NCBI GenBank assembly: GCA_002778785.1
Contig: PEZS01000016.1
Coordinates: 546 to 64,545, forward strand
Source of the DNA: Bdellovibrionales bacterium CG10_big_fil_rev_8_21_14_0_10_45_34
GTDB taxonomy: Bacteria > Bdellovibrionota > Bdellovibrionia > Bdellovibrionales > 1-14-0-10-45-34
Reading direction: 5' to 3'
DNA length: 64,000 nt
Shown in pieces: positions 1-64,000 of the stretch. Position 1 is the first letter of the stretch. Every line of letters starts with the position of its first letter. Both the position numbers and the translations under genes were made by a program. The notes beneath the pieces are model-generated. The model saw only the letters and a program-made list of their open reading frames with translations, was not told the DNA's origin and did no database searches.

Positions 1-509
1 AGGCTCGCCAAGGGCAATGAAAAAATAGACCACAAAGCGAGATAGTTTTACTCAATAGAGCCGCGAGAGGCGCCCTCTGAGCGGTAAAAACAAACGCAAA
101 CAAATGATCGCAATCGCAAGTCCATTTGGAGAAGAGCGAGAGAAATACTCGTCAAGCTCGAAGGCTCAGCGTCAAGAATTTCATCGCACCTATATCAACT
201 CGTCAACAAGATGCTCATGCCAGTTCTCGAACAAAACGAAAGCAAGCACAGAGAGATGATAGAGGGTGATAGAGTGAATTTAGGCCCGTTCGTGAGCTAA
301 GGTGGGAGATCGCCGGAGAGTCTAATTTGTAGATTTATCTTAGACCTGCCCTTTTGGAACCTTGGCTATAAAGAGCGCCCAAAAAAGATGTAGGCGCCTA
401 GGCCACGTCGACAGTAACCGCTAAACCGGACGCCAATAGGTGATAGGTGTTCGTAGGCACTATTACAAAAAGGTAACAGTGATTGTAGGGACTGTTACTA
501 AATCCTAGC
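1..509. other. gene-free left end
   Basis: I see no convincing coding sequence here. Frames are broken by frequent stops and no open frame has a plausible ribosome binding site. The stretch holds a 6-bp perfect inverted repeat, GTCTAA/TTAGAC, at 320-345 with a 14-nt loop. It has no strong T-run, so it is at best a weak terminator. The 3' end of a gene cut by the left edge cannot be excluded, because the plus frame starting at base 1 is open only up to a TAG at 43-45. No tRNA, tmRNA or riboswitch consensus was recognised. Confidence 0.5.
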
Positions 510-570
510 GTGTTATGCGTGTTATGCGTGTTATGCGTGTTATGCGTGTTATGCGTGTTATGCGTGTTAT
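510..570. repeat. 9-bp tandem repeat at the 3' end of a lipoprotein gene
   Basis: The unit GTGTTATGC occurs six times without error at 510-563, followed by a seven-base partial copy (564-570). The TAA stop of the neighbouring minus-strand lipoprotein gene lies in the partial copy. Read on the gene strand the unit is TAA-CAC-GCA in the gene's own frame, so a stop codon recurs every third codon downstream. Such arrays change copy number by replication slippage. Confidence 0.95.
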
Positions 571-1496
571 TGCAGGCTTTGCTTTTGAAGAAGCTTTTCA
601 AACTGTTTCATCACGTTGCCTTCATCGCCCACTAATCCCTTGGGTGTATAGATAGCAACCGAAGTCCCCTCTTTTTCAAGTTCCGCCTTAAGATTCTCTA
701 CATGGAGTGCACCCACAACGATCACCGCCGGTCGGTGCCGCTCGGCCGCCTTTACGAAAAACTGATTTCTCTCGTTGATAAGAGTTTGGTAGCGCTGGAA
801 ACTTTTTCTCATTTCTTCTTCTATTCGTCTAATCACAACCTCGTAGTTCTCGTTGGAGCTTAATCCTACAACTTTTCGAACGGAGACAAGGTAACTCTCT
901 AACTGATCTGGCTTCTCTTTTTTAATAGATTCTAATCTCATACGAAACCCCAGTAATCCCCTTAAGTCAGAAAGAGCCAGCAGATGATCCTTTATCAGCT
1001 TTTCGCTATCACCACAGATTACCCGCAGCTTCTGTTTAAACCGCGCCTTAAGCTTCAAACCGATGTGAGTCATTATATAAACACGCTCCGACTCTTGAAG
1101 CTCTCCTAAGTCTTGCAATGACCAGCCATTAAAAGATTTATCGAAGGAATCTTCTATTTCGCCTTCACACCCCTCGACAATCACAAAGCGAAGCCCTTTG
1201 TTTTGCACCCAAGCTGCTATCTGATTGTAAAGAGCAACTTGATTCTCTTCTTGGGGAATTCTTTTTGGCGAGCCAATCTTGGTGCTCACAGAAGGCGACA
1301 AATGCCACTGCGAGGCTACAAAAACTGTCGCTTCGGCGACCTCATTGTTTGCCGCATCTGCATCTGCTGATGAAAAAGTTCCCCACACCGGAGAGGCTTC
1401 AAATGACGCCTTTTTAGTAGATGTCTGACAACCCGCTACTACCAACAAGAAAATGAGTATCACGGTATTGCAGATAAAGTATTCTCGCTTAAACAT
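567..1496 (-). CDS. putative lipoprotein, TraB/ChaN-like
   Basis: A 309-residue exported protein. Residues 1-22 form a hydrophobic signal ending in the lipobox VVAGC, so Cys23 should be lipidated. The rest is charged and soluble. Two short segments recall the TraB/GumN and ChaN-like hydrolase families: FVIVEGCEGE in the first half and VIVVGALHVENL near the C-terminus, where those families carry a conserved Glu and a GxxH motif. This resemblance is weak and no activity should be assumed. The gene starts with ATG directly after a 21-bp repeat array that supplies its Shine-Dalgarno-like sequence, and its stop lies inside a second, 9-bp array. It stands alone, with the next gene upstream on the same strand being another exported protein. 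Confidence 0.7.
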   Translation of the reverse strand: MFKREYFICNTVILIFLLVVAGCQTSTKKASFEASPVWGTFSSADADAANNEVAEATVFVASQWHLSPSVSTKIGSPKRIPQEENQVALYNQIAAWVQNKGLRFVIVEGCEGEIEDSFDKSFNGWSLQDLGELQESERVYIMTHIGLKLKARFKQKLRVICGDSEKLIKDHLLALSDLRGLLGFRMRLESIKKEKPDQLESYLVSVRKVVGLSSNENYEVVIRRIEEEMRKSFQRYQTLINERNQFFVKAAERHRPAVIVVGALHVENLKAELEKEGTSVAIYTPKGLVGDEGNVMKQFEKLLQKQSLQ

Positions 1497-1497
1497 T

Positions 1498-1602
1498 TAT
1501 TCTCTTCCTTCCAAACACTATTCTCTTCCTTCCAAACACTATTCTCTTCCTTCCAAACACTATTCTCTTCCTTCCAAACACTATTCTCTTCCTTCCAAAC
1601 AC
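1498..1602. repeat. 21-bp tandem repeat covering the leader of a lipoprotein gene
   Basis: Five perfect 21-bp copies sit at 1498-1518, 1519-1539, 1540-1560, 1561-1581 and 1582-1602, each containing TTCTCTTCCTTCC. A decayed sixth copy begins at 1603 and runs into two copies of TTCATTCGTTCC. On the gene strand each copy reads GGAAGGAAGAG, a purine-rich Shine-Dalgarno-like sequence. The last copy places it about 8-10 nt before the ATG at 1496. Copy number would change the untranslated leader, not the protein. Confidence 0.95.
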
Positions 1603-1689
1603 TATTCCCTTCCTTCCTTCATTCGTTCCTTCATTCGTTCCAAAAACTAGCAACAACGTGTAAAGAAACTCTTTTTCTTTTTAGTCGCC

Positions 1690-2886
1690 CTAGAAAGAAA
1701 GCAAATAATCGACACTTTCACCGAGCTGTCTAGCCGCTTCACGATCTCTCACTTGCGGTGGGTTAGGGCCTTCGTTGTATATCCAAGAGCTGAACTTACC
1801 TTCTGGCATTTGAAATGCCTTTTGCAGATTCTTACTAATAGCAAAAGCCTCAGTGCGACTAAAAAGTGCCGCACTTCTCACCGGCGAAAACTGCTTGTCA
1901 TGCACGCCCTCGTCTTGAGAAAAACAAGATTTTTCTTCAAAGGACTCTAATAGACAAGCCAGGCGCGATCTCACCAACGCTGAGTCATGCTCAGCGCTCT
2001 TAACCTGAAATCGCACATGATCTTCAAATAACAAATGCCAGAAGCTAACGATTGAAGTCATGTCTGATACAAATCCTTTTAGCCCAGCACTTCGCGATCG
2101 CATAACAAGAGGCCACGTCATCCAAGCCCAATCAGGAACTTGCACTGAATGAAACGGAGTCAGTACGTCTTGATAATAGTGAAACGCAAACGCCTGAAAG
2201 CGTAGCCCCCAATAGGGACTTCCAACATGATGAGCAATTTTAGAAAGAGTTTTAAAAACTCTATATCTTTGATCGGCAAATCCCATTGACTCTCGAAATC
2301 TCGAAAGCGGCAAATGCAAAGAAACCACAGGAAGCTTGCCTGTCCACTCCGGCCAATACATATGCCGGAACGCTTGAGAAGCTAAACCAACTTTGCCGCC
2401 CATGAAGGCAAGATCATCTGTCCATAGTTCTGGATACTCATCAAACAACTCTTGATCCATTCCCCAGTCTGGCTCATCAGAGTATATCGAGAGGATTTGC
2501 AAAGTAGGCAAGCTCTTGCCAACACTCTCTTCAAGTTTATTTTGAAACAGTGGTGTACGAACTTTGATTCTTAAGGCGCGCCCTAGTCTTTCTGATGTCG
2601 TCGGAATAAAAGATAGATCGACATCATTCTTTTTGAGCTCATTGTGCCACTCGGTGAGCTGAGGATCATGACAAGTTCCGTCTCGCATGGAGCTCTCTTG
2701 AGCATTGCAGCTAGCATCCCACTTTTCGAGAAAGCTCTCAAGAGTGTCATAATTTACCTTATCAGTGGAGCTCACACTCCCTTGCAATGATTTTGTCGTT
2801 AAAACATGGTGATCTGACCACCCGAAGCATACATCGCCTGCAGCCATTACCAAACAAGTAAGCAGAAAATTTTGGTTCCTGAACAT
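1690..2886 (-). CDS. exported zinc-dependent phospholipase C / S1-P1 nuclease-fold protein
   Basis: A 398-residue protein with an N-terminal signal (about residues 1-21) followed at once by GWSDHH, as in the phospholipase C/S1-P1 nuclease fold, where the mature N-terminus supplies a Trp zinc ligand. A second family signature is HYYQDVLTPFH at 236-246, matching the HxxxDxxxxxH zinc-binding helix. SDEPDW at 136-141 may supply a further acidic ligand. The predicted role is a periplasmic or secreted esterase acting on phospholipid or nucleic acid, which would suit a predator or scavenger, but the substrate cannot be read from the sequence. The start is ATG with a run of G (AAGGGGGG) 7 nt upstream. 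The gene appears monocistronic. Confidence 0.7.
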   Translation of the reverse strand: MFRNQNFLLTCLVMAAGDVCFGWSDHHVLTTKSLQGSVSSTDKVNYDTLESFLEKWDASCNAQESSMRDGTCHDPQLTEWHNELKKNDVDLSFIPTTSERLGRALRIKVRTPLFQNKLEESVGKSLPTLQILSIYSDEPDWGMDQELFDEYPELWTDDLAFMGGKVGLASQAFRHMYWPEWTGKLPVVSLHLPLSRFRESMGFADQRYRVFKTLSKIAHHVGSPYWGLRFQAFAFHYYQDVLTPFHSVQVPDWAWMTWPLVMRSRSAGLKGFVSDMTSIVSFWHLLFEDHVRFQVKSAEHDSALVRSRLACLLESFEEKSCFSQDEGVHDKQFSPVRSAALFSRTEAFAISKNLQKAFQMPEGKFSSWIYNEGPNPPQVRDREAARQLGESVDYLLSF

Positions 2887-3007
2887 CGGTATACCCCCCT
2901 TGGTTCAGCCGGATTTGATCCTTCTAAAAAGAGCATTTATCTCGCAATAAGACGCCTCATACTATCCAGAAATTAGCGCATAGCATCCGAAAAAGGTAGT
3001 AGGCAGT

Positions 3008-4117
3008 TTAGCTCTCAAGATCACTCACGAGGTCGAACCAATAGCGTGGCTCTTTTATGTAGGCAAAGGATTTTTGAAAGGCGGAGTCGTTATATCTTCT
3101 TGCGATCCAAGCCGCGTAATAAACTTGCCGAAGCTTTCTTAACAAAGCGATCCACTGTAGCTGATCAGCAGGAAATTCTCCCAACTGGTTGTATCCCTCT
3201 AAAATCTCCTGCAAGGACGGATCGTTATTGATATCATCGGTCGTCTGAAAAAGCCAAATGTCTTGCACAACAGGCCCCAGGATACAGTCATCGAAGTCCA
3301 CCCAAAGTGGGCCGACCTCATTCCAAAGCACATTCCCGCGATGCGCATCACCGTGGATTCGTTGATAAGGCAAGTCCTCAATGCCCAGGCATTTGTCATA
3401 AAGATATTCACAGGCTTCTTCAAAGCGCTCTTCTACTTGCGGGTCCACCCAGCCTCCCTCTAGCAAAAGTTCAGCAGATGCTCCCACCCAATGATCAATA
3501 TTGAACTCTGGTCGGTATTCAAAATCATGAAGCCTTCCAACGCCATGAAGCCGAGCCATACTACGACCAAGCCAGCGAAGCTGCGAACTGTCTAAATCTT
3601 CGGAGTGGCGGCCGCCAACCTTTGGGCATAGCCCGAAGTATTTCTCTGGGCCCCACATTCCAATCGTCTTTGATTGAGAAAGACTTTTCTCGGCGTGATC
3701 GGAAACTGTAACCGTCTCAACTTGTGATTGCATCTTGCCTGAGAGATTTGCTCGAAGGCTGCGCAGATGTTCTTGAACGTTTTTCAATTGCGCCGGCTTT
3801 CCATCAACTTGAAGTGGAGCTGCAACTGGAATTTCATTTTCAAGACACTCCAAAATAAACTCATGCTCCTCAAGAATTTGCTCCAAACTCCAGCGATGAG
3901 GACGATAATATTTTAAGACTCGGTGGTTCTGCCACAAGTTGGTTTGAGCGGATTCCTTAAAATTATCAGACGGCTCTAACTCAATTTCAACAACACGATT
4001 TTCAAAACTGTTCAAAAACAAAGTTCGCCCAGTCGAACGCAACCCATAGCGCTCAAAGCTCTCAAGTACGAGTGACGGACCTAAACTCTGAAACTCTTCG
4101 CTAATTTTTGCCTTCAC
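3008..4117 (-). CDS. srkA: SrkA (YihE/RdoA)-like stress-response serine/threonine kinase
   Basis: This is an aminoglycoside-phosphotransferase-fold kinase close to E. coli SrkA. Shared blocks are NSFENRVVEIE, YYRPHRWSLEQILEEHEF, then PVAAP, PKVGGR, the catalytic loop HGDAHRGN, the metal-binding WVDFDD, and GPVVQDIWL. SrkA protects cells under stress by phosphorylating proteins. Compared with the about 328-residue E. coli protein there is a roughly 40-residue insert after the N-terminal lobe. I prefer GTG 4117 (or TTG 4120) as start, because an upstream ATG at 4180 would overlap the preceding gene by 52 bp and adds residues absent from the family. It is the last gene of the isoprenoid cluster. 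A metabolic link to that cluster is not evident. Confidence 0.85.
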   Translation of the reverse strand: MKAKISEEFQSLGPSLVLESFERYGLRSTGRTLFLNSFENRVVEIELEPSDNFKESAQTNLWQNHRVLKYYRPHRWSLEQILEEHEFILECLENEIPVAAPLQVDGKPAQLKNVQEHLRSLRANLSGKMQSQVETVTVSDHAEKSLSQSKTIGMWGPEKYFGLCPKVGGRHSEDLDSSQLRWLGRSMARLHGVGRLHDFEYRPEFNIDHWVGASAELLLEGGWVDPQVEERFEEACEYLYDKCLGIEDLPYQRIHGDAHRGNVLWNEVGPLWVDFDDCILGPVVQDIWLFQTTDDINNDPSLQEILEGYNQLGEFPADQLQWIALLRKLRQVYYAAWIARRYNDSAFQKSFAYIKEPRYWFDLVSDLES

Positions 4118-4128
4118 CAAATACCCCG

Positions 4129-4953
4129 CTAAAACAACACCACTTTTTGCTTTTGCGATACGCTTAGCTTGTCTTCGCAAATTCTTTGAATCTCGGCAGG
4201 TTTGTGGCGCCGTGATGGATGTACAAACACGAGATAATCTCCTTTAAACTGATCAATCAAAGGCAATATCTCATCAAAATGTATGTGACCCCATTTGCGA
4301 GCCTCCTCCACGGACTTACCTGAATCAAAGTATGTGACTTCGACAAAAAGATATTTTACGTCTAAAAGTTCAGGGTTCTTATCAAAGACTTCAATCTGAG
4401 TATCTCCGGTATAGGCGAACTGGGACTGCCAAAAATTCTCGCTGACGATAACCCCTTCGTGGGTTAGCTTTCGAATCTCACCTTCTGGTAAATTTTTGTA
4501 TTCTCGCTTCAAGTTCTTACGCAGTTTACTCAAGCGGTATCCGCAAGTAGGAATGCGATGTACTGAGTCGAATACGTCCATCTTCCAATTCTTGCCTAGC
4601 TCTATAACATCTCCTGTTTTTACTCCGACAAATTCAAAATCATACTCGTGGCTTTCAAGACTGCTCCACTCGTTCATTATATTCTTCATGGGCTGAACCA
4701 TACATATTGGCATCCACCAGGTGGATCGTTTATGATTATTGAGTGCCTTCTGAGAGATCACGTAGGGGATTCCGGCAGCGTGGTCCATATGGGCATGGGT
4801 AATGAAGTAGTTGGACTGATCAATGGCTTTGCTGTATCCACTTGCTACATCTACCGAAGCCTTAATTTCTGGCAAAACTAAGCTTGTACCCACACCAGCA
4901 AGGGATATTCCAAAAATCTCTGGAGTGTGTTTGATCTCTGACCAAATTTTCAT
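4129..4953 (-). CDS. metallo-beta-lactamase fold hydrolase, RNase Z-like
   Basis: A 274-residue cytoplasmic protein with the HxHxDH motif HAHMDH at 53-58, VHRIPTCGY around residue 131, YTGDT at 181-185 and GHIHFDE near 222. This pattern (HxHxDH, H-x-x-P-S/T-x-GY, GDT, and a late His) is that of the tRNase Z/arylsulfatase branch of the metallo-beta-lactamase superfamily. Two metal ions are expected. Whether it processes tRNA 3' ends or cleaves a small molecule is not clear, since there is no obvious exosite arm and its length is shorter than typical RNase Z. It sits 16 bp after the prenyl synthase gene, with ATG preceded by AAGG, and is probably cotranscribed with the isoprenoid genes. Confidence 0.7.
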   Translation of the reverse strand: MKIWSEIKHTPEIFGISLAGVGTSLVLPEIKASVDVASGYSKAIDQSNYFITHAHMDHAAGIPYVISQKALNNHKRSTWWMPICMVQPMKNIMNEWSSLESHEYDFEFVGVKTGDVIELGKNWKMDVFDSVHRIPTCGYRLSKLRKNLKREYKNLPEGEIRKLTHEGVIVSENFWQSQFAYTGDTQIEVFDKNPELLDVKYLFVEVTYFDSGKSVEEARKWGHIHFDEILPLIDQFKGDYLVFVHPSRRHKPAEIQRICEDKLSVSQKQKVVLF

Positions 4954-4969
4954 ACCTTAACCGCTGACC

Positions 4970-5980
4970 TCAAAGGACCGCATTCTGAGTTCGCCAAAGA
5001 TTTCTCTGCTTCATCAACGGAAACAAAGGTGACGTTAACAAATCCACGAGAGGCACCAAAGAAGCATGCAACGAGCTGTGAGAAAGAATGAGCTCCGAGT
5101 TTCTCAAATCTTTTGCCATTTCAACAGTGTCAGCAAGGCAAGCATCTAGCGCACCACTTTCTGAGAACTCCTGAATGGCCCAGTGTATATCATCATTAGA
5201 GGTGTTATCGCGAGATGCCAAAAGAATTTCCTTTAACCTTTGCCGCTTCATTGGATCAGCTTGTAGAGAAAAATATTCTACTACCAAAGCACTGATCTTA
5301 CCCTCGGCAATGTCGCTTCCGATGATGTCTCTTCCTTTGGCACCGAAGAGATCAATGACGTCATCTTGAATTTGAAAGATAAGGCCCAAAGGTCGAACAG
5401 TCATAAGAAGTAGCTCTTTTGATTTTTCTTCCATTCCAGTTAGCGCCAACGCCCCTGACAAAGGCATTTCAAATAGTGCTCCCGTCTTAGAAGCAATACA
5501 TTCTCTATAAGACTCTTTGAGTAAACTCGACTCAAGTTGTAACGGAAGGTCTAACTCGAGAGACTGCCCATTCACAATCCTTGAAGCTCCATAGGCCAAC
5601 TCACGGCAAAGGAGTGCTTGTTTTGCTAGATCACCCACCTGATGCAAATTGAGATAGGCAAGCATCAACATCATGTCGCCTGCATTAATTGCCTGACGTT
5701 CGCCGTACTTCACCCATACCGTAGGGTTATCTCGCCTGACTTTATCGCCGTCTTGTAGATCGTCGTGAATGAGAGTTGCATTGTGCAACAACTCACAGCT
5801 ACTTGCCCAAACTATGGCATCTGATTCTGCGACGCTAAATGCACGGCAAAACTCTAAAGTAATCTGACTCCTAATTCGCTTCCCGCCTGTTGATAAATGA
5901 TACAGCAGTGCCTCGCGAAGCTCGCCAGTGGCATTCTCTTCACAAATTCTTAACATGTTTTTTTCTACAAGATCTCTCAC
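4970..5980 (-). CDS. trans-polyprenyl diphosphate synthase (farnesyl/geranylgeranyl type)
   Basis: This enzyme condenses IPP with allylic diphosphates to build farnesyl or longer all-trans prenyl diphosphates, the step fed by the mevalonate genes upstream. Family signatures are GGKRIR (32-37), the first aspartate-rich motif DDLQD (73-77, DDxxD without the two-residue insert of E. coli IspA) and the second, QIQDDVID, about two-thirds through the protein. The small residues before the first motif (NATLIHDD) favour a product longer than farnesyl, such as geranylgeranyl, but chain length cannot be settled from sequence. It starts with GTG behind AGAGG, 19 bp after mevalonate kinase. Length 336 residues, normal for the family. 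Confidence 0.85.
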   Translation of the reverse strand: MRDLVEKNMLRICEENATGELREALLYHLSTGGKRIRSQITLEFCRAFSVAESDAIVWASSCELLHNATLIHDDLQDGDKVRRDNPTVWVKYGERQAINAGDMMLMLAYLNLHQVGDLAKQALLCRELAYGASRIVNGQSLELDLPLQLESSLLKESYRECIASKTGALFEMPLSGALALTGMEEKSKELLLMTVRPLGLIFQIQDDVIDLFGAKGRDIIGSDIAEGKISALVVEYFSLQADPMKRQRLKEILLASRDNTSNDDIHWAIQEFSESGALDACLADTVEMAKDLRNSELILSHSSLHASLVPLVDLLTSPLFPLMKQRNLWRTQNAVL

Positions 5981-5999
5981 TCAACCTCTGCTTATATTT

Positions 6000-6896
6000 T
6001 TATAGCACACTTAGAAAGTCACCTTCGGGGAGCGACTTCCAAATGCTAAGTATATGACCGCCGCCACCGGAGCCGGTCGGTTTCACCGCAATAGCTCCTT
6101 TTTTTAAAACCCAATCAGCATGCTCCTCAAGTTTTCCATTGAAAAGCCCCCAACTCTTGAAGCAATCATTGGCGCCAGTTATACCATCACATAGTAAGTC
6201 AAATCCCTTGTCTTGCTCTAGCTTAAGAGCTTGCTCGATCTGCTCTACCGAGTTTCTCATCTGTTGATCAATCCGGATCGCCTCCTCTTTTTTTTGATCA
6301 AAAAGCTTTTTAACTTGTGCAACACAATCAGAAGTTAAGCCCCTTGCCCCGCTGTAACTAAGAAATGTCTTTGGCAACCAATTTAGATGAATGACCTCTA
6401 TGGATTCTCCTCTTACAAACTTAAGTGGCTGAGCTTTTAGTGCCACTGCCACATCTAAACCACTGCTTTCTCCATGAAAGCGATTTTCTAAAACACGAGC
6501 AAACTCATAAGTATCAGTGCTCGAAAGCCAACCAAAAAACTCCATCATTCGTGTCACCGATACGCAAAGCGCAGCTGAAGCCCCAAGGCCTGAGCCCACG
6601 GGTATATCGCTCTTTAATTTGATCTTTCCTCGAACTTCTTTTGACTTTTTACCCAGTGCGCGAAGTGCCTCTGACAAAACAGACGAATAAACTGTTTCTA
6701 TGTGAGAGGTTTCATGGGCTGGAATACTAGACAACTCCGACTCTGCGAGTATCTCCAGGTCCTCGTCACTCGGATAAAAGGAGACCATTAATGAACGACT
6801 TTTTAACGGAACAGCTATTGCCGGCGATCCCCTTAGAACCGCGTGTTCACCCGCCAAAATGCACTTTCCATAAACCGTTGTTTCAAAGCCTTTCAT
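6000..6896 (-). CDS. mvk: mevalonate kinase
   Basis: A GHMP-family kinase that phosphorylates mevalonate with ATP. Visible motifs are the N-terminal GKCILAGEHAVLRG, the ATP-binding glycine-rich loop PVGSGLGASAAL, the conserved Asp in FHGESSGLDVAVAL and the C-terminal KPTGSGGGGH. An open frame allows GTG at 6908, but ATG 6896 is preferred: it follows a GGAG sequence by 7 nt and makes the four-base ATGA overlap with the preceding gene seen throughout this operon. That gives 298 residues. It is followed by the prenyl synthase gene 19 bp downstream. Confidence 0.9.
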   Translation of the reverse strand: MKGFETTVYGKCILAGEHAVLRGSPAIAVPLKSRSLMVSFYPSDEDLEILAESELSSIPAHETSHIETVYSSVLSEALRALGKKSKEVRGKIKLKSDIPVGSGLGASAALCVSVTRMMEFFGWLSSTDTYEFARVLENRFHGESSGLDVAVALKAQPLKFVRGESIEVIHLNWLPKTFLSYSGARGLTSDCVAQVKKLFDQKKEEAIRIDQQMRNSVEQIEQALKLEQDKGFDLLCDGITGANDCFKSWGLFNGKLEEHADWVLKKGAIAVKPTGSGGGGHILSIWKSLPEGDFLSVL

Positions 6897-9031
6897 GGAA
6901 TGCTCCACTCTGGATAGAGAAGATGTATGTTAGCGCCAGCATCCATTGTGACGAGTGGACCTCTGCCTTCGTTGTCCCAACGATTTCTAATTTCATGCAA
7001 TTTCTCTAGTGTCCGGGGAGTCATGTAACCGAAGCTTGGCACGCTTGTTTCAAAAAGGGCGTGCATGTCCCAGAACTCACTCCAAAGCAGGTCGAACAAT
7101 TGTCTTTCGTCTTTAGCATGTATTGTGGACAACAGATCGGCTAACCGCCTCCGAGCTCTCAAATCGCGCCCCTCAAAAAGCAGCGAGGAACGAACTCTTT
7201 TGTGAGCCTCGCTCGAAGAAACTGTTTTTTTAGAATCATCTACAAGAATAACCTCGTGACGAAACCTCACCGGCAAATCAGCCGGCCTCGCTGAATATTC
7301 ATCCCAAAGAGAAAAGGGTTCGAAAAAACTTCTACACGACGACCCAGAACCTTCACGAGATATCGACGCAAGCTCTTCTAACGAAAGTTCCAGCTGAGGA
7401 TTCTGTTTTTTGGCGAGTTGATAAGTGGCCGCTGTTAGAGCTGCAAAGCTGGAGGCTGAACTTGCCAGCCCACAGTCGGACGCGAAGTTGTTAGCTGAGA
7501 GAATTTGAAAGCTTCCTTTAATATTCCATCGAGATTTAAGTGCCTTGAAAAAATCCAAGAATCTCTTCTTCGAATCCCTATCGAGTTCAATCGGGGCCAA
7601 CTTCACCGAGCCTTCCGCCGAACCAAAGTAAATTGCCAATAGTGGAGACCACCGCGCCTCTAGAGAGATCTCATCTACCCGAGCTGACTGCTGGGCCTCA
7701 TAATGCGTGATTGCGCAGTAAGTTCTAAAGCTTGGCAGAGTCACACTAAATGAGGGGTTTGTTGGCACATTGGTATCGGTCTTTCCCATATACTTGATGA
7801 GTGCAATGTTTGAAGGAGCAGAAGCAAAGGCCACGCACTTCTCATCGCTGCTTCGGTGAAATTTGATCGCGCTGTACCGCCCGGTGACTTCCGGCGGCCC
7901 GAACGTATTCGAAGCGTCGACTGAAAAATCTTTGTGACTCGGAGTTGACACTGTCGCACGACCCCTATCAGTTCGAAATATGAGCTTTAGTCCGCAATTC
8001 TGAGGCGTGGCAACTTGTTGATCTTTGATAGGAGCCATGGGCACAAGTTCTTCGTTGATTGAAGGGGTGGCTGAATGCTTAACGCTGAAGTGAGATCCAA
8101 CTGCCTCGTTAGATACGCTTTGAATTTTTGTCTCTAGCGCTTGTTCGTTGAGATCAGAACGATGAAATACAGCTATCGAATCTGCACCGCCCCCTCCACA
8201 ACCTTTTGCAAAATAAACACCTTCAATCTCACAAATTCTTTGAGCCAGTTCGTAAGAACCAGAATCTAAAAGCTCTAACCCCCTGAGCTCTCGTACATAC
8301 TTGCTCATTGAATCAATAAAGCCCGGTAAGTCTGATCTAATAAAAAAGTTTGTACAGTCTTCCGAAATACGAGCTAAGCTTTCGAATTTTGTTTTATCCA
8401 AACTACTCAGATGCAAACGATTGTCTAACTTAATGCCGGTTTGATAAATACTCACACGAACTTCTTCGAACGGCCACTGCATTACCCGAGCATTTTTTGA
8501 GCGACACTCAACAACTGCAGATTCATGGCCGAGTGCTGCCAACTGAGCCCGAAAATCGTATCCGCTTGGCGGTACAACTTCGCCATCACAATAGTATCTC
8601 TTGAATCTTGCTTCGAGTTTATTTTTATCAAGAGAAGCCAAGTCTGTTCCATCCAGCAAACAACTGCCAATAAGAAACTCAGCTCCTGATCTTCCAAACC
8701 CACCTCTGTTCTTATGTGGGTCAATGATGTTTAGCAAACCTAAAAACTGAAAAAATTCCTTGGCGCTAAAATCTATCTGACCAGCGGCTTCAATCGGGGG
8801 CGCCAAAGCGCCCGCTTGTACTCTGGATGGTAGTTCAGATAATATTTGTGAAGACACTGCATCCAGTGCATCAGCTTGACGTGTTTCGTTTGCTGCTGGA
8901 GCAAGCGAGGCACTTGTTTCGTTTGCCGAATATTCAAAAAAAGGTTCGTGAGTTATGAGAAGTGCCGGTGCACTTAGCAACGCTGCATACTCTCCAATTA
9001 GAAAAGTCTTGGAGGGAATTCTGAGTTTCAC
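6893..9031 (-). CDS. fused phosphomevalonate kinase-like / diphosphomevalonate decarboxylase
   Basis: A 712-residue protein with two GHMP-fold halves. Residues 395-712 are a clear diphosphomevalonate decarboxylase: SAPSNIALIKYMGK (404-417), the ATP loop CGLASSASSFAAL (520-532), SREGSGSSCRSF (558-569) and the catalytic-Asp segment MDAGANIHLL (696-705). Residues 1-330 carry degenerate GHMP motifs in the order expected of phosphomevalonate kinase: PSKTFLIGEYAAL (6-18), GGFGRSGAEF (110-119), PPSGYDFRAQL (154-164) and KGCGGGGADSIAVF (276-289). A low-complexity linker separates them. The fusion would perform consecutive ATP-dependent steps, phosphomevalonate to diphosphomevalonate to isopentenyl diphosphate. 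No separate phosphomevalonate kinase lies in the cluster, which supports the assignment. ATGA overlaps join it to both neighbours. Confidence 0.85.
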   Translation of the reverse strand: MKLRIPSKTFLIGEYAALLSAPALLITHEPFFEYSANETSASLAPAANETRQADALDAVSSQILSELPSRVQAGALAPPIEAAGQIDFSAKEFFQFLGLLNIIDPHKNRGGFGRSGAEFLIGSCLLDGTDLASLDKNKLEARFKRYYCDGEVVPPSGYDFRAQLAALGHESAVVECRSKNARVMQWPFEEVRVSIYQTGIKLDNRLHLSSLDKTKFESLARISEDCTNFFIRSDLPGFIDSMSKYVRELRGLELLDSGSYELAQRICEIEGVYFAKGCGGGGADSIAVFHRSDLNEQALETKIQSVSNEAVGSHFSVKHSATPSINEELVPMAPIKDQQVATPQNCGLKLIFRTDRGRATVSTPSHKDFSVDASNTFGPPEVTGRYSAIKFHRSSDEKCVAFASAPSNIALIKYMGKTDTNVPTNPSFSVTLPSFRTYCAITHYEAQQSARVDEISLEARWSPLLAIYFGSAEGSVKLAPIELDRDSKKRFLDFFKALKSRWNIKGSFQILSANNFASDCGLASSASSFAALTAATYQLAKKQNPQLELSLEELASISREGSGSSCRSFFEPFSLWDEYSARPADLPVRFRHEVILVDDSKKTVSSSEAHKRVRSSLLFEGRDLRARRRLADLLSTIHAKDERQLFDLLWSEFWDMHALFETSVPSFGYMTPRTLEKLHEIRNRWDNEGRGPLVTMDAGANIHLLYPEWSIP

Positions 9032-10362
9032 GCAGGGCCCTCTGAAGGCACCATTACTTTGCGAAAACCTACGGCCTCAGATCGAAGGTTTTTCAAAGCA
9101 TCCTTCGCTTGGGTTAAAGAAACTCTTTTTTCCTTTACAAGAATTTCTTCAAGCACCCTTTGAATCAAAGGCATCTCTGCCTCGCTTGCGCCGGCAGCAA
9201 CCGCTAAGTTGGCCGCGTGAAGTTTCATATGGCCTTCAACAACTCCCACCGTTGAAAGTGCTCTCAACGCGCCGAGATTTTGGACAAGCCCCACAGCAGC
9301 ACAAATCCGGCTCAACTGCTCAGCCGACTCCACTCCAAGCATACGAATTACGAGTTGTGCCGTAGGGTGAAGCGCCGTCATTCCGCCAACGGTACCAACA
9401 ACTAGCGGGCCCTCAAACTCACCGATGAGACTCTCACCTTCTTTACGCCACTTCGTGAGCGCACGATACTGTCCAGATCGTGCCGCGTACGAATGCAGGC
9501 CTGCCGAGACTGCACGCCAGTCATTGCCCGTAGCAATCAACACGGCGTCTATGCCATTCATGATTCCCTTATTGTGGGTGGCGGCCCGGTAAGGATCCAC
9601 TTCTGCGAATAACCCTGCCTCAACAATACCGTCAACCAAACTTTCTTCTAGATCACGCAACACAACTTTCGCTCGAGTCACCTTGGAATCCACGAGGTTC
9701 GAAAGAATACACATGGTGACTTTCTCTGAAGTGGCCTGTTCAACATGCTTTTTTAAACTTTCGCAAGCTTGGTTCATTATGTTGGCCCCCATTGCATCAC
9801 AAGGGTCGCAATAAACATGAATCACCAACATTTTAGCACCGTCGTTGCGATCTAGCGTGCGGCTTTCAATGCGGGTAAAACCACCTCCCCTCATAACAAG
9901 GCTTGCATTTTTCTCGTTGAGTAACTTGAGCCAGCGTTCTCGTTGCTGCTCTATTTGAGCAAGCGAACCTTCGACATTCTTTGGCTTGGCTATTTGAATT
10001 TGGCCGATGATTTCTTTACCGACTACCTCAGTAGAGATTTCTCCACAGCTTCTAATCCATTTAGCGGTCTTACTCGCTGCCGCAATAATTGAAGTCTCCT
10101 CCACTGCCATAGGAACTGCATAATCGCGACCATCGATGCGAAAGTTCATCGCAACACCCAAAGGAAGTGAAAAACAGCCGATCGTGTTTTCAATGAAGTG
10201 CTCAGAGAGAGCTTTAGGTAAAGACTCGCCGAGTTCGAGAAACTCAACATCTCTAGTTGTCAGCAATCCCAGCTTTTTTAAACGACTCAGTCTCTCGGAT
10301 CGGGGTAATTTAGAAAAACCCGAGCACATTTGTTCATAGTTGGTAAGTTCGTCGCTGCTCAT
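9028..10362 (-). CDS. mvaA: hydroxymethylglutaryl-CoA reductase, class II (soluble)
   Basis: This enzyme reduces HMG-CoA to mevalonate, the committing step of the pathway. It has no membrane anchor, and its 444 residues are typical of bacterial class II. The four catalytic residues are visible: Glu in ENTIG (near 58), Lys in HNKGIMNG, Asp in GNDWRA and the C-terminal His in LHAANLAVAAGA. DAMGANIMNQACE and TVGGMTALHP form the cofactor and substrate region. Cofactor preference (NADH or NADPH) cannot be read. The ATG overlaps the stop of the isomerase gene as ATGA, and its own stop overlaps the fused kinase/decarboxylase gene the same way, so the three genes are likely translationally coupled. 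Confidence 0.95.
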   Translation of the reverse strand: MSSDELTNYEQMCSGFSKLPRSERLSRLKKLGLLTTRDVEFLELGESLPKALSEHFIENTIGCFSLPLGVAMNFRIDGRDYAVPMAVEETSIIAAASKTAKWIRSCGEISTEVVGKEIIGQIQIAKPKNVEGSLAQIEQQRERWLKLLNEKNASLVMRGGGFTRIESRTLDRNDGAKMLVIHVYCDPCDAMGANIMNQACESLKKHVEQATSEKVTMCILSNLVDSKVTRAKVVLRDLEESLVDGIVEAGLFAEVDPYRAATHNKGIMNGIDAVLIATGNDWRAVSAGLHSYAARSGQYRALTKWRKEGESLIGEFEGPLVVGTVGGMTALHPTAQLVIRMLGVESAEQLSRICAAVGLVQNLGALRALSTVGVVEGHMKLHAANLAVAAGASEAEMPLIQRVLEEILVKEKRVSLTQAKDALKNLRSEAVGFRKVMVPSEGPA

Positions 10363-11447
10363 ATTCCTGCTCCAATTATCTGGTACTTGATTTCATTGTT
10401 TAACTTAGAAGGTTCCTCTGATCCCGTACAAAAAAGGCTGATTTTCAATTCTGCTTCGATTGTATCCATCCATTTCAACAAGCCATCTACTTTTTGCTCA
10501 GTTAATGCCTTTAATGGTGCCTGTGCAAAACCGACAATTCTCGCACCAAGAGCCAAGGTTTTTGCAGCATCAACTCCTGTTTTGATACCACCCGAGGCCC
10601 AGACTTCAAGGCCCTTCTTTTGATATGGTACCGACCAAAGCAGACTCTGCAAGGTCGTGTTACCCCAATCACCAAAAGCCTCTAGCGAACGAGAGCCAAA
10701 ATCATCTCTTCGTCTGACACTTTCAATTCGCCCCCAATGGGTTCCGCCAAGACCGGCAACGTCTGCTACTTGAACTCCCGAATCGAGTAAAACCTGAAAA
10801 TCTTCTAACGAGAGGCCGCTTCCGGTTTCTTTAGCAACAACGGGAATATTGAGACTCTCAACAAGTTTCTCAAGCCTCTTTTGCCCACCCCGAAAAAACG
10901 GAGTTCCTTCTGTCTGAAGTGCTTCTTGTAGTGGATTTAGGTGCACAATGAACCCTGCCGGCTCGAGACTATCTACCAACTGTTCAATCTGCCCTTGATT
11001 GGTATTAACTAACTGACTCAAACCCAAATTACACAACGCTTTCACTCGAGGATAGCGACGGCGTAATTTTCTCATTTGCTCATTAGCCTCAAGATCAAAT
11101 AGTTGCCTTCTTTGAGAGCCAATGCCAATGAGCCAACCTTTCGACTCCGCGGCAAAAAAGAGGTCATTATTGATTGAGTCAGCTCCGGGATGACCAGCGG
11201 TCATGGAACTTATCAAAAAAGGCGTTGGCAGCGCCCCTAAAATAGAGCGCGTACAAAGAGTGACATCTTCGAAATTGATTTCAGGAAGTCCGCGATGAAC
11301 AAGCCTCACCCGCTGAAGGCCTGTAGGGATCGAAGAAGCAGAATCAGGTCCTAACGCTAACTCAATGTGATCGCGTTTACGGCTTTCAAAATCACTTATC
11401 GATTCTGATGCTTGGTTTAAAAGAGGTTTTTTTGATATGTCGTTCAT
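10359..11447 (-). CDS. fni: isopentenyl-diphosphate delta-isomerase, type 2 (FMN-dependent)
   Basis: Interconverts isopentenyl and dimethylallyl diphosphate using reduced FMN. Family blocks are RKRDHIELAL near the N-terminus, SSMTAGHPGA, IGIGSQRRQL, HLNPLQEALQTEG (the glutamine/glutamate region that binds Mg-diphosphate), VAKETGSGLS, VADVAGLGGTHW and the FMN-phosphate loop SGGIKTG. Its length of 362 residues is typical. It is the first gene of the mevalonate run, 142 bp after rplT. The gap holds a 6-bp inverted repeat but no strong terminator, so read-through from the ribosomal operon is possible. Confidence 0.95.
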   Translation of the reverse strand: MNDISKKPLLNQASESISDFESRKRDHIELALGPDSASSIPTGLQRVRLVHRGLPEINFEDVTLCTRSILGALPTPFLISSMTAGHPGADSINNDLFFAAESKGWLIGIGSQRRQLFDLEANEQMRKLRRRYPRVKALCNLGLSQLVNTNQGQIEQLVDSLEPAGFIVHLNPLQEALQTEGTPFFRGGQKRLEKLVESLNIPVVAKETGSGLSLEDFQVLLDSGVQVADVAGLGGTHWGRIESVRRRDDFGSRSLEAFGDWGNTTLQSLLWSVPYQKKGLEVWASGGIKTGVDAAKTLALGARIVGFAQAPLKALTEQKVDGLLKWMDTIEAELKISLFCTGSEEPSKLNNEIKYQIIGAGI

Positions 11448-11546
11448 GCAAGTTCCAAAAACCTAGCATGAAAACTTCAATTGGTTCTTGTCGGTAAGCC
11501 CTACTCTTTTGTTCTTGAGTATTAGAGATTTCAAATAACCAGTACT

Positions 11547-11570
11547 TACCGGATCAGTACAGAGCCGGTA
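11547..11570 (-). other. inverted repeat between rplT and the mevalonate genes
   Basis: TACCGG (11547-11552) pairs with CCGGTA (11565-11570) around a 12-nt loop. No T-run follows on the minus strand, so it is not a standard terminator. It may act as a weak attenuator or protect the rplT mRNA 3' end. Confidence 0.35.
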
Positions 11571-11589
11571 GAAACACTTTAACGGCTAT

Positions 11590-11934
11590 TTAGTTTGTTA
11601 CCTGCGATACAAGCTGCGAGAACCCTGAAGGACTTTGAACAGCTAGGTCAGCCAAAATCTTTCGATCCAGCTCGATGCCCGCATTTTTAAAAGCAAACAT
11701 CAGCCGAGAATAAGTTGTTCCATTTAAACGAGCAGCTGCATTGATTCGAACCGTCCAAAGGTTTCTAGCTGTTCGCTTCTTTACTCTACGATCTCTATAT
11801 TGAAAGGCCCGCGCGCGATCCACTGCAGCAGTCGCGTAAGTAAAACAGCGGCTCTGAGAAGAGTAGAATCCACTTGCTGCCTTCAGTACCTTATTTCTTC
11901 TTCGTCTAGTTTTAAATCCGCCTTTTACTCTCAT
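11590..11934 (-). CDS. rplT: 50S ribosomal protein L20
   Basis: A 114-residue, strongly basic protein with the L20 core (KAASGFYSSQSRCFTYATAAVDRA, given here by its ends; then RKILADLA near the C-terminus). L20 binds 23S rRNA early in assembly and in many bacteria represses its own operon. It is the last gene of thrS-infC-rpmI-rplT, 8 bp after rpmI. The length and order are normal. Confidence 0.97.
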   Translation of the reverse strand: MRVKGGFKTRRRRNKVLKAASGFYSSQSRCFTYATAAVDRARAFQYRDRRVKKRTARNLWTVRINAAARLNGTTYSRLMFAFKNAGIELDRKILADLAVQSPSGFSQLVSQVTN

Positions 11935-11942
11935 TTAGCACC

Positions 11943-12134
11943 TCAAAGCCCAAAAAGGCGTTCTGTCTGATTCATGTTTGCAGAGTGAACATACTCTGTC
12001 GTTGAAAGTTGTCGTTTCGCCTTGTTCCCGCGGTTCATGAGTAAGTGCCTCTTACGAGTCTGCTTTCTCTTGACCTTCCCGCCAGGCAGGGGACGCATTC
12101 TTTTTTTCGCTCCGCTATGGGTCTTAAACTTCAT
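11943..12134 (-). CDS. rpmI: 50S ribosomal protein L35
   Basis: A 63-residue basic protein beginning MKFKTHSGAKKRMRPL, the standard L35 N-terminus, with HLLMNRGNKAKRQL in the middle. It lies between infC and rplT as in most bacteria and is 90 bp downstream of infC. Confidence 0.97.
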   Translation of the reverse strand: MKFKTHSGAKKRMRPLPGGKVKRKQTRKRHLLMNRGNKAKRQLSTTEYVHSANMNQTERLFGL

Positions 12135-12224
12135 GATGCCACTCCAAAAAACTGAAGGACCAGTTGTACTCTGGCCTCTTTTGGTTTGTCAAATTGTGTT
12201 AAGGAGAAATGCTCAATATAACGA

Positions 12225-12824
12225 CTATTTAGCAGGTTCGGCGGAAAGAGCTTTCTGAGCAACCTCTCGAGCCTTTACGATCTCCTTGATTTTAACCGGA
12301 TCCGGGGCCACCAAAACAAACGCCTGTCGACCCTCGAGTTTAGGGGGCACCTCTACAATTGCCAAATCCTCTAGTGATTTCACTACTTTATCAAGAACAT
12401 CAAAACCTTGGTCTTTATGAGCCATCTCTCGACCTCGATAACGAAGGTTAAACTTCACTTTGTCGCCCTCTTCCAAAAACCGGCGAGCGTGCTTCAGTTT
12501 AACTCCCAAATCATGCTCATCCGTTCGGGGACGAAGCTGAATTTCTTTAATAACGATGACCGTCTGATTTTTTCGGGCTTCGTGAGCTTTCTTTTTCTGT
12601 TCGTATTTGTACTTGCCAAAATCCATGATTTTGCAAGTGGGAGGGCTGGCATTGGGTGATATTTCGATAAGATCAAGGCCCTTTTCTTCAGCCAATCTCA
12701 CAGCGTCAGGCACAGTGTAGATTCCCAGCATCGATCCGTCATCGCTGATGACTCGCACTTCAGGAGCCCTAATCTGCCGATTAACCTTTAAACCTTTGTC
12801 TCTCTTTTGATCATCGATTCTCAT
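12225..12824 (-). CDS. infC: translation initiation factor IF-3
   Basis: A 199-residue protein with the N-domain (NRQIRAPEVRVI, LIEISPNASPPTCKIMDFGK) and the C-domain (IQLRPRTDEHDLGVKLKHA, RYRGREMAH). IF-3 keeps ribosomal subunits apart and checks start codons. The start is ATG, not the AUU or other rare codon used by E. coli infC for self-control, so that type of autoregulation is not evident. AGGAGG lies 12 nt upstream. The C-terminus has an extra Ala/Lys-rich tail of about 20 residues after the core. Confidence 0.97.
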   Translation of the reverse strand: MRIDDQKRDKGLKVNRQIRAPEVRVISDDGSMLGIYTVPDAVRLAEEKGLDLIEISPNASPPTCKIMDFGKYKYEQKKKAHEARKNQTVIVIKEIQLRPRTDEHDLGVKLKHARRFLEEGDKVKFNLRYRGREMAHKDQGFDVLDKVVKSLEDLAIVEVPPKLEGRQAFVLVAPDPVKIKEIVKAREVAQKALSAEPAK

Positions 12825-12853
12825 GCGCCTTCAAAACCTCCTACTGATTAGTT

Positions 12854-14794
12854 CTATTTCAAAGCAAATATTTCAGAATGAAATAATCGCTGACTCTTCT
12901 CTTCTTTTAATGCCTGAACAAATGCTTCTACTGATAGTCCGCTCTCTTGTCTTCCGTCACGATACCGAACAGTCAATTGCCCGCCTTCCAATTCTTTATC
13001 GCCGACAATTAACATGTAAGGAATATGCGAAATCTGAGCTTCGCGAATCTTAAAGCCGAGTTTCTCATTTCTCTTATCGAGGTGAACTCTTAGACCCTGA
13101 GCTTTGAGAGCAGACTCAACCTGAGAACAGAACTCGAGGTGCTTATCTGTCACATTAAGAATCCTTACCTGCTCCGGGGCCATCCACAGCGGGAAATGCC
13201 CCGCAGTATGCTCAATATAAACTCCTAAAAATCTCTCAAATGAGCCGAAAATAGCCCGATGAAGGATGACCGGCCTATGAGACTGGTTATCCTCACCCAC
13301 ATAGGAAAGTTCGAAGGCTTCTGGTAGCACAAAGTCACATTGAATAGTGCCTAGTTGCCAGCTTCTATCGAGTGCATCGTAAAACTGAATATCTAGCTTC
13401 GGACCGTAAAAAGCCCCGTCTCCTAGATTCAGCTTATAAGGAATCTTTGAAGCAATAAGGGCCTGCTCAAGAGCTTTCTCTGCTTCATCCCAGACTTCAT
13501 CTCGTCCCGCTCGCTTTTCTGGGCGAGTCGAAAAGAAAATTTCGTACTTTGGCATACCAAGCACAGTGTAGACTTCATTGAGTAACTTTAGAAAGCCGAT
13601 GATCTCGTCTTGAAGCTGATCCATGCGGCAAAAAATGTGGCCGTCATCCTGACAAAATGTTCGCACCCTAGTCAGCCCTGCTACAACTCCGCTCTTTTCG
13701 AATCGGTGGAGTCTGCCGAAATCTGCCATTCTCACAGGCAAATCTCTGTAGGAGTGGTGAGATTGCCCAAAGAACACGCAGTGTCCCGGACAGTTCATTG
13801 GCTTTAGGCCAAACTCTCTGTCTTCACTTTTGAGAAAGTACATGTTTTCTCGATAGTTCTCGTAGTGACCAGACCTTTTGAAAAGTTCTAAATCAAACAC
13901 CTGGGGAGTGATGACCTCTTGATAGTTATGCGCTTGATAAAGCTCTCGCAAATAAGCTTGAAGCTCATTGTAAACAATAGTTCCTTTTGAGGTAAAAAAC
14001 GGACTGGCCGGAGCCCATGGGTGAAAAGAAAAAAGCTCCATTTCTTTACCCAGTTTTCGATGGTCGCGCTTCTTTGCCTCTTCTAGGGCCTCAAGATGTT
14101 TCTTGAGATCTTCTTCTTTGAGAAAAGCCGTGGCGTAAATTCGCTTTAACTGTGGCTTTGTTTCATCCCCTCGCCAATAAGCGCCGGATTGATGAAGTAC
14201 TTTAATGGCTTTCACCCAACCCGTTGACGGTGCATGTGGGCCTCGACAAAGATCAAACCACTCGCCTTGTTTATAAATACTTACAATGGGCTCACCAAGG
14301 TCTCGAATAATTTCGGCTTTGTAAGTTTCACCCATATCTTCAAAAACGCGAATCGCCTTCTCTGCAGGCCACTCTTCTCGAACTACTGGTAAGTCGCGCT
14401 TGACGATCTCTTTCATACGATCTTCAATTTTCTGAAGATCTTCTTCAGTGAATGAACGAGGGGAATCAAAATCGTAATAGAACCCTTTTTCAATGACCGG
14501 ACCAATAGTGACTTTCACATCAGGCCAGAGCTCTTGAACGGCTTGAGCAAGTATGTGAGCTCCCGTATGCCTGATAACTTCAAGAGCCTCGGGGTTTCTC
14601 GTTGTCACTAGCTCCACTTTGCTTTTGTCGGAGATGGGTAGGCGAAAATCGACCAGGTCGCCTCCGCTAATCTTCATCCCGACAACACTCTTTGCTAGGC
14701 CTGCCCCAATGCTTTCAGCAAGCTCTTTGCCTGTTGGGCAGTGGTCGAATTCTTTTATGGAATTATCTGGCAAATAAATGGAGACCAACGACAT
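12854..14794 (-). CDS. thrS: threonyl-tRNA synthetase
   Basis: A 646-residue class II synthetase. Domains in order are TGS (about 1-62), the editing domain with RHTGAHILAQAV, the catalytic core with MNCPGHCVFF (motif 2 zone) and LHRAIFGSFERFLG (motif 3), and the anticodon-binding domain at the C-terminus (HLDKRNEKLGFKIREAQ). It charges tRNA-Thr and clears mischarged Ser-tRNA. First gene of the thrS-infC-rpmI-rplT operon, with a good sigma-70-type promoter just upstream. No T-box element was seen. Confidence 0.97.
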   Translation of the reverse strand: MSLVSIYLPDNSIKEFDHCPTGKELAESIGAGLAKSVVGMKISGGDLVDFRLPISDKSKVELVTTRNPEALEVIRHTGAHILAQAVQELWPDVKVTIGPVIEKGFYYDFDSPRSFTEEDLQKIEDRMKEIVKRDLPVVREEWPAEKAIRVFEDMGETYKAEIIRDLGEPIVSIYKQGEWFDLCRGPHAPSTGWVKAIKVLHQSGAYWRGDETKPQLKRIYATAFLKEEDLKKHLEALEEAKKRDHRKLGKEMELFSFHPWAPASPFFTSKGTIVYNELQAYLRELYQAHNYQEVITPQVFDLELFKRSGHYENYRENMYFLKSEDREFGLKPMNCPGHCVFFGQSHHSYRDLPVRMADFGRLHRFEKSGVVAGLTRVRTFCQDDGHIFCRMDQLQDEIIGFLKLLNEVYTVLGMPKYEIFFSTRPEKRAGRDEVWDEAEKALEQALIASKIPYKLNLGDGAFYGPKLDIQFYDALDRSWQLGTIQCDFVLPEAFELSYVGEDNQSHRPVILHRAIFGSFERFLGVYIEHTAGHFPLWMAPEQVRILNVTDKHLEFCSQVESALKAQGLRVHLDKRNEKLGFKIREAQISHIPYMLIVGDKELEGGQLTVRYRDGRQESGLSVEAFVQALKEEKSQRLFHSEIFALK

Positions 14795-14859
14795 GGATTA
14801 TTTGGTCAGCGCTGAAAAGTTGAAAGGTGTAAGATAAAAATCACAAAACATTACTCTCT

Positions 14860-14888
14860 ATCCTAGAAGCGCCTCAAATCCCCGTCAA
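14860..14888 (-). promoter_or_regulatory. sigma-70-type promoter of thrS operon
   Basis: On the minus strand TTGACG (14888-14883) and TAGGAT (14865-14860) are separated by 17 bp. Transcription would begin about 14850 and yield a leader of roughly 55 nt before the thrS ATG. It lies in the only gap ahead of thrS. Confidence 0.65.
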
Positions 14889-14912
14889 GGGCATTCACGG
14901 CGCTTTTAAGGC

Positions 14913-16013
14913 TCATTCCAAGGAATCTATAAAATTATGACGAATATATTTTAAAGAATAAGGGGCCGGCATCGAGACCCTTTGTAAGGTCATATACGCT
15001 GGATCCAAAAACCAGTCGCCCTTTTGAACCGCTGTATCGGCGGAGTCGTGCCACGCCCAAGGTGGTTTGGCTCTTCCTTTGCCATACTCCTCGCCGGCGA
15101 AGGCATTTGGCAGCCCTTTGATCGAAAGACGAACCCCTTTGTAGTCAAAGTGTTTTTGGTACATTGAGCCTTTTCCGAGCTCATCTCGCCGTGACCAAAG
15201 CTCATCCTCCGTTGAAAGCAGTGCGTAAGAAAAACTACCATTCTTCGCTTGATTTGGATCTTCAGCAACTCCTTCAGGATAATATCTCAAATAACTGGAT
15301 AACTGATCTTTGAGTACTTCTAAGTCACTCAGTTTTCGGAGGTGGCCGCCTACCTCGCCTTGTAGCGGACCCACCCACTGTTTGATGCCGTGACCTCCTG
15401 GCTCAATGTATATTGCCACGCGACCGGTATGCCCTGCTAGTTCTCCGGGTAGTATGTGAAGCTGGGGCCTAACATCGTTGTAGATTTGATCATGAGCCAG
15501 GGTTTGTAAAACCTCGACCACACCCCATTCACCTACTTTTCGAATCACTAGCTGAATACCTTCAAGATCATTCTCGTGACACACCCAAGGAATGCAGTTT
15601 CTGGAGTAATCTCTCGCATGAAAAAAAGCATAGCTCACAAAATAGTGTGTGTGGGTTTCAATGACGGAAAAATAAACGTAAGCGGGGGCCGCAAAGAATT
15701 CAGCGTTCTCCCAATTGTTGTTGGCAATCCAGTCTCCGTCAAAATCGAATCTTGTAATAGCGTCATATTGAGGCCGATGCCCAGTTTTTTGCATAACAAT
15801 TGGTGCGTGGTACTGGGCTATTTGCTCTGGATACTTTGAATCAACTGGGTAATCAGCTCTGCCGAACTGTTTGGCCAAATCTGTAAAAAGAAACCGTGTT
15901 CGATTGCTTTGATTTGCCTGCGCACCAAAACAGAGAGTCAATTGACAGATGATCGCTACGAGCCAAACTTTTGCTTTTGCCTTCGCACTCTGCCGTTTAA
16001 ACACTGGTGCCAT
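14913..16013 (-). CDS. exported protein of unknown function
   Basis: A 366-residue protein with a signal peptide (about residues 1-33, ending CFGAQANQ). I do not recognise the family with confidence. The mature part is rich in aromatic residues and has FDFDGDWIANNNWE, THTHYFVSYAFFHARD and an ending rich in Trp and Tyr, as in secreted beta-rich proteins. The start is ATG with AGGGAG 7 nt upstream. It lies divergent to the PhoX-like phosphatase gene and upstream of thrS on the same strand. Confidence 0.6.
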   Translation of the reverse strand: MAPVFKRQSAKAKAKVWLVAIICQLTLCFGAQANQSNRTRFLFTDLAKQFGRADYPVDSKYPEQIAQYHAPIVMQKTGHRPQYDAITRFDFDGDWIANNNWENAEFFAAPAYVYFSVIETHTHYFVSYAFFHARDYSRNCIPWVCHENDLEGIQLVIRKVGEWGVVEVLQTLAHDQIYNDVRPQLHILPGELAGHTGRVAIYIEPGGHGIKQWVGPLQGEVGGHLRKLSDLEVLKDQLSSYLRYYPEGVAEDPNQAKNGSFSYALLSTEDELWSRRDELGKGSMYQKHFDYKGVRLSIKGLPNAFAGEEYGKGRAKPPWAWHDSADTAVQKGDWFLDPAYMTLQRVSMPAPYSLKYIRHNFIDSLE

Positions 16014-16213
16014 TTAAGACTCCCTACTGCTCATGATTAATTATGGCCTCAGAATCGATCAGCTCTTCATTAGGAGTGTGTTAGCGTTCTCTTTTGAATT
16101 TGTGTTTTACAGACTTTTGTTAGTATTCATTAATAGAGTGTTTGAAATGTTGTTGTGCCCATGTCTGTCTCAAAATGTTTCATTTACAAAAAGCAGGAAA
16201 GGGAACTCTAACT

Positions 16214-17839
16214 ATGCAAAATGAAAACAGTAAATCATCTCTAGCAGGATCAGAAGTAGGTTCATCATCACTGGATCGCCGAACTTTTTTAGAATTTCTT
16301 TGTGCGGGCGCAGCCGGACTTTCGCTGCCTAGTCTTGCAGGATGTACAACGTCTCAAAAGAAGACGAAAAAGAAGAGCGATGGTTTACGGGCTAGCACAA
16401 CAGACAAACTCCGAACACTCCCAGGCATTCATCACAAAGTCGTCATAGAGTGGAAAGACAAGATTTCAGATCATGCGCATTTCGGTTTTAACAACGACTT
16501 TGTGGCTTTCATAAAGCTTCCTAGTGGCGAAGCAATCATGATGGTCAATCACGAATCTGTTAATCCTACTTTTTTAGGCACGAGCTTGGACTCCGAAATG
16601 CGTTCCTTAAACGATGTTACGAGGGAACAAAAAGAGGTGGGCGTCAGCCTTGTTCACATGAAAAAAACAAAACGTGGCTGGAGGCCAAAAAAGCAAAGCA
16701 AGTACAATCGCCGCATTGATGGCACGGTAGATATTCCGTTTTCAAGTGGCTTCATGGTAGCGGGCCGAAAATCAGCAAGAGGAACTCTCGCAAATTGCGC
16801 AGGAGGAGTCACGCCATGGGGAACGTTTCTCACTTGTGAAGAAAACTTTGATCAGTTCTATGACGTTGTCGATCGCCACAATCGCCAGGTACACCGCCCG
16901 AAGGATTCTTTGCGATGGTCGACAGCGATGAACTTGCCCTCTGAACATTACGGCTGGGTTGTCGAGATCGAGCCCATTTCGGGTAAAGCAGAAAAGAAAA
17001 TTGCACTAGGACGTTTTGCACATGAGGGCGCAACGACCGTCGTCGCCCGCGACGGAAGATGCGTCGTCTACATGGGTGATGATGCAAATTCAGAATGTAT
17101 CTACAAATTTATTTCTAACACTCCAGGGCAGCTCGACAATGGAACTCTCTACGTTTTGAACATAGAAGCCGGCAAATGGATTGCGCTCGAGCGAAGTATG
17201 CATCCTGTCTTGCAAGCTCGGTTTAAGTCACAAACGGAGGTGTTCATTTATGCACGGGAGGCTGCAAAGCTGGTGGGTGGTTCTCCGATGAATCGCCCTG
17301 AAGATATCGAGATTCATCCTTTGACTGGGGAAATCTTCGTAGCATTGACAAATAATTCTGATGCCGGCGACGACCACGGATCTATTTTAAAGATTCAAGA
17401 AAGCGAAAATGATTATCTCTCTTTAGATTGCGCACTCAGTGAATTCTTGGTCTGCGGTCCAAAAATTGGATTGAGTTGTCCTGACAATTTGCTTTTTGAC
17501 CCTAAAGGTAACTTGTGGATAACCAACGACATATCAGGAAAGAAAATCGAAAAAGGGCCTTACAAGGGCCTCGGTAATAATGCTCTCTTTTTTGTGGCCA
17601 CATCTGGCCCAGAAGCAGGAGTCCCCGTTCGTGTTGTTGAAGCACCTATGGACGCCGAGTTAACAGGGCCGGCTTGGTCGCCAGACATGACCAGCCTCTT
17701 TCTCAGCGTGCAACATCCGGGAGAAACCACAAAAGATGCCCACAAACCGACAAGCCTTTGGCCAAACGGAAAGAGCCCAGTCCCAGCCGTTGTGGAAGTC
17801 TCCCTCAAAGGCACCCGCTTCGCCCCTGCCAATGTTTAG
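16214..17839 (+). CDS. PhoX-family (DUF839) alkaline phosphatase-like lipoprotein
   Basis: A Tat-exported protein: DRRTFLEF at 21-28 is a twin-arginine motif and LAGC at 41-44 a lipobox, so it is probably a lipid-anchored periplasmic enzyme. The body matches PhoX/DUF839, calcium-iron phosphatases with a beta-propeller fold: NHESVNP, NCAGGVTPWGTFLTCEENF, RFAHEGA, RPEDIEIHP and SCPDNLLFDPKGNLW, conserved blocks of that family. Substrate would be phosphate monoesters. ATG 16214 is chosen because GGAAAGGGA lies 9 nt before it. The frame opens 72 bp earlier at 16142, but those residues precede the Tat signal and look non-coding. Length 541 residues. Confidence 0.85.
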   Translation: MQNENSKSSLAGSEVGSSSLDRRTFLEFLCAGAAGLSLPSLAGCTTSQKKTKKKSDGLRASTTDKLRTLPGIHHKVVIEWKDKISDHAHFGFNNDFVAFIKLPSGEAIMMVNHESVNPTFLGTSLDSEMRSLNDVTREQKEVGVSLVHMKKTKRGWRPKKQSKYNRRIDGTVDIPFSSGFMVAGRKSARGTLANCAGGVTPWGTFLTCEENFDQFYDVVDRHNRQVHRPKDSLRWSTAMNLPSEHYGWVVEIEPISGKAEKKIALGRFAHEGATTVVARDGRCVVYMGDDANSECIYKFISNTPGQLDNGTLYVLNIEAGKWIALERSMHPVLQARFKSQTEVFIYAREAAKLVGGSPMNRPEDIEIHPLTGEIFVALTNNSDAGDDHGSILKIQESENDYLSLDCALSEFLVCGPKIGLSCPDNLLFDPKGNLWITNDISGKKIEKGPYKGLGNNALFFVATSGPEAGVPVRVVEAPMDAELTGPAWSPDMTSLFLSVQHPGETTKDAHKPTSLWPNGKSPVPAVVEVSLKGTRFAPANV

Positions 17840-17868
17840 GACGAAGTAAGCATGACGTTGCCGAAATC

Positions 17869-17913
17869 TAAGTGCACTCAAGATAAGTGCACTCAAGATA
17901 AGTGCGCTTAAGA
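17869..17913. repeat. 15-bp tandem repeat, three copies
   Basis: TAAGTGCACTCAAGA is repeated at 17869-17883 and 17884-17898, with a third copy at 17899-17913 differing at two bases. Each of the first two copies contains the palindrome AGTGCACT. The array lies between convergent genes, just before a hairpin. Confidence 0.9.
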
Positions 17914-17916
17914 CAA

Positions 17917-17941
17917 GGGGCTGAGAAAGAACTTCAGCCCC
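17917..17941. terminator. hairpin between convergent phoX-like and POT genes
   Basis: GGGGCTGA (17917-17924) pairs with TCAGCCCC (17934-17941) around a 9-nt loop. It ends both converging genes. The following tails are only moderately T-rich (TTGTCTT on the minus strand), so it may be a weak bidirectional terminator. Confidence 0.6.
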
Positions 17942-17962
17942 AATAAAGAAATCAGTTTACGG

Positions 17963-19318
17963 TTAGTTGGCCCGCGCTGGCTGTATAAAACTCTTTTCTT
18001 TATACTTAATAGCGAAAATCACGAAGCCAATGGTAAACACAAAAGTGAGTACAACGAAAAACCAAAAGTAACTCGCTCCTGAAAAGGCACTCGTACCGTC
18101 AGTGCCTTGTATAAGAAAGTTCACCGCTGCTGCAATGGAGTTACCAAGGGACACAGAAAGCAGATAAAAAGTCATTATGAACGATTTCGCAGCATTCGGA
18201 GCTTGAGTGTAAGAATACTCTAGGGAAGTGATCGACACCATCACCTCAGCTGCCGTCAGTATCACATAGGCTGCAAACTGCCAAAGTATACTTACAGTGT
18301 GACCTTGATCCATTTGTTCTTGAGCGAGAGCGACTATAACAAATGAAAAGGCTGCCAATGCCAAACCAACACCAATCTTACGAAGCGGTGTAACCTTCCA
18401 AACCCGATTCCACAGGGGATAGATCACAAATGAAAACAACGGAATCATTATCATAATAAGTACAGGGTTAACTGCGGAAATTTGCGAAGCAAGGAGCTCA
18501 AACTGGAGCCAACCGTACTGAAAAGGGCCAAAACGCAAATCTACGAGGCGGTCCATTTGGTCAGCTTGCAAAACCCAAGAGGAGCCTTGCTGTTCGAACA
18601 AAGACCAAAATCCTGCAATGAAAAAATAAAGTACTGCGAGAGTCGCTACCGACTTAAGCCCCTCTTTACTCAATACTTCTTGGCGATATTTCTTCCAGCC
18701 GGCGGCTGGTACTGCAATAAACTTGTTTCGCCCAGCCCAAAAGAAGATTGTTGCAATGAACATAAGTATGCCAGGAATTCCAAAGGCGACACTCGGACCG
18801 TATTTTTCAAGGAGGATCGGCGTAAGAAAAATCGAGGCAAAAGCACCGAAGTTGATCGAAAAATAAAAGTAGCCAAACACCCGCTCAAGAAGGCCTTTGT
18901 TACTTTCGTCAAATTGGTCCCCGACGTGCGCTGATACACAAGGCTTGATCCCCCCGGCTCCAATAGCAATAAGTGTTAGACCAATCGAAAGCCCCAATCG
19001 AGTCTCGTCAAGTGCGAGAGTTAAGTGGCCAAGGCAGTAGACAAGTGAAAGAGTGATAATTGTGCGATATTTGCCCCAAAAAATGTCTGAAACTAAAGCA
19101 CCAATCAGCGGCAAAAAGTAGGTGGCCGTACCAAATAGGTGGTACCAACCTTTAGCTTCCTCGGGGGTCATAGTGTCTAAAGCACCAGAGCGGTCCATCA
19201 GATATTTCGTCATAAAAATGACCAAGATGGATCGCATTCCGTAATAGGAGTATCGCTCAGCGGCTTCGTTGCCAATAATGTAAGGTATCCCCGGCGGCAT
19301 TTTGTTGGTCGTAGACAT
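17963..19318 (-). CDS. proton-dependent oligopeptide transporter (POT/PTR2 family)
   Basis: A 451-residue inner-membrane protein with about 12 hydrophobic segments. The first helix carries the family signature ExxERxxYYG (NEAAERYSYYGMR), needed for proton coupling. GAGGIKPCVSAHVGDQF and FYFSINFGAF match the second PTR2 signature. It imports di- and tripeptides with protons, fitting a life on protein-rich prey or detritus. It is slightly shorter than the usual 480-500 residues. Divergent from the 956-residue exported protein gene, and convergent with the PhoX-like gene. Confidence 0.92.
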   Translation of the reverse strand: MSTTNKMPPGIPYIIGNEAAERYSYYGMRSILVIFMTKYLMDRSGALDTMTPEEAKGWYHLFGTATYFLPLIGALVSDIFWGKYRTIITLSLVYCLGHLTLALDETRLGLSIGLTLIAIGAGGIKPCVSAHVGDQFDESNKGLLERVFGYFYFSINFGAFASIFLTPILLEKYGPSVAFGIPGILMFIATIFFWAGRNKFIAVPAAGWKKYRQEVLSKEGLKSVATLAVLYFFIAGFWSLFEQQGSSWVLQADQMDRLVDLRFGPFQYGWLQFELLASQISAVNPVLIMIMIPLFSFVIYPLWNRVWKVTPLRKIGVGLALAAFSFVIVALAQEQMDQGHTVSILWQFAAYVILTAAEVMVSITSLEYSYTQAPNAAKSFIMTFYLLSVSLGNSIAAAVNFLIQGTDGTSAFSGASYFWFFVVLTFVFTIGFVIFAIKYKEKSFIQPARAN

Positions 19319-19541
19319 ATTACTGGTTCCTCTTTTGTTTGCGGGGCTGCCCGCGGAAGAGGTTGGTATAAACTTCTAAACGCCCGCGCCGCAAGGGTTT
19401 TTTTGCGTTACTCCGTGCCCCCTTTTGAAAAAACTCCAAAGTGCCCGAAATTATCCCCTTTTAAGCTCTATTGTGGTCTAACTTAGCCTTCGCCAATCTT
19501 TCTTTCGGGGACTGGATAGGAACTTATTTTGGGGACTCGAC

Positions 19542-22412
19542 ATGAAATCTTTTAAAAAAATCGTCGCTACGCTGATCTCTGTACAACTCGGACTTTGTTC
19601 ACCCCTTTACGCATCTGCCCAAACTCAGTTTCCTGGCATGAACGAGCCCGCCTTTGAATTTCGTATTACTTCGATCGACTCGAGCTTGCTTCCTGAGGCG
19701 GCTCAAATGCGTTTACCCGTCTTTTCGAAACTTTATAAGGCGATGTCTTTACTACCAAGTCAGATCTCCCGCTCCTTTAAAGACGAAGAACAGCTCATCG
19801 AGAACAATTTTTATTACATCGAGTACATGGGTCCCATCCGAGATACAGTGCTCGTGCTTCTTCAAGATGCATTAAATCTTGTCGACTCAAATTCGCGCAT
19901 GGGCTGCTCGAACCGATCAGTCCTCGGCGTTTCTGTCGCACCATGTGTGGGTAGAGAAAAGCTTGTCGGTGCCATACGCACATTGAAGAACGCATCAGTT
20001 GACGAGAGCAACGGTGCACCTAGCACGAATCCCTTTTTCGCGGCTCGAACAGAAATCATGGAGGCACTTGTTGCCTTTCGGTCACGAGCCAACATCCAGA
20101 TGGGCGGAGACTTAGTCGCCATACGAAAACTTTTAAAGGCCTATATCTTTCCGGAGTTTCCTGATGCGGTGAGCTTTGAACTGCCTGACCCTGCAGTCTA
20201 CGAGACCAGACGCTACCTCAACAATTCCAACAATCGAAGGCACAACCTTACTTCGCCGACTAATGTTGAAATCGATGAGGACCCAAGTGTTGTTAGCCGG
20301 CAGGAGCAGCAAGTCCTCGAAGAGCTTGAGCGAGCGAAAAGGGGTGTTGCCGACACAGGACGCCTGTTTGATCTTGTTGGCGAAGCTATAGATCTTGTGG
20401 AGCTCGGCGACGTCAAGTTAGTTGATGCGCTTTTGCAGCCCATCAGAAATTACTTAGAGAAAAAGGAAGCTGCGGAGAGAGAAGCACAAACAAAGCAAGA
20501 ACGATTAAACAGAGAGCTTGGCACTTCTTTGTTACTCCAAGCTTTTATGGAACCCTATACGCTCGAGCACGACGAACAGCTGAGAGATTTCATCAAGCAT
20601 TTAAAAATCACGGTGAACATTGCCTCTGAAGCCGTCGTCTTACCCAAAGAAGTCGACTTTCAAAAAGAGATCCTCTCAAAATTAGGCAACTATACGGCCT
20701 TCGGCGGTGCGGCTGTTGGTCTTAAAGCCGACACCAAACTTATCAGCTCCAATGGCAAACTCTCTGGATGGGCCACGACACTCAGTTATGTCTCAGATTT
20801 TAAAACGGGGTTTGGGCCCAATGAATTCTTGAACAAAATTTTTACTTTGAAAGCAGCGCTGTCCGTCGTTTCAACGGCGCGCTTGATGTCAATTTTCTCT
20901 TCTCAAACATTCCGAAGCGGCCTGACCGCCTTGGCTCAACAGCCCACTGGCCAGGCGCTCAAAAGCTATCCGCTTTGGTGGTTTATGGCCAAGGGCTATT
21001 CTACGGCGAACGACACGGGTTCTTTTTTTAATCGCTTAGTCCAAACTGTTGTACGACGAATTGGGGGGCAAACTACACCGATGCCCCCAGGCCCTGGAGG
21101 AAGAGGGCCCATTAAGGTTCCTCTTCCTGGTAAACCAAACCTCGGCGCGGGAATCCCCCCAAGTGGAGGAAGGACCTCGTCACATTCAGGAGTGACGGAT
21201 CTGTCACAAGCGCGTATCTATGCGCTGAGTACGGCATACAGGTATCTCTCGATAGCTATGTTCGCAGCTGTAACCGTGGAATTCGCTGTGAGTTTGAGCC
21301 TATCAAAAAATCACTACGAGCGGCTCGATGCTTTTTCTCAAGTGGGCGGCGCTCTCTTTGCTATTGCTCCACATTACCTGATGGCCTCGTTCACCCGGCC
21401 AATTAGCCAAGCAGTGAGCCAAACCGCAGGCGTGGCATTGGAAAACACGGCTATAGCCGCCATCGACTCTGCAGGTTTGACCAACTTTAACAGCCTCATG
21501 AATGCGCGTGCGAAAGCCTGGGGTTACACCGTATTTGCACCTGCTGGAATGCCCGACTCTTCGGCAAACGCCAGTTGGCTGAGAAAGGTCCTTTCTCGGG
21601 TGTCCGGTGAATCGAGTAAAACAGTTGTGCGGATGGAACAAGTGGCTGGGGAAGCTGCAGCCGCAGCTTCGGCGGAAGGTGTAAAAACCGCCAATGCCAA
21701 CTGGTTGAAGTCCTTCGTAGCGAAAATTGGTCAAACAGTTTCTCCCGCCTGGGAACCCGTAGGGAAAGTCGTGTCACCAGCCTGGAACTATGTAACCAGT
21801 TTTCACTTCCTCTCTCTCATCATAATTAGTGATGCAATTGCTTCGCTCTTTATGAAGTCACCCTTACATCAATTTGGTAGCTGGATAACAGGTGGAGTGT
21901 ATGACTATTTCTTCGGACCAGAGAGATATGGCCTCGACGAAGACCAGATGCGGATTGTTGCTATCGAGGACACACTAAGTATGTTGCCAGCGCAAGCTAC
22001 TGAGGGCAGAAATGCCAATCCTCAACAGAGATGGGTTCGCCTGCACCGCATGATCGAAGATGCGAGAGATAATAACTCCATGCTTGAGGGCTACTACACT
22101 TCGCTAAATAGCGGACTGAAACAAAAGTTTCCAGTTTTGTTGCCCGGCCGCGGACCGCAAAGCGCAGCCGACATTTCGCGCTTCGCCTACAACGCACTTC
22201 AAGTTTACTATCTGATGAACCTTGCTCATTTTAATCAACCCATGAAACATTTGGGCTACCGATTTGCGGGGTATTACAACTATGTCATGAGACAGTCGTA
22301 TAATCTTTGCAGTCGAACATTTCGTAGTATGCCAGAGCTCGCGAACCAATGCTCTAGCCCCATCAAGATGCCGTTCACCTATAATTTAGACACTGTCGTC
22401 AGGACAGAGTAA
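19542..22412 (+). CDS. large exported protein of unknown function
   Basis: A 956-residue protein with a signal peptide cleaved near ASAQTQF. Features seen: a charged, probably helical first third; a Gly/Pro-rich linker (TPMPPGPGGRGP region, around residue 510-545); then several hydrophobic segments (SIAMFAAVTVEFAVSL, HFLSLIIISDAIASLF) and an Ala-rich stretch. The segment AAASAEGVKTANANWLKSF resembles one in the protein encoded next to it. No known enzyme motif was found. The gene starts at ATG behind GGGGA and is followed 17 bp later by another exported protein, so the two are probably one operon and may form a complex. I do not assign a function. Confidence 0.65.
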   Translation: MKSFKKIVATLISVQLGLCSPLYASAQTQFPGMNEPAFEFRITSIDSSLLPEAAQMRLPVFSKLYKAMSLLPSQISRSFKDEEQLIENNFYYIEYMGPIRDTVLVLLQDALNLVDSNSRMGCSNRSVLGVSVAPCVGREKLVGAIRTLKNASVDESNGAPSTNPFFAARTEIMEALVAFRSRANIQMGGDLVAIRKLLKAYIFPEFPDAVSFELPDPAVYETRRYLNNSNNRRHNLTSPTNVEIDEDPSVVSRQEQQVLEELERAKRGVADTGRLFDLVGEAIDLVELGDVKLVDALLQPIRNYLEKKEAAEREAQTKQERLNRELGTSLLLQAFMEPYTLEHDEQLRDFIKHLKITVNIASEAVVLPKEVDFQKEILSKLGNYTAFGGAAVGLKADTKLISSNGKLSGWATTLSYVSDFKTGFGPNEFLNKIFTLKAALSVVSTARLMSIFSSQTFRSGLTALAQQPTGQALKSYPLWWFMAKGYSTANDTGSFFNRLVQTVVRRIGGQTTPMPPGPGGRGPIKVPLPGKPNLGAGIPPSGGRTSSHSGVTDLSQARIYALSTAYRYLSIAMFAAVTVEFAVSLSLSKNHYERLDAFSQVGGALFAIAPHYLMASFTRPISQAVSQTAGVALENTAIAAIDSAGLTNFNSLMNARAKAWGYTVFAPAGMPDSSANASWLRKVLSRVSGESSKTVVRMEQVAGEAAAAASAEGVKTANANWLKSFVAKIGQTVSPAWEPVGKVVSPAWNYVTSFHFLSLIIISDAIASLFMKSPLHQFGSWITGGVYDYFFGPERYGLDEDQMRIVAIEDTLSMLPAQATEGRNANPQQRWVRLHRMIEDARDNNSMLEGYYTSLNSGLKQKFPVLLPGRGPQSAADISRFAYNALQVYYLMNLAHFNQPMKHLGYRFAGYYNYVMRQSYNLCSRTFRSMPELANQCSSPIKMPFTYNLDTVVRTE

Positions 22413-22429
22413 CACTGAGGGGAATTCAC

Positions 22430-24169
22430 ATGCCTTCGCGGCGAACAAGAACAACGGCGACGATTTTTAGCTTCAACCGCGTCTTGATCATCTCACTGGC
22501 TTTCGTCTCGCATTTCATCACCTCGCTTTTTATCGCTCATGTTGGTTTCGCTCAAGCGAGTAAAAACTCCACCACGCCTCCTCCGCAGCGCTGGGCCAAC
22601 ACAGAAAGAGTTGCACTTGTTATCAATGAAGCATTCTCCGTCGAGCCCTATTATAGGGAATCAATCCCCTTTCTAAGAAGCTGTTCAGAAAGGGGAATAC
22701 CAAGGATTGATCAGCAGAAACTTTACGATCACACGATTTATCTTAGAGAGAGGTACAACGGCTTACGCTCTGACTGGCTCTACAAACGCGGCCGTGGCGG
22801 AGAAACAGACATAAAACAAATCATAGAAGAGATTCACTCCTACAAGACAACTGATGAGACGAATAAGGAGTCCTTTGTCGAGCTAGAAAAAGAACTCGAG
22901 TTTCAGAAAGAGCGAATCTGGGATGTGATTCTCTTTAAAGATAAAAAAACTTCTTTTGGATACCTTGCTTGGATTGGTCTGTCGTACTTTCTGTCTAAGC
23001 AGCCGTTCGGATACTTAAGCCCGATGAGTGAGACTGGTATTGGTGTCGCAGCCACTAGCGGCCTTGGTCAGTTGGCTACGAAAATGGGTTTGTCGAAAGC
23101 CACATCTGCAGCAAGCGCAAAAGTAGCTCAAGCTCTCGCGGAAGCCGGGTGGTTGGGAACTTTCGTTTCAAATACTGGTGGCTTTCTGGGAACAGTTGCG
23201 AAAACTATCTTTCATTATAACGCCGCACTTGCTCAATATGTCCCGGCGAGTTGGCTTTCCGGCTTAAAGTTCAACGACTCCCCGTACTTTCCGTCATTTT
23301 TAAAGAAACCAGACGGTATTGGTTATGCTGGCATACTTCCCAATATCGAGTTGGTGTATCGGCGTTCCAAAACTTTCAAAGGCCTCATCAAAGAAAAATC
23401 AGAAATGAATTCTCTCTACAGCAATCTAGAATTTTTGACTGGTTGCTATTTTTCGAGCTCTCAAAACCTCGCCGCTTATGCGGAAGCGCGTCCAGAGTTC
23501 AAAAATCTGAAAGATAAGTACTGGAACACAAAGGGCCAAGCGATTCCGAGCCAACTGACAGACTCTGGTTTCCCAGGTGGGCGCCAAGTTGAGGCTTTTA
23601 GCTGTACGCCACTGAGTCCATCAAAAATTCTAGAACTGAGGAGCCTCAAAGAAGACGGTAGGCTAGCCAAAGTGCGCCTCTCTACCGAAGGCATGGAGTT
23701 CTACATGTCACAGAAAGTTGTCAGTGAAGGCAGCTTAGCCAAAGGCCTCGAGGAGTTTCTAGAGACCGACAGCTCTGGCAATTACCTTCGGGTCTCTAAC
23801 ATGAGCTTCAGAATTAACGCCAGCCAGGTTCGAACGGATTCAAATGGTTTTTCAGAAATTGCTCCTGTGCCCTTGTTTAAAGGGGATTCGGCATTCCAGT
23901 TCAAGGCGGAATCAATAAATCTGCCTACACAGAAAGAGGTTTTGCAAAGTACCTTAGATCTCAATTTTAAGTTCAAGTATGAAATCGAGTTGACTCAAGG
24001 ATTACCAAAAACCTTTCGGGATAGATCTGAAAACTTAGCTTTCGTGATATCTTCAAATCCGGCACTAAAGCCGAACTCTGGCTACGAATTGGTTGATTCT
24101 GCGGAATCTTTTCGCCACTTACTAGTGTGTGCTCCCGCTCGCGTATGGCGCGCCTCTCTTCTTCAGTAA
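22430..24169 (+). CDS. exported protein of unknown function, partner of the preceding gene
   Basis: A 579-residue protein with an N-terminal hydrophobic signal ending near GFAQAS. The central part has a hydrophobic run (YLAWIGLSYFLS, then a Gly/Ala-rich stretch) and a segment AASAKVAQALAEAGWLGTF that matches the spacing of AAASAEGVKTANANWLKSF in the upstream protein. A Cys-containing C-terminal half is probably beta-rich. ATG follows GAGGGGA. Both members of the pair have similar layout: signal, helical region, hydrophobic/Ala-rich region. No function is recognised. Confidence 0.6.
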   Translation: MPSRRTRTTATIFSFNRVLIISLAFVSHFITSLFIAHVGFAQASKNSTTPPPQRWANTERVALVINEAFSVEPYYRESIPFLRSCSERGIPRIDQQKLYDHTIYLRERYNGLRSDWLYKRGRGGETDIKQIIEEIHSYKTTDETNKESFVELEKELEFQKERIWDVILFKDKKTSFGYLAWIGLSYFLSKQPFGYLSPMSETGIGVAATSGLGQLATKMGLSKATSAASAKVAQALAEAGWLGTFVSNTGGFLGTVAKTIFHYNAALAQYVPASWLSGLKFNDSPYFPSFLKKPDGIGYAGILPNIELVYRRSKTFKGLIKEKSEMNSLYSNLEFLTGCYFSSSQNLAAYAEARPEFKNLKDKYWNTKGQAIPSQLTDSGFPGGRQVEAFSCTPLSPSKILELRSLKEDGRLAKVRLSTEGMEFYMSQKVVSEGSLAKGLEEFLETDSSGNYLRVSNMSFRINASQVRTDSNGFSEIAPVPLFKGDSAFQFKAESINLPTQKEVLQSTLDLNFKFKYEIELTQGLPKTFRDRSENLAFVISSNPALKPNSGYELVDSAESFRHLLVCAPARVWRASLLQ

Positions 24170-24220
24170 CCTTCCCTCAGTAGTTTCCTCAGCATTTTCT
24201 TCTTCTCCCTCTAGTCAAGA

Positions 24221-24264
24221 GACTGGGGTTTTAGCCCCTAGTCAAAATATGACGTGTCTTTTTT
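24221..24264 (+). terminator. probable terminator after the two exported-protein genes
   Basis: GACTGGGG (24221-24228) pairs with CCCCTAGTC (24235-24243), with one bulged base and a six-base loop. A run of seven T lies at 24258-24264, somewhat distant from the stem. Confidence 0.45.
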
Positions 24265-24287
24265 TGCCCTTGGTGTAAAATCGCCGT

Positions 24288-25403
24288 ATGCACATCCAAA
24301 GATACTTGCGAGAGCCTGTCCTATCAGATTTAAAGAAGAAAATGGTCTTTCTCGGCGGTCCAAGGCAAGTTGGAAAAACCACATTTGCTCAAAATCTTGC
24401 TAAAAACTATGGCTATTTGAACTGGGATGAAGCCACTCACAGGGAGAAAATTCTAAAAGGGCAGCTGCCTACTAGTAAGCTTCTCGTGCTTGACGAGCTA
24501 CACAAATATCGTCAATGGAGAAACTGGATTAAAGGTAAGTTTGACACCCTTAAAGACAAGCATGAGTTTCTTGTTACTGGCAGCGCTCGCTTAGATCTTT
24601 ATCGATTCAGCGGCGACTCTTTGCAGGGAAGGTACTTCTATTATCGAATGCATCCCCTTTCGGTAAAGGAATTAGAGATAACTACGAAATCCGATTTTAG
24701 CAGCTTGCTGCAATTTAGTGGTTTTCCAGAGCCTTTCTTTGCTCAAAGTGAAAAGGAATACAGAAGATGGAGCCGCGACTATCGTACGCGATTTTTTCGT
24801 GACGATCTCACTCCGATTGAAACGGTGTCAGATATTGGATCTCTGGAACTCCTTATGCTACGACTTCCGCAGTTGGTTGGAAGTCCACTTTCGATCAACT
24901 CGATTAGAGAAGATCTTCAGAAAAGTCATAAGACTGTTTCGCGTTGGTTGGATATTTTCGAACGCTTGTATGGAATCTTTCGCCTAAGCCCGTTCGGTGC
25001 CAGCCGCATTCGAGCCGTGAAGAAAGAGCAAAAGCATTACCACTTTGACTGGGCACTATGTGAGGAACCTGGCAAGAAACTTGAGAATCTGGTGGCATGT
25101 CATCTTTTAAAGGCGGTTCATTTTTTAACTGACTCAGAGGGCATAGATGGCGAGTTAAGATATTTTCGAGACTCTGATGGTCGCGAAGTTGATTTTGTTA
25201 TGATCGAGAACAGCAAGCCGAAATACTTTGTTGAAGTCAAAAACTCCGCTAAAGAAGTTAGTTCTCATTTAATCTACCTAAAAAGAAAATTCCCAGGCGC
25301 TCAAGCCTTTCAGGTCCATACCGATCCCCGAAGCGACTACATCAATGCTGATGGAATTCGAGTATGCCCAGCCTGGAAGTTTTTAGCGGATCTCCCAGTA
25401 TAG
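24288..25403 (+). CDS. AAA ATPase with C-terminal DUF4143
   Basis: A 371-residue protein of the widespread AAA_14/DUF4143 type. Walker A is GGPRQVGKTT at 23-32, Walker B LLVLDE at 65-70, and the sensor-like VTGSARLD follows. The C-terminal DUF4143 region includes REVDFVMI and YFVEVK, the pattern of a PD-(D/E)XK nuclease-like fold. The cellular role of this family is unknown. The gene has no Shine-Dalgarno sequence, while TAAAAT at 24276-24281 lies 6 bp before the ATG, so its mRNA may be leaderless. Its neighbours are unrelated, and it converges with the act operon across a palindromic element. Confidence 0.85.
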   Translation: MHIQRYLREPVLSDLKKKMVFLGGPRQVGKTTFAQNLAKNYGYLNWDEATHREKILKGQLPTSKLLVLDELHKYRQWRNWIKGKFDTLKDKHEFLVTGSARLDLYRFSGDSLQGRYFYYRMHPLSVKELEITTKSDFSSLLQFSGFPEPFFAQSEKEYRRWSRDYRTRFFRDDLTPIETVSDIGSLELLMLRLPQLVGSPLSINSIREDLQKSHKTVSRWLDIFERLYGIFRLSPFGASRIRAVKKEQKHYHFDWALCEEPGKKLENLVACHLLKAVHFLTDSEGIDGELRYFRDSDGREVDFVMIENSKPKYFVEVKNSAKEVSSHLIYLKRKFPGAQAFQVHTDPRSDYINADGIRVCPAWKFLADLPV

Positions 25404-25482
25404 TTAAAATCTTCAGATTGCGAGTGGGACGGCAAGCACACAACAAAAGTTTTTTGGAGCCGTTCATATTTGCTAGTTAGGA

Positions 25483-25601
25483 GCCTCTTAGAAGGTACCA
25501 GATACTAGGCCGCAGCTTCCAATTCGACTGCAAGCGTAGTCATACTACGCTGGAAGGAGAAATGGAGGCGAGAACGACGTAGATGGTACCTTATAAGAGG
25601 C
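25483..25601. repeat. 119-bp palindromic intergenic element
   Basis: The ends are inverted repeats: GCCTCTTAGAAGGTACCA at 25483-25500 and TGGTACCTTATAAGAGGC at 25584-25601, matching at 17 of 18 positions. Inside lies a perfect hairpin GCGTAGT-CAT-ACTACGC, enclosed by CTTCCA/TGGAAG. The whole would fold into a branched structure. It fills the gap between two convergent genes and ends 2 bp from the actF stop. It has no coding capacity. A REP/MITE-like mobile repeat or a bidirectional terminator are the likely explanations. Confidence 0.85.
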
Positions 25602-25603
25602 GA

Positions 25604-26800
25604 TCAAGTGTGGTGGTGAAGGGATTCGTGCAACCTCGGATCCCCTATCGGCACAATCGCATGACTCTCAAGAAACCTTCCGACCATCAACAGGAACAAA
25701 CCTAAAAAGCCTGCGAAGAGCCCTATCTCCCAGAGTGGAAGCACAGGGGACTCATGGAAGTTCGGATAAATTAACCAGTAAAGATCTACCATCTGCATAA
25801 TGACCATCAACACACAAACACGAACCAAATGGGACATGTCTCTCTTAGCCGCGCGAGGTAGAAGTGCGAAGAAAGGCACAGCGAACTTTAAAATGGGAAG
25901 GCTTAGGGAGACACCCATCCAGCCACCATGAGACCTGTGCAAAAAGAAAGCTGTTTCTTCGGGAATGTTTGCGTACCAAATAAGCATGAACTGAGAAAAC
26001 GCAATGTACGCGTAAAATACAGTGAAGGCGAATAGGAACTTAGCGAGATCATGCATGTGTTCGTCGGTAACATAGCCATCAAGCAATCCTCTTTTTCTCA
26101 GCGATAAAGTAATCAAGATAATAAATGAAAGCGTCGACTGAAAAAGACCCGAAAAAGTGTAAACTCCAAAAATTGTGCTGTACCAAAGCGGATCCAAACT
26201 CATTAGATAATCAACGCTGAAAAGACTGTAAGTAAGTGCAAAAAGAATGAGAAAGCCGATAGAAAACTTAAGATTTCGATGAGTCAGATTGACGTCACCT
26301 GTTTGATCTTGCTTCACGCTCGAGCCTACAATAAGCCGCGCGAACAAAAACCATATGGCAGCAAAGATTAAGGTTCGGATAGAAAAGAAGCCTGAGTTAA
26401 GATACGCGGCTTTTTTGTAAACAAGTTCGTTAGCAGCCACAAACCCAGAATCCATCCACGGAAAAAGTGACTTGGCTCCATAGAATGTGACCGCAAGAAT
26501 AGCTACACTTCCCACCACTAAATAACTTGTTAGGCTCTCTGCGATTCGCCGAACCACAACACTCCAGCCGGCCTTTGTAACGTACTGTATGCTTACGAAA
26601 AAAAGCCCACCCACTGCTAAACTTATAAAGAAAAACGAATTCAGTAAGAAGGCTTGCCAAATGCGGTCGGAGTTTGTCTGAAGCCCCATCAAAAATGTAA
26701 TGACGCCGATGAAAAGCCCTACCCAGATCATGCGATTCCAAAGCACGGATCTTTTGAAAGGTTTTACTGCGGCCACAGCCTGATTAGAATTTGCTGCCAT
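25604..26800 (-). CDS. actF: alternative complex III, membrane subunit ActF
   Basis: A 398-residue, highly hydrophobic protein with about ten membrane helices, in the last position of the act operon, as expected for ActF. ActF is a quinol:electron-acceptor oxidoreductase membrane subunit related to the NrfD-like ActC. The segment SQFMLIWYANIPEETAFF is a typical block of the ActF family (split it as SQFMLIWYANIPE and ETAFF). The start is ATG after GAGGAAT. No cytochrome oxidase genes follow, in contrast to many act clusters. Confidence 0.85.
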   Translation of the reverse strand: MAANSNQAVAAVKPFKRSVLWNRMIWVGLFIGVITFLMGLQTNSDRIWQAFLLNSFFFISLAVGGLFFVSIQYVTKAGWSVVVRRIAESLTSYLVVGSVAILAVTFYGAKSLFPWMDSGFVAANELVYKKAAYLNSGFFSIRTLIFAAIWFLFARLIVGSSVKQDQTGDVNLTHRNLKFSIGFLILFALTYSLFSVDYLMSLDPLWYSTIFGVYTFSGLFQSTLSFIILITLSLRKRGLLDGYVTDEHMHDLAKFLFAFTVFYAYIAFSQFMLIWYANIPEETAFFLHRSHGGWMGVSLSLPILKFAVPFFALLPRAAKRDMSHLVRVCVLMVIMQMVDLYWLIYPNFHESPVLPLWEIGLFAGFLGLFLLMVGRFLESHAIVPIGDPRLHESLHHHT

Positions 26801-26822
26801 GGGATTCCTCTTCTTCGAAAAG

Positions 26823-27428
26823 TTATTTCACTGCTTGCTTCGACTGCATTTCACGAATGTATTGAACTATGGCCCAACGATCTTCCTCATTAGTGACCTG
26901 GGATTCATAAGAACCCATTAAACCGCGTCCACATCTCATCAGGTGATAGATGCCACCGTCCTTCCACCCGCGAATTTTCTCACTGATCACGGATGGAACT
27001 CCACCAGGAAAGTAAGTTTTCATAGTGCTTTCACCATCGCCCAAAGCACCGTGGCATACAGCACAAAAAGTCTGATAGGCTGTCTGCCCTCTTGCTAAAA
27101 GTTCTTCCGATTTCACGGTAGGATTTTTAACGACATTTTCGGCTGTAAACGAATCCATTTTACAATTGTAAGGAGCATTACCACGAGCGACTGTATGCTC
27201 GGGTGGTACCAGCATAGCCTGTTCACCAACATTATCGGGGTTATAATCTTGCGCTTTAACAGATGGTGATTCCATCATGTCTTGTAAAAGCTCAACGTTA
27301 GGTTGCTTTTTTTCACAGCCAACAAGAAGAAGCACTCCCAAAAAAGCGCTAACAAGGGGGACGCTTTTTACTAAAAGATGCGATATGGAATCGTTACTGT
27401 TTCTCATGGTTTTCCTCTGAGTCATCAT
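26823..27428 (-). CDS. actE: alternative complex III, monohaem cytochrome c lipoprotein ActE
   Basis: A 201-residue lipoprotein with lipobox LLVGC (Cys38) and one haem-binding motif CAVCH at 122-126. A downstream Met (HLMRCGRGLMGS region) can be the sixth haem-iron ligand. In alternative complex III ActE passes electrons to the external acceptor. The ATG overlaps the TAA stop of actD by one base. A second ATG (residue 8) is also possible. Gap to actF is 22 bp. Confidence 0.88.
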   Translation of the reverse strand: MMTQRKTMRNSNDSISHLLVKSVPLVSAFLGVLLLVGCEKKQPNVELLQDMMESPSVKAQDYNPDNVGEQAMLVPPEHTVARGNAPYNCKMDSFTAENVVKNPTVKSEELLARGQTAYQTFCAVCHGALGDGESTMKTYFPGGVPSVISEKIRGWKDGGIYHLMRCGRGLMGSYESQVTNEEDRWAIVQYIREMQSKQAVK

Positions 27429-27967
27429 TAAAATTCCGCTACTTTCTTGATCTCAACGGCTCCGATAGATTTAAAAAAGTCGGTGGTGCGCTGTTCATTA
27501 TAGTTCACGTCGTTATCAGGAACGAACAAGCAGAATTTGTGCGATGTAATAGCAGGATCAATAATAGGTGGATCTATCTTTGGCAGCCCACATGTGATCA
27601 AAAGAGCCCCGAAAGTCGACAAAGCTCCAATCAAAACCGTCAGTTCAAAAATGATGGGAACGAAAGCTGGCCACGAAAACAGAGGCTTACCACCAATATT
27701 TAGCGGCCAGTCCACGGCTGAAGTCCACCACTGGAACCAAAGCGCCAGCGAGCCACCCACCAATCCTCCGCCGAGGGTCACCCAAGGAAGAAAAGATCGC
27801 TTGAGGCCCATGGCATCATCCATACCGTGAACAGGAAAGGGCGTGAGAGAATCAAACTTTCGATATCCGGCTTGATAAGTTTTGTGTGCGGCTTCAAGCA
27901 GCTTGTGCTCATCCTCGAAAAACGCAGCTACACCTGAAACTCTTTTGCAATAGAGACTCTTGATCAC
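27428..27967 (-). CDS. actD: alternative complex III, membrane subunit ActD
   Basis: A 179-residue protein with two membrane helices (GGGLVGGSLALWFQW and FELTVLIGALSTFGALLI) between a short N-terminal domain and a cytoplasmic tail, the ActD (DUF3341) layout. ActD is a structural subunit. It lies between actC and actE in the canonical order. Confidence 0.87.
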   Translation of the reverse strand: MIKSLYCKRVSGVAAFFEDEHKLLEAAHKTYQAGYRKFDSLTPFPVHGMDDAMGLKRSFLPWVTLGGGLVGGSLALWFQWWTSAVDWPLNIGGKPLFSWPAFVPIIFELTVLIGALSTFGALLITCGLPKIDPPIIDPAITSHKFCLFVPDNDVNYNEQRTTDFFKSIGAVEIKKVAEF

Positions 27968-28009
27968 TTTAGCCTCCCTAAACCCAAATATATAGCAGCG
28001 ATGACTCTA

Positions 28010-29380
28010 TCACTCATGATGGCCTCCGCTGGCATCTCTACCTACACTTAAAACAGGTTTAACCTCTGACATGGCAACCATCGGAATGGCTCGAAGGAAC
28101 AGCAAGAACAGAGTGAAGAACATGCCAAAGCTTCCGAATAGAAGTCCTGCATCAAACCAAGTGAAATGATAGTAGCCCCAGTTTGCTGGCAAGAAATCTC
28201 TATGAAGTGAAGTCACGATAATAACAAACCGCTCAAACCACATTCCTATATTTACGAAAATTGATATGACGAACATTACATAAATGTTCCGGCGCATTTT
28301 CTTGAACCAAAACACCTGCGGTATGACGACGTTACAAATAGCCATTATCCAGTAAGACCACCAGTAGTCACCAAATGCACGATTTACAAAAGCGTATTTT
28401 TCATATTCGACTCCAGAATACCAAGCAATGAAAAACTCTGAAGCGTAGGCGTAACCAACCATCAAGCCAGTCGTCATGATGATTTTGTTCATGACCTCCA
28501 AGTGATCGACGGTGATATAGCTCTTCATCTGCGGAAACCCAGCTCTCACCAAACACATCAACGTCACCACCATCGCAAATCCCGAAAAGATGGCGCCAGC
28601 AACGAAGTAGGGTGGGAAGATAGTCGTGTGCCAACCGGGCAAAGTGGCTACAGCAAAGTCAAATGATACGATTGTATGAACGGACAGAACGAGCGGAGTT
28701 GAAAGACCCGCTAGAATTAAATAAACGGATTCGTAATGACTCCAATTGCGGTTTGTTCCGCGCCATCCGAGGGAAAGCATTCCGTAAATCAACCTTCGAA
28801 TCTTATTTTTTGCTCGATCTCTTACGGTTGCAAGATCGGGAATCATTCCCATGTACCAAAACACCAAACTCACGGTCGCATAAGTAGAAACCGCAAACAC
28901 ATCCCACAAAAGAGGCGATCGAAAGTTAACCCACAAAGGTCCCCGCTGATTGGGATAAGGAATTAACCAAAATGCAAACCATGGCCGCCCAACGTGTATG
29001 AGCGGAAACAACCCGGCAACCATAACCGCAAATATCGTCATCGCTTCTGCAGCTCTGTTAATACCGGTTCTCCACTTTTGCCGAAACAAAAATAAGATCG
29101 CTGAAATAAGTGTACCCGCGTGACCTATACCAATCCAGAACACGAATGTGACAATTGGTGTTCCCCAACCGACTGGATGACTAAGGCCGAGCAGCCCCAA
29201 ACCAACTCCGATAAGAGTCGCAACGACGCTTATCCAAAGCATCAGCGTAAATACAGAAGGTACAAAATAAGAAAACCAACCTTTACCCGGCAAACTCTCT
29301 ATAGGCTTACAGATATCCTCTGTAATATCCTTATAGGTTTTGTTCCCTTCGATGAGTGGGGATCTTTTCAGAACGCTCAT
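28010..29380 (-). CDS. actC: alternative complex III, NrfD-like quinol-binding subunit ActC
   Basis: A 456-residue polytopic membrane protein with about ten helices of the NrfD/PsrC type, including [19 protein letters not shown] and [13 protein letters not shown], conserved in ActC. ActC is thought to hold the quinol-oxidation site next to ActB. The ATG overlaps the actB stop (TAATG). The C-terminal tail is His/Gly-rich. Confidence 0.9.
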
Positions 29381-32300
29381 TAATGACCTCCGTGCGCAGG
29401 CTCGTGACTACTGCCTTTTTCGGTACTGCCCGTATCGCTGTGCGGGGCGGCCTTCGCCGGCTCCGAATGAGAAGCTTTCCCGGTCGCATGGTGAGCTGGC
29501 GCACCCTTGAGATGTTCTGTGTTTCGCACTTTAGTCATGTACCTGACCGAAGGCTGAGCGTTCCACTCCTCAAGCAATGAGTAGGTTCTTTGCTCCTTAA
29601 AAAGCTTACTTACTTGGGTATTCGGATCATTCATATCGCCAAAAATCAAAGCACCTGTGGGACATGTTTGCTGACAGGCCGTCTTTACTTCGCCGTCCTG
29701 AAGCTTGCGATTTTCATTCTTCGCATGGTTCTTCGCTTCGTGAATTCTTTGAACACAAAAGGTGCACTTTTCCATAACGCCGCGGCTTCTCACTGTGACT
29801 TCAGGGTTGAGTGCCATATTGCGTGGCTTTTGCGTCATCGAAATGGGACTGCTCTCTTTTATATAGCTGAACCAATTGAATCTTCGCACCTTATAAGGGC
29901 AGTTGTTTGAACAATATCTTGTTCCGACGCATCTGTTGTAGGTCATTTCGTTAATACCTTCAGGGGAATGCGTGGTTGCAGCTACCGGACAAACAGTTTC
30001 ACAAGGAGCATGATCACAGTGCTGACACATGACGGGCTGAAACACAGTGTCTGGATTTGACTCGTTGCCAACGTAGTAACGATCTATCCGAATCCAGTGC
30101 ATTTCGCGGCCTTGTAGAACGTACTTTTTACCCACTACCGGAATATTGTTTTCACTTTGGCAGGCCGTCATGCAGGCATTGCAACCAATGCACGAACTGA
30201 GATCTACGGCCATACCCCATTTGTAGCCCTTGTATTCATGAGCCGACCAAATAGACGTGATCTTGTGACGGTGGATATTGGCATTGTTGTCTTTTAAATA
30301 ATGATCGAGCGTTGCTTCAACAACTATTTGTCGCCCTTCCATTGAGTGATGGCCCTGTGTGCAAGCCAGTTCACTTATCTCACTCGTGACGGTTAAGTTC
30401 ACTTCCAAACCAGAACTAACGGGCGAAGAATCATTAGACCAATCCACTAACTTAAAGGCGTTAGCCCCTACTCCATTTGCAACTCGGCCCTGCATGTCGC
30501 GACCTTGGCCGACGGCAACTGCTACAACGTCATCATGCAAACCAGGTTGCACCCATACCGGCAGCTTCATCTCTCCGGTTGCAGTTTTTACGCTAACCAC
30601 TTGGTTGCTTTTCACGCCCAGTTGCTTGGCTCGCTCTGGAGAAACACTTAAATAAGAATCCCAGACAAGTTTTGTTACAGGATCTGGCAACTCTTGCAGC
30701 CAGGCGATGTTGCTATCAGATCCATCACCTAAAGAAACACTTGAATAAAGAACGAGTTCCAATGAATTCGAATCTTTTGGCACCGAAATTTTATCAAGGG
30801 CAGAAACGCGAAAAGATCGCGCTGCTGCTACTTTGTCTCGCCCGGCGCCGCTGACATCCACAACTCCCGTTTGCAGAAAGTTATGCCAGAAATCTTCAAA
30901 ACTACCCGGACGCCCCAATGCTCGCTGCTGATTCATCCAGTATTTCGTAAAGTAGTCGTACCAATTCTCAGCATCTAAAAGTCGCTTTGGACCTTTTTCT
31001 TCCATGTAAGCCCAGTTAATAAGACTCATCTGAAAACTTCTTGTGTTTCCGAGAGGCCGAATAGTTGGCTGCTGAATAACGTAAACACCTTTTTGGGCTT
31101 CAGCATCTGACCAGTCTTCTATGTCATGATTATCCGGAGCCAAATAAGTTGCTAGCTTCGCTGTCTCATCGAAGTGGCTTCCCGTGTAGATAATTGTTGG
31201 CACGTTTTTACAGGCTTCGACAAATCCACTGTTACTTCCTAATACATATGCGGGATTCAACTTATGAATCATAAGGGTCTTTACTTTGCCTGCCTGCATA
31301 TCTCGAATAAGACCTTTAATATCTTCATAGGAAGATTGAAAGCCGACGTAAGGAGCTTCGCTATAATCAATTGTCTTGCCGTCGTTCTCCAAAATCGAGT
31401 TCAATAAATTGGCAGCGATTTGTAAGCCAACTCCTGGCGACGCACTCAAACCTCCAGCCACAATCAGCGACTGACCTCGATGAGCCCAAAGATCGTCTGC
31501 GATGCGGCTCCAAAGAGCTTCTTCAATCCCCAGTTTCTCATGAGCTTTTGCATAGGCCGCCAGCCTCTCTCTGAGGCCCGGAGCGCCTGCGTAGCGAGAC
31601 AGTCCCTTTTTCACAGCAATTTCGTGCGCAAGCCCAAGAATTACATGCACTTGCTGGGAAGCCTTAATGCGAACTCTCAGGTCAGCATTAGCGCCTGTCA
31701 TGGAAAGGTTCGACTCAAAAGCCACAAACTTGCTCATTGTAGAATTGGGCGCTCTACCAACACTAAAATCTCTAGCAAATTCTACGGGTGAAATCCAAGT
31801 GCCAAGAAAATCGCATTCTACACTGACAATCATTCGGGCCTTATGGAATCGATAGCGTGGCATTATTGCGGAACCGTAACTTTCCTTTTGGCCCGAAGAT
31901 ATTTGGTCTTGCCCAAGAGGATCCCACGCCACGTGCTTCGCACCAAAAGCGCTGGAGAAATCAGAAATCAACATGCGCGTTGACGGAGAAGGAATACTTG
32001 AGGTGAGGAAGTACACCCCGCCTTGACTTAGCTTTTTAGAGACGTCCTCATCAAGTTGGTCCCAAGTGACTTTTGTCGAAGTCCCACCGCTCACCTTGGC
32101 CGGATCTTTAAGTCGATCAGGATCATACACACTCAATAAATGGGCCTGAGCTCTCGCACTGAGTGCTCCGCCGTTAACAGCAAAAGCGGGATTACCTTCA
32201 AACTTAATCGGCTTTCCTTCTCGAGTCTTTACAATCAGTCCATAAACGGACCCACCATCAGACCAGCTAGAAGAATAGTATTGGGAGACCCCGGGGATCA

Positions 32301-32553
32301 GCCCAGCAGGACGATTTACATAAGGAACAATCTTTTGCACTGGGCGACGAATACAAGACGTCGTTGAGAGAGCCAAAGAGGCTCCCATGAGTTTCAAAAA
32401 GTCTCTACGAGCCACCCCATCTTTGCCGTCGCCAGAGGCAAGCGGACTTGATTGAAACTCTTCCTCGAGAGTTTTCGCAAGTTCCGGCTCCAGGTTTGGA
32501 TTAAGTTCGCGCCAGTATTTTGATGAATCGTTGTTTATCATATCCGCATTCAC
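29380..32553 (-). CDS. actB: alternative complex III, iron-sulfur and molybdopterin-like subunit ActB
   Basis: A 1057-residue periplasmic protein. [14 protein letters not shown] near residue 50 is the Tat signal. The long N-terminal part is the molybdopterin-oxidoreductase-like domain that in ActB holds no cofactor. The C-terminal quarter is a ferredoxin domain with cysteine sets [41 protein letters not shown] and CQQTC, enough for three [4Fe-4S] and one [3Fe-4S] cluster. It carries electrons from the quinol site to the cytochrome subunits. A His/Ala-rich tail ends the protein. The GTG start is directly next to GGGAG; an ATG four codons later (32541) is a good alternative. Confidence 0.92.
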
Positions 32554-32565
32554 TCCCGGTCGTAT

Positions 32566-33090
32566 TTAGTAGTGGCACGTTGAACAGTTAATTGGAGCAT
32601 TGTTTTCAGGTTTTCTGTGACATTCGATACACCATCCCATCGACATGTCGGATTTTTGATAAACCGTACTCATCTCTTGAATAGCTCCATGACATTCCTG
32701 ACAAGCAACCCCTTTGCGGACGTGGCGCTCGTGATTGAAGTGCGCATGATCCGGAAGCATGTGAACTTTCACCCAAGGAACACTCACACCTTTTTCATAG
32801 TGCTCCCGAAGCTTTTGAACAGCTGGCCTGTCAGTGGCAACAACTGAATGGCAATTCATACATATGTTGAGACTTGGAACTGAGGCCTGCTTTGATTTGT
32901 CGGCATTCGCGTGACAGTACATGCATGGAATCTGGAGTTTACCTGCATGCACCGCATGATCGTAGGGAATGGGTTGATCCGGCTGGTAGCCTTCATTGTA
33001 ACCTACAGGGGGCCTTAACGCGTAAAGCACTCCGGCAAGGAGTACGAGCACAGCCCCTGCTCCCAAAATTTTCTTAATACCTAATGTCAT
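32566..33090 (-). CDS. actA: alternative complex III, pentahaem cytochrome c ActA
   Basis: A 174-residue protein with one N-terminal membrane anchor (GAGAVLVLLAGVLYAL) and five CxxCH haem motifs: CMYCH 56-60, CMNCH 77-81, CQECH 130-134, CIECH 154-158, CSTCH 169-173. This is the ActA pattern. It starts the operon (ATG behind AAGGTGG), 12 bp before actB. ActA links the iron-sulfur chain of ActB to other haems. Confidence 0.92.
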   Translation of the reverse strand: MTLGIKKILGAGAVLVLLAGVLYALRPPVGYNEGYQPDQPIPYDHAVHAGKLQIPCMYCHANADKSKQASVPSLNICMNCHSVVATDRPAVQKLREHYEKGVSVPWVKVHMLPDHAHFNHERHVRKGVACQECHGAIQEMSTVYQKSDMSMGWCIECHRKPENNAPINCSTCHY

Positions 33091-33452
33091 TCAGACCACC
33101 TTGTTGCCAAGAAGCCATGCTGCTTTCTAAAAGTTGATAACTTATTGATAAAGTGCCCGAAGTTTGAATGCAAGAACAGAAATTAATGGCGTACCTTCAA
33201 AAAATTTATGTCACTGACACAAAAAGTCGGAGCAAAGGTCTTATCATTTCGAAGGCGAGACTCGGATAGGTTCGCAGCTTGCCGACAATTGCAGAAATGC
33301 CAAAAGTCAGATTCTTAGATACATAGCCTGACTTTCGGAGTTCTTAGTTCACACGCTCAGACGCAGAACAAGATATAAAAGGAAGCTTTGCCAATTGTCC
33401 TGTCTCTTATTTTGAATTCTATGAAGTAGCGGAAAGCGGGATCTACATTGGC
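33091..33452. other. gene-free interval upstream of the act operon
   Basis: No open frame is convincing. On the minus strand TTGCAT and TATCAA, 17 bp apart at about 33176-33148, could form an act promoter. An 8-bp inverted repeat AAAGTCAG/CTGACTTT lies at 33303-33310 and 33328-33335 with a 17-nt loop, possibly an operator. No riboswitch consensus was recognised. Confidence 0.4.
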
Positions 33453-34331
33453 TTAGAAGGTGTACGCAGCAGCAATTCCCGGTTCATAGCTTATGATCAT
33501 CGGGCTAGAATTTAAGAAAGCACCCACCTGCATCTGTGGCAATAAAAACACTCTTTCAAAGAGTTCGAAATCGTATCCGATAACTAAATTGAGGATAAAA
33601 AAGCTCGGTACGTCAGAATCCCTCAACGAATCAGAAAGTGAAGTACCAGCAGTTTTATTTACTACCTTAGGTGTTCCCGAGCCACGAGCGTACTCTAGTC
33701 CGCCGCCAACAGAAAAATCTCCGCGCGCATCAAAGTAGTATTTTATCTTTCCAGAGAAACTTAAGAATCCTTGTGTGACTTCTATCTTTTGATTGGATGC
33801 CGTACCCTCAAGAATTAGTGATCGATTGCTCAAGCCACCTTGTAGTACCCACTGAGGATCCAAAGGGTAATTTACGAAAGCAGAAAAGTAAGCTGCATTT
33901 CCGCTCAAATCGCTGACCTTTACAATCGAGCCGTCTGCAAATCCGTATTCCCGCGAAGGCTGAACAGCCATGCTATAAGAAATGTGAAGTCCCGCCGACA
34001 ATCGTTGGTGATACGGCAGCGTCACCGGGGCTTCTGCGAGACCCTTCTCTCGCGCCAAGACCCGAGAGCCAACTATATCTTTTTTCAAGACATAGCCTGA
34101 CTGAGTTTCCCCCCCGATTCTCACCAATACTTTGCGGAAAAAGCCATAGCCACGGGGGGAAAGAGGAACCCGGTCGCCCGGCTGAAGCTCGGAAATTTGC
34201 TCGGTCCCCTGCTCTGGTTCTTTGTAAACTGGAATTTTTTTCTTAACTACCAGATCAATAGCCGCATTGGCGGACATTGCAAAAAGAAGCGTTGCGAAAA
34301 ATAGGATTCTCAGGCAGTTTTTTTGTTTCAC
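33453..34331 (-). CDS. exported beta-barrel-like outer-membrane protein with SH3-like N-terminus
   Basis: GTG 34331 gives a classical signal peptide (FFATLLFAMSANA) and no overlap with the divergent gene. The frame also allows ATG 34382, but that would run into the ribosome binding site of the neighbouring DUF177 gene. The first part after the signal (VYKEPEQGTEQISELQPGDR, SGYVLKKDIV) looks like a bacterial SH3-type domain. The rest alternates hydrophobic and polar residues and ends in AAAYTF with a C-terminal Phe, as in outer-membrane beta-barrels. Function unknown. Confidence 0.65.
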   Translation of the reverse strand: MKQKNCLRILFFATLLFAMSANAAIDLVVKKKIPVYKEPEQGTEQISELQPGDRVPLSPRGYGFFRKVLVRIGGETQSGYVLKKDIVGSRVLAREKGLAEAPVTLPYHQRLSAGLHISYSMAVQPSREYGFADGSIVKVSDLSGNAAYFSAFVNYPLDPQWVLQGGLSNRSLILEGTASNQKIEVTQGFLSFSGKIKYYFDARGDFSVGGGLEYARGSGTPKVVNKTAGTSLSDSLRDSDVPSFFILNLVIGYDFELFERVFLLPQMQVGAFLNSSPMIISYEPGIAAAYTF

Positions 34332-34388
34332 AGCTTCTCTAGTATGCGGGAGCTGCCGCCTTGAGTGAAGTCCAGGAGACATTTTTTT

Positions 34389-34919
34389 ATGATCTTACGT
34401 CTTAATGAAATTAAATCTGAAGGAGAGGATTTCGAGTGGACCGAAACGGAAACCTCCCTTACCGACAATCTTAAGGACGTTTTGGGGAGCAACTCTTTTG
34501 TGGCGACGGCCCATATCATGCCTAGCGGAAGCGCCTACGACGTTCACGGTGCCATCCGCAGTCAATGCGACTTGACCTGCGGGCGCTGCCTCAAATCGTA
34601 TAAAATGCCATTAGACCTTAAATTTCACGAAATTCTACTTCTTTCGGAAACCAAAAATAAGACGATGATTCGCGGGACCCCTGAAGATTTCGAGGACGTC
34701 GGAGCCCTTCACATCAAAAGCCTCAACTTCGATATCGGCGAAATGTACCGAGAATTCATAATACTTGAACAGCCACCTTATCCCGTTTGCTCCGAATCCT
34801 GTCAGGGACTTTGCCCTAAATGCGGCCAGGACCTCAACGAGAAGAAGTGTGACTGTTTGGGAGCAGGTTTAGCGAAAGATACTGTTTTTTCGGTTCTCAA
34901 AAACGTCAAACTGAATTAG
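34389..34919 (+). CDS. yceD: DUF177/YceD family protein
   Basis: This 176-residue protein is linked to 23S rRNA accumulation in other bacteria and is commonly encoded upstream of rpmF. Two cysteine sets are seen: CDLTCGRCLKSY, and CSESCQGLCPKCGQDL followed by CDC, likely zinc ligands. ATG 34389 has AGGAG about 10 nt upstream; the frame also contains an ATG at 34365 that would leave no ribosome binding site. First gene of the rpmF-fab operon. Confidence 0.85.
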   Translation: MILRLNEIKSEGEDFEWTETETSLTDNLKDVLGSNSFVATAHIMPSGSAYDVHGAIRSQCDLTCGRCLKSYKMPLDLKFHEILLLSETKNKTMIRGTPEDFEDVGALHIKSLNFDIGEMYREFIILEQPPYPVCSESCQGLCPKCGQDLNEKKCDCLGAGLAKDTVFSVLKNVKLN

Positions 34920-35013
34920 AACGTCTTCTTTGAGTTTATTCATTGAATTCTGGGCGAGTTCTAATGAGTTCAAATTGATGTCTATTTGATATCTTTAAGT
35001 TAAGAGGTGAATT

Positions 35014-35193
35014 ATGCCAACCCCCAAGAAAAAGCACACACGCTCCCGTACAGGGCAGCGCCGAGCCCACGATGCGCTTCAAACTCCCACTCGATCTACC
35101 TGTTCCAATTGTAACGGTGTCATGGTGCCTCACCGTGTTTGTCCTACTTGTGGATACTACAGAGGCAAGCAAGTCCTCAACGTGGGTGAGTAA
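35014..35193 (+). CDS. rpmF: 50S ribosomal protein L32
   Basis: A 59-residue protein beginning MPTPKKKHTRSRTGQRRAHD with a zinc-ribbon, CSNCNG then CPTCGYYRGKQVL, both typical of L32. AGAGGTG lies 7 nt upstream of the ATG. It is too short for many gene finders. It sits between DUF177 and fabH. In most bacteria plsX follows, but here only 14 bp separate it from fabH. Confidence 0.95.
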   Translation: MPTPKKKHTRSRTGQRRAHDALQTPTRSTCSNCNGVMVPHRVCPTCGYYRGKQVLNVGE

Positions 35194-35207
35194 AAGGGGA
35201 ATCTCTT

Positions 35208-36194
35208 TTGTATTTCTCTAAAATCGCCGGCACGGGCTCCTATTTGCCTGAAAAGCGAATGACGAACCACGACCTTGAAAAGATAGTGGAAACCAGCCAC
35301 GACTGGATCATCGAGCGTACGGGCATAGTCGAGCGTCGCATTGCAGGACCCAGCGAAGCAACAAGCGACCTGGGGCTGAAGGCAGCGGGGCGAGCTTTAG
35401 AGATGGCAAATATGTCTGCCAAAGACATCGACTCCATCATTTTCGCGACCGTAAGTCCTGATCAACCCATCCCGAGCACGGCTTGCTTTTTACAAAATTC
35501 ACTCGGTGCTCGCCCAATCATGGCCTTCGATTTGGTGGCAGCTTGTAGCGGATTCGTTTATGGGCTTTCACTCACCGACCAGATGATCAAAACGGGCATG
35601 ATTAAAACAGGGCTCGTTGTGGGTGCTGAAGTGCTCTCTAGAATCGTCAATTATGAAGACCGCGATACTTGTATCTTGTTTGGTGATGGTGCTGGTGCGG
35701 CCATAGTCACACGCGCTGAAGAGGGCGAACCCTCAAAGATTCTTAGTCATCACATTCATTCTGATGGCAGCCTTCACCACCTTTTTGAAACAATTGGTGG
35801 TGGCACACGAAAGCCTCTGTCGCCTGAGGTTATTGAAAATCGCGAACACTATATGAAAATGAAGGGCCGAGAAATCTTTAAACATGCAGTTCGTACGCTG
35901 ACTCAATGCTGTGAAGAGGCCATTCAAGCAAATGGATTTTCCGGCGAAGATATTGATTGGCTTGTTCCACATCAGGCGAACATTCGGATTCTTGAAGCTG
36001 TTGCAAAGTCTTTTTCTATCCCGATGGAGAAAGTCATTGTGAATATCGAAAAGTATGGCAATACCTCTGCAGCGACCGTGCCGATTGCACTCGACGAAGC
36101 AGTGAGAGACGGCCGGATCAAGCGGGGGCAGTTAGTCTTGCTGACGGCATTTGGTGCCGGACTCACTAGTGGCAGCTCCCTCTTAAGATTTTAA
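35208..36194 (+). CDS. fabH: 3-oxoacyl-ACP synthase III (KAS III)
   Basis: Starts fatty-acid synthesis by joining acetyl-CoA and malonyl-ACP. The catalytic triad is visible: Cys in VAACSGF, His in PHQANIRI, Asn in GNTSAA. 328 residues, usual length. The start codon is TTG (35208) behind AGGGG; no ATG is available nearby. First of three successive genes that start with TTG. Confidence 0.95.
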   Translation: MYFSKIAGTGSYLPEKRMTNHDLEKIVETSHDWIIERTGIVERRIAGPSEATSDLGLKAAGRALEMANMSAKDIDSIIFATVSPDQPIPSTACFLQNSLGARPIMAFDLVAACSGFVYGLSLTDQMIKTGMIKTGLVVGAEVLSRIVNYEDRDTCILFGDGAGAAIVTRAEEGEPSKILSHHIHSDGSLHHLFETIGGGTRKPLSPEVIENREHYMKMKGREIFKHAVRTLTQCCEEAIQANGFSGEDIDWLVPHQANIRILEAVAKSFSIPMEKVIVNIEKYGNTSAATVPIALDEAVRDGRIKRGQLVLLTAFGAGLTSGSSLLRF

Positions 36195-36216
36195 TCGTAG
36201 TTTGGGGGAAGAAACT

Positions 36217-37182
36217 TTGAATTCACCACTAGCTATTTTGTTCCCTGGGCAAGGCAGCCAAATCATCGGCATGGGTAAGTCTTTCTTCGAAGGTTCAAAC
36301 GCTGCCAAGCAGACCTTCGAAGAGGCCTCAGAAACACTTGGTTTTTCCGTTGAATCCCTCTGCTTTGAGGGCCCCGAAGACAAACTTGTTTTAACAGAAA
36401 ATACTCAGCCTGCTCTGCTGACAGTTAGCACTGCAATTATCCGGGCCATTCAAGAGAGCGGCTTGCCTCTTTCGGTGCGCTGCACACTGGGTCATAGCTT
36501 GGGCGAATACAGCTCATTGGTTTTTGCTGGCTCTTTAGGTTTTTCTGACGCTTTAAAAGCAGTCAGACTTAGAGGGCTAGCTATGCAGCGGGCCGTACCT
36601 GTGGGCGAGGGCTCTATGTTAGCAGTCTTAAAAGTAGAAGATGCAGATGTAGTGAAACTCTGCCAGTGGGCCAGTCTTGAATCTGGCGTTGGTTCGATGG
36701 AACCTGCCAACTTTAATGCACCAGGCCAAGTTGTTGTTAGTGGGTCCAAGCAAGCCATCGATTGGGTCACCAAGAATTGGAGCCAAGAGGCCTGCCCGCT
36801 TTCGTCAAAGCCGCGATTTATAGAGCTTAAGGTCTCCGCTCCATTTCATTCGTCACTTATGGCACCTGCGCAAAGAGAAATGGCAGAATTTCTTAGGAGT
36901 GTTGCCTTTGAGAATGCGAAGATTCCCGTCATTCAGAACGTCACAGCTAAAGCCACCCAAGACTCTTATGAGATTAAACGCAATATCATTGATCAGATTA
37001 CCGGGAGCGTGAAGTGGACGGCCTCTGTTAAGGCGGCTTTAGCTTTAGATGTACGAGCAGCCATCGAGGTCGGCCCCTCAAAAGTCCTCACGGGCTTATG
37101 GAAAAAAATTGACTCTGATGAGCGCCCGACTTTGAATATCGAAAATCTCAGTGATCTAGGGAAGCTGGAGGGTTTAGTTTGA
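36217..37182 (+). CDS. fabD: malonyl-CoA:ACP transacylase
   Basis: Transfers malonyl groups from CoA to acyl carrier protein. FPGQGSQ at the N-terminus, the active-site Ser in GHSLGEYSSL and His in SAPFHSSL are visible. TTG 36217 is chosen as start because GGGGGAAG lies 5 nt upstream; an earlier TTG at 36202 would be inside this sequence. The stop overlaps the fabG start. Confidence 0.93.
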   Translation: MNSPLAILFPGQGSQIIGMGKSFFEGSNAAKQTFEEASETLGFSVESLCFEGPEDKLVLTENTQPALLTVSTAIIRAIQESGLPLSVRCTLGHSLGEYSSLVFAGSLGFSDALKAVRLRGLAMQRAVPVGEGSMLAVLKVEDADVVKLCQWASLESGVGSMEPANFNAPGQVVVSGSKQAIDWVTKNWSQEACPLSSKPRFIELKVSAPFHSSLMAPAQREMAEFLRSVAFENAKIPVIQNVTAKATQDSYEIKRNIIDQITGSVKWTASVKAALALDVRAAIEVGPSKVLTGLWKKIDSDERPTLNIENLSDLGKLEGLV

Positions 37183-37919
37183 AGCTTTCGGGTAAAAAAA
37201 TCATTGTGACAGGCGGTAGCCGAGGAATCGGCGAAGGCATTGTCAGAGCACTTGCTCAAGCTGGAGCGAGGGTGGCGTTCACCTATTCGGCAAGCGAAGA
37301 GCGAGCAAACAAGATTTTTGAAGCGCTGCCAGGAGAGGGCCACGTGCTTACTAGGTGTGATGTCTCAGACCTAAGCTCTATCAACCAAGCTTTCGATCAC
37401 ATGATAAGTAAGCTTGAAGGAGTCGATGGTCTCGTCAATAACGCAGGGATCGCCAGAGACCAACTCTTCATTCGGATGAAAGATGAAGAAATAACGGATG
37501 TGCTTAATACAAATCTTTTAGGAGCCATGCGAACGACCCAAAAAGTTTTAAAGCCAATGATGAAGGCGAGATCAGGATCGATAATATTTATTTCAAGTAT
37601 TATTGGCCACACTGGCAATGCGGGTCAGGCGAACTACGCAGCTTCTAAAGCCGGAATGGTGGCCTTCTCTAAAAGCATTGCACAAGAAATGGCCTCTCGA
37701 AACATTCGGTCCAACTGCATAGCGCCTGGCTACATCGAAACAGAAATGACAGAAGCTTTAACTGAAGATCAACAACAGAAAGCGCTCGAAGGCGTCCCAC
37801 TAAAACGAATGGGAACGACCGAGGATATCGCTAAAAGTGTAGAATTTTTGTTGAGCGATGATTCAAGTTACATTACTGGCCAAACACTTCACGTGAATGG
37901 CGGATTATCAATGATATGA
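37179..37919 (+). CDS. fabG: 3-oxoacyl-ACP reductase
   Basis: NADPH-dependent reductase of the elongation cycle. Rossmann signature TGGSRGIG, NNAG, catalytic Ser in FISSIIG and YAASK (YxxxK) all visible. 246 residues. Start is TTG 37179, overlapping the fabD TGA, with CTGGAGGG upstream. Confidence 0.96.
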   Translation: MKLSGKKIIVTGGSRGIGEGIVRALAQAGARVAFTYSASEERANKIFEALPGEGHVLTRCDVSDLSSINQAFDHMISKLEGVDGLVNNAGIARDQLFIRMKDEEITDVLNTNLLGAMRTTQKVLKPMMKARSGSIIFISSIIGHTGNAGQANYAASKAGMVAFSKSIAQEMASRNIRSNCIAPGYIETEMTEALTEDQQQKALEGVPLKRMGTTEDIAKSVEFLLSDDSSYITGQTLHVNGGLSMI

Positions 37920-37961
37920 AAGGAACTAACAATGGAACTCAAGTCCCAGGAGGAAGGTAAA

Positions 37962-38201
37962 ATGGCGATTAATCCAAAAATCAAAGACATCATTGTGGAG
38001 CAGCTAGGAGTCGATGCCGAGCGAGTGAAGTCAGAGTCATCTTTTATTGATGACCTTGGCGCAGATAGCTTAGATATCGTAGAACTCGTTATGGCAATGG
38101 AAGAAGAGTTCGACCTTGAAATTCCTGATGAAGATGCTGAAAAGCTAAAAACGGTTCAAGATGTACAGAGTTACCTCGAATCGAAAGGCAAAGGAGCCTA
38201 A
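37962..38201 (+). CDS. acpP: acyl carrier protein
   Basis: A 79-residue acidic protein with the phosphopantetheine site DSL in [10 protein letters not shown] (Ser36). ATG 37962 has AGGAGGAAGG 4 nt upstream and is clearly the start. An in-frame ATG at 37932 would add ten residues not seen in the family. It carries acyl chains for the fab enzymes around it. Confidence 0.96.
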
Positions 38202-38203
38202 GG

Positions 38204-39463
38204 ATGTCCGCGAGCTTGACCCGCTCAAACGGAAGACGTCGGGTAGTTGTCACAGGAATTGGCACCATCTCGCCTCTTGGCATTGGTTCAGAGGCCACAT
38301 GGAAAGCTGCCCTAGAAGGACGATCCGGCGTTAGAAATATCACCAAGTTTGATGCTTCTCAGTTTGATGTGAGATTTGCGGGTGAGGTGGACGGTTTTCT
38401 TGCTACTAATTACATAGAACATAAAGAGGTCAAAAAAATGGACCTCTTTATTCAGTACGCAATTGCAGCGAGCCAGATGGCTGTTGAGCAATCCGGGCTC
38501 AGTGAATTTCATCAAATTGCAGAAAAAACCGGAGTCTTCGTAAGCACTGGTATAGGTGGACTACCCGGCATCGAGAGACAACATAGTATTTTAACTGAGA
38601 AGGGACCAGGCAGAGTCTCTCCGTTTTTTATCCCGATGGTGATCGGTAACCTTGCTAGTGGACAAATAGCGATACGATATGGCTTGAAGGGTCCCAATTT
38701 TTGCATCACTTCTGCGTGTGCTACCGGAGCCCATAGCATCGGCGAAGCCGCCAGGTATATCGCAGATGGAAAGTGCACTGTTATGTTGGCCGGTGGTGCA
38801 GAGTCAACCATTAGCCCTTTAGCTCTAGCCGGATTTGCTTCGATGCGAGCCCTTTCTACTCGCAATGATCAACCGCAAGCCGCAAGTCGACCGTTTGATC
38901 GCGACAGGGATGGTTTTGTTTTAGGAGAAGGGGCCTGCGTCTTAGTGCTTGAAGATCTCGAGCACGCTTTAGAGCGCGGAGCTAAAATCCTTGCAGAGCT
39001 TAAAGGTTACGCAGCGACGTGCGATGCTTATCACATGACGGCGCCGGACGGCGATGGTGGTTTTCGAGCGATGAGAGGTGCAATTGAAGATGCTGATTTA
39101 TCACCAAGTGATATTGGTTATGTAAATGCACATGGCACGAGCACGCCTGTCGGCGATGGCATGGAAGTCACATCAGTCAAAAGACTTTTAGAAAAGCACG
39201 CAGATAAAGTTTTGATGAGCAGTACAAAAAGTATGACGGGTCATTTGCTGGGTGCAGCGGGCGCACTCGAAACAGCTTTTTGTGTGTGGGCCATCAACGA
39301 CAATGTTGTGGCACCCACTATTAACCTTGATAACCCCAGCGAAGAATGTGATCTGAATCTTGTTCCGCACACTCCGGTTAAAGCATCTATCGAAAATGCC
39401 ATGAACAATAGTTTTGGTTTTGGCGGAACAAACGCCTCTTTGATTGTATCAAAATATCGTTGA
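38204..39463 (+). CDS. fabF: 3-oxoacyl-ACP synthase II (KAS II)
   Basis: Elongating condensing enzyme. Active-site Cys lies in TSACATGAHSIGE, and the two His in NAHGTSTPVGD and SMTGHLLGAAG. 419 residues, usual length. It begins 2 bp after acpP. Last gene of the fab operon, convergent with an antiporter gene 8 bp away. No clear terminator fits the gap. Confidence 0.96.
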   Translation: MSASLTRSNGRRRVVVTGIGTISPLGIGSEATWKAALEGRSGVRNITKFDASQFDVRFAGEVDGFLATNYIEHKEVKKMDLFIQYAIAASQMAVEQSGLSEFHQIAEKTGVFVSTGIGGLPGIERQHSILTEKGPGRVSPFFIPMVIGNLASGQIAIRYGLKGPNFCITSACATGAHSIGEAARYIADGKCTVMLAGGAESTISPLALAGFASMRALSTRNDQPQAASRPFDRDRDGFVLGEGACVLVLEDLEHALERGAKILAELKGYAATCDAYHMTAPDGDGGFRAMRGAIEDADLSPSDIGYVNAHGTSTPVGDGMEVTSVKRLLEKHADKVLMSSTKSMTGHLLGAAGALETAFCVWAINDNVVAPTINLDNPSEECDLNLVPHTPVKASIENAMNNSFGFGGTNASLIVSKYR

Positions 39464-39471
39464 AAGAATTG

Positions 39472-41682
39472 TTAATCTGATAGCTTTGCTAGTAGCTGAC
39501 TATCTCCAACTACCCACAGCACATCATTCGCTTCAATAACGAGCGAAGAATCTGGGTTAAGAATTCGCTTGCCCGATTTTTCCACTCCAACAACCAAACC
39601 ATTGAGAGCTTCTCGTAATCCAGAATCTCGGATCGACTTATTGGCATAGCTCATATGTGATTTAACAATCAAGGGTGCAAGCTCATATCTTGAGGGTAGT
39701 TCTAATGCTTGCGGACCAACAAGGGGCTCTACTTCAGTTTTGAAGTGCGAAATTTGCTCGTCAGTTCCAACCACCAGCAACAAGTCTTCCGGGAACAAGG
39801 CCACATTCCCGGCAGGAGCAGTCAACCTTTTACTACCCCTTTCAATAAGAACAATTGTTACGCCAAACCGTTCACGAATCTTTGCTTCTTCCAATTTTTT
39901 GCCAACAAGGGGCGAATCTGCCTGAACTTTAAGCTCGACTATGTGCGAGTCCCATGGGGCCAGTGCAGGTAAATCTTTATGAACTCCATTTTTGCTTTCA
40001 AGGTTCTCTACAAATCGGCTTTCAATCCAGTTATAGACCTTGGCAATATTAGCCGGCATAAGGTACCCGGCGACAATTGCAAATGCTAGCATCGTTGCCA
40101 ATGAAACCGAGGGCGGCAGAATAAAACTTGCAAGCACTGCTAGCAGGCCAACTGCATAAAACCAACTTACAAGGGTCAAAATAAAATACGGACTCAAATA
40201 CCTTTGAGCGCTTGATGGCAGTTGCTCACCTAAATCCAGCTTCACGCTAACTAAGGCCCAAAAAAATGGTGCTGATAACATAACAGCGCAGGCTAAGCCA
40301 ATTAGTTTTGCGGGCATTCCAACTATCATTTCGCTCTCTATCCAAGGGATAGCAGTCTGACTGACAAGCATAAATACCGCAATTATAATCACCGAGTTCA
40401 CAAGTACTCTGATAGAAACCCCTTTTACGTGTTCTTTCCAGCCGCGAGTTTGCCCAATCGTTAAAGTGGCTGTTTGAAACCCTGCAAGTCTTTGCAAAAG
40501 CTGATCTGGCAATACGCGCTCAACCCAATCAACGATGGAGTCGGAATATTTTATAAAATAGGGCGTCGTAAACGTGGTAATGGCTGAAACGCTTATCGCA
40601 ATCGGATACAAAAAGTCGCTGGTTACTTTTAAAGTCACACCCAGCGACGCTATAATGAACGAGAACTCTCCGATTTGCGCTAAACTAAGCCCTGCCTGAA
40701 CAGATCGCCTAAGCCCTTGGCCCGCCACCAGCGCGCCGAAAGTTGTCGTGGCAATTTTTCCGACTATTGTAACCAATGTGATGATGCAAATGGGCCAAAA
40801 ATACTCGAGCAAAATTCTTGGATCAACTAGCATACCTACCGAAACGAAGAATATAGCACCAAAGAAAGTTCTAATTGAAGAAGTGACCTTTTCAATGCGT
40901 TCTCCCTCTAGAGTTTCCGCAAAAAGGGAACCCACAATGAACGCCCCAAGGGCCGGCGAAAACCCCACTTTTGCTGCTATGACAACCATTAAAAAGCAGG
41001 CACTTAACGAGAGAACAAGTAGAGCTTCTTCTTGCAGCAAGTGCCGAGTTTTTTTAAGGACTGTTGGGATTATAACAATTCCAAGAACAAACCAAAGAAC
41101 GAGAAAAAAGATCAACTTTAGGACCGCATAGCCCATCTCTGCACCAGAGAAAGACTGACTGACTGCAACTGTAGACAAAATTACCATCAAGAGGATTGCA
41201 ACAAGATCTTCAACAATCAAAACACCAAATACGAGACCAACAAAACCCCTCGTTTTCATTTGAAGTTCTTCGAGTGCCCGCACGATGATTGTCGTCGACG
41301 AGATAGCTAAAATTCCGCCCAAGTAAAGGCTGTCGATTCGGCCCCAACCAAAGAGCTGCCCGACTAAAAAACCGACCCCCATCATTCCGGTTATTTCTAT
41401 AAAAGTTGTAATTGATGATGAAGTTCCAACACTCGCTAGTTTTTTGAAACTAAATTCGAGGCCAAGGCCAAACAGAAGAAAGATCACTCCCATCTCAGCC
41501 CAAACCTTTATATTCTCAACTTCCACTACATTTGGTAGCCACTCAAAATGGGGGCCCACGAGAAAACCCGCAATAATGTAGCCTAGTACAACCGGTTGGC
41601 CGATCGATTTAAAAAGTAGATTCATAATACCGGCTACAGCCAGAATTATTGCTAAATCTTGAATCAACTGCGGAAGATGCAT
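39472..41682 (-). CDS. CPA2 monovalent cation:proton antiporter (KefB-like) with two TrkA-C domains
   Basis: 736 residues. About 12 membrane helices of the Na+/H+ exchanger fold (residues about 1-390, including QPVVLGYIIAGFLVGP and FSPALGAFIVGSLFAETLEG), a second hydrophobic stretch (about 420-560), then two TrkA-C (RCK_C) regulatory domains (about 590-660 and 670-736). It probably exchanges K+ or Na+ for protons. No RCK_N nucleotide-binding domain lies between, unlike KefB/KefC. A second gene of identical layout is at 51742-53940. Confidence 0.88.
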   Translation of the reverse strand: MHLPQLIQDLAIILAVAGIMNLLFKSIGQPVVLGYIIAGFLVGPHFEWLPNVVEVENIKVWAEMGVIFLLFGLGLEFSFKKLASVGTSSSITTFIEITGMMGVGFLVGQLFGWGRIDSLYLGGILAISSTTIIVRALEELQMKTRGFVGLVFGVLIVEDLVAILLMVILSTVAVSQSFSGAEMGYAVLKLIFFLVLWFVLGIVIIPTVLKKTRHLLQEEALLVLSLSACFLMVVIAAKVGFSPALGAFIVGSLFAETLEGERIEKVTSSIRTFFGAIFFVSVGMLVDPRILLEYFWPICIITLVTIVGKIATTTFGALVAGQGLRRSVQAGLSLAQIGEFSFIIASLGVTLKVTSDFLYPIAISVSAITTFTTPYFIKYSDSIVDWVERVLPDQLLQRLAGFQTATLTIGQTRGWKEHVKGVSIRVLVNSVIIIAVFMLVSQTAIPWIESEMIVGMPAKLIGLACAVMLSAPFFWALVSVKLDLGEQLPSSAQRYLSPYFILTLVSWFYAVGLLAVLASFILPPSVSLATMLAFAIVAGYLMPANIAKVYNWIESRFVENLESKNGVHKDLPALAPWDSHIVELKVQADSPLVGKKLEEAKIRERFGVTIVLIERGSKRLTAPAGNVALFPEDLLLVVGTDEQISHFKTEVEPLVGPQALELPSRYELAPLIVKSHMSYANKSIRDSGLREALNGLVVGVEKSGKRILNPDSSLVIEANDVLWVVGDSQLLAKLSD

Positions 41683-41688
41683 ATTTTT

Positions 41689-42471
41689 TTAGTTCAACTT
41701 ATGAGGGCAAGATTGTGATTCTATACTGCCAATCCGAATTTGGTTCACACGTGAAACATCTCTGTTGGTTGAGGACTGAGCCAAATAAAGCTCCAATTCG
41801 CCCCTTCTGCAATCATAGGCTGTCATCCCAACCTGCACAATTGGTGTACAGGGGCCAAATGCAGAAATCATTTTCGAAAGTGGGGAATTTTTGTCGATAC
41901 TGACATTGTTTACCGAAATCTTCTTAGCTTTTGTTTTATCAAGTTCGAGCCATATATCAACAACTTCATCGTGGCAAAAGACCACATTCAAACCGTCAAA
42001 CTCAAAATTACCAGTCGGACCCTGCCCATTCGCAGGTGGCGTGCGTTTGTAAATTCCTCTCTTATACTTCCCAACTAAAGTGGGGACAGTATCTCGAAAA
42101 GAAGCCCGGTCTATAGAATCCCCTGGCTCTATAACCACCACATCGGGAAGCTTCGTCAAGGTGCTAGAAATGCCGGAGGCTGGGCTTACCGAATCGGCGG
42201 CCTGTCGCTGTTGCGAACTAACCGGCGACCCAGAATCCTGGCCCAAAGAAACAGAATTTACCTCTGCCTCGTTTTGGCCGCTGCTGGGCTTCCTAGATAC
42301 CACCATTTGATCTGCGCCAGATAGTGACAATGCCAACTTAGAGTCATCATTGTGTTGCTGAGACTTTGGAGAAGATCCACACCCCAACAAAATCGCGACT
42401 AAGCAGATGTAAATGAAACAAAAAGCCCTACTTATAGAGGAGGGTACTGTTGAAAGGCTTGAAGCGTGCAT
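41689..42471 (-). CDS. hypothetical lipoprotein
   Basis: A 260-residue protein with a signal ending in the lipobox ILLGC. After a Ser/Gln-rich linker of about 90 residues comes a compact C-terminal domain with four Cys (FCHDEVV, FGPCTPIV, YDCRRGE and a final SC). I do not recognise the family. It is immediately upstream of the antiporter gene (6 bp), so cotranscription is likely. Confidence 0.6.
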   Translation of the reverse strand: MHASSLSTVPSSISRAFCFIYICLVAILLGCGSSPKSQQHNDDSKLALSLSGADQMVVSRKPSSGQNEAEVNSVSLGQDSGSPVSSQQRQAADSVSPASGISSTLTKLPDVVVIEPGDSIDRASFRDTVPTLVGKYKRGIYKRTPPANGQGPTGNFEFDGLNVVFCHDEVVDIWLELDKTKAKKISVNNVSIDKNSPLSKMISAFGPCTPIVQVGMTAYDCRRGELELYLAQSSTNRDVSRVNQIRIGSIESQSCPHKLN

Positions 42472-42797
42472 GGATTTCTCCTTCTCAAAGTAGGCGATTG
42501 TTTTTTTAGCTCATTCTGCAATTTAGGTGCCTCCGACAAAAGAGCAAGCTATTTTAACAGCAAAGAACTGCTCTCAACGCAGGAATCAGCATTGGCTCAA
42601 AGATGATTGTTAATTCAGCCTCAGGTATCGAGCGTTTACCGGTTGCTGAGCTTTTAAATGAGGTTCTTACAGCAGAATTTCGAGTGTTTAATCAGGTTCT
42701 CAAAATAAATTCTTGAGCGTAAATGAGACTCTTATAGCAGAATTTCGCCTGACATTTAGAAGCGAGGGTCATAGGCTCGAAGCTTAAAAGGAATGTT
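42472..42797. other. gene-free interval upstream of rpiB
   Basis: 326 bp between divergent genes. It contains two imperfect 27-bp direct repeats (described separately) close to rpiB, and AT-rich sequence. No small open frame stands out. Promoters for both directions must lie here, but none matches the consensus well. Confidence 0.45.
42656..42747 (+). repeat. pair of 27-bp direct repeats upstream of rpiB
   Basis: Copies at 42656-42682 and 42721-42747 share AAATGAG, TCTTA and AGCAGAATTTCG in order, differing at three positions. Their starts are 65 bp apart, about six helical turns. The second ends 51 bp before the rpiB ATG, a typical place for a regulator site. Confidence 0.8.
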
Positions 42798-43229
42798 ATG
42801 AAATACCTCTATGTTGGCGCCGATCATGCTGGGTTTGCGCTAAAGTCCGAACTTGTTTCGTATTTAAATAGCGCTGGCTCTTCGTTGAACCTCAAGATTG
42901 TTGATTTGGGCACGAATAATTCAGACTCCGTTGATTATCCTGATTTCGCCGAAAAAGTTGCACAAAGTGTTGGGGTAAATGCCTTCGGCCTACTCATTTG
43001 CGGAAGTGGTCAAGGAATGGCGATTAAAGCCAATCGATATGGCCATGTCCGCGCCGCCCTATGCTGGTCGGTCGAAATCGCCGAGTTGGCCCGAAAACAC
43101 AACAATGCGAACGTACTTTGCCTGCCCGGCCGCTTTGTATCAACTGATTTGGCCAAAGAGATACTTCAAGTTTTTTTACACACGGACTTCGAAGGCGGAA
43201 GACACGCAAAAAGAGTCGACAAACTTTAG
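42798..43229 (+). CDS. rpiB: ribose-5-phosphate isomerase B
   Basis: A 143-residue protein interconverting ribose 5-phosphate and ribulose 5-phosphate. GADHAGF at the N-terminus, the catalytic Cys in CGSGQGMAIKANR and the HNNANVLCLPGR segment are diagnostic. ATG behind AAAGGAA. It precedes glyA, an arrangement found in many bacteria. Confidence 0.93.
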   Translation: MKYLYVGADHAGFALKSELVSYLNSAGSSLNLKIVDLGTNNSDSVDYPDFAEKVAQSVGVNAFGLLICGSGQGMAIKANRYGHVRAALCWSVEIAELARKHNNANVLCLPGRFVSTDLAKEILQVFLHTDFEGGRHAKRVDKL

Positions 43230-43390
43230 TGGAGTTATTTTGAGGTTAAGACCATTTCTTCTTTAGTTGCACACAAAAATAAAGGCGAAAAATAACGACG
43301 CGTAAACATAGTGTTTTTTCTTGAAAAATCAATCAACTGAGAGTGAGTAATGTTGTAACTACCTACTCTGAAGGTAAAGAAAGGCTGTCT

Positions 43391-44629
43391 ATGATTAAGT
43401 TAAGTGATGCGGATTCAGAAATATTTCAAATCATCCAAAAAGAGACCGAGAGGCAAGAATACGGCTTAGAAATGATAGCCTCCGAGAATTATGCCTCTCG
43501 CGCGGTCATGGAAGCGCAGGGTTCGATACTTACAAATAAATATGCTGAAGGGTATCCGGGCAAACGCTATTACGGCGGTTGTCACTTTGTCGATCAAGCT
43601 GAGAGTTTGGCTATTTCGAGGGCCTGCGAATTGTTTGGGGCTGAAGCGGCTAACGTTCAACCGCACTCTGGGTCACAGGCCAACATGGCCGTGTACTTAG
43701 CGTGTTTAAAAGCTGGGGACTCTATTTTAGGAATGGACCTTTCTCACGGCGGTCACCTCACCCACGGATCACCCGTCAACTTTAGCGGGCTTTTGTTCAG
43801 GGCCCATGGCTATCAACTTCATCCTGAAACTCACCTTATTGATTACGACTTGGTCAGAAAATTGGCAAAAGAACATCAGCCAAAAATGATCATTGCTGGC
43901 TACAGCGCTTACCCAAGAAAACTTGATTTCGCTGCCTTCAAAAGTATCGCTGAAGAAGCCGGAGCAAAACTTCTCGTCGACATGGCACACTTTGCAGGCC
44001 TCGTGGCGACTGGGCATCACGAATCACCAGTCGGTTACGCCGATTATGTGACATCAACAACTCATAAGACTTTGCGCGGCCCGCGAGGAGGATTGATTCT
44101 GACCTCTCAGGATAACCTTAAGAGCATCAATTCAAAAATATTTCCTGGCATTCAAGGGGGTCCTCTTGAGCATGTGATTGCTGCCAAAGCAGTTGCCTTT
44201 AAAGAGGCATTGAGTCCGGCTTTTAAAGAATACATTGGCCAAGTCGTCAAAAATTCGAAAGTCCTCGCAGAAGCATTGATGGCGGAGGGTTTAAATCTTG
44301 TCACAGGAGGCACCGACAATCACCTTGTGCTCGTCGATCTCTCAGATACAGAGGTGACTGGGAAGCTAGCCGAAGAGAGTCTCGACCGCGCGGGAATTAC
44401 GGTAAATAAAAATACCGTGCCCAACGAGAAGCGCAGTCCATTTGTTACTAGCGGCGTGCGAATAGGCACCCCCGCCTTAACCACTCGCGGGTTTAAAGAA
44501 GAAGAAATGAAACAAGTGGCGCGATGGATCGCCGAGGTTCTTCGAAAACCTCAAGACGACTCGCTGTTAGAATCGATTCGCTTAAAAGTTAAAGAGATCT
44601 GCACAAAGTTCCCTATATATCGCGAATAA
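43391..44629 (+). CDS. glyA: serine hydroxymethyltransferase
   Basis: PLP enzyme exchanging serine and glycine with tetrahydrofolate one-carbon units. The PLP Lys lies in [22 protein letters not shown] and [12 protein letters not shown] are family blocks. ATG 43391 is preferred (GAAAGG 6 nt upstream, 412 residues); GTG 43343 would add 16 residues. It is followed by a strong terminator. Confidence 0.96.
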
Positions 44630-44630
44630 A

Positions 44631-44658
44631 AAAAAGCGAGAACATTGTCTCGCTTTTT
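44631..44658. terminator. bidirectional rho-independent terminator after glyA
   Basis: AAAAAGCGAGA (44631-44641) pairs perfectly with TCTCGCTTTTT (44648-44658) around a six-base loop. Both strands end in a T-run, serving glyA on plus and the lipoprotein gene on minus. Confidence 0.92.
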
Positions 44659-44685
44659 GATATTAAGTGAAAAAATACACGGTAA

Positions 44686-45309
44686 TTAGTACGAGTATCT
44701 ACGGTAGATTTTGACTTCAGGTCCGATTCTACCAAGACCTGGGCAGATGGTTCCGTTTGGCTCGGTCTGGGTAAGCGTCAGCCCGCTCATGTCAAGGTGA
44801 AGTGACGTGTTGCTTGCCGTAGGCACTGTTTGAATGCCACCTTGAAGTCCATTTGAGCACCCAAGCACAGGGCTTGAAGCCCAACAGTTTCCTGAACACA
44901 TATCTGTCATGTAGGTTTGCGTGAGCTGAAGGGATCCATGCGCACCAAATTGCAAGACCTGGCCTTCAAAGTCGCGACTGCAATGACTCCTTCGATCTTG
45001 AAGTGAATCGATAACGTAACCATTTTGTATTTGCTTGATTCCAATAATGTCATAGCCCTGTTGGCCTTGTTGAGAATTAAGGCCAGAAACCAATCCCACT
45101 GGTTGCCCACCACAGGTGACCGACTGCAAAGCCCAGTTTCCGTTGAGGGCTTGTGGGTTTATGACTTGCTGTTGCTCATTTTCTCTATCTGGACAAGCCG
45201 TCAAAGTAAGTAGCCCCGCCGCAAGAATTAAGCTTTTTAGCACTGGCCTTACCACCTTTTGAGCTCGGCGGTATCCGGTCGCAATGTTTTTAATCTGTGT
45301 TCGCCCCAT
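44686..45309 (-). CDS. hypothetical lipoprotein
   Basis: A 207-residue protein. A long basic N-terminus precedes a hydrophobic stretch ending in lipobox LTAC. The start at ATG 45309 is supported by AGGAG about 9 nt upstream. The mature part starts with GNWALQSVTCGG, similar in style to lipocalin-like domains, and has several Cys that could form disulfides. Not recognised further. Confidence 0.6.
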   Translation of the reverse strand: MGRTQIKNIATGYRRAQKVVRPVLKSLILAAGLLTLTACPDRENEQQQVINPQALNGNWALQSVTCGGQPVGLVSGLNSQQGQQGYDIIGIKQIQNGYVIDSLQDRRSHCSRDFEGQVLQFGAHGSLQLTQTYMTDMCSGNCWASSPVLGCSNGLQGGIQTVPTASNTSLHLDMSGLTLTQTEPNGTICPGLGRIGPEVKIYRRYSY

Positions 45310-45391
45310 AAGTTTCTCTCCTACTTGTAGAATTTACAGAGCAGGATCTATGCCACGCCTGGCCTATGGTTTATTTGAGTTTGAGCTCAGC

Positions 45392-45428
45392 GGCTGATTG
45401 ATCCGAGAGCAGATCAGTGCCTTTTTTT
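45392..45428 (+). terminator. orphan terminator-like hairpin on plus strand
   Basis: GGCTGAT pairs with ATCAGTGCC with a two-base bulge, followed by seven T at 45422-45428. The genes on both sides are on the minus strand, so it does not end a known gene. A short plus-strand RNA could end here. Confidence 0.35.
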
Positions 45429-45603
45429 GTCCTTAGGTTACCAAATCACGAACTGAGCGCAGTTTAAAGTCTGAAGGAGCTACGTATCGGTATTCGTCTG
45501 GGTTAGTTCTATTACACCCAACTCCACCCAGTAAGGCCTGTTTTTGGGGGTCGCGTTTAGAGCTAAACGTATCGATAAACGTGGTGAACGAACGCATTAA
45601 AGT

Positions 45604-46284
45604 CTATTTAGCGCGTCTGGCGTGTTCCAGTTCAACTGCCCTCTTCGATTCCTGAATAAGTTCACACGAACGAGCCATACGTTGGTAGGAGTCCTCATAA
45701 AACTTCCATGGATCCTTCCTAGCTGCCGGTATGACAGGCCCTACCGGATACATCCTTGGACTCTTACCCCGCCCTGCTCTCATCGCTATATCTCTTGCCT
45801 GCCACTGAAGGCCTTCAAAATGCGCTGAGACCGCAACCGCGGATTCCATTGTAAAGTACCATTTTATGGTTTCGGTAGCTGACCTCAATTGTATGCCATC
45901 ACATTCATTGTAGGCGTAATTCGCTTCTAAAACAGATTCGATTAACTTCAGTTCGTCATGTCCCATATACTTGGTTACGCTGCTAGTTATCCACTGCACG
46001 TCGGTATCGTGATTGAATTTACGACCAAACTCCTGACAATTTGACTTAGGGATGTCGAAACCGCCACCTTTTTTTATCTCCCCCCAACATCTCCGTGCAG
46101 GTCTCACCCATGTATCACGTACCGCTTCGGTGAACTTTTCTTCTGCCGATTTATTCCTGGTTATCGTCATTGGGGTAGCTGCGGACTCTTGGCTTGAGCC
46201 GCTTGCAACAAAAAATAAGGAGGCAAGGAGAAAACAAATCGGCAAAAGAGAGACTTCAAGCCAGCGAACAACTAAGAATTTCAC
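45604..46284 (-). CDS. hypothetical exported protein
   Basis: A protein of about 226 residues with an N-terminal hydrophobic segment (LLPICFLLASLFFVASG). GTG 46284 is chosen as start because GAGG lies 6 nt upstream; a TTG four codons earlier is possible. Mature part has four Cys (RRCWGE, NCQEF, ECDG, SCELI) and many charged residues. No family recognised. Confidence 0.55.
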   Translation of the reverse strand: MKFLVVRWLEVSLLPICFLLASLFFVASGSSQESAATPMTITRNKSAEEKFTEAVRDTWVRPARRCWGEIKKGGGFDIPKSNCQEFGRKFNHDTDVQWITSSVTKYMGHDELKLIESVLEANYAYNECDGIQLRSATETIKWYFTMESAVAVSAHFEGLQWQARDIAMRAGRGKSPRMYPVGPVIPAARKDPWKFYEDSYQRMARSCELIQESKRAVELEHARRAK

Positions 46285-46391
46285 GTTCAACCTCAATCAT
46301 CCCCTTAACTTGCATTTAACTACCGCAATTCTTATATGCAATTCTTTGCGCTGAGCCGTATCGATTTAGGCGACACTTGAATGTAGATTCA

Positions 46392-46419
46392 TTGAATTTT
46401 TTTCGGGAAGCTGTACAAT
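46392..46419 (+). promoter_or_regulatory. sigma-70-type promoter of surE
   Basis: TTGAAT (46392-46397) and TACAAT (46414-46419) are separated by 16 bp, 24 bp before the surE ATG. The leader would be about 18 nt and contains AAAGGAG. Confidence 0.65.
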
Positions 46420-46443
46420 TTTTGATCACTAAAGGAGCGCTAC

Positions 46444-47211
46444 ATGCGAATTCTTCTCGCAAATGATGATGGTGTCAGCAGCCCTGGGATACTAAAATGG
46501 AAGGAGCACCTCGAAAAGAGGGGTCACGAAGTCTGGCTCGTCGCCCCTTCGCAAAACCGCTCCACAGTGGGTCACAGCTTGACGCTACACAAACCCCTTC
46601 GTATTCAGCAAATCCACGAAAGGATCTATAGCGTCTCGGGGTCGCCCGCAGACTGCGTTTACACCGCTACGAGATATATCCTAAAGCAAGAACCCGATCT
46701 CATACTCAGCGGAGTTAACCGCGGAGCAAACCTTGGGCATGATGTTTTTTATTCAGGCACAGTGGCCGCCGCCAGAGAGGGAGCGTTATTTGGCATCAAG
46801 AGTATGGCTGTGAGCCTGTGTTTTCATTTTCAAGCGGCTGAAACTGAGTGCTACTGGCAAAGCGCATTCACTTTTGCAGACGAGGGTATCGATGTCCTTT
46901 TAAAAACAGACTTTGACCCTCAGCAAACTGTGTTTAATTTAAATGTACCCAACACCCCTGCAGAGAAAATTAAGGGGCTTCGCATGGCACGCCAGGGAAG
47001 ACGAGAATACACGAATTCTATAGACGTAAGAACAGATCCTCGAGGTCATGCCTACTATTGGCTTGGCGGAAGCTACCAAGGGTTCGAAGCTATAGAGAAT
47101 AGCGATTGCCAATTTGTGGAAGACGGCTTTGTGAGTCTGACACCTCTGCGGCTCGACACAACACATGATGAAGTTCTTAAGCAAATCAAAAAATCGAGAC
47201 CCGCTTACTAA
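46444..47211 (+). CDS. surE: 5'/3'-nucleotidase SurE
   Basis: A 255-residue metal-dependent nucleoside monophosphate phosphatase. The metal ligands lie in NDDG (residues 7-10) and SGVNRG, and NRSTVGHSLTL is the conserved loop. AAAGGAG precedes the ATG. It overlaps the next gene by 47 bp. Confidence 0.95.
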   Translation: MRILLANDDGVSSPGILKWKEHLEKRGHEVWLVAPSQNRSTVGHSLTLHKPLRIQQIHERIYSVSGSPADCVYTATRYILKQEPDLILSGVNRGANLGHDVFYSGTVAAAREGALFGIKSMAVSLCFHFQAAETECYWQSAFTFADEGIDVLLKTDFDPQQTVFNLNVPNTPAEKIKGLRMARQGRREYTNSIDVRTDPRGHAYYWLGGSYQGFEAIENSDCQFVEDGFVSLTPLRLDTTHDEVLKQIKKSRPAY

Positions 47212-47788
47212 GTCCGTCCGAAGACGATGCCTCTTTTTGTGCGCTCTGCTGCTTAGCGGCTGTGCATCTATGAAAGCTCCACCCTATCAGTCGGCTTCGT
47301 ATCGAGCTACCTCTTTTCGCGGCTACGGAGCTCTCTCCCCTGGCGGACCCATTCATCCTAAACAGAGAACAGAAACAGCTCTGCCGACGTCTGACTTAGG
47401 CTCAAACTCGGATAGTCCCCATGAAATCGCATGGCCACTGGGTAGGGGCCATATGGTTTCACAAAAATTCTCCCTGTCTAAACCTCATTTTGGAATCGAT
47501 ATAACGGGCTCACACTCAACACCCATTATGGCAGCACACGCAGGAACAGTTGTTTACACAGGCAATGCGTTTTCCGGTTATGGAAGACTTATTATCGTCG
47601 ACAACGGCTACGGATGGTCAACTTTCTACGCTCACCTCAGCAAGGTCAAGGCGTCTCAAGGTCAAAGGGTTCGTCGCGGAGAAATTATCGGCACTATGGG
47701 AAAAACCGGAAATGCCGAAGGTGTTCATTTGCATTTTGAACTGCGTTACAAGAAGGCCCCAATAGACCCTGTCGAGTATCTTCCTTAA
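47165..47788 (+). CDS. M23 (LytM) peptidase lipoprotein
   Basis: A 207-residue protein with lipobox LLSGC (Cys33) and a C-terminal M23 domain: the zinc ligands HFGID, a YAHL block and HLHFE are all present, so it can be an active murein endopeptidase rather than a degenerate NlpD/EnvC activator. It starts inside surE in another frame, implying coupled translation, an arrangement related to the surE-pcm-nlpD order of other bacteria. Confidence 0.85.
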   Translation: MMKFLSKSKNRDPLTKSVRRRCLFLCALLLSGCASMKAPPYQSASYRATSFRGYGALSPGGPIHPKQRTETALPTSDLGSNSDSPHEIAWPLGRGHMVSQKFSLSKPHFGIDITGSHSTPIMAAHAGTVVYTGNAFSGYGRLIIVDNGYGWSTFYAHLSKVKASQGQRVRRGEIIGTMGKTGNAEGVHLHFELRYKKAPIDPVEYLP

Positions 47789-47858
47789 AATCTTTTATGA
47801 GGTTGAAAGACCCGAACGTTTTAACTAAACACAAAACTTAAAAAGGGATGTAACAACA

Positions 47859-48986
47859 ATGGCAAGACTTCGGTACAAAAGTTTTGAAACACACCAAGCT
47901 GAAATAGAAACAAAAGCTAACTTGATTCAAAAAAGAACTTCTTTTAGGATTTTGCGTTTGGCAGCTGTCGTTGCCTTGGGATTTTTCTCTACGCACTTGG
48001 TAGTGGCAAATTTGGCAAGCGCAAATGAACCTTTACCTGAAACTCCGCCGATTCCCAAAGATAATCCTCAGACACCTCAAAAAATCGAGCTGGGTAAGCA
48101 GTTGTATTTTGACCCAAGACTTTCTTCCACAGGTACCGTCTCTTGCAACTCCTGTCACAACGTCATGGCGACCGGCGACGATTCCGTAAGGACGAGCGCG
48201 GGCGTCAACGGACACAGGGGAGATAGAAACTCACCCACTGTTTGGAACTCAGCTTTTTGGTCGGTTCAGTTTTGGGATGGTAGAGCGCCTACGCTCGAGG
48301 AGCAGGCTAAAGGGCCACTTGTAAATCCTATAGAGATGGGGCTTCCCAACCACAATGAGGCCGTCAAAAGAGTAAAAGCAATTGCGGGTTATAGAACCTC
48401 CTTTAAGAGAGTTTTTGGAGGGCGTGATCCCATCACTGTCGACAATATCGCTAAAGCCATTGCGTCGTATGAAAGAACATTGATCACACCCGACTCGGCA
48501 TTTGATCGGTATCTTAAAGGAGAGAAAACTGCAATTTCGAAGGATGCCCTAGAAGGATACGAACTGGCTCAGAACGTCGGCTGTTTTGCTTGCCACTCTG
48601 GACCACATTTCGCAGGACCACAGCTGCCAACCGGAACAGGTTTTTATATGCGGTTTCCTACGTTCAGCGAAAATGATTATGTAAAAACCTATGAGCTTGA
48701 TAAAGATTTGGGTAGAATGAAAGAGACGAAAAAAGAAGCAGACAAACATATGTACCGAGTTCCTTCATGGAGAAACATCGCAATTACTGCTCCGTACTTT
48801 CATAATGGTTCTGTTTCGAAGCTCGATGAAGCTGTGAGAGTTATGGCTAAAACCCAGCTCAACAGAGATCTTAAAAGCTCTGAAGTTACAAAAATCGTAA
48901 AATTTCTTGAGTCTCTTACTGGCCAAATACCTCAGCAAACGATGCCGCAGCTTCCCCTGATGGTGGGAGAGTCTCTTGTTAATTAA
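47859..48986 (+). CDS. dihaem cytochrome c peroxidase (CcpA/MauG family)
   Basis: A 375-residue periplasmic protein with a signal (about 30-55). Two haem motifs, CNSCH at 96-100 and CFACH at 242-246, and the family blocks LYFDPRLS, NSPTVWN, WDGRAPTLEEQA and PSWRNIAITAPYFHNG. It reduces hydrogen peroxide with electrons from small cytochromes or another carrier. Monocistronic, perhaps fed by the HiPIP encoded nearby. Confidence 0.93.
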   Translation: MARLRYKSFETHQAEIETKANLIQKRTSFRILRLAAVVALGFFSTHLVVANLASANEPLPETPPIPKDNPQTPQKIELGKQLYFDPRLSSTGTVSCNSCHNVMATGDDSVRTSAGVNGHRGDRNSPTVWNSAFWSVQFWDGRAPTLEEQAKGPLVNPIEMGLPNHNEAVKRVKAIAGYRTSFKRVFGGRDPITVDNIAKAIASYERTLITPDSAFDRYLKGEKTAISKDALEGYELAQNVGCFACHSGPHFAGPQLPTGTGFYMRFPTFSENDYVKTYELDKDLGRMKETKKEADKHMYRVPSWRNIAITAPYFHNGSVSKLDEAVRVMAKTQLNRDLKSSEVTKIVKFLESLTGQIPQQTMPQLPLMVGESLVN

Positions 48987-49020
48987 AACTAGGTGCGAGC
49001 CAAGCTGAAAAGGAACGAGT

Positions 49021-50322
49021 GTGCGCAAAGTTGATTTTATCGTTTCAGCAGATGCCATTCTCACTGCGAACTCTCAACAGCCCTTTATTGAAAAAGGAGC
49101 TGTTGCCGTTCAAGGCAGTAAGATCGTTGGCGTTGAAACACAAGGTAAAATTCTACAACAATATGAATCCAAAAAAATCTTCAGCCTTGGTGACAGTCTG
49201 CTTACGCCAGGGCTAATCAACACACATGCACATTTGCCGATGAGTTTGCTACGAGGAATCGCGAACGACCTTTCGCTCGATGAGTGGCTAACGAAACATA
49301 TATTCCCTAAAGAGAGACAAAACTGCTCTAAAGAATTTGTTCGTCTCGGCACCGAACTTGCTTTGTCAGAGCTTTTGCTCAGCGGTGTCACAACCGTTTG
49401 TGACATGTATTTTTTCGAAGATGATATAGCTGAAGTTTGCGAAGAAATGGGCATGCGCTCTGTACTCGGACAAAGTTTATTTTCTGGCGAGGCCCCAGAT
49501 CAAGCGAGTTTCGAAGAAGGTTTTCATCGAGCTGAGCGATTTATCTCCAGGTGGAAGGGCCATGAACTTGTATCACCCGCGCTGGCTCCCCATGCCCCTT
49601 ACTCGGTTGATCCCGATCAGTTTCGAAGATGTGCGGAGCTTGCCAAAGACTCATCTGTGCTTCTGATGTCACACATACTTGAAACCAAAACCGAAGATTC
49701 CCATTTTCAAAAACGCTACGGCATGAGTGTTACCGAAATGCTGGAGGATTCAGGCTGTTTTGAAGTTCCCTTTCTGATGGCCCACTTCGTTTGGCCGAAC
49801 GACTCCGACCTCAAACGTGTGACGAAAAATGTCGCCATTGCACACTGCCCGCAGTCAAACCTCAAGCTCGCCGACGGGTTTTGCCCAGTACAACGACTTC
49901 ACGATTGCGAACTCACCGTGGGCCTTGGTACCGATGGCCCGGCATCCAATAATGACTTTGATTTTTTTGCAGAGATTCAAACTGCTGCACTTATTCAAAA
50001 AGCCATTACAGAAAACCCCGAAAGTTTAAAAGCAAACAAAGTTTTTGAAATGGCAACGCTAGATGGGGCGAAGGCTTTAGCGCTTCAAGACAAAGTAGGC
50101 TCGCTGCAAGTAGGCAAATGCGCCGACATTATTGCCATCTCAAGAGATGGCCTTCACCACTGGCCACACCACGACGTATATGCGGAGTTCACCTACGCCA
50201 CAAAAGCCAGCGACGTGACCCATGTTTGGGTCAACGGCGAGCTTCTTGTTGAAAACAAAAAGCTCACCCGCGTTGATCAGAAGGACTTAAGAACCCGAGT
50301 TAAAAATTTTTCGATTCGATAA
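49021..50322 (+). CDS. mtaD: 5-methylthioadenosine/S-adenosylhomocysteine deaminase-like amidohydrolase
   Basis: A 433-residue amidohydrolase of the TRZ/ATZ family. Metal-binding HAHLPMSLLRG near residue 70, later APHAPYS, MSHILE, MAHFVWP and GTDGPASNN, in the order of MTA/SAH deaminases. Other substrates, such as guanine-like compounds, are possible. Start is GTG 49021 behind AAGGAACG. Confidence 0.82.
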   Translation: MRKVDFIVSADAILTANSQQPFIEKGAVAVQGSKIVGVETQGKILQQYESKKIFSLGDSLLTPGLINTHAHLPMSLLRGIANDLSLDEWLTKHIFPKERQNCSKEFVRLGTELALSELLLSGVTTVCDMYFFEDDIAEVCEEMGMRSVLGQSLFSGEAPDQASFEEGFHRAERFISRWKGHELVSPALAPHAPYSVDPDQFRRCAELAKDSSVLLMSHILETKTEDSHFQKRYGMSVTEMLEDSGCFEVPFLMAHFVWPNDSDLKRVTKNVAIAHCPQSNLKLADGFCPVQRLHDCELTVGLGTDGPASNNDFDFFAEIQTAALIQKAITENPESLKANKVFEMATLDGAKALALQDKVGSLQVGKCADIIAISRDGLHHWPHHDVYAEFTYATKASDVTHVWVNGELLVENKKLTRVDQKDLRTRVKNFSIR

Positions 50323-50327
50323 AGCAA

Positions 50328-50765
50328 TCAACCAACTTTCTTTGCCCAAGACTTGCACCAGCCTTTTCCTGCAACGCATTTACCGGCGAATAATTGGCAC
50401 TTCACAAAACCTTTAGGAGCGGATTTCTCGGGATCTGGAGCCATAAGTAAGCAGTTATCGCAGTACTGATCTTTCCATTCGGTTTCCATTCGTTTGCTGT
50501 AATACTGAGCCTTTTCTTTCGGTTCGATTTTCGCTAGATCCACTTTTGATTTGTCAGCAACGTAGCTTTGACTCTTCGCCATCGGATCGTTGTCGCCAAT
50601 CATTTCGCATTTGGCGGCTGCCTCGGCACCCTTCTTTTTTTTCTTCGTGTTGTTTTGACCAAGTGCTTGAAAGCCGGACAGCACCATGGCACTTGCCGAC
50701 GCTACACCGACGCCAAGTTTTACGAGATCTCGCCGCGAAATTTCGGTTTGTTTGTCTTTACTCAT
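50328..50765 (-). CDS. high-potential iron-sulfur protein (HiPIP)
   Basis: A 145-residue Tat substrate: SRRDLVKLG at 10-18 with a hydrophobic core. The four cluster Cys match C102, C105, C123, C137, with CQLFAGK and GWCKSW as in HiPIP. A Lys-rich run after the signal and two additional Cys (53, 130) are unusual. HiPIPs carry single electrons in the periplasm, and in Rhodothermus one serves alternative complex III. Convergent with mtaD (5 bp apart). Confidence 0.88.
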   Translation of the reverse strand: MSKDKQTEISRRDLVKLGVGVASASAMVLSGFQALGQNNTKKKKKGAEAAAKCEMIGDNDPMAKSQSYVADKSKVDLAKIEPKEKAQYYSKRMETEWKDQYCDNCLLMAPDPEKSAPKGFVKCQLFAGKCVAGKGWCKSWAKKVG

Positions 50766-50827
50766 AGTTGTCTCCTCATTTGCCTTTGGTGCCCATGCAA
50801 AAACCGGAGTTCCTGGTTCTTAAGGCC

Positions 50828-50847
50828 AACTGATTGATCAGCCAGTT
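50828..50847. promoter_or_regulatory. 20-bp palindrome upstream of the HiPIP gene
   Basis: AACTG-N2-TGATCA-N2-CAGTT. The outer five and central six bases are exactly symmetrical; the two intervening pairs are not. It lies 63 bp upstream of the HiPIP ATG, a normal distance for a dimeric regulator's operator. Confidence 0.5.
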
Positions 50848-50989
50848 AGCACACGGGTTCGGGCAAAGGTTCGTTGTAAGGCCGAATGTTAGGGGATCTA
50901 AAAATCAGCCGTATATGTTGTTTCTAACAAGCTAATTGAAAGCCCAGTGAAAGACAAATGAGAGTGCGGCAAATTGTAACAATCTTGAC

Positions 50990-51009
50990 TGATCTAGGTG
51001 ACTAGATCA
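50990..51009. promoter_or_regulatory. inverted repeat TGATCTA-N6-TAGATCA
   Basis: Perfect 7-bp arms with a 6-bp spacer in the divergent region between HiPIP and rlmE. Resembles an operator; no T-run, so not a terminator. Confidence 0.45.
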
Positions 51010-51152
51010 CACTTGCCTCGTATTTTTCGTGGGTATCTATCCAAAAACACTTGTCCAATGGCAATTTTACGAAGCCTACTATCAGAAGACCGTTGCCTAA
51101 AGGCTATTGTCTGAAAACTGCGAGCTAAACCCTTAACAGAGCCCTAAATGCT

Positions 51153-51731
51153 GTGACTTATAAACCAAAAGACCACTATTTCAAAAAAGCCAAAGAAGAG
51201 GGGTATGTCGCCCGTTCGGCCTATAAGCTTCAAGAAATACAAAGCAAACTGAAGATATTGAAAAAGGGTATGTCCGTTTTGGAACTAGGTTCAGCTCCTG
51301 GCAGCTGGTCGCAAGTGATTTTGCAAATCATTGGCAAAGAAGGAACTCTCTACGGCATCGATCTTCATGAAGCCAAAATCAGAGCAACAAACTTCCACTT
51401 TCTAAAGGGGGACATTTTTGCAGCGGAAACCCAAGCCTGGATGCCAACGGAAGTCGATGTTGTACTCAGTGACATGGCCCCGGCCTCTAGCGGAATCGCC
51501 TCAAGCGATCAGGCGCGATCGGCCGAGCTCTGTAGGCAAGTTATAGAAGTTGGCAAAGAGCGATTGAAAGTGGGCGGAAGTAGCGCGCTAAAAATTTTTA
51601 TGGGACCGGAGTTTAAAGAGATTGAAGGACTCCTTAAACAAAACTTCCGACAAGTTAAGACTGTCAGACCTGACAGTACGAGAAAATCTAGTTTTGAAGT
51701 TTTTCTAGTCGCACAGGGCTTTCATAAGTAA
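51153..51731 (+). CDS. rlmE: 23S rRNA (uridine-2'-O-) methyltransferase (RlmE/FtsJ)
   Basis: A 192-residue SAM-dependent methyltransferase. SAM-binding LGSAPGSWSQV, and the K-D-K-E tetrad: Lys in YVARSAYKL, Asp in LSDMAP, Lys in LKIFMG and Glu in SSFEVFL. It modifies U2552 (E. coli numbering). The start is GTG 51153. Confidence 0.92.
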   Translation: MTYKPKDHYFKKAKEEGYVARSAYKLQEIQSKLKILKKGMSVLELGSAPGSWSQVILQIIGKEGTLYGIDLHEAKIRATNFHFLKGDIFAAETQAWMPTEVDVVLSDMAPASSGIASSDQARSAELCRQVIEVGKERLKVGGSSALKIFMGPEFKEIEGLLKQNFRQVKTVRPDSTRKSSFEVFLVAQGFHK

Positions 51732-51741
51732 TCTTTCTCTT

Positions 51742-53940
51742 ATGGGAAATCTCTCGCCGCTCATTAGTGACTTGGCTGTGCTTCTGGCTTCTGGCGCCAT
51801 CATCGGACTTATCTTTCAACGCCTAGGGCAACCCCTTATTGTGGGATACCTTCTCGCTGGCTACCTTATTAGCCCGCAAGGCCCTTTAACAGTTCGCCTT
51901 GTTGAACATAAGAGTATCGAGATTCTCGGAGAGCTCGGTATTATACTGATTCTCTTTTATCTCGGTTTAGAATTCAGCTTGAAGAGACTTATTAAACTTG
52001 GCCCCAGGCCCGCTCTAATAGGACTCGTCGAGGTGACGATGACTGCCGCCTTGGGCTTCGTCGTAGCGAGGCAGTTGGGCGCCAGCCAGTCTGCAAGTTT
52101 CTTCATAGGTTCGATGGTCGCCATTTCTTCTACGGGCATGATTCTAAAGGGGTTTGAAGACAGCGTTTTCAAAAACCAACCGTTTACAAAAACCGTCATT
52201 GGAATTTTGATCGTAGAAGATATTTTTGCGATTGGCATCTTGTTGGTGCTCACCACTTTGGCCGGAGGGCAAAACTTTGAAGGTCTTCAGCTGAGTCTCA
52301 ATATCTTTCAGCTGATGCTCGTCGTATTGATTTGGGGTATAGCCGGACTGTTCTTCGTGCCCCCCTTGTTTGACAAGGCAAGAAAGTGGTTTAGCGATGA
52401 AATTTTATTGATAGCTGCCCTCTCGCTGTGTCTTATTATGGTCGCAGTCGCTCATCAATTTAAACATTCAACGGAGCTCGCTGCCTTTTTGATGGGGAGC
52501 ATTCTTGCTGAAACTCGGCTTCAAAACCGAATTGTAGATCTTATTAAGCCGCTTAGAGATTTGTTTGGCGCCATATTTTTTATTTCAATTGGCCTTCTCA
52601 TCGCGCCGGAAACTTTGATTGCAAATCCGCAATGGGTTATTGCATTAACTTTGACAACTCTGGCTTGTAAGTTTCTGTTTGCTTCTTCTATGGCAACAAT
52701 CACCGGCGGAACGTTGAGCGACTCTGCAAAAATAGGTTTTTCTTTAAGTCAGATTGGGGAGTTTTCATTTATTATTGCAGGCCTAGGCTTGCATTTAGGA
52801 GCTATCGATAAAACGATGGCTTCTATCATCGTCATGGTTTCATTTATATCTTCATTGATCGCGCCCAATCTTTTGAAGCACTCAGACTCTGTACTGAAAT
52901 GGGCCTCTTCAGGGCTTCCGAACTCTTGGCTTGTTGCAGTAGATAACTACCGCTTTGATTTGCTTCGCTTTTCGCTGGCGGCAGAGCTCAAACGAGTAGC
53001 CATAAAGTTCTTGCCCCGATGGATACTGAATGCCTCTGTCGTTATTGCCATTTTCTGGTTCTTCAAAAACCTCGATAACTGGGCTCCAAGCTGGCAGCAT
53101 TTGTCGATACTCAAAAATAAAGGCGCACTCGTAGTAGGCGCCGCGATTGTTTCTTTGCCGTTTTTGTGGGCTATGATGTTTTACCGTAGAAAAGACAAGA
53201 CTCTACCAACAAACACACGCCTATTCTCTTTCGACCTTGTTAGGTTGGTTTATCGACTCATAACTCTTATTTTTCTCCTCGTTGTAAGTTACTATTTTTT
53301 CGAAGCAGAAGAACTCACGATCGTTACACTTGTGCTTGTTGGCTCGAGCCTCTTTTTGTTGTATTCACCTTTAGAATCAGCGTACCACAGGGTCGAGGGA
53401 ATGTGGTTCGCCTCGCGCTCCCAAAACCTCGCCTTCAATCAAATACGTCCTTGGAAAGCTGAAATCGAAGACATAAAGGTCGAAGCGAACTCCAACATTT
53501 CTGGTAAAACACTTTTAGAGTTAAGCTTGAGGAGCCACTTAGGCATCACGCTTTTGAGAATTCAAAGAGGGCATATTGAAATCCTCTCACCGTCGAGCAA
53601 TGAAAGGATATTTCCTTTCGACATTCTCTCTGTGCTTGGCTCAAATGACCAGATTGAGAAATTCCGCGAAATGTGCTTAACATCAGAAAGACTCCGAGAT
53701 TTGCCAGTTCCTGAGCCACTGCAGCTCACGCGATTTATCGTTGGCGAAGAGTCGCCGCTAGGTAACAAGCTGCTCAAAGAGCTGGTTATTTTTAAAGATT
53801 TGAATTTGCTCGTTGTCGGGATCGAAAGAAAAGACAGAAGAATTTTGAATCCCATTGCTGACACCCAAGTCTTAGTTGGTGATGGGCTGTGGCTTGCCGG
53901 TAAGTTCGAGAACCTCAAAAAACTCGAAGGCGAGCGCTAA
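51742..53940 (+). CDS. CPA2 monovalent cation:proton antiporter with two TrkA-C domains (second copy)
   Basis: 732 residues with the same domain order as the gene at 39472-41682: exchanger membrane domain (QPLIVGYLLAGYLISP, TELAAFLMGSILAETRL), a second hydrophobic region, and two C-terminal TrkA-C domains (about 570-650 and 655-732, e.g. ILNPIADTQVLVGDG). It begins 10 bp after rlmE. The two are paralogs and may differ in ion or pH dependence. Confidence 0.88.
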   Translation: MGNLSPLISDLAVLLASGAIIGLIFQRLGQPLIVGYLLAGYLISPQGPLTVRLVEHKSIEILGELGIILILFYLGLEFSLKRLIKLGPRPALIGLVEVTMTAALGFVVARQLGASQSASFFIGSMVAISSTGMILKGFEDSVFKNQPFTKTVIGILIVEDIFAIGILLVLTTLAGGQNFEGLQLSLNIFQLMLVVLIWGIAGLFFVPPLFDKARKWFSDEILLIAALSLCLIMVAVAHQFKHSTELAAFLMGSILAETRLQNRIVDLIKPLRDLFGAIFFISIGLLIAPETLIANPQWVIALTLTTLACKFLFASSMATITGGTLSDSAKIGFSLSQIGEFSFIIAGLGLHLGAIDKTMASIIVMVSFISSLIAPNLLKHSDSVLKWASSGLPNSWLVAVDNYRFDLLRFSLAAELKRVAIKFLPRWILNASVVIAIFWFFKNLDNWAPSWQHLSILKNKGALVVGAAIVSLPFLWAMMFYRRKDKTLPTNTRLFSFDLVRLVYRLITLIFLLVVSYYFFEAEELTIVTLVLVGSSLFLLYSPLESAYHRVEGMWFASRSQNLAFNQIRPWKAEIEDIKVEANSNISGKTLLELSLRSHLGITLLRIQRGHIEILSPSSNERIFPFDILSVLGSNDQIEKFREMCLTSERLRDLPVPEPLQLTRFIVGEESPLGNKLLKELVIFKDLNLLVVGIERKDRRILNPIADTQVLVGDGLWLAGKFENLKKLEGER

Positions 53941-54055
53941 CAGCGTTTGGCAGCGGCGCTCGCATTAGCGAGCACCGCACCAATCCGAACTCGCATATGA
54001 AGGAAGGCTTATTTTTCTAAGGCATTGTTTAGCGAAATGCTGCAAGCAAATACTA

Positions 54056-54805
54056 TTATTGGCGGGAGCGGGTCATTTCGTCGAACAAGTCTACTCCGGT
54101 AAGTTTTTTGATTCCGCCGAAGAGCTTCCACAGAGCGAACATCAAAACCGCGGTCGACGGCAGGGCGATTACCGGAAAGCTCAGCGCCGTCATCTTCGCA
54201 ACCTCGGTGTTGAACTGTTCAGTTCCTGCCGGGCTTTTCACGATGGCGAAGGCTAAAGCAAAATTGAGAACTGTTGAGACACCAAAGCTAATAACAATCC
54301 AAATTAAGGAGCCCTTAACCATTTGCTGATAGTGAAGTTTTTTTTCTGCCGAATCGAGGAGCTCTTCAATTCGCGCAACCGGTATGATCTGCGGGTTCAA
54401 GAACATTGTTCTGAGAATAAAATCTTGAGCCTTTTTAGAAAAAAGCAAAGTGAGGCCGATCACAGCAGGCACAAGAGCTTCTTTCGAGGCGTACCAAAGG
54501 CCATCAAGCTCTAGCAATGCAAGTCCTCCGGTCAAAAGCACACTTATAAGACCAAGAATCGAAATAAAGTTCCAAGTTTTCTTTTTAACGAGTTCATAAA
54601 GTCCAAAAGTAAGGGGGAACGCAATAGCCAAAAGTAATCCGTTAATCGGGCCAAGCTTGTCTTCGGAGCTAAATTTAGAAAGTACTATCACCGGGATTAC
54701 GATATTAAAAAAGAGATTCGTCCACGGGCTTTCTCTTTTGATCTTTGAGGACGACGGACTCCCTGCCGTCTTCTCAGTTGGTTCGATGTTGGAAGTTTGA
54801 TCCAT
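54056..54805 (-). CDS. VC0807-like integral membrane protein
   Basis: A 249-residue protein with about six hydrophobic helices (e.g. FFNIVIPVIVLSKF, GLLLAIAFPLTFGLYEL, SLIWIVISFGVSTVLNFAL). The layout is that of a VC0807-type conserved membrane protein of unknown function. ATG 54805. The convergent antiporter gene ends about 115 bp away; a weak GCTCGC/GCGAGC hairpin lies between. Confidence 0.6.
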   Translation of the reverse strand: MDQTSNIEPTEKTAGSPSSSKIKRESPWTNLFFNIVIPVIVLSKFSSEDKLGPINGLLLAIAFPLTFGLYELVKKKTWNFISILGLISVLLTGGLALLELDGLWYASKEALVPAVIGLTLLFSKKAQDFILRTMFLNPQIIPVARIEELLDSAEKKLHYQQMVKGSLIWIVISFGVSTVLNFALAFAIVKSPAGTEQFNTEVAKMTALSFPVIALPSTAVLMFALWKLFGGIKKLTGVDLFDEMTRSRQ

Positions 54806-54963
54806 AGTCGTGAGAATCGCTAAGTAGCCCTACGAAGGCAATCAGTTTTTACTTGGCCTTAGTCTAGTTCCGCTTTGAAACCCCCTATCTAAGTCTAGAG
54901 CGCAATCAATAGTTAATGACGACAGTTCGCCGTCGTCAAAAACTTGTCAAATGAGGGGGAACC

Positions 54964-55836
54964 ATGAATAAAAATCTAATCAAATCTTGTCTTTTAGTGA
55001 TGGGGGCGTCGCTAATAGTTGGGGCCAGTGAACATCAGCATCAACTTTGCAATGGCATCGTCGAGGAGAACAACGAGTGGATCGGTATACATGCCAAAGA
55101 CCAATCCGGAATCACAGAAGAGCAGTTCAATCAGGCGATTGATGAGGCCGAAAAAATATACGCTTCGATTATCACTGAGAAGGGTGGAAATCTTAAGGTT
55201 AACCGCCTTTGGGAAAACGGGACCGTAAACGCCTCGGCTCAGCGCCAAGGTAAAAATTGGGTAGTTAACATGTACGGCGGTTTAGCTCGTCATGAAACCA
55301 TTACGTTGGACGGATTTAGACTTGTTATCTGTCACGAAATCGGACACCACATTGGTGGAACTCCTCAAAAGAAAAGCTTCTTCAGCATATGGGCCTCAAA
55401 CGAAGGCCAGGCAGATTACTTCTCTACCTTAAAGTGTCTCAGAAGAATGTTTGACGGCGCTGACAATGCATCAGTATTGGCCTCTATGGAAGTTGATCCC
55501 ACAGTCCAACAACAATGCACAGCCAGACACAACGGAAAATCGAGCCAAGAGATCTGCATGAGAGGTGCAATGGCAGGAATGTCTGTCTCAAATCTTTTTC
55601 AGGCACTTAGAAACGAAGAGAGAAAGCCAGCCTTTGCTGAGCCCGACACGGCAGTGGTAGATGCGACAAACGATAACCACCCAGCAACTCAATGCCGACT
55701 TGACACTTATTTCGGCGGCGCTACGTGCGATGCTAGCGTTAATGACGACGTCTCTAATACAGATGTTCAGGCGGGAACTTGCGAGAGAGCCAACTACGAT
55801 TTGGGTGCACGTCCACGCTGCTGGTTTAAATTCTAG
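54964..55836 (+). CDS. exported zinc metalloprotease-like protein (gluzincin)
   Basis: A 290-residue protein with a signal peptide (about 1-23). The HExxH zinc site is in ICHEIGHHIGG, and NEGQADYF downstream supplies the third-ligand Glu with the ExxAD pattern of gluzincins. Several Cys in the second half may be disulfides. AGGGGGA precedes the ATG. Upstream is a GACGAC/GTCGTC inverted repeat. The substrate is unknown. Possibly secreted to the outside or the periplasm. Confidence 0.75.
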   Translation: MNKNLIKSCLLVMGASLIVGASEHQHQLCNGIVEENNEWIGIHAKDQSGITEEQFNQAIDEAEKIYASIITEKGGNLKVNRLWENGTVNASAQRQGKNWVVNMYGGLARHETITLDGFRLVICHEIGHHIGGTPQKKSFFSIWASNEGQADYFSTLKCLRRMFDGADNASVLASMEVDPTVQQQCTARHNGKSSQEICMRGAMAGMSVSNLFQALRNEERKPAFAEPDTAVVDATNDNHPATQCRLDTYFGGATCDASVNDDVSNTDVQAGTCERANYDLGARPRCWFKF

Positions 55837-55931
55837 GTAGCTTAGTTTTTTTGTAGGTGCCTATTTCTTTTCAGGAAACTAGGTACTCACTCCCTTTTTA
55901 GGGAACTACACTTGAACCTGTTGATACGAGG

Positions 55932-55962
55932 AAAGTCCGGTGAGAAATCATCGGACTTTTTG
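55932..55962 (+). terminator. rho-independent terminator after the metalloprotease gene
   Basis: AAAGTCCGGTGA (55932-55943) pairs with TCATCGGACTTT (55948-55959) around GAAA with one mismatched pair, followed by more T. Confidence 0.9.
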
Positions 55963-56038
55963 TTTTGGAGTCATCTCGGTTTTTTTCATTGAGTTCCCAT
56001 ACCAAAAAGACACTCATAAAATGGTTGTAGAAAGCTGT

Positions 56039-58264
56039 TCAACTCGCTTCAGCGGCAAGACACTTGGCCGTTTTAGGAAGAGTGATGAGCGAGGGAACAC
56101 AGCTGGGCCCCGGACAATGAAATCTTAAGTGGGTATGGTTAGAGTGACCTTTGTAGGCTCCCGTAACTTTTCGTAAGAACTCATTAGCCCGACCGCCGGG
56201 CCGCAATTCTTCAGGCGGGCGAGTTTTCTTTGCATACTCACAGAGATACTGAATCTCTCTTTGGTCTTTTAGCACAGCCATAAGCTGATTACCTGAAACG
56301 GCAGAAAGGCTTTCAAAAAAGTGATACATTGCTGCAACGTCGTAATCTAAACTGAAACCGCTCGAATTTATATAAGACGACTTGGTAGAGCCACCTCGAA
56401 AGCGATATCCACTTAAGTACTGCTCTTTAAACGTGGGCAAATAGATGTCAATATCAAGCCCATTTTGGTGGCTCTTTACTTCATCAGAAATCTCCCCACC
56501 TGCTCGTCGCGATAAATTGCCTATCATGGCCCTTGGCAGTTTGGGAATGATGCCTAAGCGCACCTTATTTTTTAAATCGACACAAGTTCTCTTAAGGATC
56601 TCTATAGTCGACTCAGCTCCGAATACTTTGACTCCCTTTCGGGCGTCGCCAGTTGACACATAATTGGTTTCTCTCGATACAAAGCAATCCGCCTCTGGTG
56701 GCAATACTGAGGCGTTTTGCAATTGACCATTGTGATGGTAGCGTATGGCTTGAACCAAACCCGAAACATTCCTGAAGATATCGGCAATTGTGCTGGGCTT
56801 AACCGAGGCCGCTCTTTGCTTTTGGGTTTGGGCTTGCGTTGGGGTTTGCTTCTGGGTTTGGGTTTGGGTTTGCGTTGGGGTTTGCTTCTGGGTTTGGGTT
56901 TGTTCGGCGTTTGAACTTTGCTGGCCACCGGACACAGTCTGCAACCTCTCTGGCTTTGCTGTCTTTTCCACTTTGGGTTTGCTAGCCTCGGCCTCTTGAT
57001 ATGCTTGAGTTTGTCCTTCTTGAGTTTGTCCTTCTTGAGTTTGTCCAGGATTGACTACCTGTTTAGTGTGTTCAACTGACTGCTTCTCTTCGTCAGGGAC
57101 GGGCAGAACAATCGGACCAAGCATTGTGGACTTCACCTCTTCGATATGGTGATCCGTTCCATGATCGTCAGCTTCATCAACGCTATCAACTTCATCATCC
57201 TTATCTCCATCATCTGAATTATTTTGATCACTTGACGGAGTTTCCGTAGCAACCCAGCCAACATGAGTGGCTGACTTTCCGTCAACTCTGTCAGTTTTGG
57301 CTCCCGCTTGGTCATTTACTCCGGCGTCATTAGTTAATCCGGCTTCTTTGGTTACTCCGCTTGAAGAATGTTTGGCTGACTTTCCATCAACAATTGTTGA
57401 TTTGGTGGCAGTTAGATCGACAGCCGATGAATCGTTAGCGACTTTTCCAGGAGAACTCATGGGCGGTTTGCCATCGACGACGACTGCTTTTGTTGATGTC
57501 AAATTGTAACGTATGCGCCTTTTGAAGGCTTGCCGTAGGGCTGTTTGGTCTTGGGTAGCAAAACCCCTTCCTGGCTCGCAGGTCGTCGAACTCTCCTGAT
57601 CTTGAACTTTGCAAAAATAAAAATCAATACTGGTTGGATTACAGTTCCCCGGTTCTGGACAAAACACGATGGCTCGTAGTTTCATGGAATCAGAAATAGC
57701 CGATGCATCTTTCTGTAAGCCAGATATAGCGCGAAGGTCGAATTCCGTTAGGTGAGCACCCCACATTGGCTGCCCGTCGATACTATCTTCAGGAACAAAG
57801 CTCTGTAGTTCACCAGTAGTTTCAAAACGAAGCTCCGACCGAGCGACGCCTTCCGTCTCTTCTTTGTATAAGCCCGATAAGTGAACCGTACTACTTGGAA
57901 TATCATATTTTACCCGCACGTCCTGGAACTCAAACTCTTGAGAAAGAATCACCAGTTCATCTGCGGTTTCTTCTGATTTAGAATTGTCTTTCTTTGAAGT
58001 CATTGGCATACCCAAATCTTGCGCTGTAATTTCAAGCTTGCTCCCACCAAAATCAAGTTCGCGGAGCACCTTTTGGGGGATCACCGTCTGAGAAAGCCGA
58101 ACCTCTTTGTTCTGCGTAAACGACTCTCCTTCAACGTGTCGCTTTGTTGTTTGAGTTTGTTGGCAGGCTATTAAAAGCATGAGTAGCGACAGAGTCAAAG
58201 CACCTGGCACCTGACGGTGAAGGCGTATTTTTGAATGAGAGGAGCTATAAGAAGTTTTGCCCAT
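56039..58264 (-). CDS. M74 penicillin-insensitive murein endopeptidase (MepA-like) lipoprotein with repetitive linker
   Basis: About 741 residues. A signal with lipobox LIAC anchors the protein; a conserved N-terminal domain of about 220 residues follows, then a long low-complexity linker with three VDGK repeats, three QTQEG-like repeats and a Gln-Thr-Pro-Lys-rich tract. The C-terminal 240 residues form the M74 domain: NLSRRAGG, SHQNGLDIDI and NHTHLRFHC are the zinc and active-site motifs of MepA, which cuts peptide cross-links. E. coli MepA has a His three residues before the SHQ His; here that position is Val. ATG 58264 follows AAGG; GTG 58270 is an alternative. Confidence 0.85.
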   Translation of the reverse strand: MGKTSYSSSHSKIRLHRQVPGALTLSLLMLLIACQQTQTTKRHVEGESFTQNKEVRLSQTVIPQKVLRELDFGGSKLEITAQDLGMPMTSKKDNSKSEETADELVILSQEFEFQDVRVKYDIPSSTVHLSGLYKEETEGVARSELRFETTGELQSFVPEDSIDGQPMWGAHLTEFDLRAISGLQKDASAISDSMKLRAIVFCPEPGNCNPTSIDFYFCKVQDQESSTTCEPGRGFATQDQTALRQAFKRRIRYNLTSTKAVVVDGKPPMSSPGKVANDSSAVDLTATKSTIVDGKSAKHSSSGVTKEAGLTNDAGVNDQAGAKTDRVDGKSATHVGWVATETPSSDQNNSDDGDKDDEVDSVDEADDHGTDHHIEEVKSTMLGPIVLPVPDEEKQSVEHTKQVVNPGQTQEGQTQEGQTQAYQEAEASKPKVEKTAKPERLQTVSGGQQSSNAEQTQTQKQTPTQTQTQTQKQTPTQAQTQKQRAASVKPSTIADIFRNVSGLVQAIRYHHNGQLQNASVLPPEADCFVSRETNYVSTGDARKGVKVFGAESTIEILKRTCVDLKNKVRLGIIPKLPRAMIGNLSRRAGGEISDEVKSHQNGLDIDIYLPTFKEQYLSGYRFRGGSTKSSYINSSGFSLDYDVAAMYHFFESLSAVSGNQLMAVLKDQREIQYLCEYAKKTRPPEELRPGGRANEFLRKVTGAYKGHSNHTHLRFHCPGPSCVPSLITLPKTAKCLAAEAS
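56820..57050 (-). repeat. in-gene repeats encoding a Gln-rich linker
   Basis: Inside the M74 gene, near-identical units of TTTGGGTTTG type (56822-56909) and three copies of CTTGAGTTTGTCCTT-like 15-bp units (57005-57050) encode QTQ-rich segments of the linker. The unit lengths seen are multiples of three, so copy changes would keep the frame. Confidence 0.8.
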
Positions 58265-58370
58265 TAACACCTTGAGTAGGCAAGACGCCTGCCAAAGCCG
58301 AATCTATAGGGCATAATTTTCTCGCTGAAATATCGGGCTAACGGCTTTCTGCGCGCTGCCGCAGCTACAA

Positions 58371-58401
58371 ACCAAACAAAAAGCGTGACTGCCTAGTCAC
58401 G
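58371..58401 (-). terminator. rho-independent terminator of the lexA-imuA-imuB unit
   Basis: On the minus strand CGTGACT-AGGC-AGTCACG (58401-58384), a perfect 7-bp stem, is followed by CTTTTTGTTTGG. It lies about 90 bp after the imuB stop. Confidence 0.85.
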
Positions 58402-58488
58402 GAGATTTCTCTGCCTCTTCGCTAACAATTTTTGTTCAACAATTGTCTACTCTTTCTACAGAATAACGCCTCTTTCTGTTCCCGAGCT

Positions 58489-59979
58489 TCAATCTGCGAA
58501 ACCATGAAGATAAAACTGAGCTTTGGATGTGCGGAAAATCCAAAGTCGAGCGCCCGAGCGGGCTTGAACCCAATAATAGTCCCTGCGGACTTCGTCCGAC
58601 CACCAATTAGCTAAAATGCGCTCTGGCCCCCAGAAACTTTCTACTTCAAACTTTCGGCGGCTTGTGTCTTCGCAAAAGAAAACTCCCTGATGAAACCTTA
58701 ACAAGACGGGCTTTGCCAAAAGCACTGTAGGTCTTTCACTCCAGTTTCCACCAGCCAAAGAGTCGTCCCTCAAATCGCGTGATTCTGACAGCTTAGAGAC
58801 TGTCTCCATCTTTAAAACATCTAAGCTTGGACGCCAAGAGTCTTCGGGTAAAATTCCTTGATGAAACTTCCAACCGTAGACACTTTGCTTACCCTCACTT
58901 TGAACAAGTCGTGTTAAAAATTTTATTCGATCTTCTTTAACTCTTTCTGCTGCATTAAAAAAATGCGTCTGACTAAAGTAACTGACGGCAGACTTCAGCA
59001 CTTTCACTGTCATATCTGTTACTGGCGATGAAAGGGATTCTATTTCTAGATCTTTCCTCAGACGGTCTTTAAAAAGCGTCAGAAAAAACTGAGGATCCTT
59101 TTGTGGTGACGGTAGGTCAAATTTCCACTCACGGTTTGACTCTGCTGTTGTCGAATAACTTTCTAGCCCTACAGAAAATTCCAGTTGCAAGATCGCAAGA
59201 CCTCTCGCCTCAAGACGCAAACAAAGTCTTTTGAGTAACGACTGTAACGGAAACAAAATCCAATCTAACCCATGATCCGAAAAAGAAAGATCTAAGTGAT
59301 GAAAACTCACTCGCTCTTCAAATGTTTCCGGCAAACGAAACAGGGGCCACGGCTTCTGATATCCACTCTTAAGAACATCCAGCCATTCAAGAGCTTCTTT
59401 ACCTAGTAGAGCCAGCCCTCTCATCTTTGCGAAATCCAGAAAATCCGAAAAATTGTACACCCCCATATCGCGAAGGAGCTTTAGCCTTCTTAGGTCTTCT
59501 GAGCGAAGCTTGTTTGTCTGCCCAAATAGATTTCCAGCCGCCGGCAAAGTCTCTATGGAGATTTCAGATAATGGCGTATTGTGATCGCTATTAGTAACAC
59601 ATCTCAGGTAAGCCCAAAAAGCATCTTTACCAAAGCCCACTTGTAGACGACACCCAAACGCATCCAAAACTTTATCGAAAAACAATTGCAGTTCGTTTTG
59701 CTTTAAAATGGGCCATGACTTGGCCATATGAATCCAAATGCAATGGCTACGACTCAGGAGCTCTGTGTCGTTCTCATCGCCGATTTCTTTTTGTTGAAAT
59801 AGAGCTACTTCGGGCGAGAGCTGCACAAATGTTTCCGCCAGATTTTCGCGCCAGCTTTTATCAAAAACACTTTCTGGCTCAGACTTGTAATGCTCTTTAT
59901 GAAAAAGAAGACAAAGAACGCTCCTCTGCTCCACAGGAACTGTCAAAAGTCGATCTATATTAAACTTTGGAGTTTTCAC
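58489..59979 (-). CDS. imuB: ImuB-like Y-family polymerase homolog
   Basis: A 496-residue protein placed as second partner of imuA. The middle (about 230-330) has PWPLFRLPETFEERVSF and LLKRLCLRLEARGLAILQL, blocks typical of ImuB. The N-terminal region lacks the acidic catalytic residues of active Y-family polymerases, as is usual for ImuB, which acts as a mutasome adaptor with ImuA and DnaE2. No dnaE2 gene is in the window. The start is GTG, 62 bp after imuA. Confidence 0.8.
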   Translation of the reverse strand: MKTPKFNIDRLLTVPVEQRSVLCLLFHKEHYKSEPESVFDKSWRENLAETFVQLSPEVALFQQKEIGDENDTELLSRSHCIWIHMAKSWPILKQNELQLFFDKVLDAFGCRLQVGFGKDAFWAYLRCVTNSDHNTPLSEISIETLPAAGNLFGQTNKLRSEDLRRLKLLRDMGVYNFSDFLDFAKMRGLALLGKEALEWLDVLKSGYQKPWPLFRLPETFEERVSFHHLDLSFSDHGLDWILFPLQSLLKRLCLRLEARGLAILQLEFSVGLESYSTTAESNREWKFDLPSPQKDPQFFLTLFKDRLRKDLEIESLSSPVTDMTVKVLKSAVSYFSQTHFFNAAERVKEDRIKFLTRLVQSEGKQSVYGWKFHQGILPEDSWRPSLDVLKMETVSKLSESRDLRDDSLAGGNWSERPTVLLAKPVLLRFHQGVFFCEDTSRRKFEVESFWGPERILANWWSDEVRRDYYWVQARSGARLWIFRTSKAQFYLHGFAD

Positions 59980-60041
59980 TGCGAGCCAACCCTACAAGGA
60001 CAATTTTCAAATTTTGGAATTCTTTCCAAAGGGAAATCTTT

Positions 60042-60542
60042 TTAAGTCGTGATCTTTTCAAATAGCCAGTGGTCATGGACCCGATCTGATTCAATTAGCA
60101 AGCAACACAAACGCCGGTGCTTCTCAGACTTAGCATGAATCTTTCTTAAAACCTTTAATGAGTATCCGTTCTGCATGAGCTTTCCAAAATCCAAAATCAA
60201 TACATCAAAAAGCTCGCTCTCAATCACTTCAAAAAAAGTGGAAAACAGAGTTTCTTCCGAAGGGTTAATAAAAAGAGCTCTCTCCTGCGAAAGACCATTT
60301 TGATAAAAACCAATCGGGTACCAACTCTGCTCCTTTTGAAACCACACAGAAGAAAGCTGCGGATAGGCCACTAAGAAGTTTAAAATTTTTTGGGTTCTAC
60401 CAGTGCCTAATTCGCCAAATAAACCCCAAATCCCCCACTGGGGAATCCCCTTGTCATCTCCCTCGACAGTCCAAGTTTTTCGCTCTGGACGAATTGTCTT
60501 TTGCAGTTCTTCTTTTAAAATTAATAAATTTTCTGAAAGCAT
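60042..60542 (-). CDS. imuA: ImuA-like RecA-fold protein (SOS mutagenesis)
   Basis: A short (166-residue) RecA/SulA-like protein with GIWGLFGELGTGRTQKIL in the place of the Walker A loop of RecA and an ILDFGK strand. ATG 60542 is favoured, with AGGG 9 nt upstream; a TTG three codons earlier is possible. The gene lies between lexA and imuB, as in many SOS mutagenesis cassettes. Confidence 0.8.
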   Translation of the reverse strand: MLSENLLILKEELQKTIRPERKTWTVEGDDKGIPQWGIWGLFGELGTGRTQKILNFLVAYPQLSSVWFQKEQSWYPIGFYQNGLSQERALFINPSEETLFSTFFEVIESELFDVLILDFGKLMQNGYSLKVLRKIHAKSEKHRRLCCLLIESDRVHDHWLFEKITT

Positions 60543-60584
60543 AAAATTCAACCCTGCAGCGCCACTTCAATTTAATGTGCTAAC

Positions 60585-60624
60585 TAACAAGCAAACGAAC
60601 GAACAATCTAGCTAGCTAGCTAAC
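60585..60624. repeat. tetranucleotide tracts between lexA and imuA
   Basis: TAACTAAC, then GAACGAAC-type tract and a self-complementary run of four CTAG units (60608-60623), all within the 133-bp gap that carries the imuA leader. Simple repeats like this can slip. Confidence 0.75.
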
Positions 60625-60675
60625 TCACGAAAACTGGTTCTCAAAGTGAACTCCAAAGTCCAGCCGGAGTCAGTG

Positions 60676-61368
60676 CTATGAGTAGGAACGTATCAAGCCA
60701 ACAAGAACGCCCTGTATTTGGAGGCCCAAAGCTTCTTGCCCTTGAAGCCAAATAGACTTGTAATCTGCATTTGCAGGTCGCAATTCTAATTTTCCATTCT
60801 TTTTATAAAATCGCTTGATAGTGGCAGCATTTTCTAACAAAGCGACTACAGTTTGCCCACTCTCCGCCATTTTTGTCTCTTCTAAAACAACAACATCTCC
60901 GTTAAAAATGCCATCTTCTTTCATCGAATCACCTTGAACTTTCAAGGCATAAAGGTGACGCCCTCCTCGAGACCAATTTGAAGGTACACTCACCGACTCA
61001 CCAACTTCGACTGCTTCTATTGGACGGCCCGCCGCAACTCGACCAAGAAGGGGAATCTCTAAAGTCTCGCTTGAACGACGATCTGGCACAGAAGAAGCTG
61101 CCGAAGAAAAAACTTTTGGGCGAGTCTTGCCAATGCTTTTTTGCGGGGCCTTGATCTCTAAGGCCCTCTTCGCATTCCAATTTCTTTTTAAAACTCCTTC
61201 TCTTTCGAGCCGGACCAAGTAATTCTGCACAGTTCCTAAAGAGCGAAACTCAAAATGATTCGCAATTTCCCTTTGAGAAGGAGTGTATCCCTGCTTTTGT
61301 TGAAAGCTTTCGATGAACGAGAGAACTTCCAGCTGTTTAGGAGTTAAATGGGGTGATTTTTTCGCCAT
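60676..61368 (-). CDS. lexA: LexA repressor
   Basis: A 230-residue SOS repressor. N-terminal winged-helix domain (YTPSQREIANHF), the cleavage site Ala113-Gly114 in VAAGRP, active Ser148 in GDSM and Lys185 in ATIKR are all intact, so self-cleavage should occur. A Ser/Ala-rich linker of about 25 residues is longer than in E. coli. It controls its own gene and imuAB. Confidence 0.95.
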   Translation of the reverse strand: MAKKSPHLTPKQLEVLSFIESFQQKQGYTPSQREIANHFEFRSLGTVQNYLVRLEREGVLKRNWNAKRALEIKAPQKSIGKTRPKVFSSAASSVPDRRSSETLEIPLLGRVAAGRPIEAVEVGESVSVPSNWSRGGRHLYALKVQGDSMKEDGIFNGDVVVLEETKMAESGQTVVALLENAATIKRFYKKNGKLELRPANADYKSIWLQGQEALGLQIQGVLVGLIRSYS

Positions 61369-61380
61369 AAATCTTGTAAA

Positions 61381-61408
61381 AGATTAGCGTATATTTTGCG
61401 TATGTCAA
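61381..61408 (-). promoter_or_regulatory. lexA promoter with direct-repeat operator candidate
   Basis: On the minus strand TTGACA (61408-61403) and TAATCT (61386-61381) are 16 bp apart. The spacer is TACGCAAAATATACGC, a TACGC direct repeat with an 11-bp period. Transcription would begin at about 61373, next to the ATG. -35 starts right after the cinA stop. Confidence 0.7.
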
Positions 61409-62179
61409 TCACTTAGAAAGAAAAGACTTGTTGATCTCGTCAATGATTGGCTCAAGCAAGGCTCGGTTAGTGCGCGGCACCCAAAGCTTGAGCTCTACCC
61501 CGCCATCATAAAGCCGATAGCCCACTCGAACCTCAGCCCCTAAAGTGATCCTCTCCACCCTCTCAGCAATCTCAGACTCGCCCAATCCTTGAATTTTCCA
61601 GGTTAAAAGCTCCACGGAGTTTTCAGGAATTCGCTTGAGTAGCTCCGGCACGACAAGCGGATCCCAAATGCTCTTTAGCTCAGCAGTAGGCCCGGGCATT
61701 GCCCAAACTCTGATAATGCGGCCCTTGGCAACCTGCTTTTCAACCACAAAACCATGAGCTGTACCGACTTGATTTGGCAAAATGCGGCACCCCACCGGAA
61801 AGTGAGCCTGCTTTTTATGAATAGGTTTTCGCTCCCGGCCTCTTGCTGAAAGGCGTTTTGCGATAAACTCCCAAACCTCCGGCGAAAACTCCAGTTCTAA
61901 ACCGCACCACTTAGAAATTGCCTCACGTGTAAGATCGTCTGTCGTCGGACCAAGCCCTCCGGTCACAAAAATATCGTCAGCCCACTGGCTTACGAACTCT
62001 AGAACCGTCATAACCTTCTCTAAATCATCCTCTACAGCTATATGAAGAGGCACCTCAAAACCGATTTCATCAATAGCTTCCGACAAGAATTTTGCGTGCT
62101 TGTTTTCAATTTGCCCGGTAGTGACTTCTGTACCTACAGCAACAATGCTGGCGATGTCTTTTCGAAAAAGCGAAGTCAA
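61409..62179 (-). CDS. CinA N-terminal-domain protein (molybdopterin-binding fold)
   Basis: A 256-residue protein matching the N-terminal domain of CinA: VGTEVTTGQIENKHAKFL, FVTGGLGPTTDDLTREA and AMPGPTAELKSIWDP, the family's conserved blocks. The C-terminal nicotinamide-mononucleotide deamidase domain of full-length CinA is absent. CinA N-domain hydrolyses ADP-ribose. Start is TTG, sharing 4 bp with the pyk stop. Confidence 0.82.
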   Translation of the reverse strand: MTSLFRKDIASIVAVGTEVTTGQIENKHAKFLSEAIDEIGFEVPLHIAVEDDLEKVMTVLEFVSQWADDIFVTGGLGPTTDDLTREAISKWCGLELEFSPEVWEFIAKRLSARGRERKPIHKKQAHFPVGCRILPNQVGTAHGFVVEKQVAKGRIIRVWAMPGPTAELKSIWDPLVVPELLKRIPENSVELLTWKIQGLGESEIAERVERITLGAEVRVGYRLYDGGVELKLWVPRTNRALLEPIIDEINKSFLSK

Positions 62180-63687
62180 CTGGATACACCCTCGGCGTCT
62201 GTATCAACTGCTAAGCGGCGAAACCGAACCGGCAATTCTGAATTAGAAAGTTCCGCTAAGCGCAGTTTTCTCACCGTGTAAACTCTCAACGAGTTCGTTG
62301 TTCCTTGCTCAAGTATGGGAAGTCCCATTGTTAGGATCACTCTGTCGCCCGGTTTTACCAGTCGAAACTGAAGCAGCATACCTTCGATCCTTTCCATGGC
62401 TTCATCCGAAGAATTATAGGGATCAATTTGAAGTGTTTGAATTCCCCACACAAGCTCTAAGCGATTCAAAGTCGGGAGCAAATGGGTGACTGCCAAAATC
62501 TGACACTTTGGTCTAAAAGAAGAGATCAACCGGGCTGTTTTTCCGGTTGTAGTTAAGCAAACAATTGCAGAAGCGTTAAGCTTAAGAGCGGATAAACAGC
62601 TTCCCGCTGCAATCGCTTCAGCTATACTAAAAAACTCGTGCTCATAATTGACTCGGTAATAATATTTACCAGTCCTTTCGACCTCACCAATAATCTCGCC
62701 CATAGTTTCGACACATTTAATCGGATACTTACCGCTTGCAGACTCAGCAGATAGCATAAGGGCGTCTGAGCCATCCAGAACGGCATTGGCGATGTCGGTA
62801 ACTTCGGCTCGCGTAGGCCTAGGGTTGTTAACCATACTGTCTAGCATTTGGGTTGCCGTAATTACAGGCTTACCAATCGTATTACTGAGTTCAATGATTT
62901 CCTTTTGATAACCAGGAAGCAAACTTTGCCCAACCTCTACCGCCAGATCTCCTCGGGCTACCATAACCGCATCGCTCAGCTGAACGATATCATTTAAATT
63001 TTCAAGAGCCTCATACATTTCAATTTTCGCTACAATATTTGCAAATCCGCCCGCTTCATCAATTAAGGTTCTCAGCTGCCGGATATCTTCGCCCTTTCGA
63101 ACAAAACTCAATGCTATATAGTCCACTCCGTGCTTCAGACCAAAATAGAGGTCTACGAGGTCCTTCTCGGTCAAACATTCCACTTTCAAGTTTGCGCCGG
63201 GAATGTTAATCCCTTTTCTGTCTTTAAGTTCCCCGCCGTAGACCACACGGCACTCAACATCACTCTGCTTTACCGACAAAACTTTGAGCTCAAGAAGCCC
63301 GTCGTCCAAAAGAATTTTTTGCCCCGGTCGACACGAGGCCGGAAGCTCCTCAAAATCCGTCGGAATTACATTGTTTTCGCCACTGACTTTTCGTGTCGTC
63401 AACACGACCGTTGAGCCGCTCTCTAACAACATCTTGCCGCCAACAAGCTTACCCACTCTTATCTTTGGCCCTTGTAAGTCCTGAAGGATGGCCACTGGCG
63501 TGGACAACTCTTGTGAGGCAGAGCGAATATACTTAATCGCCTGAAAATGCTCCTCATGGCTTCCGTGGCTAAAGTTAAGTCTAAAGACATTTACTCCTGC
63601 CTCGATGAGCTTTTGAATCATCTCTTGAGAATTTGAAGCGGGACCTACTGTAGCGACAATTTTAACTCTGCGATCTGCGATTTTCAT
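62176..63687 (-). CDS. pyk: pyruvate kinase
   Basis: A 503-residue glycolytic enzyme making pyruvate and ATP. FRLNFSHGSHEEH, LQDLQGPKIRVG, the active-site VAKIEMYEAL (with Lys and Glu for metal) and MVARGDLAVEVG are typical, as is ATQMLDSM. ATG 63687, followed by cinA with a 4-bp overlap. Confidence 0.96.
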   Translation of the reverse strand: MKIADRRVKIVATVGPASNSQEMIQKLIEAGVNVFRLNFSHGSHEEHFQAIKYIRSASQELSTPVAILQDLQGPKIRVGKLVGGKMLLESGSTVVLTTRKVSGENNVIPTDFEELPASCRPGQKILLDDGLLELKVLSVKQSDVECRVVYGGELKDRKGINIPGANLKVECLTEKDLVDLYFGLKHGVDYIALSFVRKGEDIRQLRTLIDEAGGFANIVAKIEMYEALENLNDIVQLSDAVMVARGDLAVEVGQSLLPGYQKEIIELSNTIGKPVITATQMLDSMVNNPRPTRAEVTDIANAVLDGSDALMLSAESASGKYPIKCVETMGEIIGEVERTGKYYYRVNYEHEFFSIAEAIAAGSCLSALKLNASAIVCLTTTGKTARLISSFRPKCQILAVTHLLPTLNRLELVWGIQTLQIDPYNSSDEAMERIEGMLLQFRLVKPGDRVILTMGLPILEQGTTNSLRVYTVRKLRLAELSNSELPVRFRRLAVDTDAEGVSS

Positions 63688-63718
63688 GTAAAGAAACTAT
63701 CTCGTCGACCGTTGATGG

Positions 63719-64000
63719 TCAAACTCTAGACTTTAGGTTTTCTATTTGTTCTTGCTGGTAGCGAGCTTTCATCGTTTCGATGTCTTTTCTGTGGCGCTCT
63801 TCAATATTATCTAACTGCGACTGCTTTTGCTCCTCTGAGCTGCGCAGTTTCTGTTGAAAATCCTTCTCTCGGTTTTGAAGCCGCGTCTGTGAGATTTCTC
63901 GCTCTCGTTGCAATGCTTTATGGCTTTCTGCCTTGACTTCTGCTAGCTGCTTCTCAAGTCGGCCAGTAATCTTATTGATTTCGGCCGTGTGTTTAATTTC
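63719..64000 (-). CDS. coiled-coil protein, 3' part only
   Basis: The frame is open from the right edge to a stop at 63719: 93 codons of Glu, Lys, Arg and Gln-rich helical sequence with repeated heptad patterns (e.g. KQLAEVKAESHKALQ). The 5' end is outside the window. An in-frame TTG at 63913 is not a believable start because the open frame and composition continue upstream. The function is unknown. Confidence 0.75.
   Translation of the reverse strand, partial: EIKHTAEINKITGRLEKQLAEVKAESHKALQREREISQTRLQNREKDFQQKLRSSEEQKQSQLDNIEERHRKDIETMKARYQQEQIENLKSRV

Follow-up and report, generated by a model that had tools for sequence, protein, structure and literature searches.

We found that a single gene on the minus strand of the window (the whole stretch of 64,000 nucleotides that was analysed) joins a phosphomevalonate kinase (PMK)-like domain to a diphosphomevalonate decarboxylase (MVD). 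It probably encodes a bifunctional PMK-MVD enzyme that arose when two neighbouring genes of the mevalonate operon of Bdellovibrionales, coupled in their translation, were fused, the two domains acting as independent, tethered units. As a reading of the gene, the PMK-MVD fusion is well supported at the level of sequence and of predicted fold. In the proposed scheme, domain 1 would phosphorylate phosphomevalonate to mevalonate diphosphate, and domain 2 would decarboxylate mevalonate diphosphate at the expense of ATP, giving isopentenyl diphosphate. The 712 codons of window 6893-9031 read on the minus strand without an internal stop, and stops are abundant on the plus strand across the same interval; a preliminary description of this DNA had placed the 712-residue frame exactly, without giving its strand. 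The GTG start has a moderate Shine-Dalgarno match (-6.3 kcal/mol), and the gene is presumably translated as a single polypeptide. The gene, its parts and its neighbours are as follows.

6893..9031, minus strand: fused PMK-like and MVD gene, GTG start, 712 aa
8078..9031, minus strand: domain 1 (residues 1-318), divergent GHMP kinase, presumed PMK, from the 3k17 profile match, the AlphaFold2 GHMP fold and motif residues
7847..8077, minus strand: linker (residues 319-395), predicted disordered, counterpart absent in relatives
6896..7846, minus strand: domain 2 (residues 396-712), MVD, from Pfam/TIGRFAM models, solved relatives and catalytic residues
6000..6908, minus strand: mevalonate kinase (MVK), next operon gene; TIGR00549 at 153 bits, just missing the cut-off of 163, and PF00288 above cut-off
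9028..10362, minus strand: HMG-CoA reductase (HMGR), upstream gene; TIGR00532 at 344 bits, cut-off 260
10359..11447, minus strand: type 2 isopentenyl-diphosphate isomerase (IDI2); TIGR02151 at 298 bits, cut-off 281
4970..5980, minus strand: polyprenyl diphosphate synthase; PF00348 at 184 bits

The fusion gene overlaps the end of the HMGR gene by 4 nt and the MVK gene by 16 nt, and the IDI2, HMGR, fusion, MVK and polyprenyl diphosphate synthase genes look like one minus-strand operon. These model matches bear out the earlier statement that lower-pathway genes lie adjacent. Within the fusion gene, the G+C content at third codon positions steps from 0.33 over the kinase half to 0.46 over the decarboxylase half. 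Further downstream, two genes in the same direction (window 3008-4180 and 4129-4953) encode an RNase Z-like metallo-hydrolase and an APH-type (PRK11768-like) kinase; the end of the former overlaps the latter by 52 nt, and the kinase, listed from a TTG, may in fact begin later.

By its sequence, the region of residues 396-712 is a diphosphomevalonate decarboxylase. The MVD N-terminal domain model PF22700 scores 105.4 bits on this half (cut-off 27), and in a comparison of residues 402-707 with solved MVDs the best match was 3lto (7e-58). TIGR01240 reaches 130 bits, under its equivalog cut-off of 171, and the MVD C-terminal model PF18376 reaches 19.3, under its cut-off of 23.2; we therefore base the assignment on PF22700, on 3lto and on the catalytic residues. 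The decarboxylase motifs, all of which the preliminary description ascribed to this half, are indeed in place, namely the IKYxGK lysine (K413/K417), the SGSxCRS arginine (R567) and the MDAG aspartate (D697). The half retains 76 of the 80 columns with at least 90% conservation among relatives, including Lys413, Ser565, Arg567 and Asp697, and the aspartate equivalent to Asp697 is the decarboxylation residue of MVD (PMC9254496). The phosphomevalonate decarboxylase of the alternate pathway was rejected as an identity for this half, with NF040704 at 55.9 bits (cut-off 475) compared to 130.4 for TIGR01240.

The kinase half is more divergent. Residues 1-322 alone gave no match in searches of Pfam and NCBIfam, the half alone gave no match with a useful E-value to PDB sequences, and no curated PMK model matched domain 1 above cut-off; we therefore name it PMK-like and do not place it in TIGR01220. 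Of 60 genomes from the same order, nearly all encode a homologue as a gene of its own, which in most cases immediately precedes MVD. A profile built from 48 members (the kinase half and 47 relatives) matches Listeria 3k17 best (1.5e-12), followed by MVKs and the S. pneumoniae PMK. AlphaFold2 folds the kinase half confidently as a GHMP domain (pLDDT 85, pTM 0.84), the outcome of a check that had been proposed earlier. Together with the decarboxylase matches, this agrees with the claim of two GHMP folds in pathway order. Foldseek returned MVK, PMK and galactokinase structures, all with probability 1.00, for this model; it was set aside as a discriminator of PMK, as MVKs and galactokinases rank level with PMKs. 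Genomes labelled Legionellales, Gammaproteobacteria and Pseudomonadota likewise encode members of this PMK-like family (L140, L141 and L142, E 1e-72 to 1e-86).

Domain 1 retains the catalytic Lys8 and Asp159, the P-loop Ser115, and the pair formed by Glu14 of motif 1 and Lys276 of motif 3. Residues of the Leishmania MVK whose roles have been described (PMC1851959), Lys18, Glu24, Ser112, Ser152, Asp155 and Lys279, map to K8, E14, S115, S156, D159 and K276, where Lys279 is equated with K276 through motif 3 and not through the alignment as printed. At the position of His25, which lines the substrate in MVK, domain 1 has Tyr15, and motif 1 reads GEY, as in 3k17, compared to GEH in the operon's own MVK. 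Five near-invariant columns are changed (Pro82 to Ala, Gly166 to Ala, Thr204 to Asn, His205 to Arg and Ala280 to Gly), and the changes at 204 and 205 hit columns that are 98% conserved. Asn204 replaces a substrate-loop threonine near the catalytic aspartate that is present in all 55 relatives covering the site; in MVK, a water molecule links the aligned Thr198 to the hydroxyl of the substrate next to the catalytic aspartate (PMC1851959).

The preliminary description had left open whether the first half is an active PMK or a degenerate partner. If it were degenerate or regulatory, it would have lost PMK activity and would stabilise or regulate the MVD, while an unrecognised enzyme made mevalonate diphosphate. 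Asn204, Arg205 and Gly280 at near-invariant positions speak for this, as do the failure of curated models to match and a long branch in the family tree (2.61, among the longest of the family, whose median is 0.67); the HMGR of the same genome is long-branched as well (0.91 compared to 0.29). From the trees we draw no claim on the history of the kinase half, as its placement is weak and long branches meet. On the other side, the catalytic Lys, Asp and Ser and the Glu/Lys pair are all kept, and an unfused relative (L050) shows slightly more deviations from the family consensus, six as compared to five here; two other stand-alone members (L080 and L032) are changed at four near-invariant columns each. 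Since unfused relatives deviate at similar numbers of columns, the count of deviations alone does not imply loss of function.

The content of the genome points in the same direction. We searched the draft assembly (3.06 Mb, 16 contigs, 100% complete) for other candidates. GHMP_N matched four proteins genome-wide, namely the MVK, the MVD half and two heptose-kinase-like proteins; the latter two (contig C2) were rejected as PMKs because they look like heptose-kinase relatives. The PMK-like profile found a single strong locus in the genome, and neither the animal-type PMK model nor TIGR01220 gave anything above cut-off, so the statement that there is no other PMK holds genome-wide as far as these searches reach. 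Neither of the two results named beforehand as counting against the fusion reading, a first half devoid of a GHMP fold or a PMK encoded elsewhere in the genome, was thus obtained. Dxr was absent from the genome search as well, and the isoprenoid precursors are therefore most likely made through the mevalonate pathway, which appears to be the sole route. Since these searches gave neither a second PMK nor Dxr, domain 1 is the only PMK candidate. Taken with the retained residues, this makes a degenerate kinase half unlikely, although Thr204 to Asn and His205 to Arg count the other way. A variant in which the kinase half changed or lost its catalysis only after the fusion, through these two substitutions, and now serves the MVD as an allosteric or substrate-presenting partner while an unknown enzyme acts as PMK, is in our view quite unlikely.

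The fusion is set apart from the separate genes of all relatives examined. Relatives carry the order IDI2-HMGR-PMK-MVD-MVK, in which PMK and MVD are two genes in nearly all cases, a 4-nt overlap of the MVD gene with the PMK stop being the commonest layout. The APSNIA motif of MVD lies 7-103 nt past the PMK stop in most relatives, whereas it lies about 85 codons past the end of the kinase domain here. MVD is present in 128 of the 144 genomes of the class, and only the present genome has a long frame (727 aa from stop to stop, as compared to at most 435 in the others). A second large family in the phylum has MVD in 119 of its 129 genomes, and no frame exceeds 406 aa. The scan of the whole phylum found MVD in 298 of 369 genomes; inspection covered the matches listed, leaving out about 31 MVD genomes outside the two groups, and about 270 other MVD frames of the phylum are all unfused. 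The order around a Legionellales genome (G369) has MVD in 134 of 143 genomes with no frame above 379 aa, and the 27 loci from a scan of GTDB contigs are likewise unfused. The search for fused orthologues in Bdellovibrionota, suggested earlier, thus yielded no second case among the relatives and frames inspected; the family-level lineage to which the fusion belongs is represented by this one draft genome.

Several long frames were considered as further fusions and rejected. In the G+C-rich genome G339, a 645-aa frame is open by chance and the PMK is read in a different frame; the long frames of G010, G035 and G057 arose from read-through of an in-frame stop. In these last three genomes, the PMK-like and MVD genes occupy the same frame with a stop between them (L031 4359-6368 in G010, L033 4029-5927 in G057 and L032 3407-5428 in G035). 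Reading through or losing this stop would join the two genes, an easy path to a fusion. As the two genes share a frame in three relatives, loss of a stop plus an insertion is a plausible origin of the fusion. The operon is split or interrupted in G005, G006, G007 and G012: 600-1300 nt separate the PMK and MVD genes in G005, G007 and G012 (L046, L076 and L047), and the two are on different contigs in G006 (C10 and C52; L048 and L081). In G369 they lie about 12 kb apart (G369:C84:21691-22506, L141, and G369:C84:8456-9322). Adjacency is therefore unnecessary for function. The scan of the Legionellales order also met an MVD in two pieces with an internal TGA (G469:C1:2436847-2437718), which may be a frameshift, an error or a pseudogene.

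In the AlphaFold2 model of the full-length protein, the 77 residues 319-395 have a pLDDT of about 30 and the overall pTM is 0.51. The fold was computed with alignment A3, where a natural stop is translated as Gln in the three rows that span both halves, solely to hold the halves in register; an alignment of mixed PMK and MVD rows (A2) was rejected, as it placed PMKs against the MVD half. The low pTM and the disordered linker leave the two domains without a defined relative placement in the model, and the linker fits a flexible tether. This bears on the proposal that the fusion is a channelling metabolon, in which the kinase hands mevalonate diphosphate straight to the active site of the decarboxylase. 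Consecutive enzymes joined in pathway order on one chain would suit such a transfer. However, the predicted linker is disordered, the domains show no defined packing in the model, and relatives manage with separate and sometimes distant genes; moreover, a need to protect the intermediate has no support here, and its supposed instability, part of the original argument, is not established by anything in the analysis. We regard channelling as highly unlikely. The bifunctional enzyme would instead consist of independent catalytic units on a flexible linker, and the models are consistent with a benefit limited to a 1:1 supply of both enzymes and their proximity, and support neither a tunnel nor a shielded intermediate.

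Another explanation is that the two halves are not one protein in the cell, either because a stop was lost through an assembly or base-calling error, or because an internal start, for example at codon 400, also yields a separate MVD. The fusion is known from a single draft genome, an internal GTG does stand at codon 400 just ahead of the conserved MVD start, and the codon signal of the linker is weak, yet best in the gene's frame. Against this, the linker stays open in frame for about 77 codons while both other frames contain stops, and the ribosome-binding matches at codon 400 (-2.7 kcal/mol, equal to the background mean of the gene) and upstream of codon 332 (-1.0 kcal/mol) are poor compared to that at the start of the fusion; codon 361 has a better match (-5.9 kcal/mol), but lies within the linker. 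We therefore consider this explanation very unlikely.

Compared with known systems, domain 1 resembles Lin0012 of Listeria innocua (3k17) and the S. pneumoniae PMK (1k47, 3gon) in its GHMP fold, G-x-G-x-S-x-A loop, conserved Asp, glycine-rich motif 3 and GEY motif 1, the last read in the 3k17 alignment. It differs from them in very low identity, in missing TIGR01220 and in being fused to MVD. Lin0012 is presumably the PMK of the Listeria mevalonate genes; the title of the PDB entry gives only "Lin0012 protein". The MVD half resembles 3lto, which we take to be the Legionella pneumophila MVD, and the decarboxylases of TIGR01240 and PF22700 in its full-length match and catalytic residues, whereas 3lto is a stand-alone enzyme and the half described here is fused and under the TIGR01240 cut-off. 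Other Bdellovibrionales and Legionellales genomes encode homologous proteins, and the gene order is common to Bdellovibrionales; in these genomes, however, PMK-like and MVD are two genes, mostly with a 4-nt overlap or a few nt apart, and lack the 77-residue linker. MvaE of Enterococcus, a bifunctional thiolase-HMGR fusion, likewise joins two mevalonate-pathway enzymes on one chain, although its enzymes belong to the upper pathway and have unrelated folds. In the open-access papers that we searched, we found no earlier report of a PMK-MVD fusion.

These results describe a new combination of two ordinary enzymes in one genome, a real, modest and lineage-specific fusion. If active, it would be a bifunctional chain already made by nature, covering two steps of the lower mevalonate pathway that consume ATP. 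The PMK-like family of Bdellovibrionota and Legionellales is unnamed, has hardly any Pfam hits and deserves a family model of its own. Annotating this family, which would account for the PMK step so far missing in many of these bacteria, may be the larger benefit.
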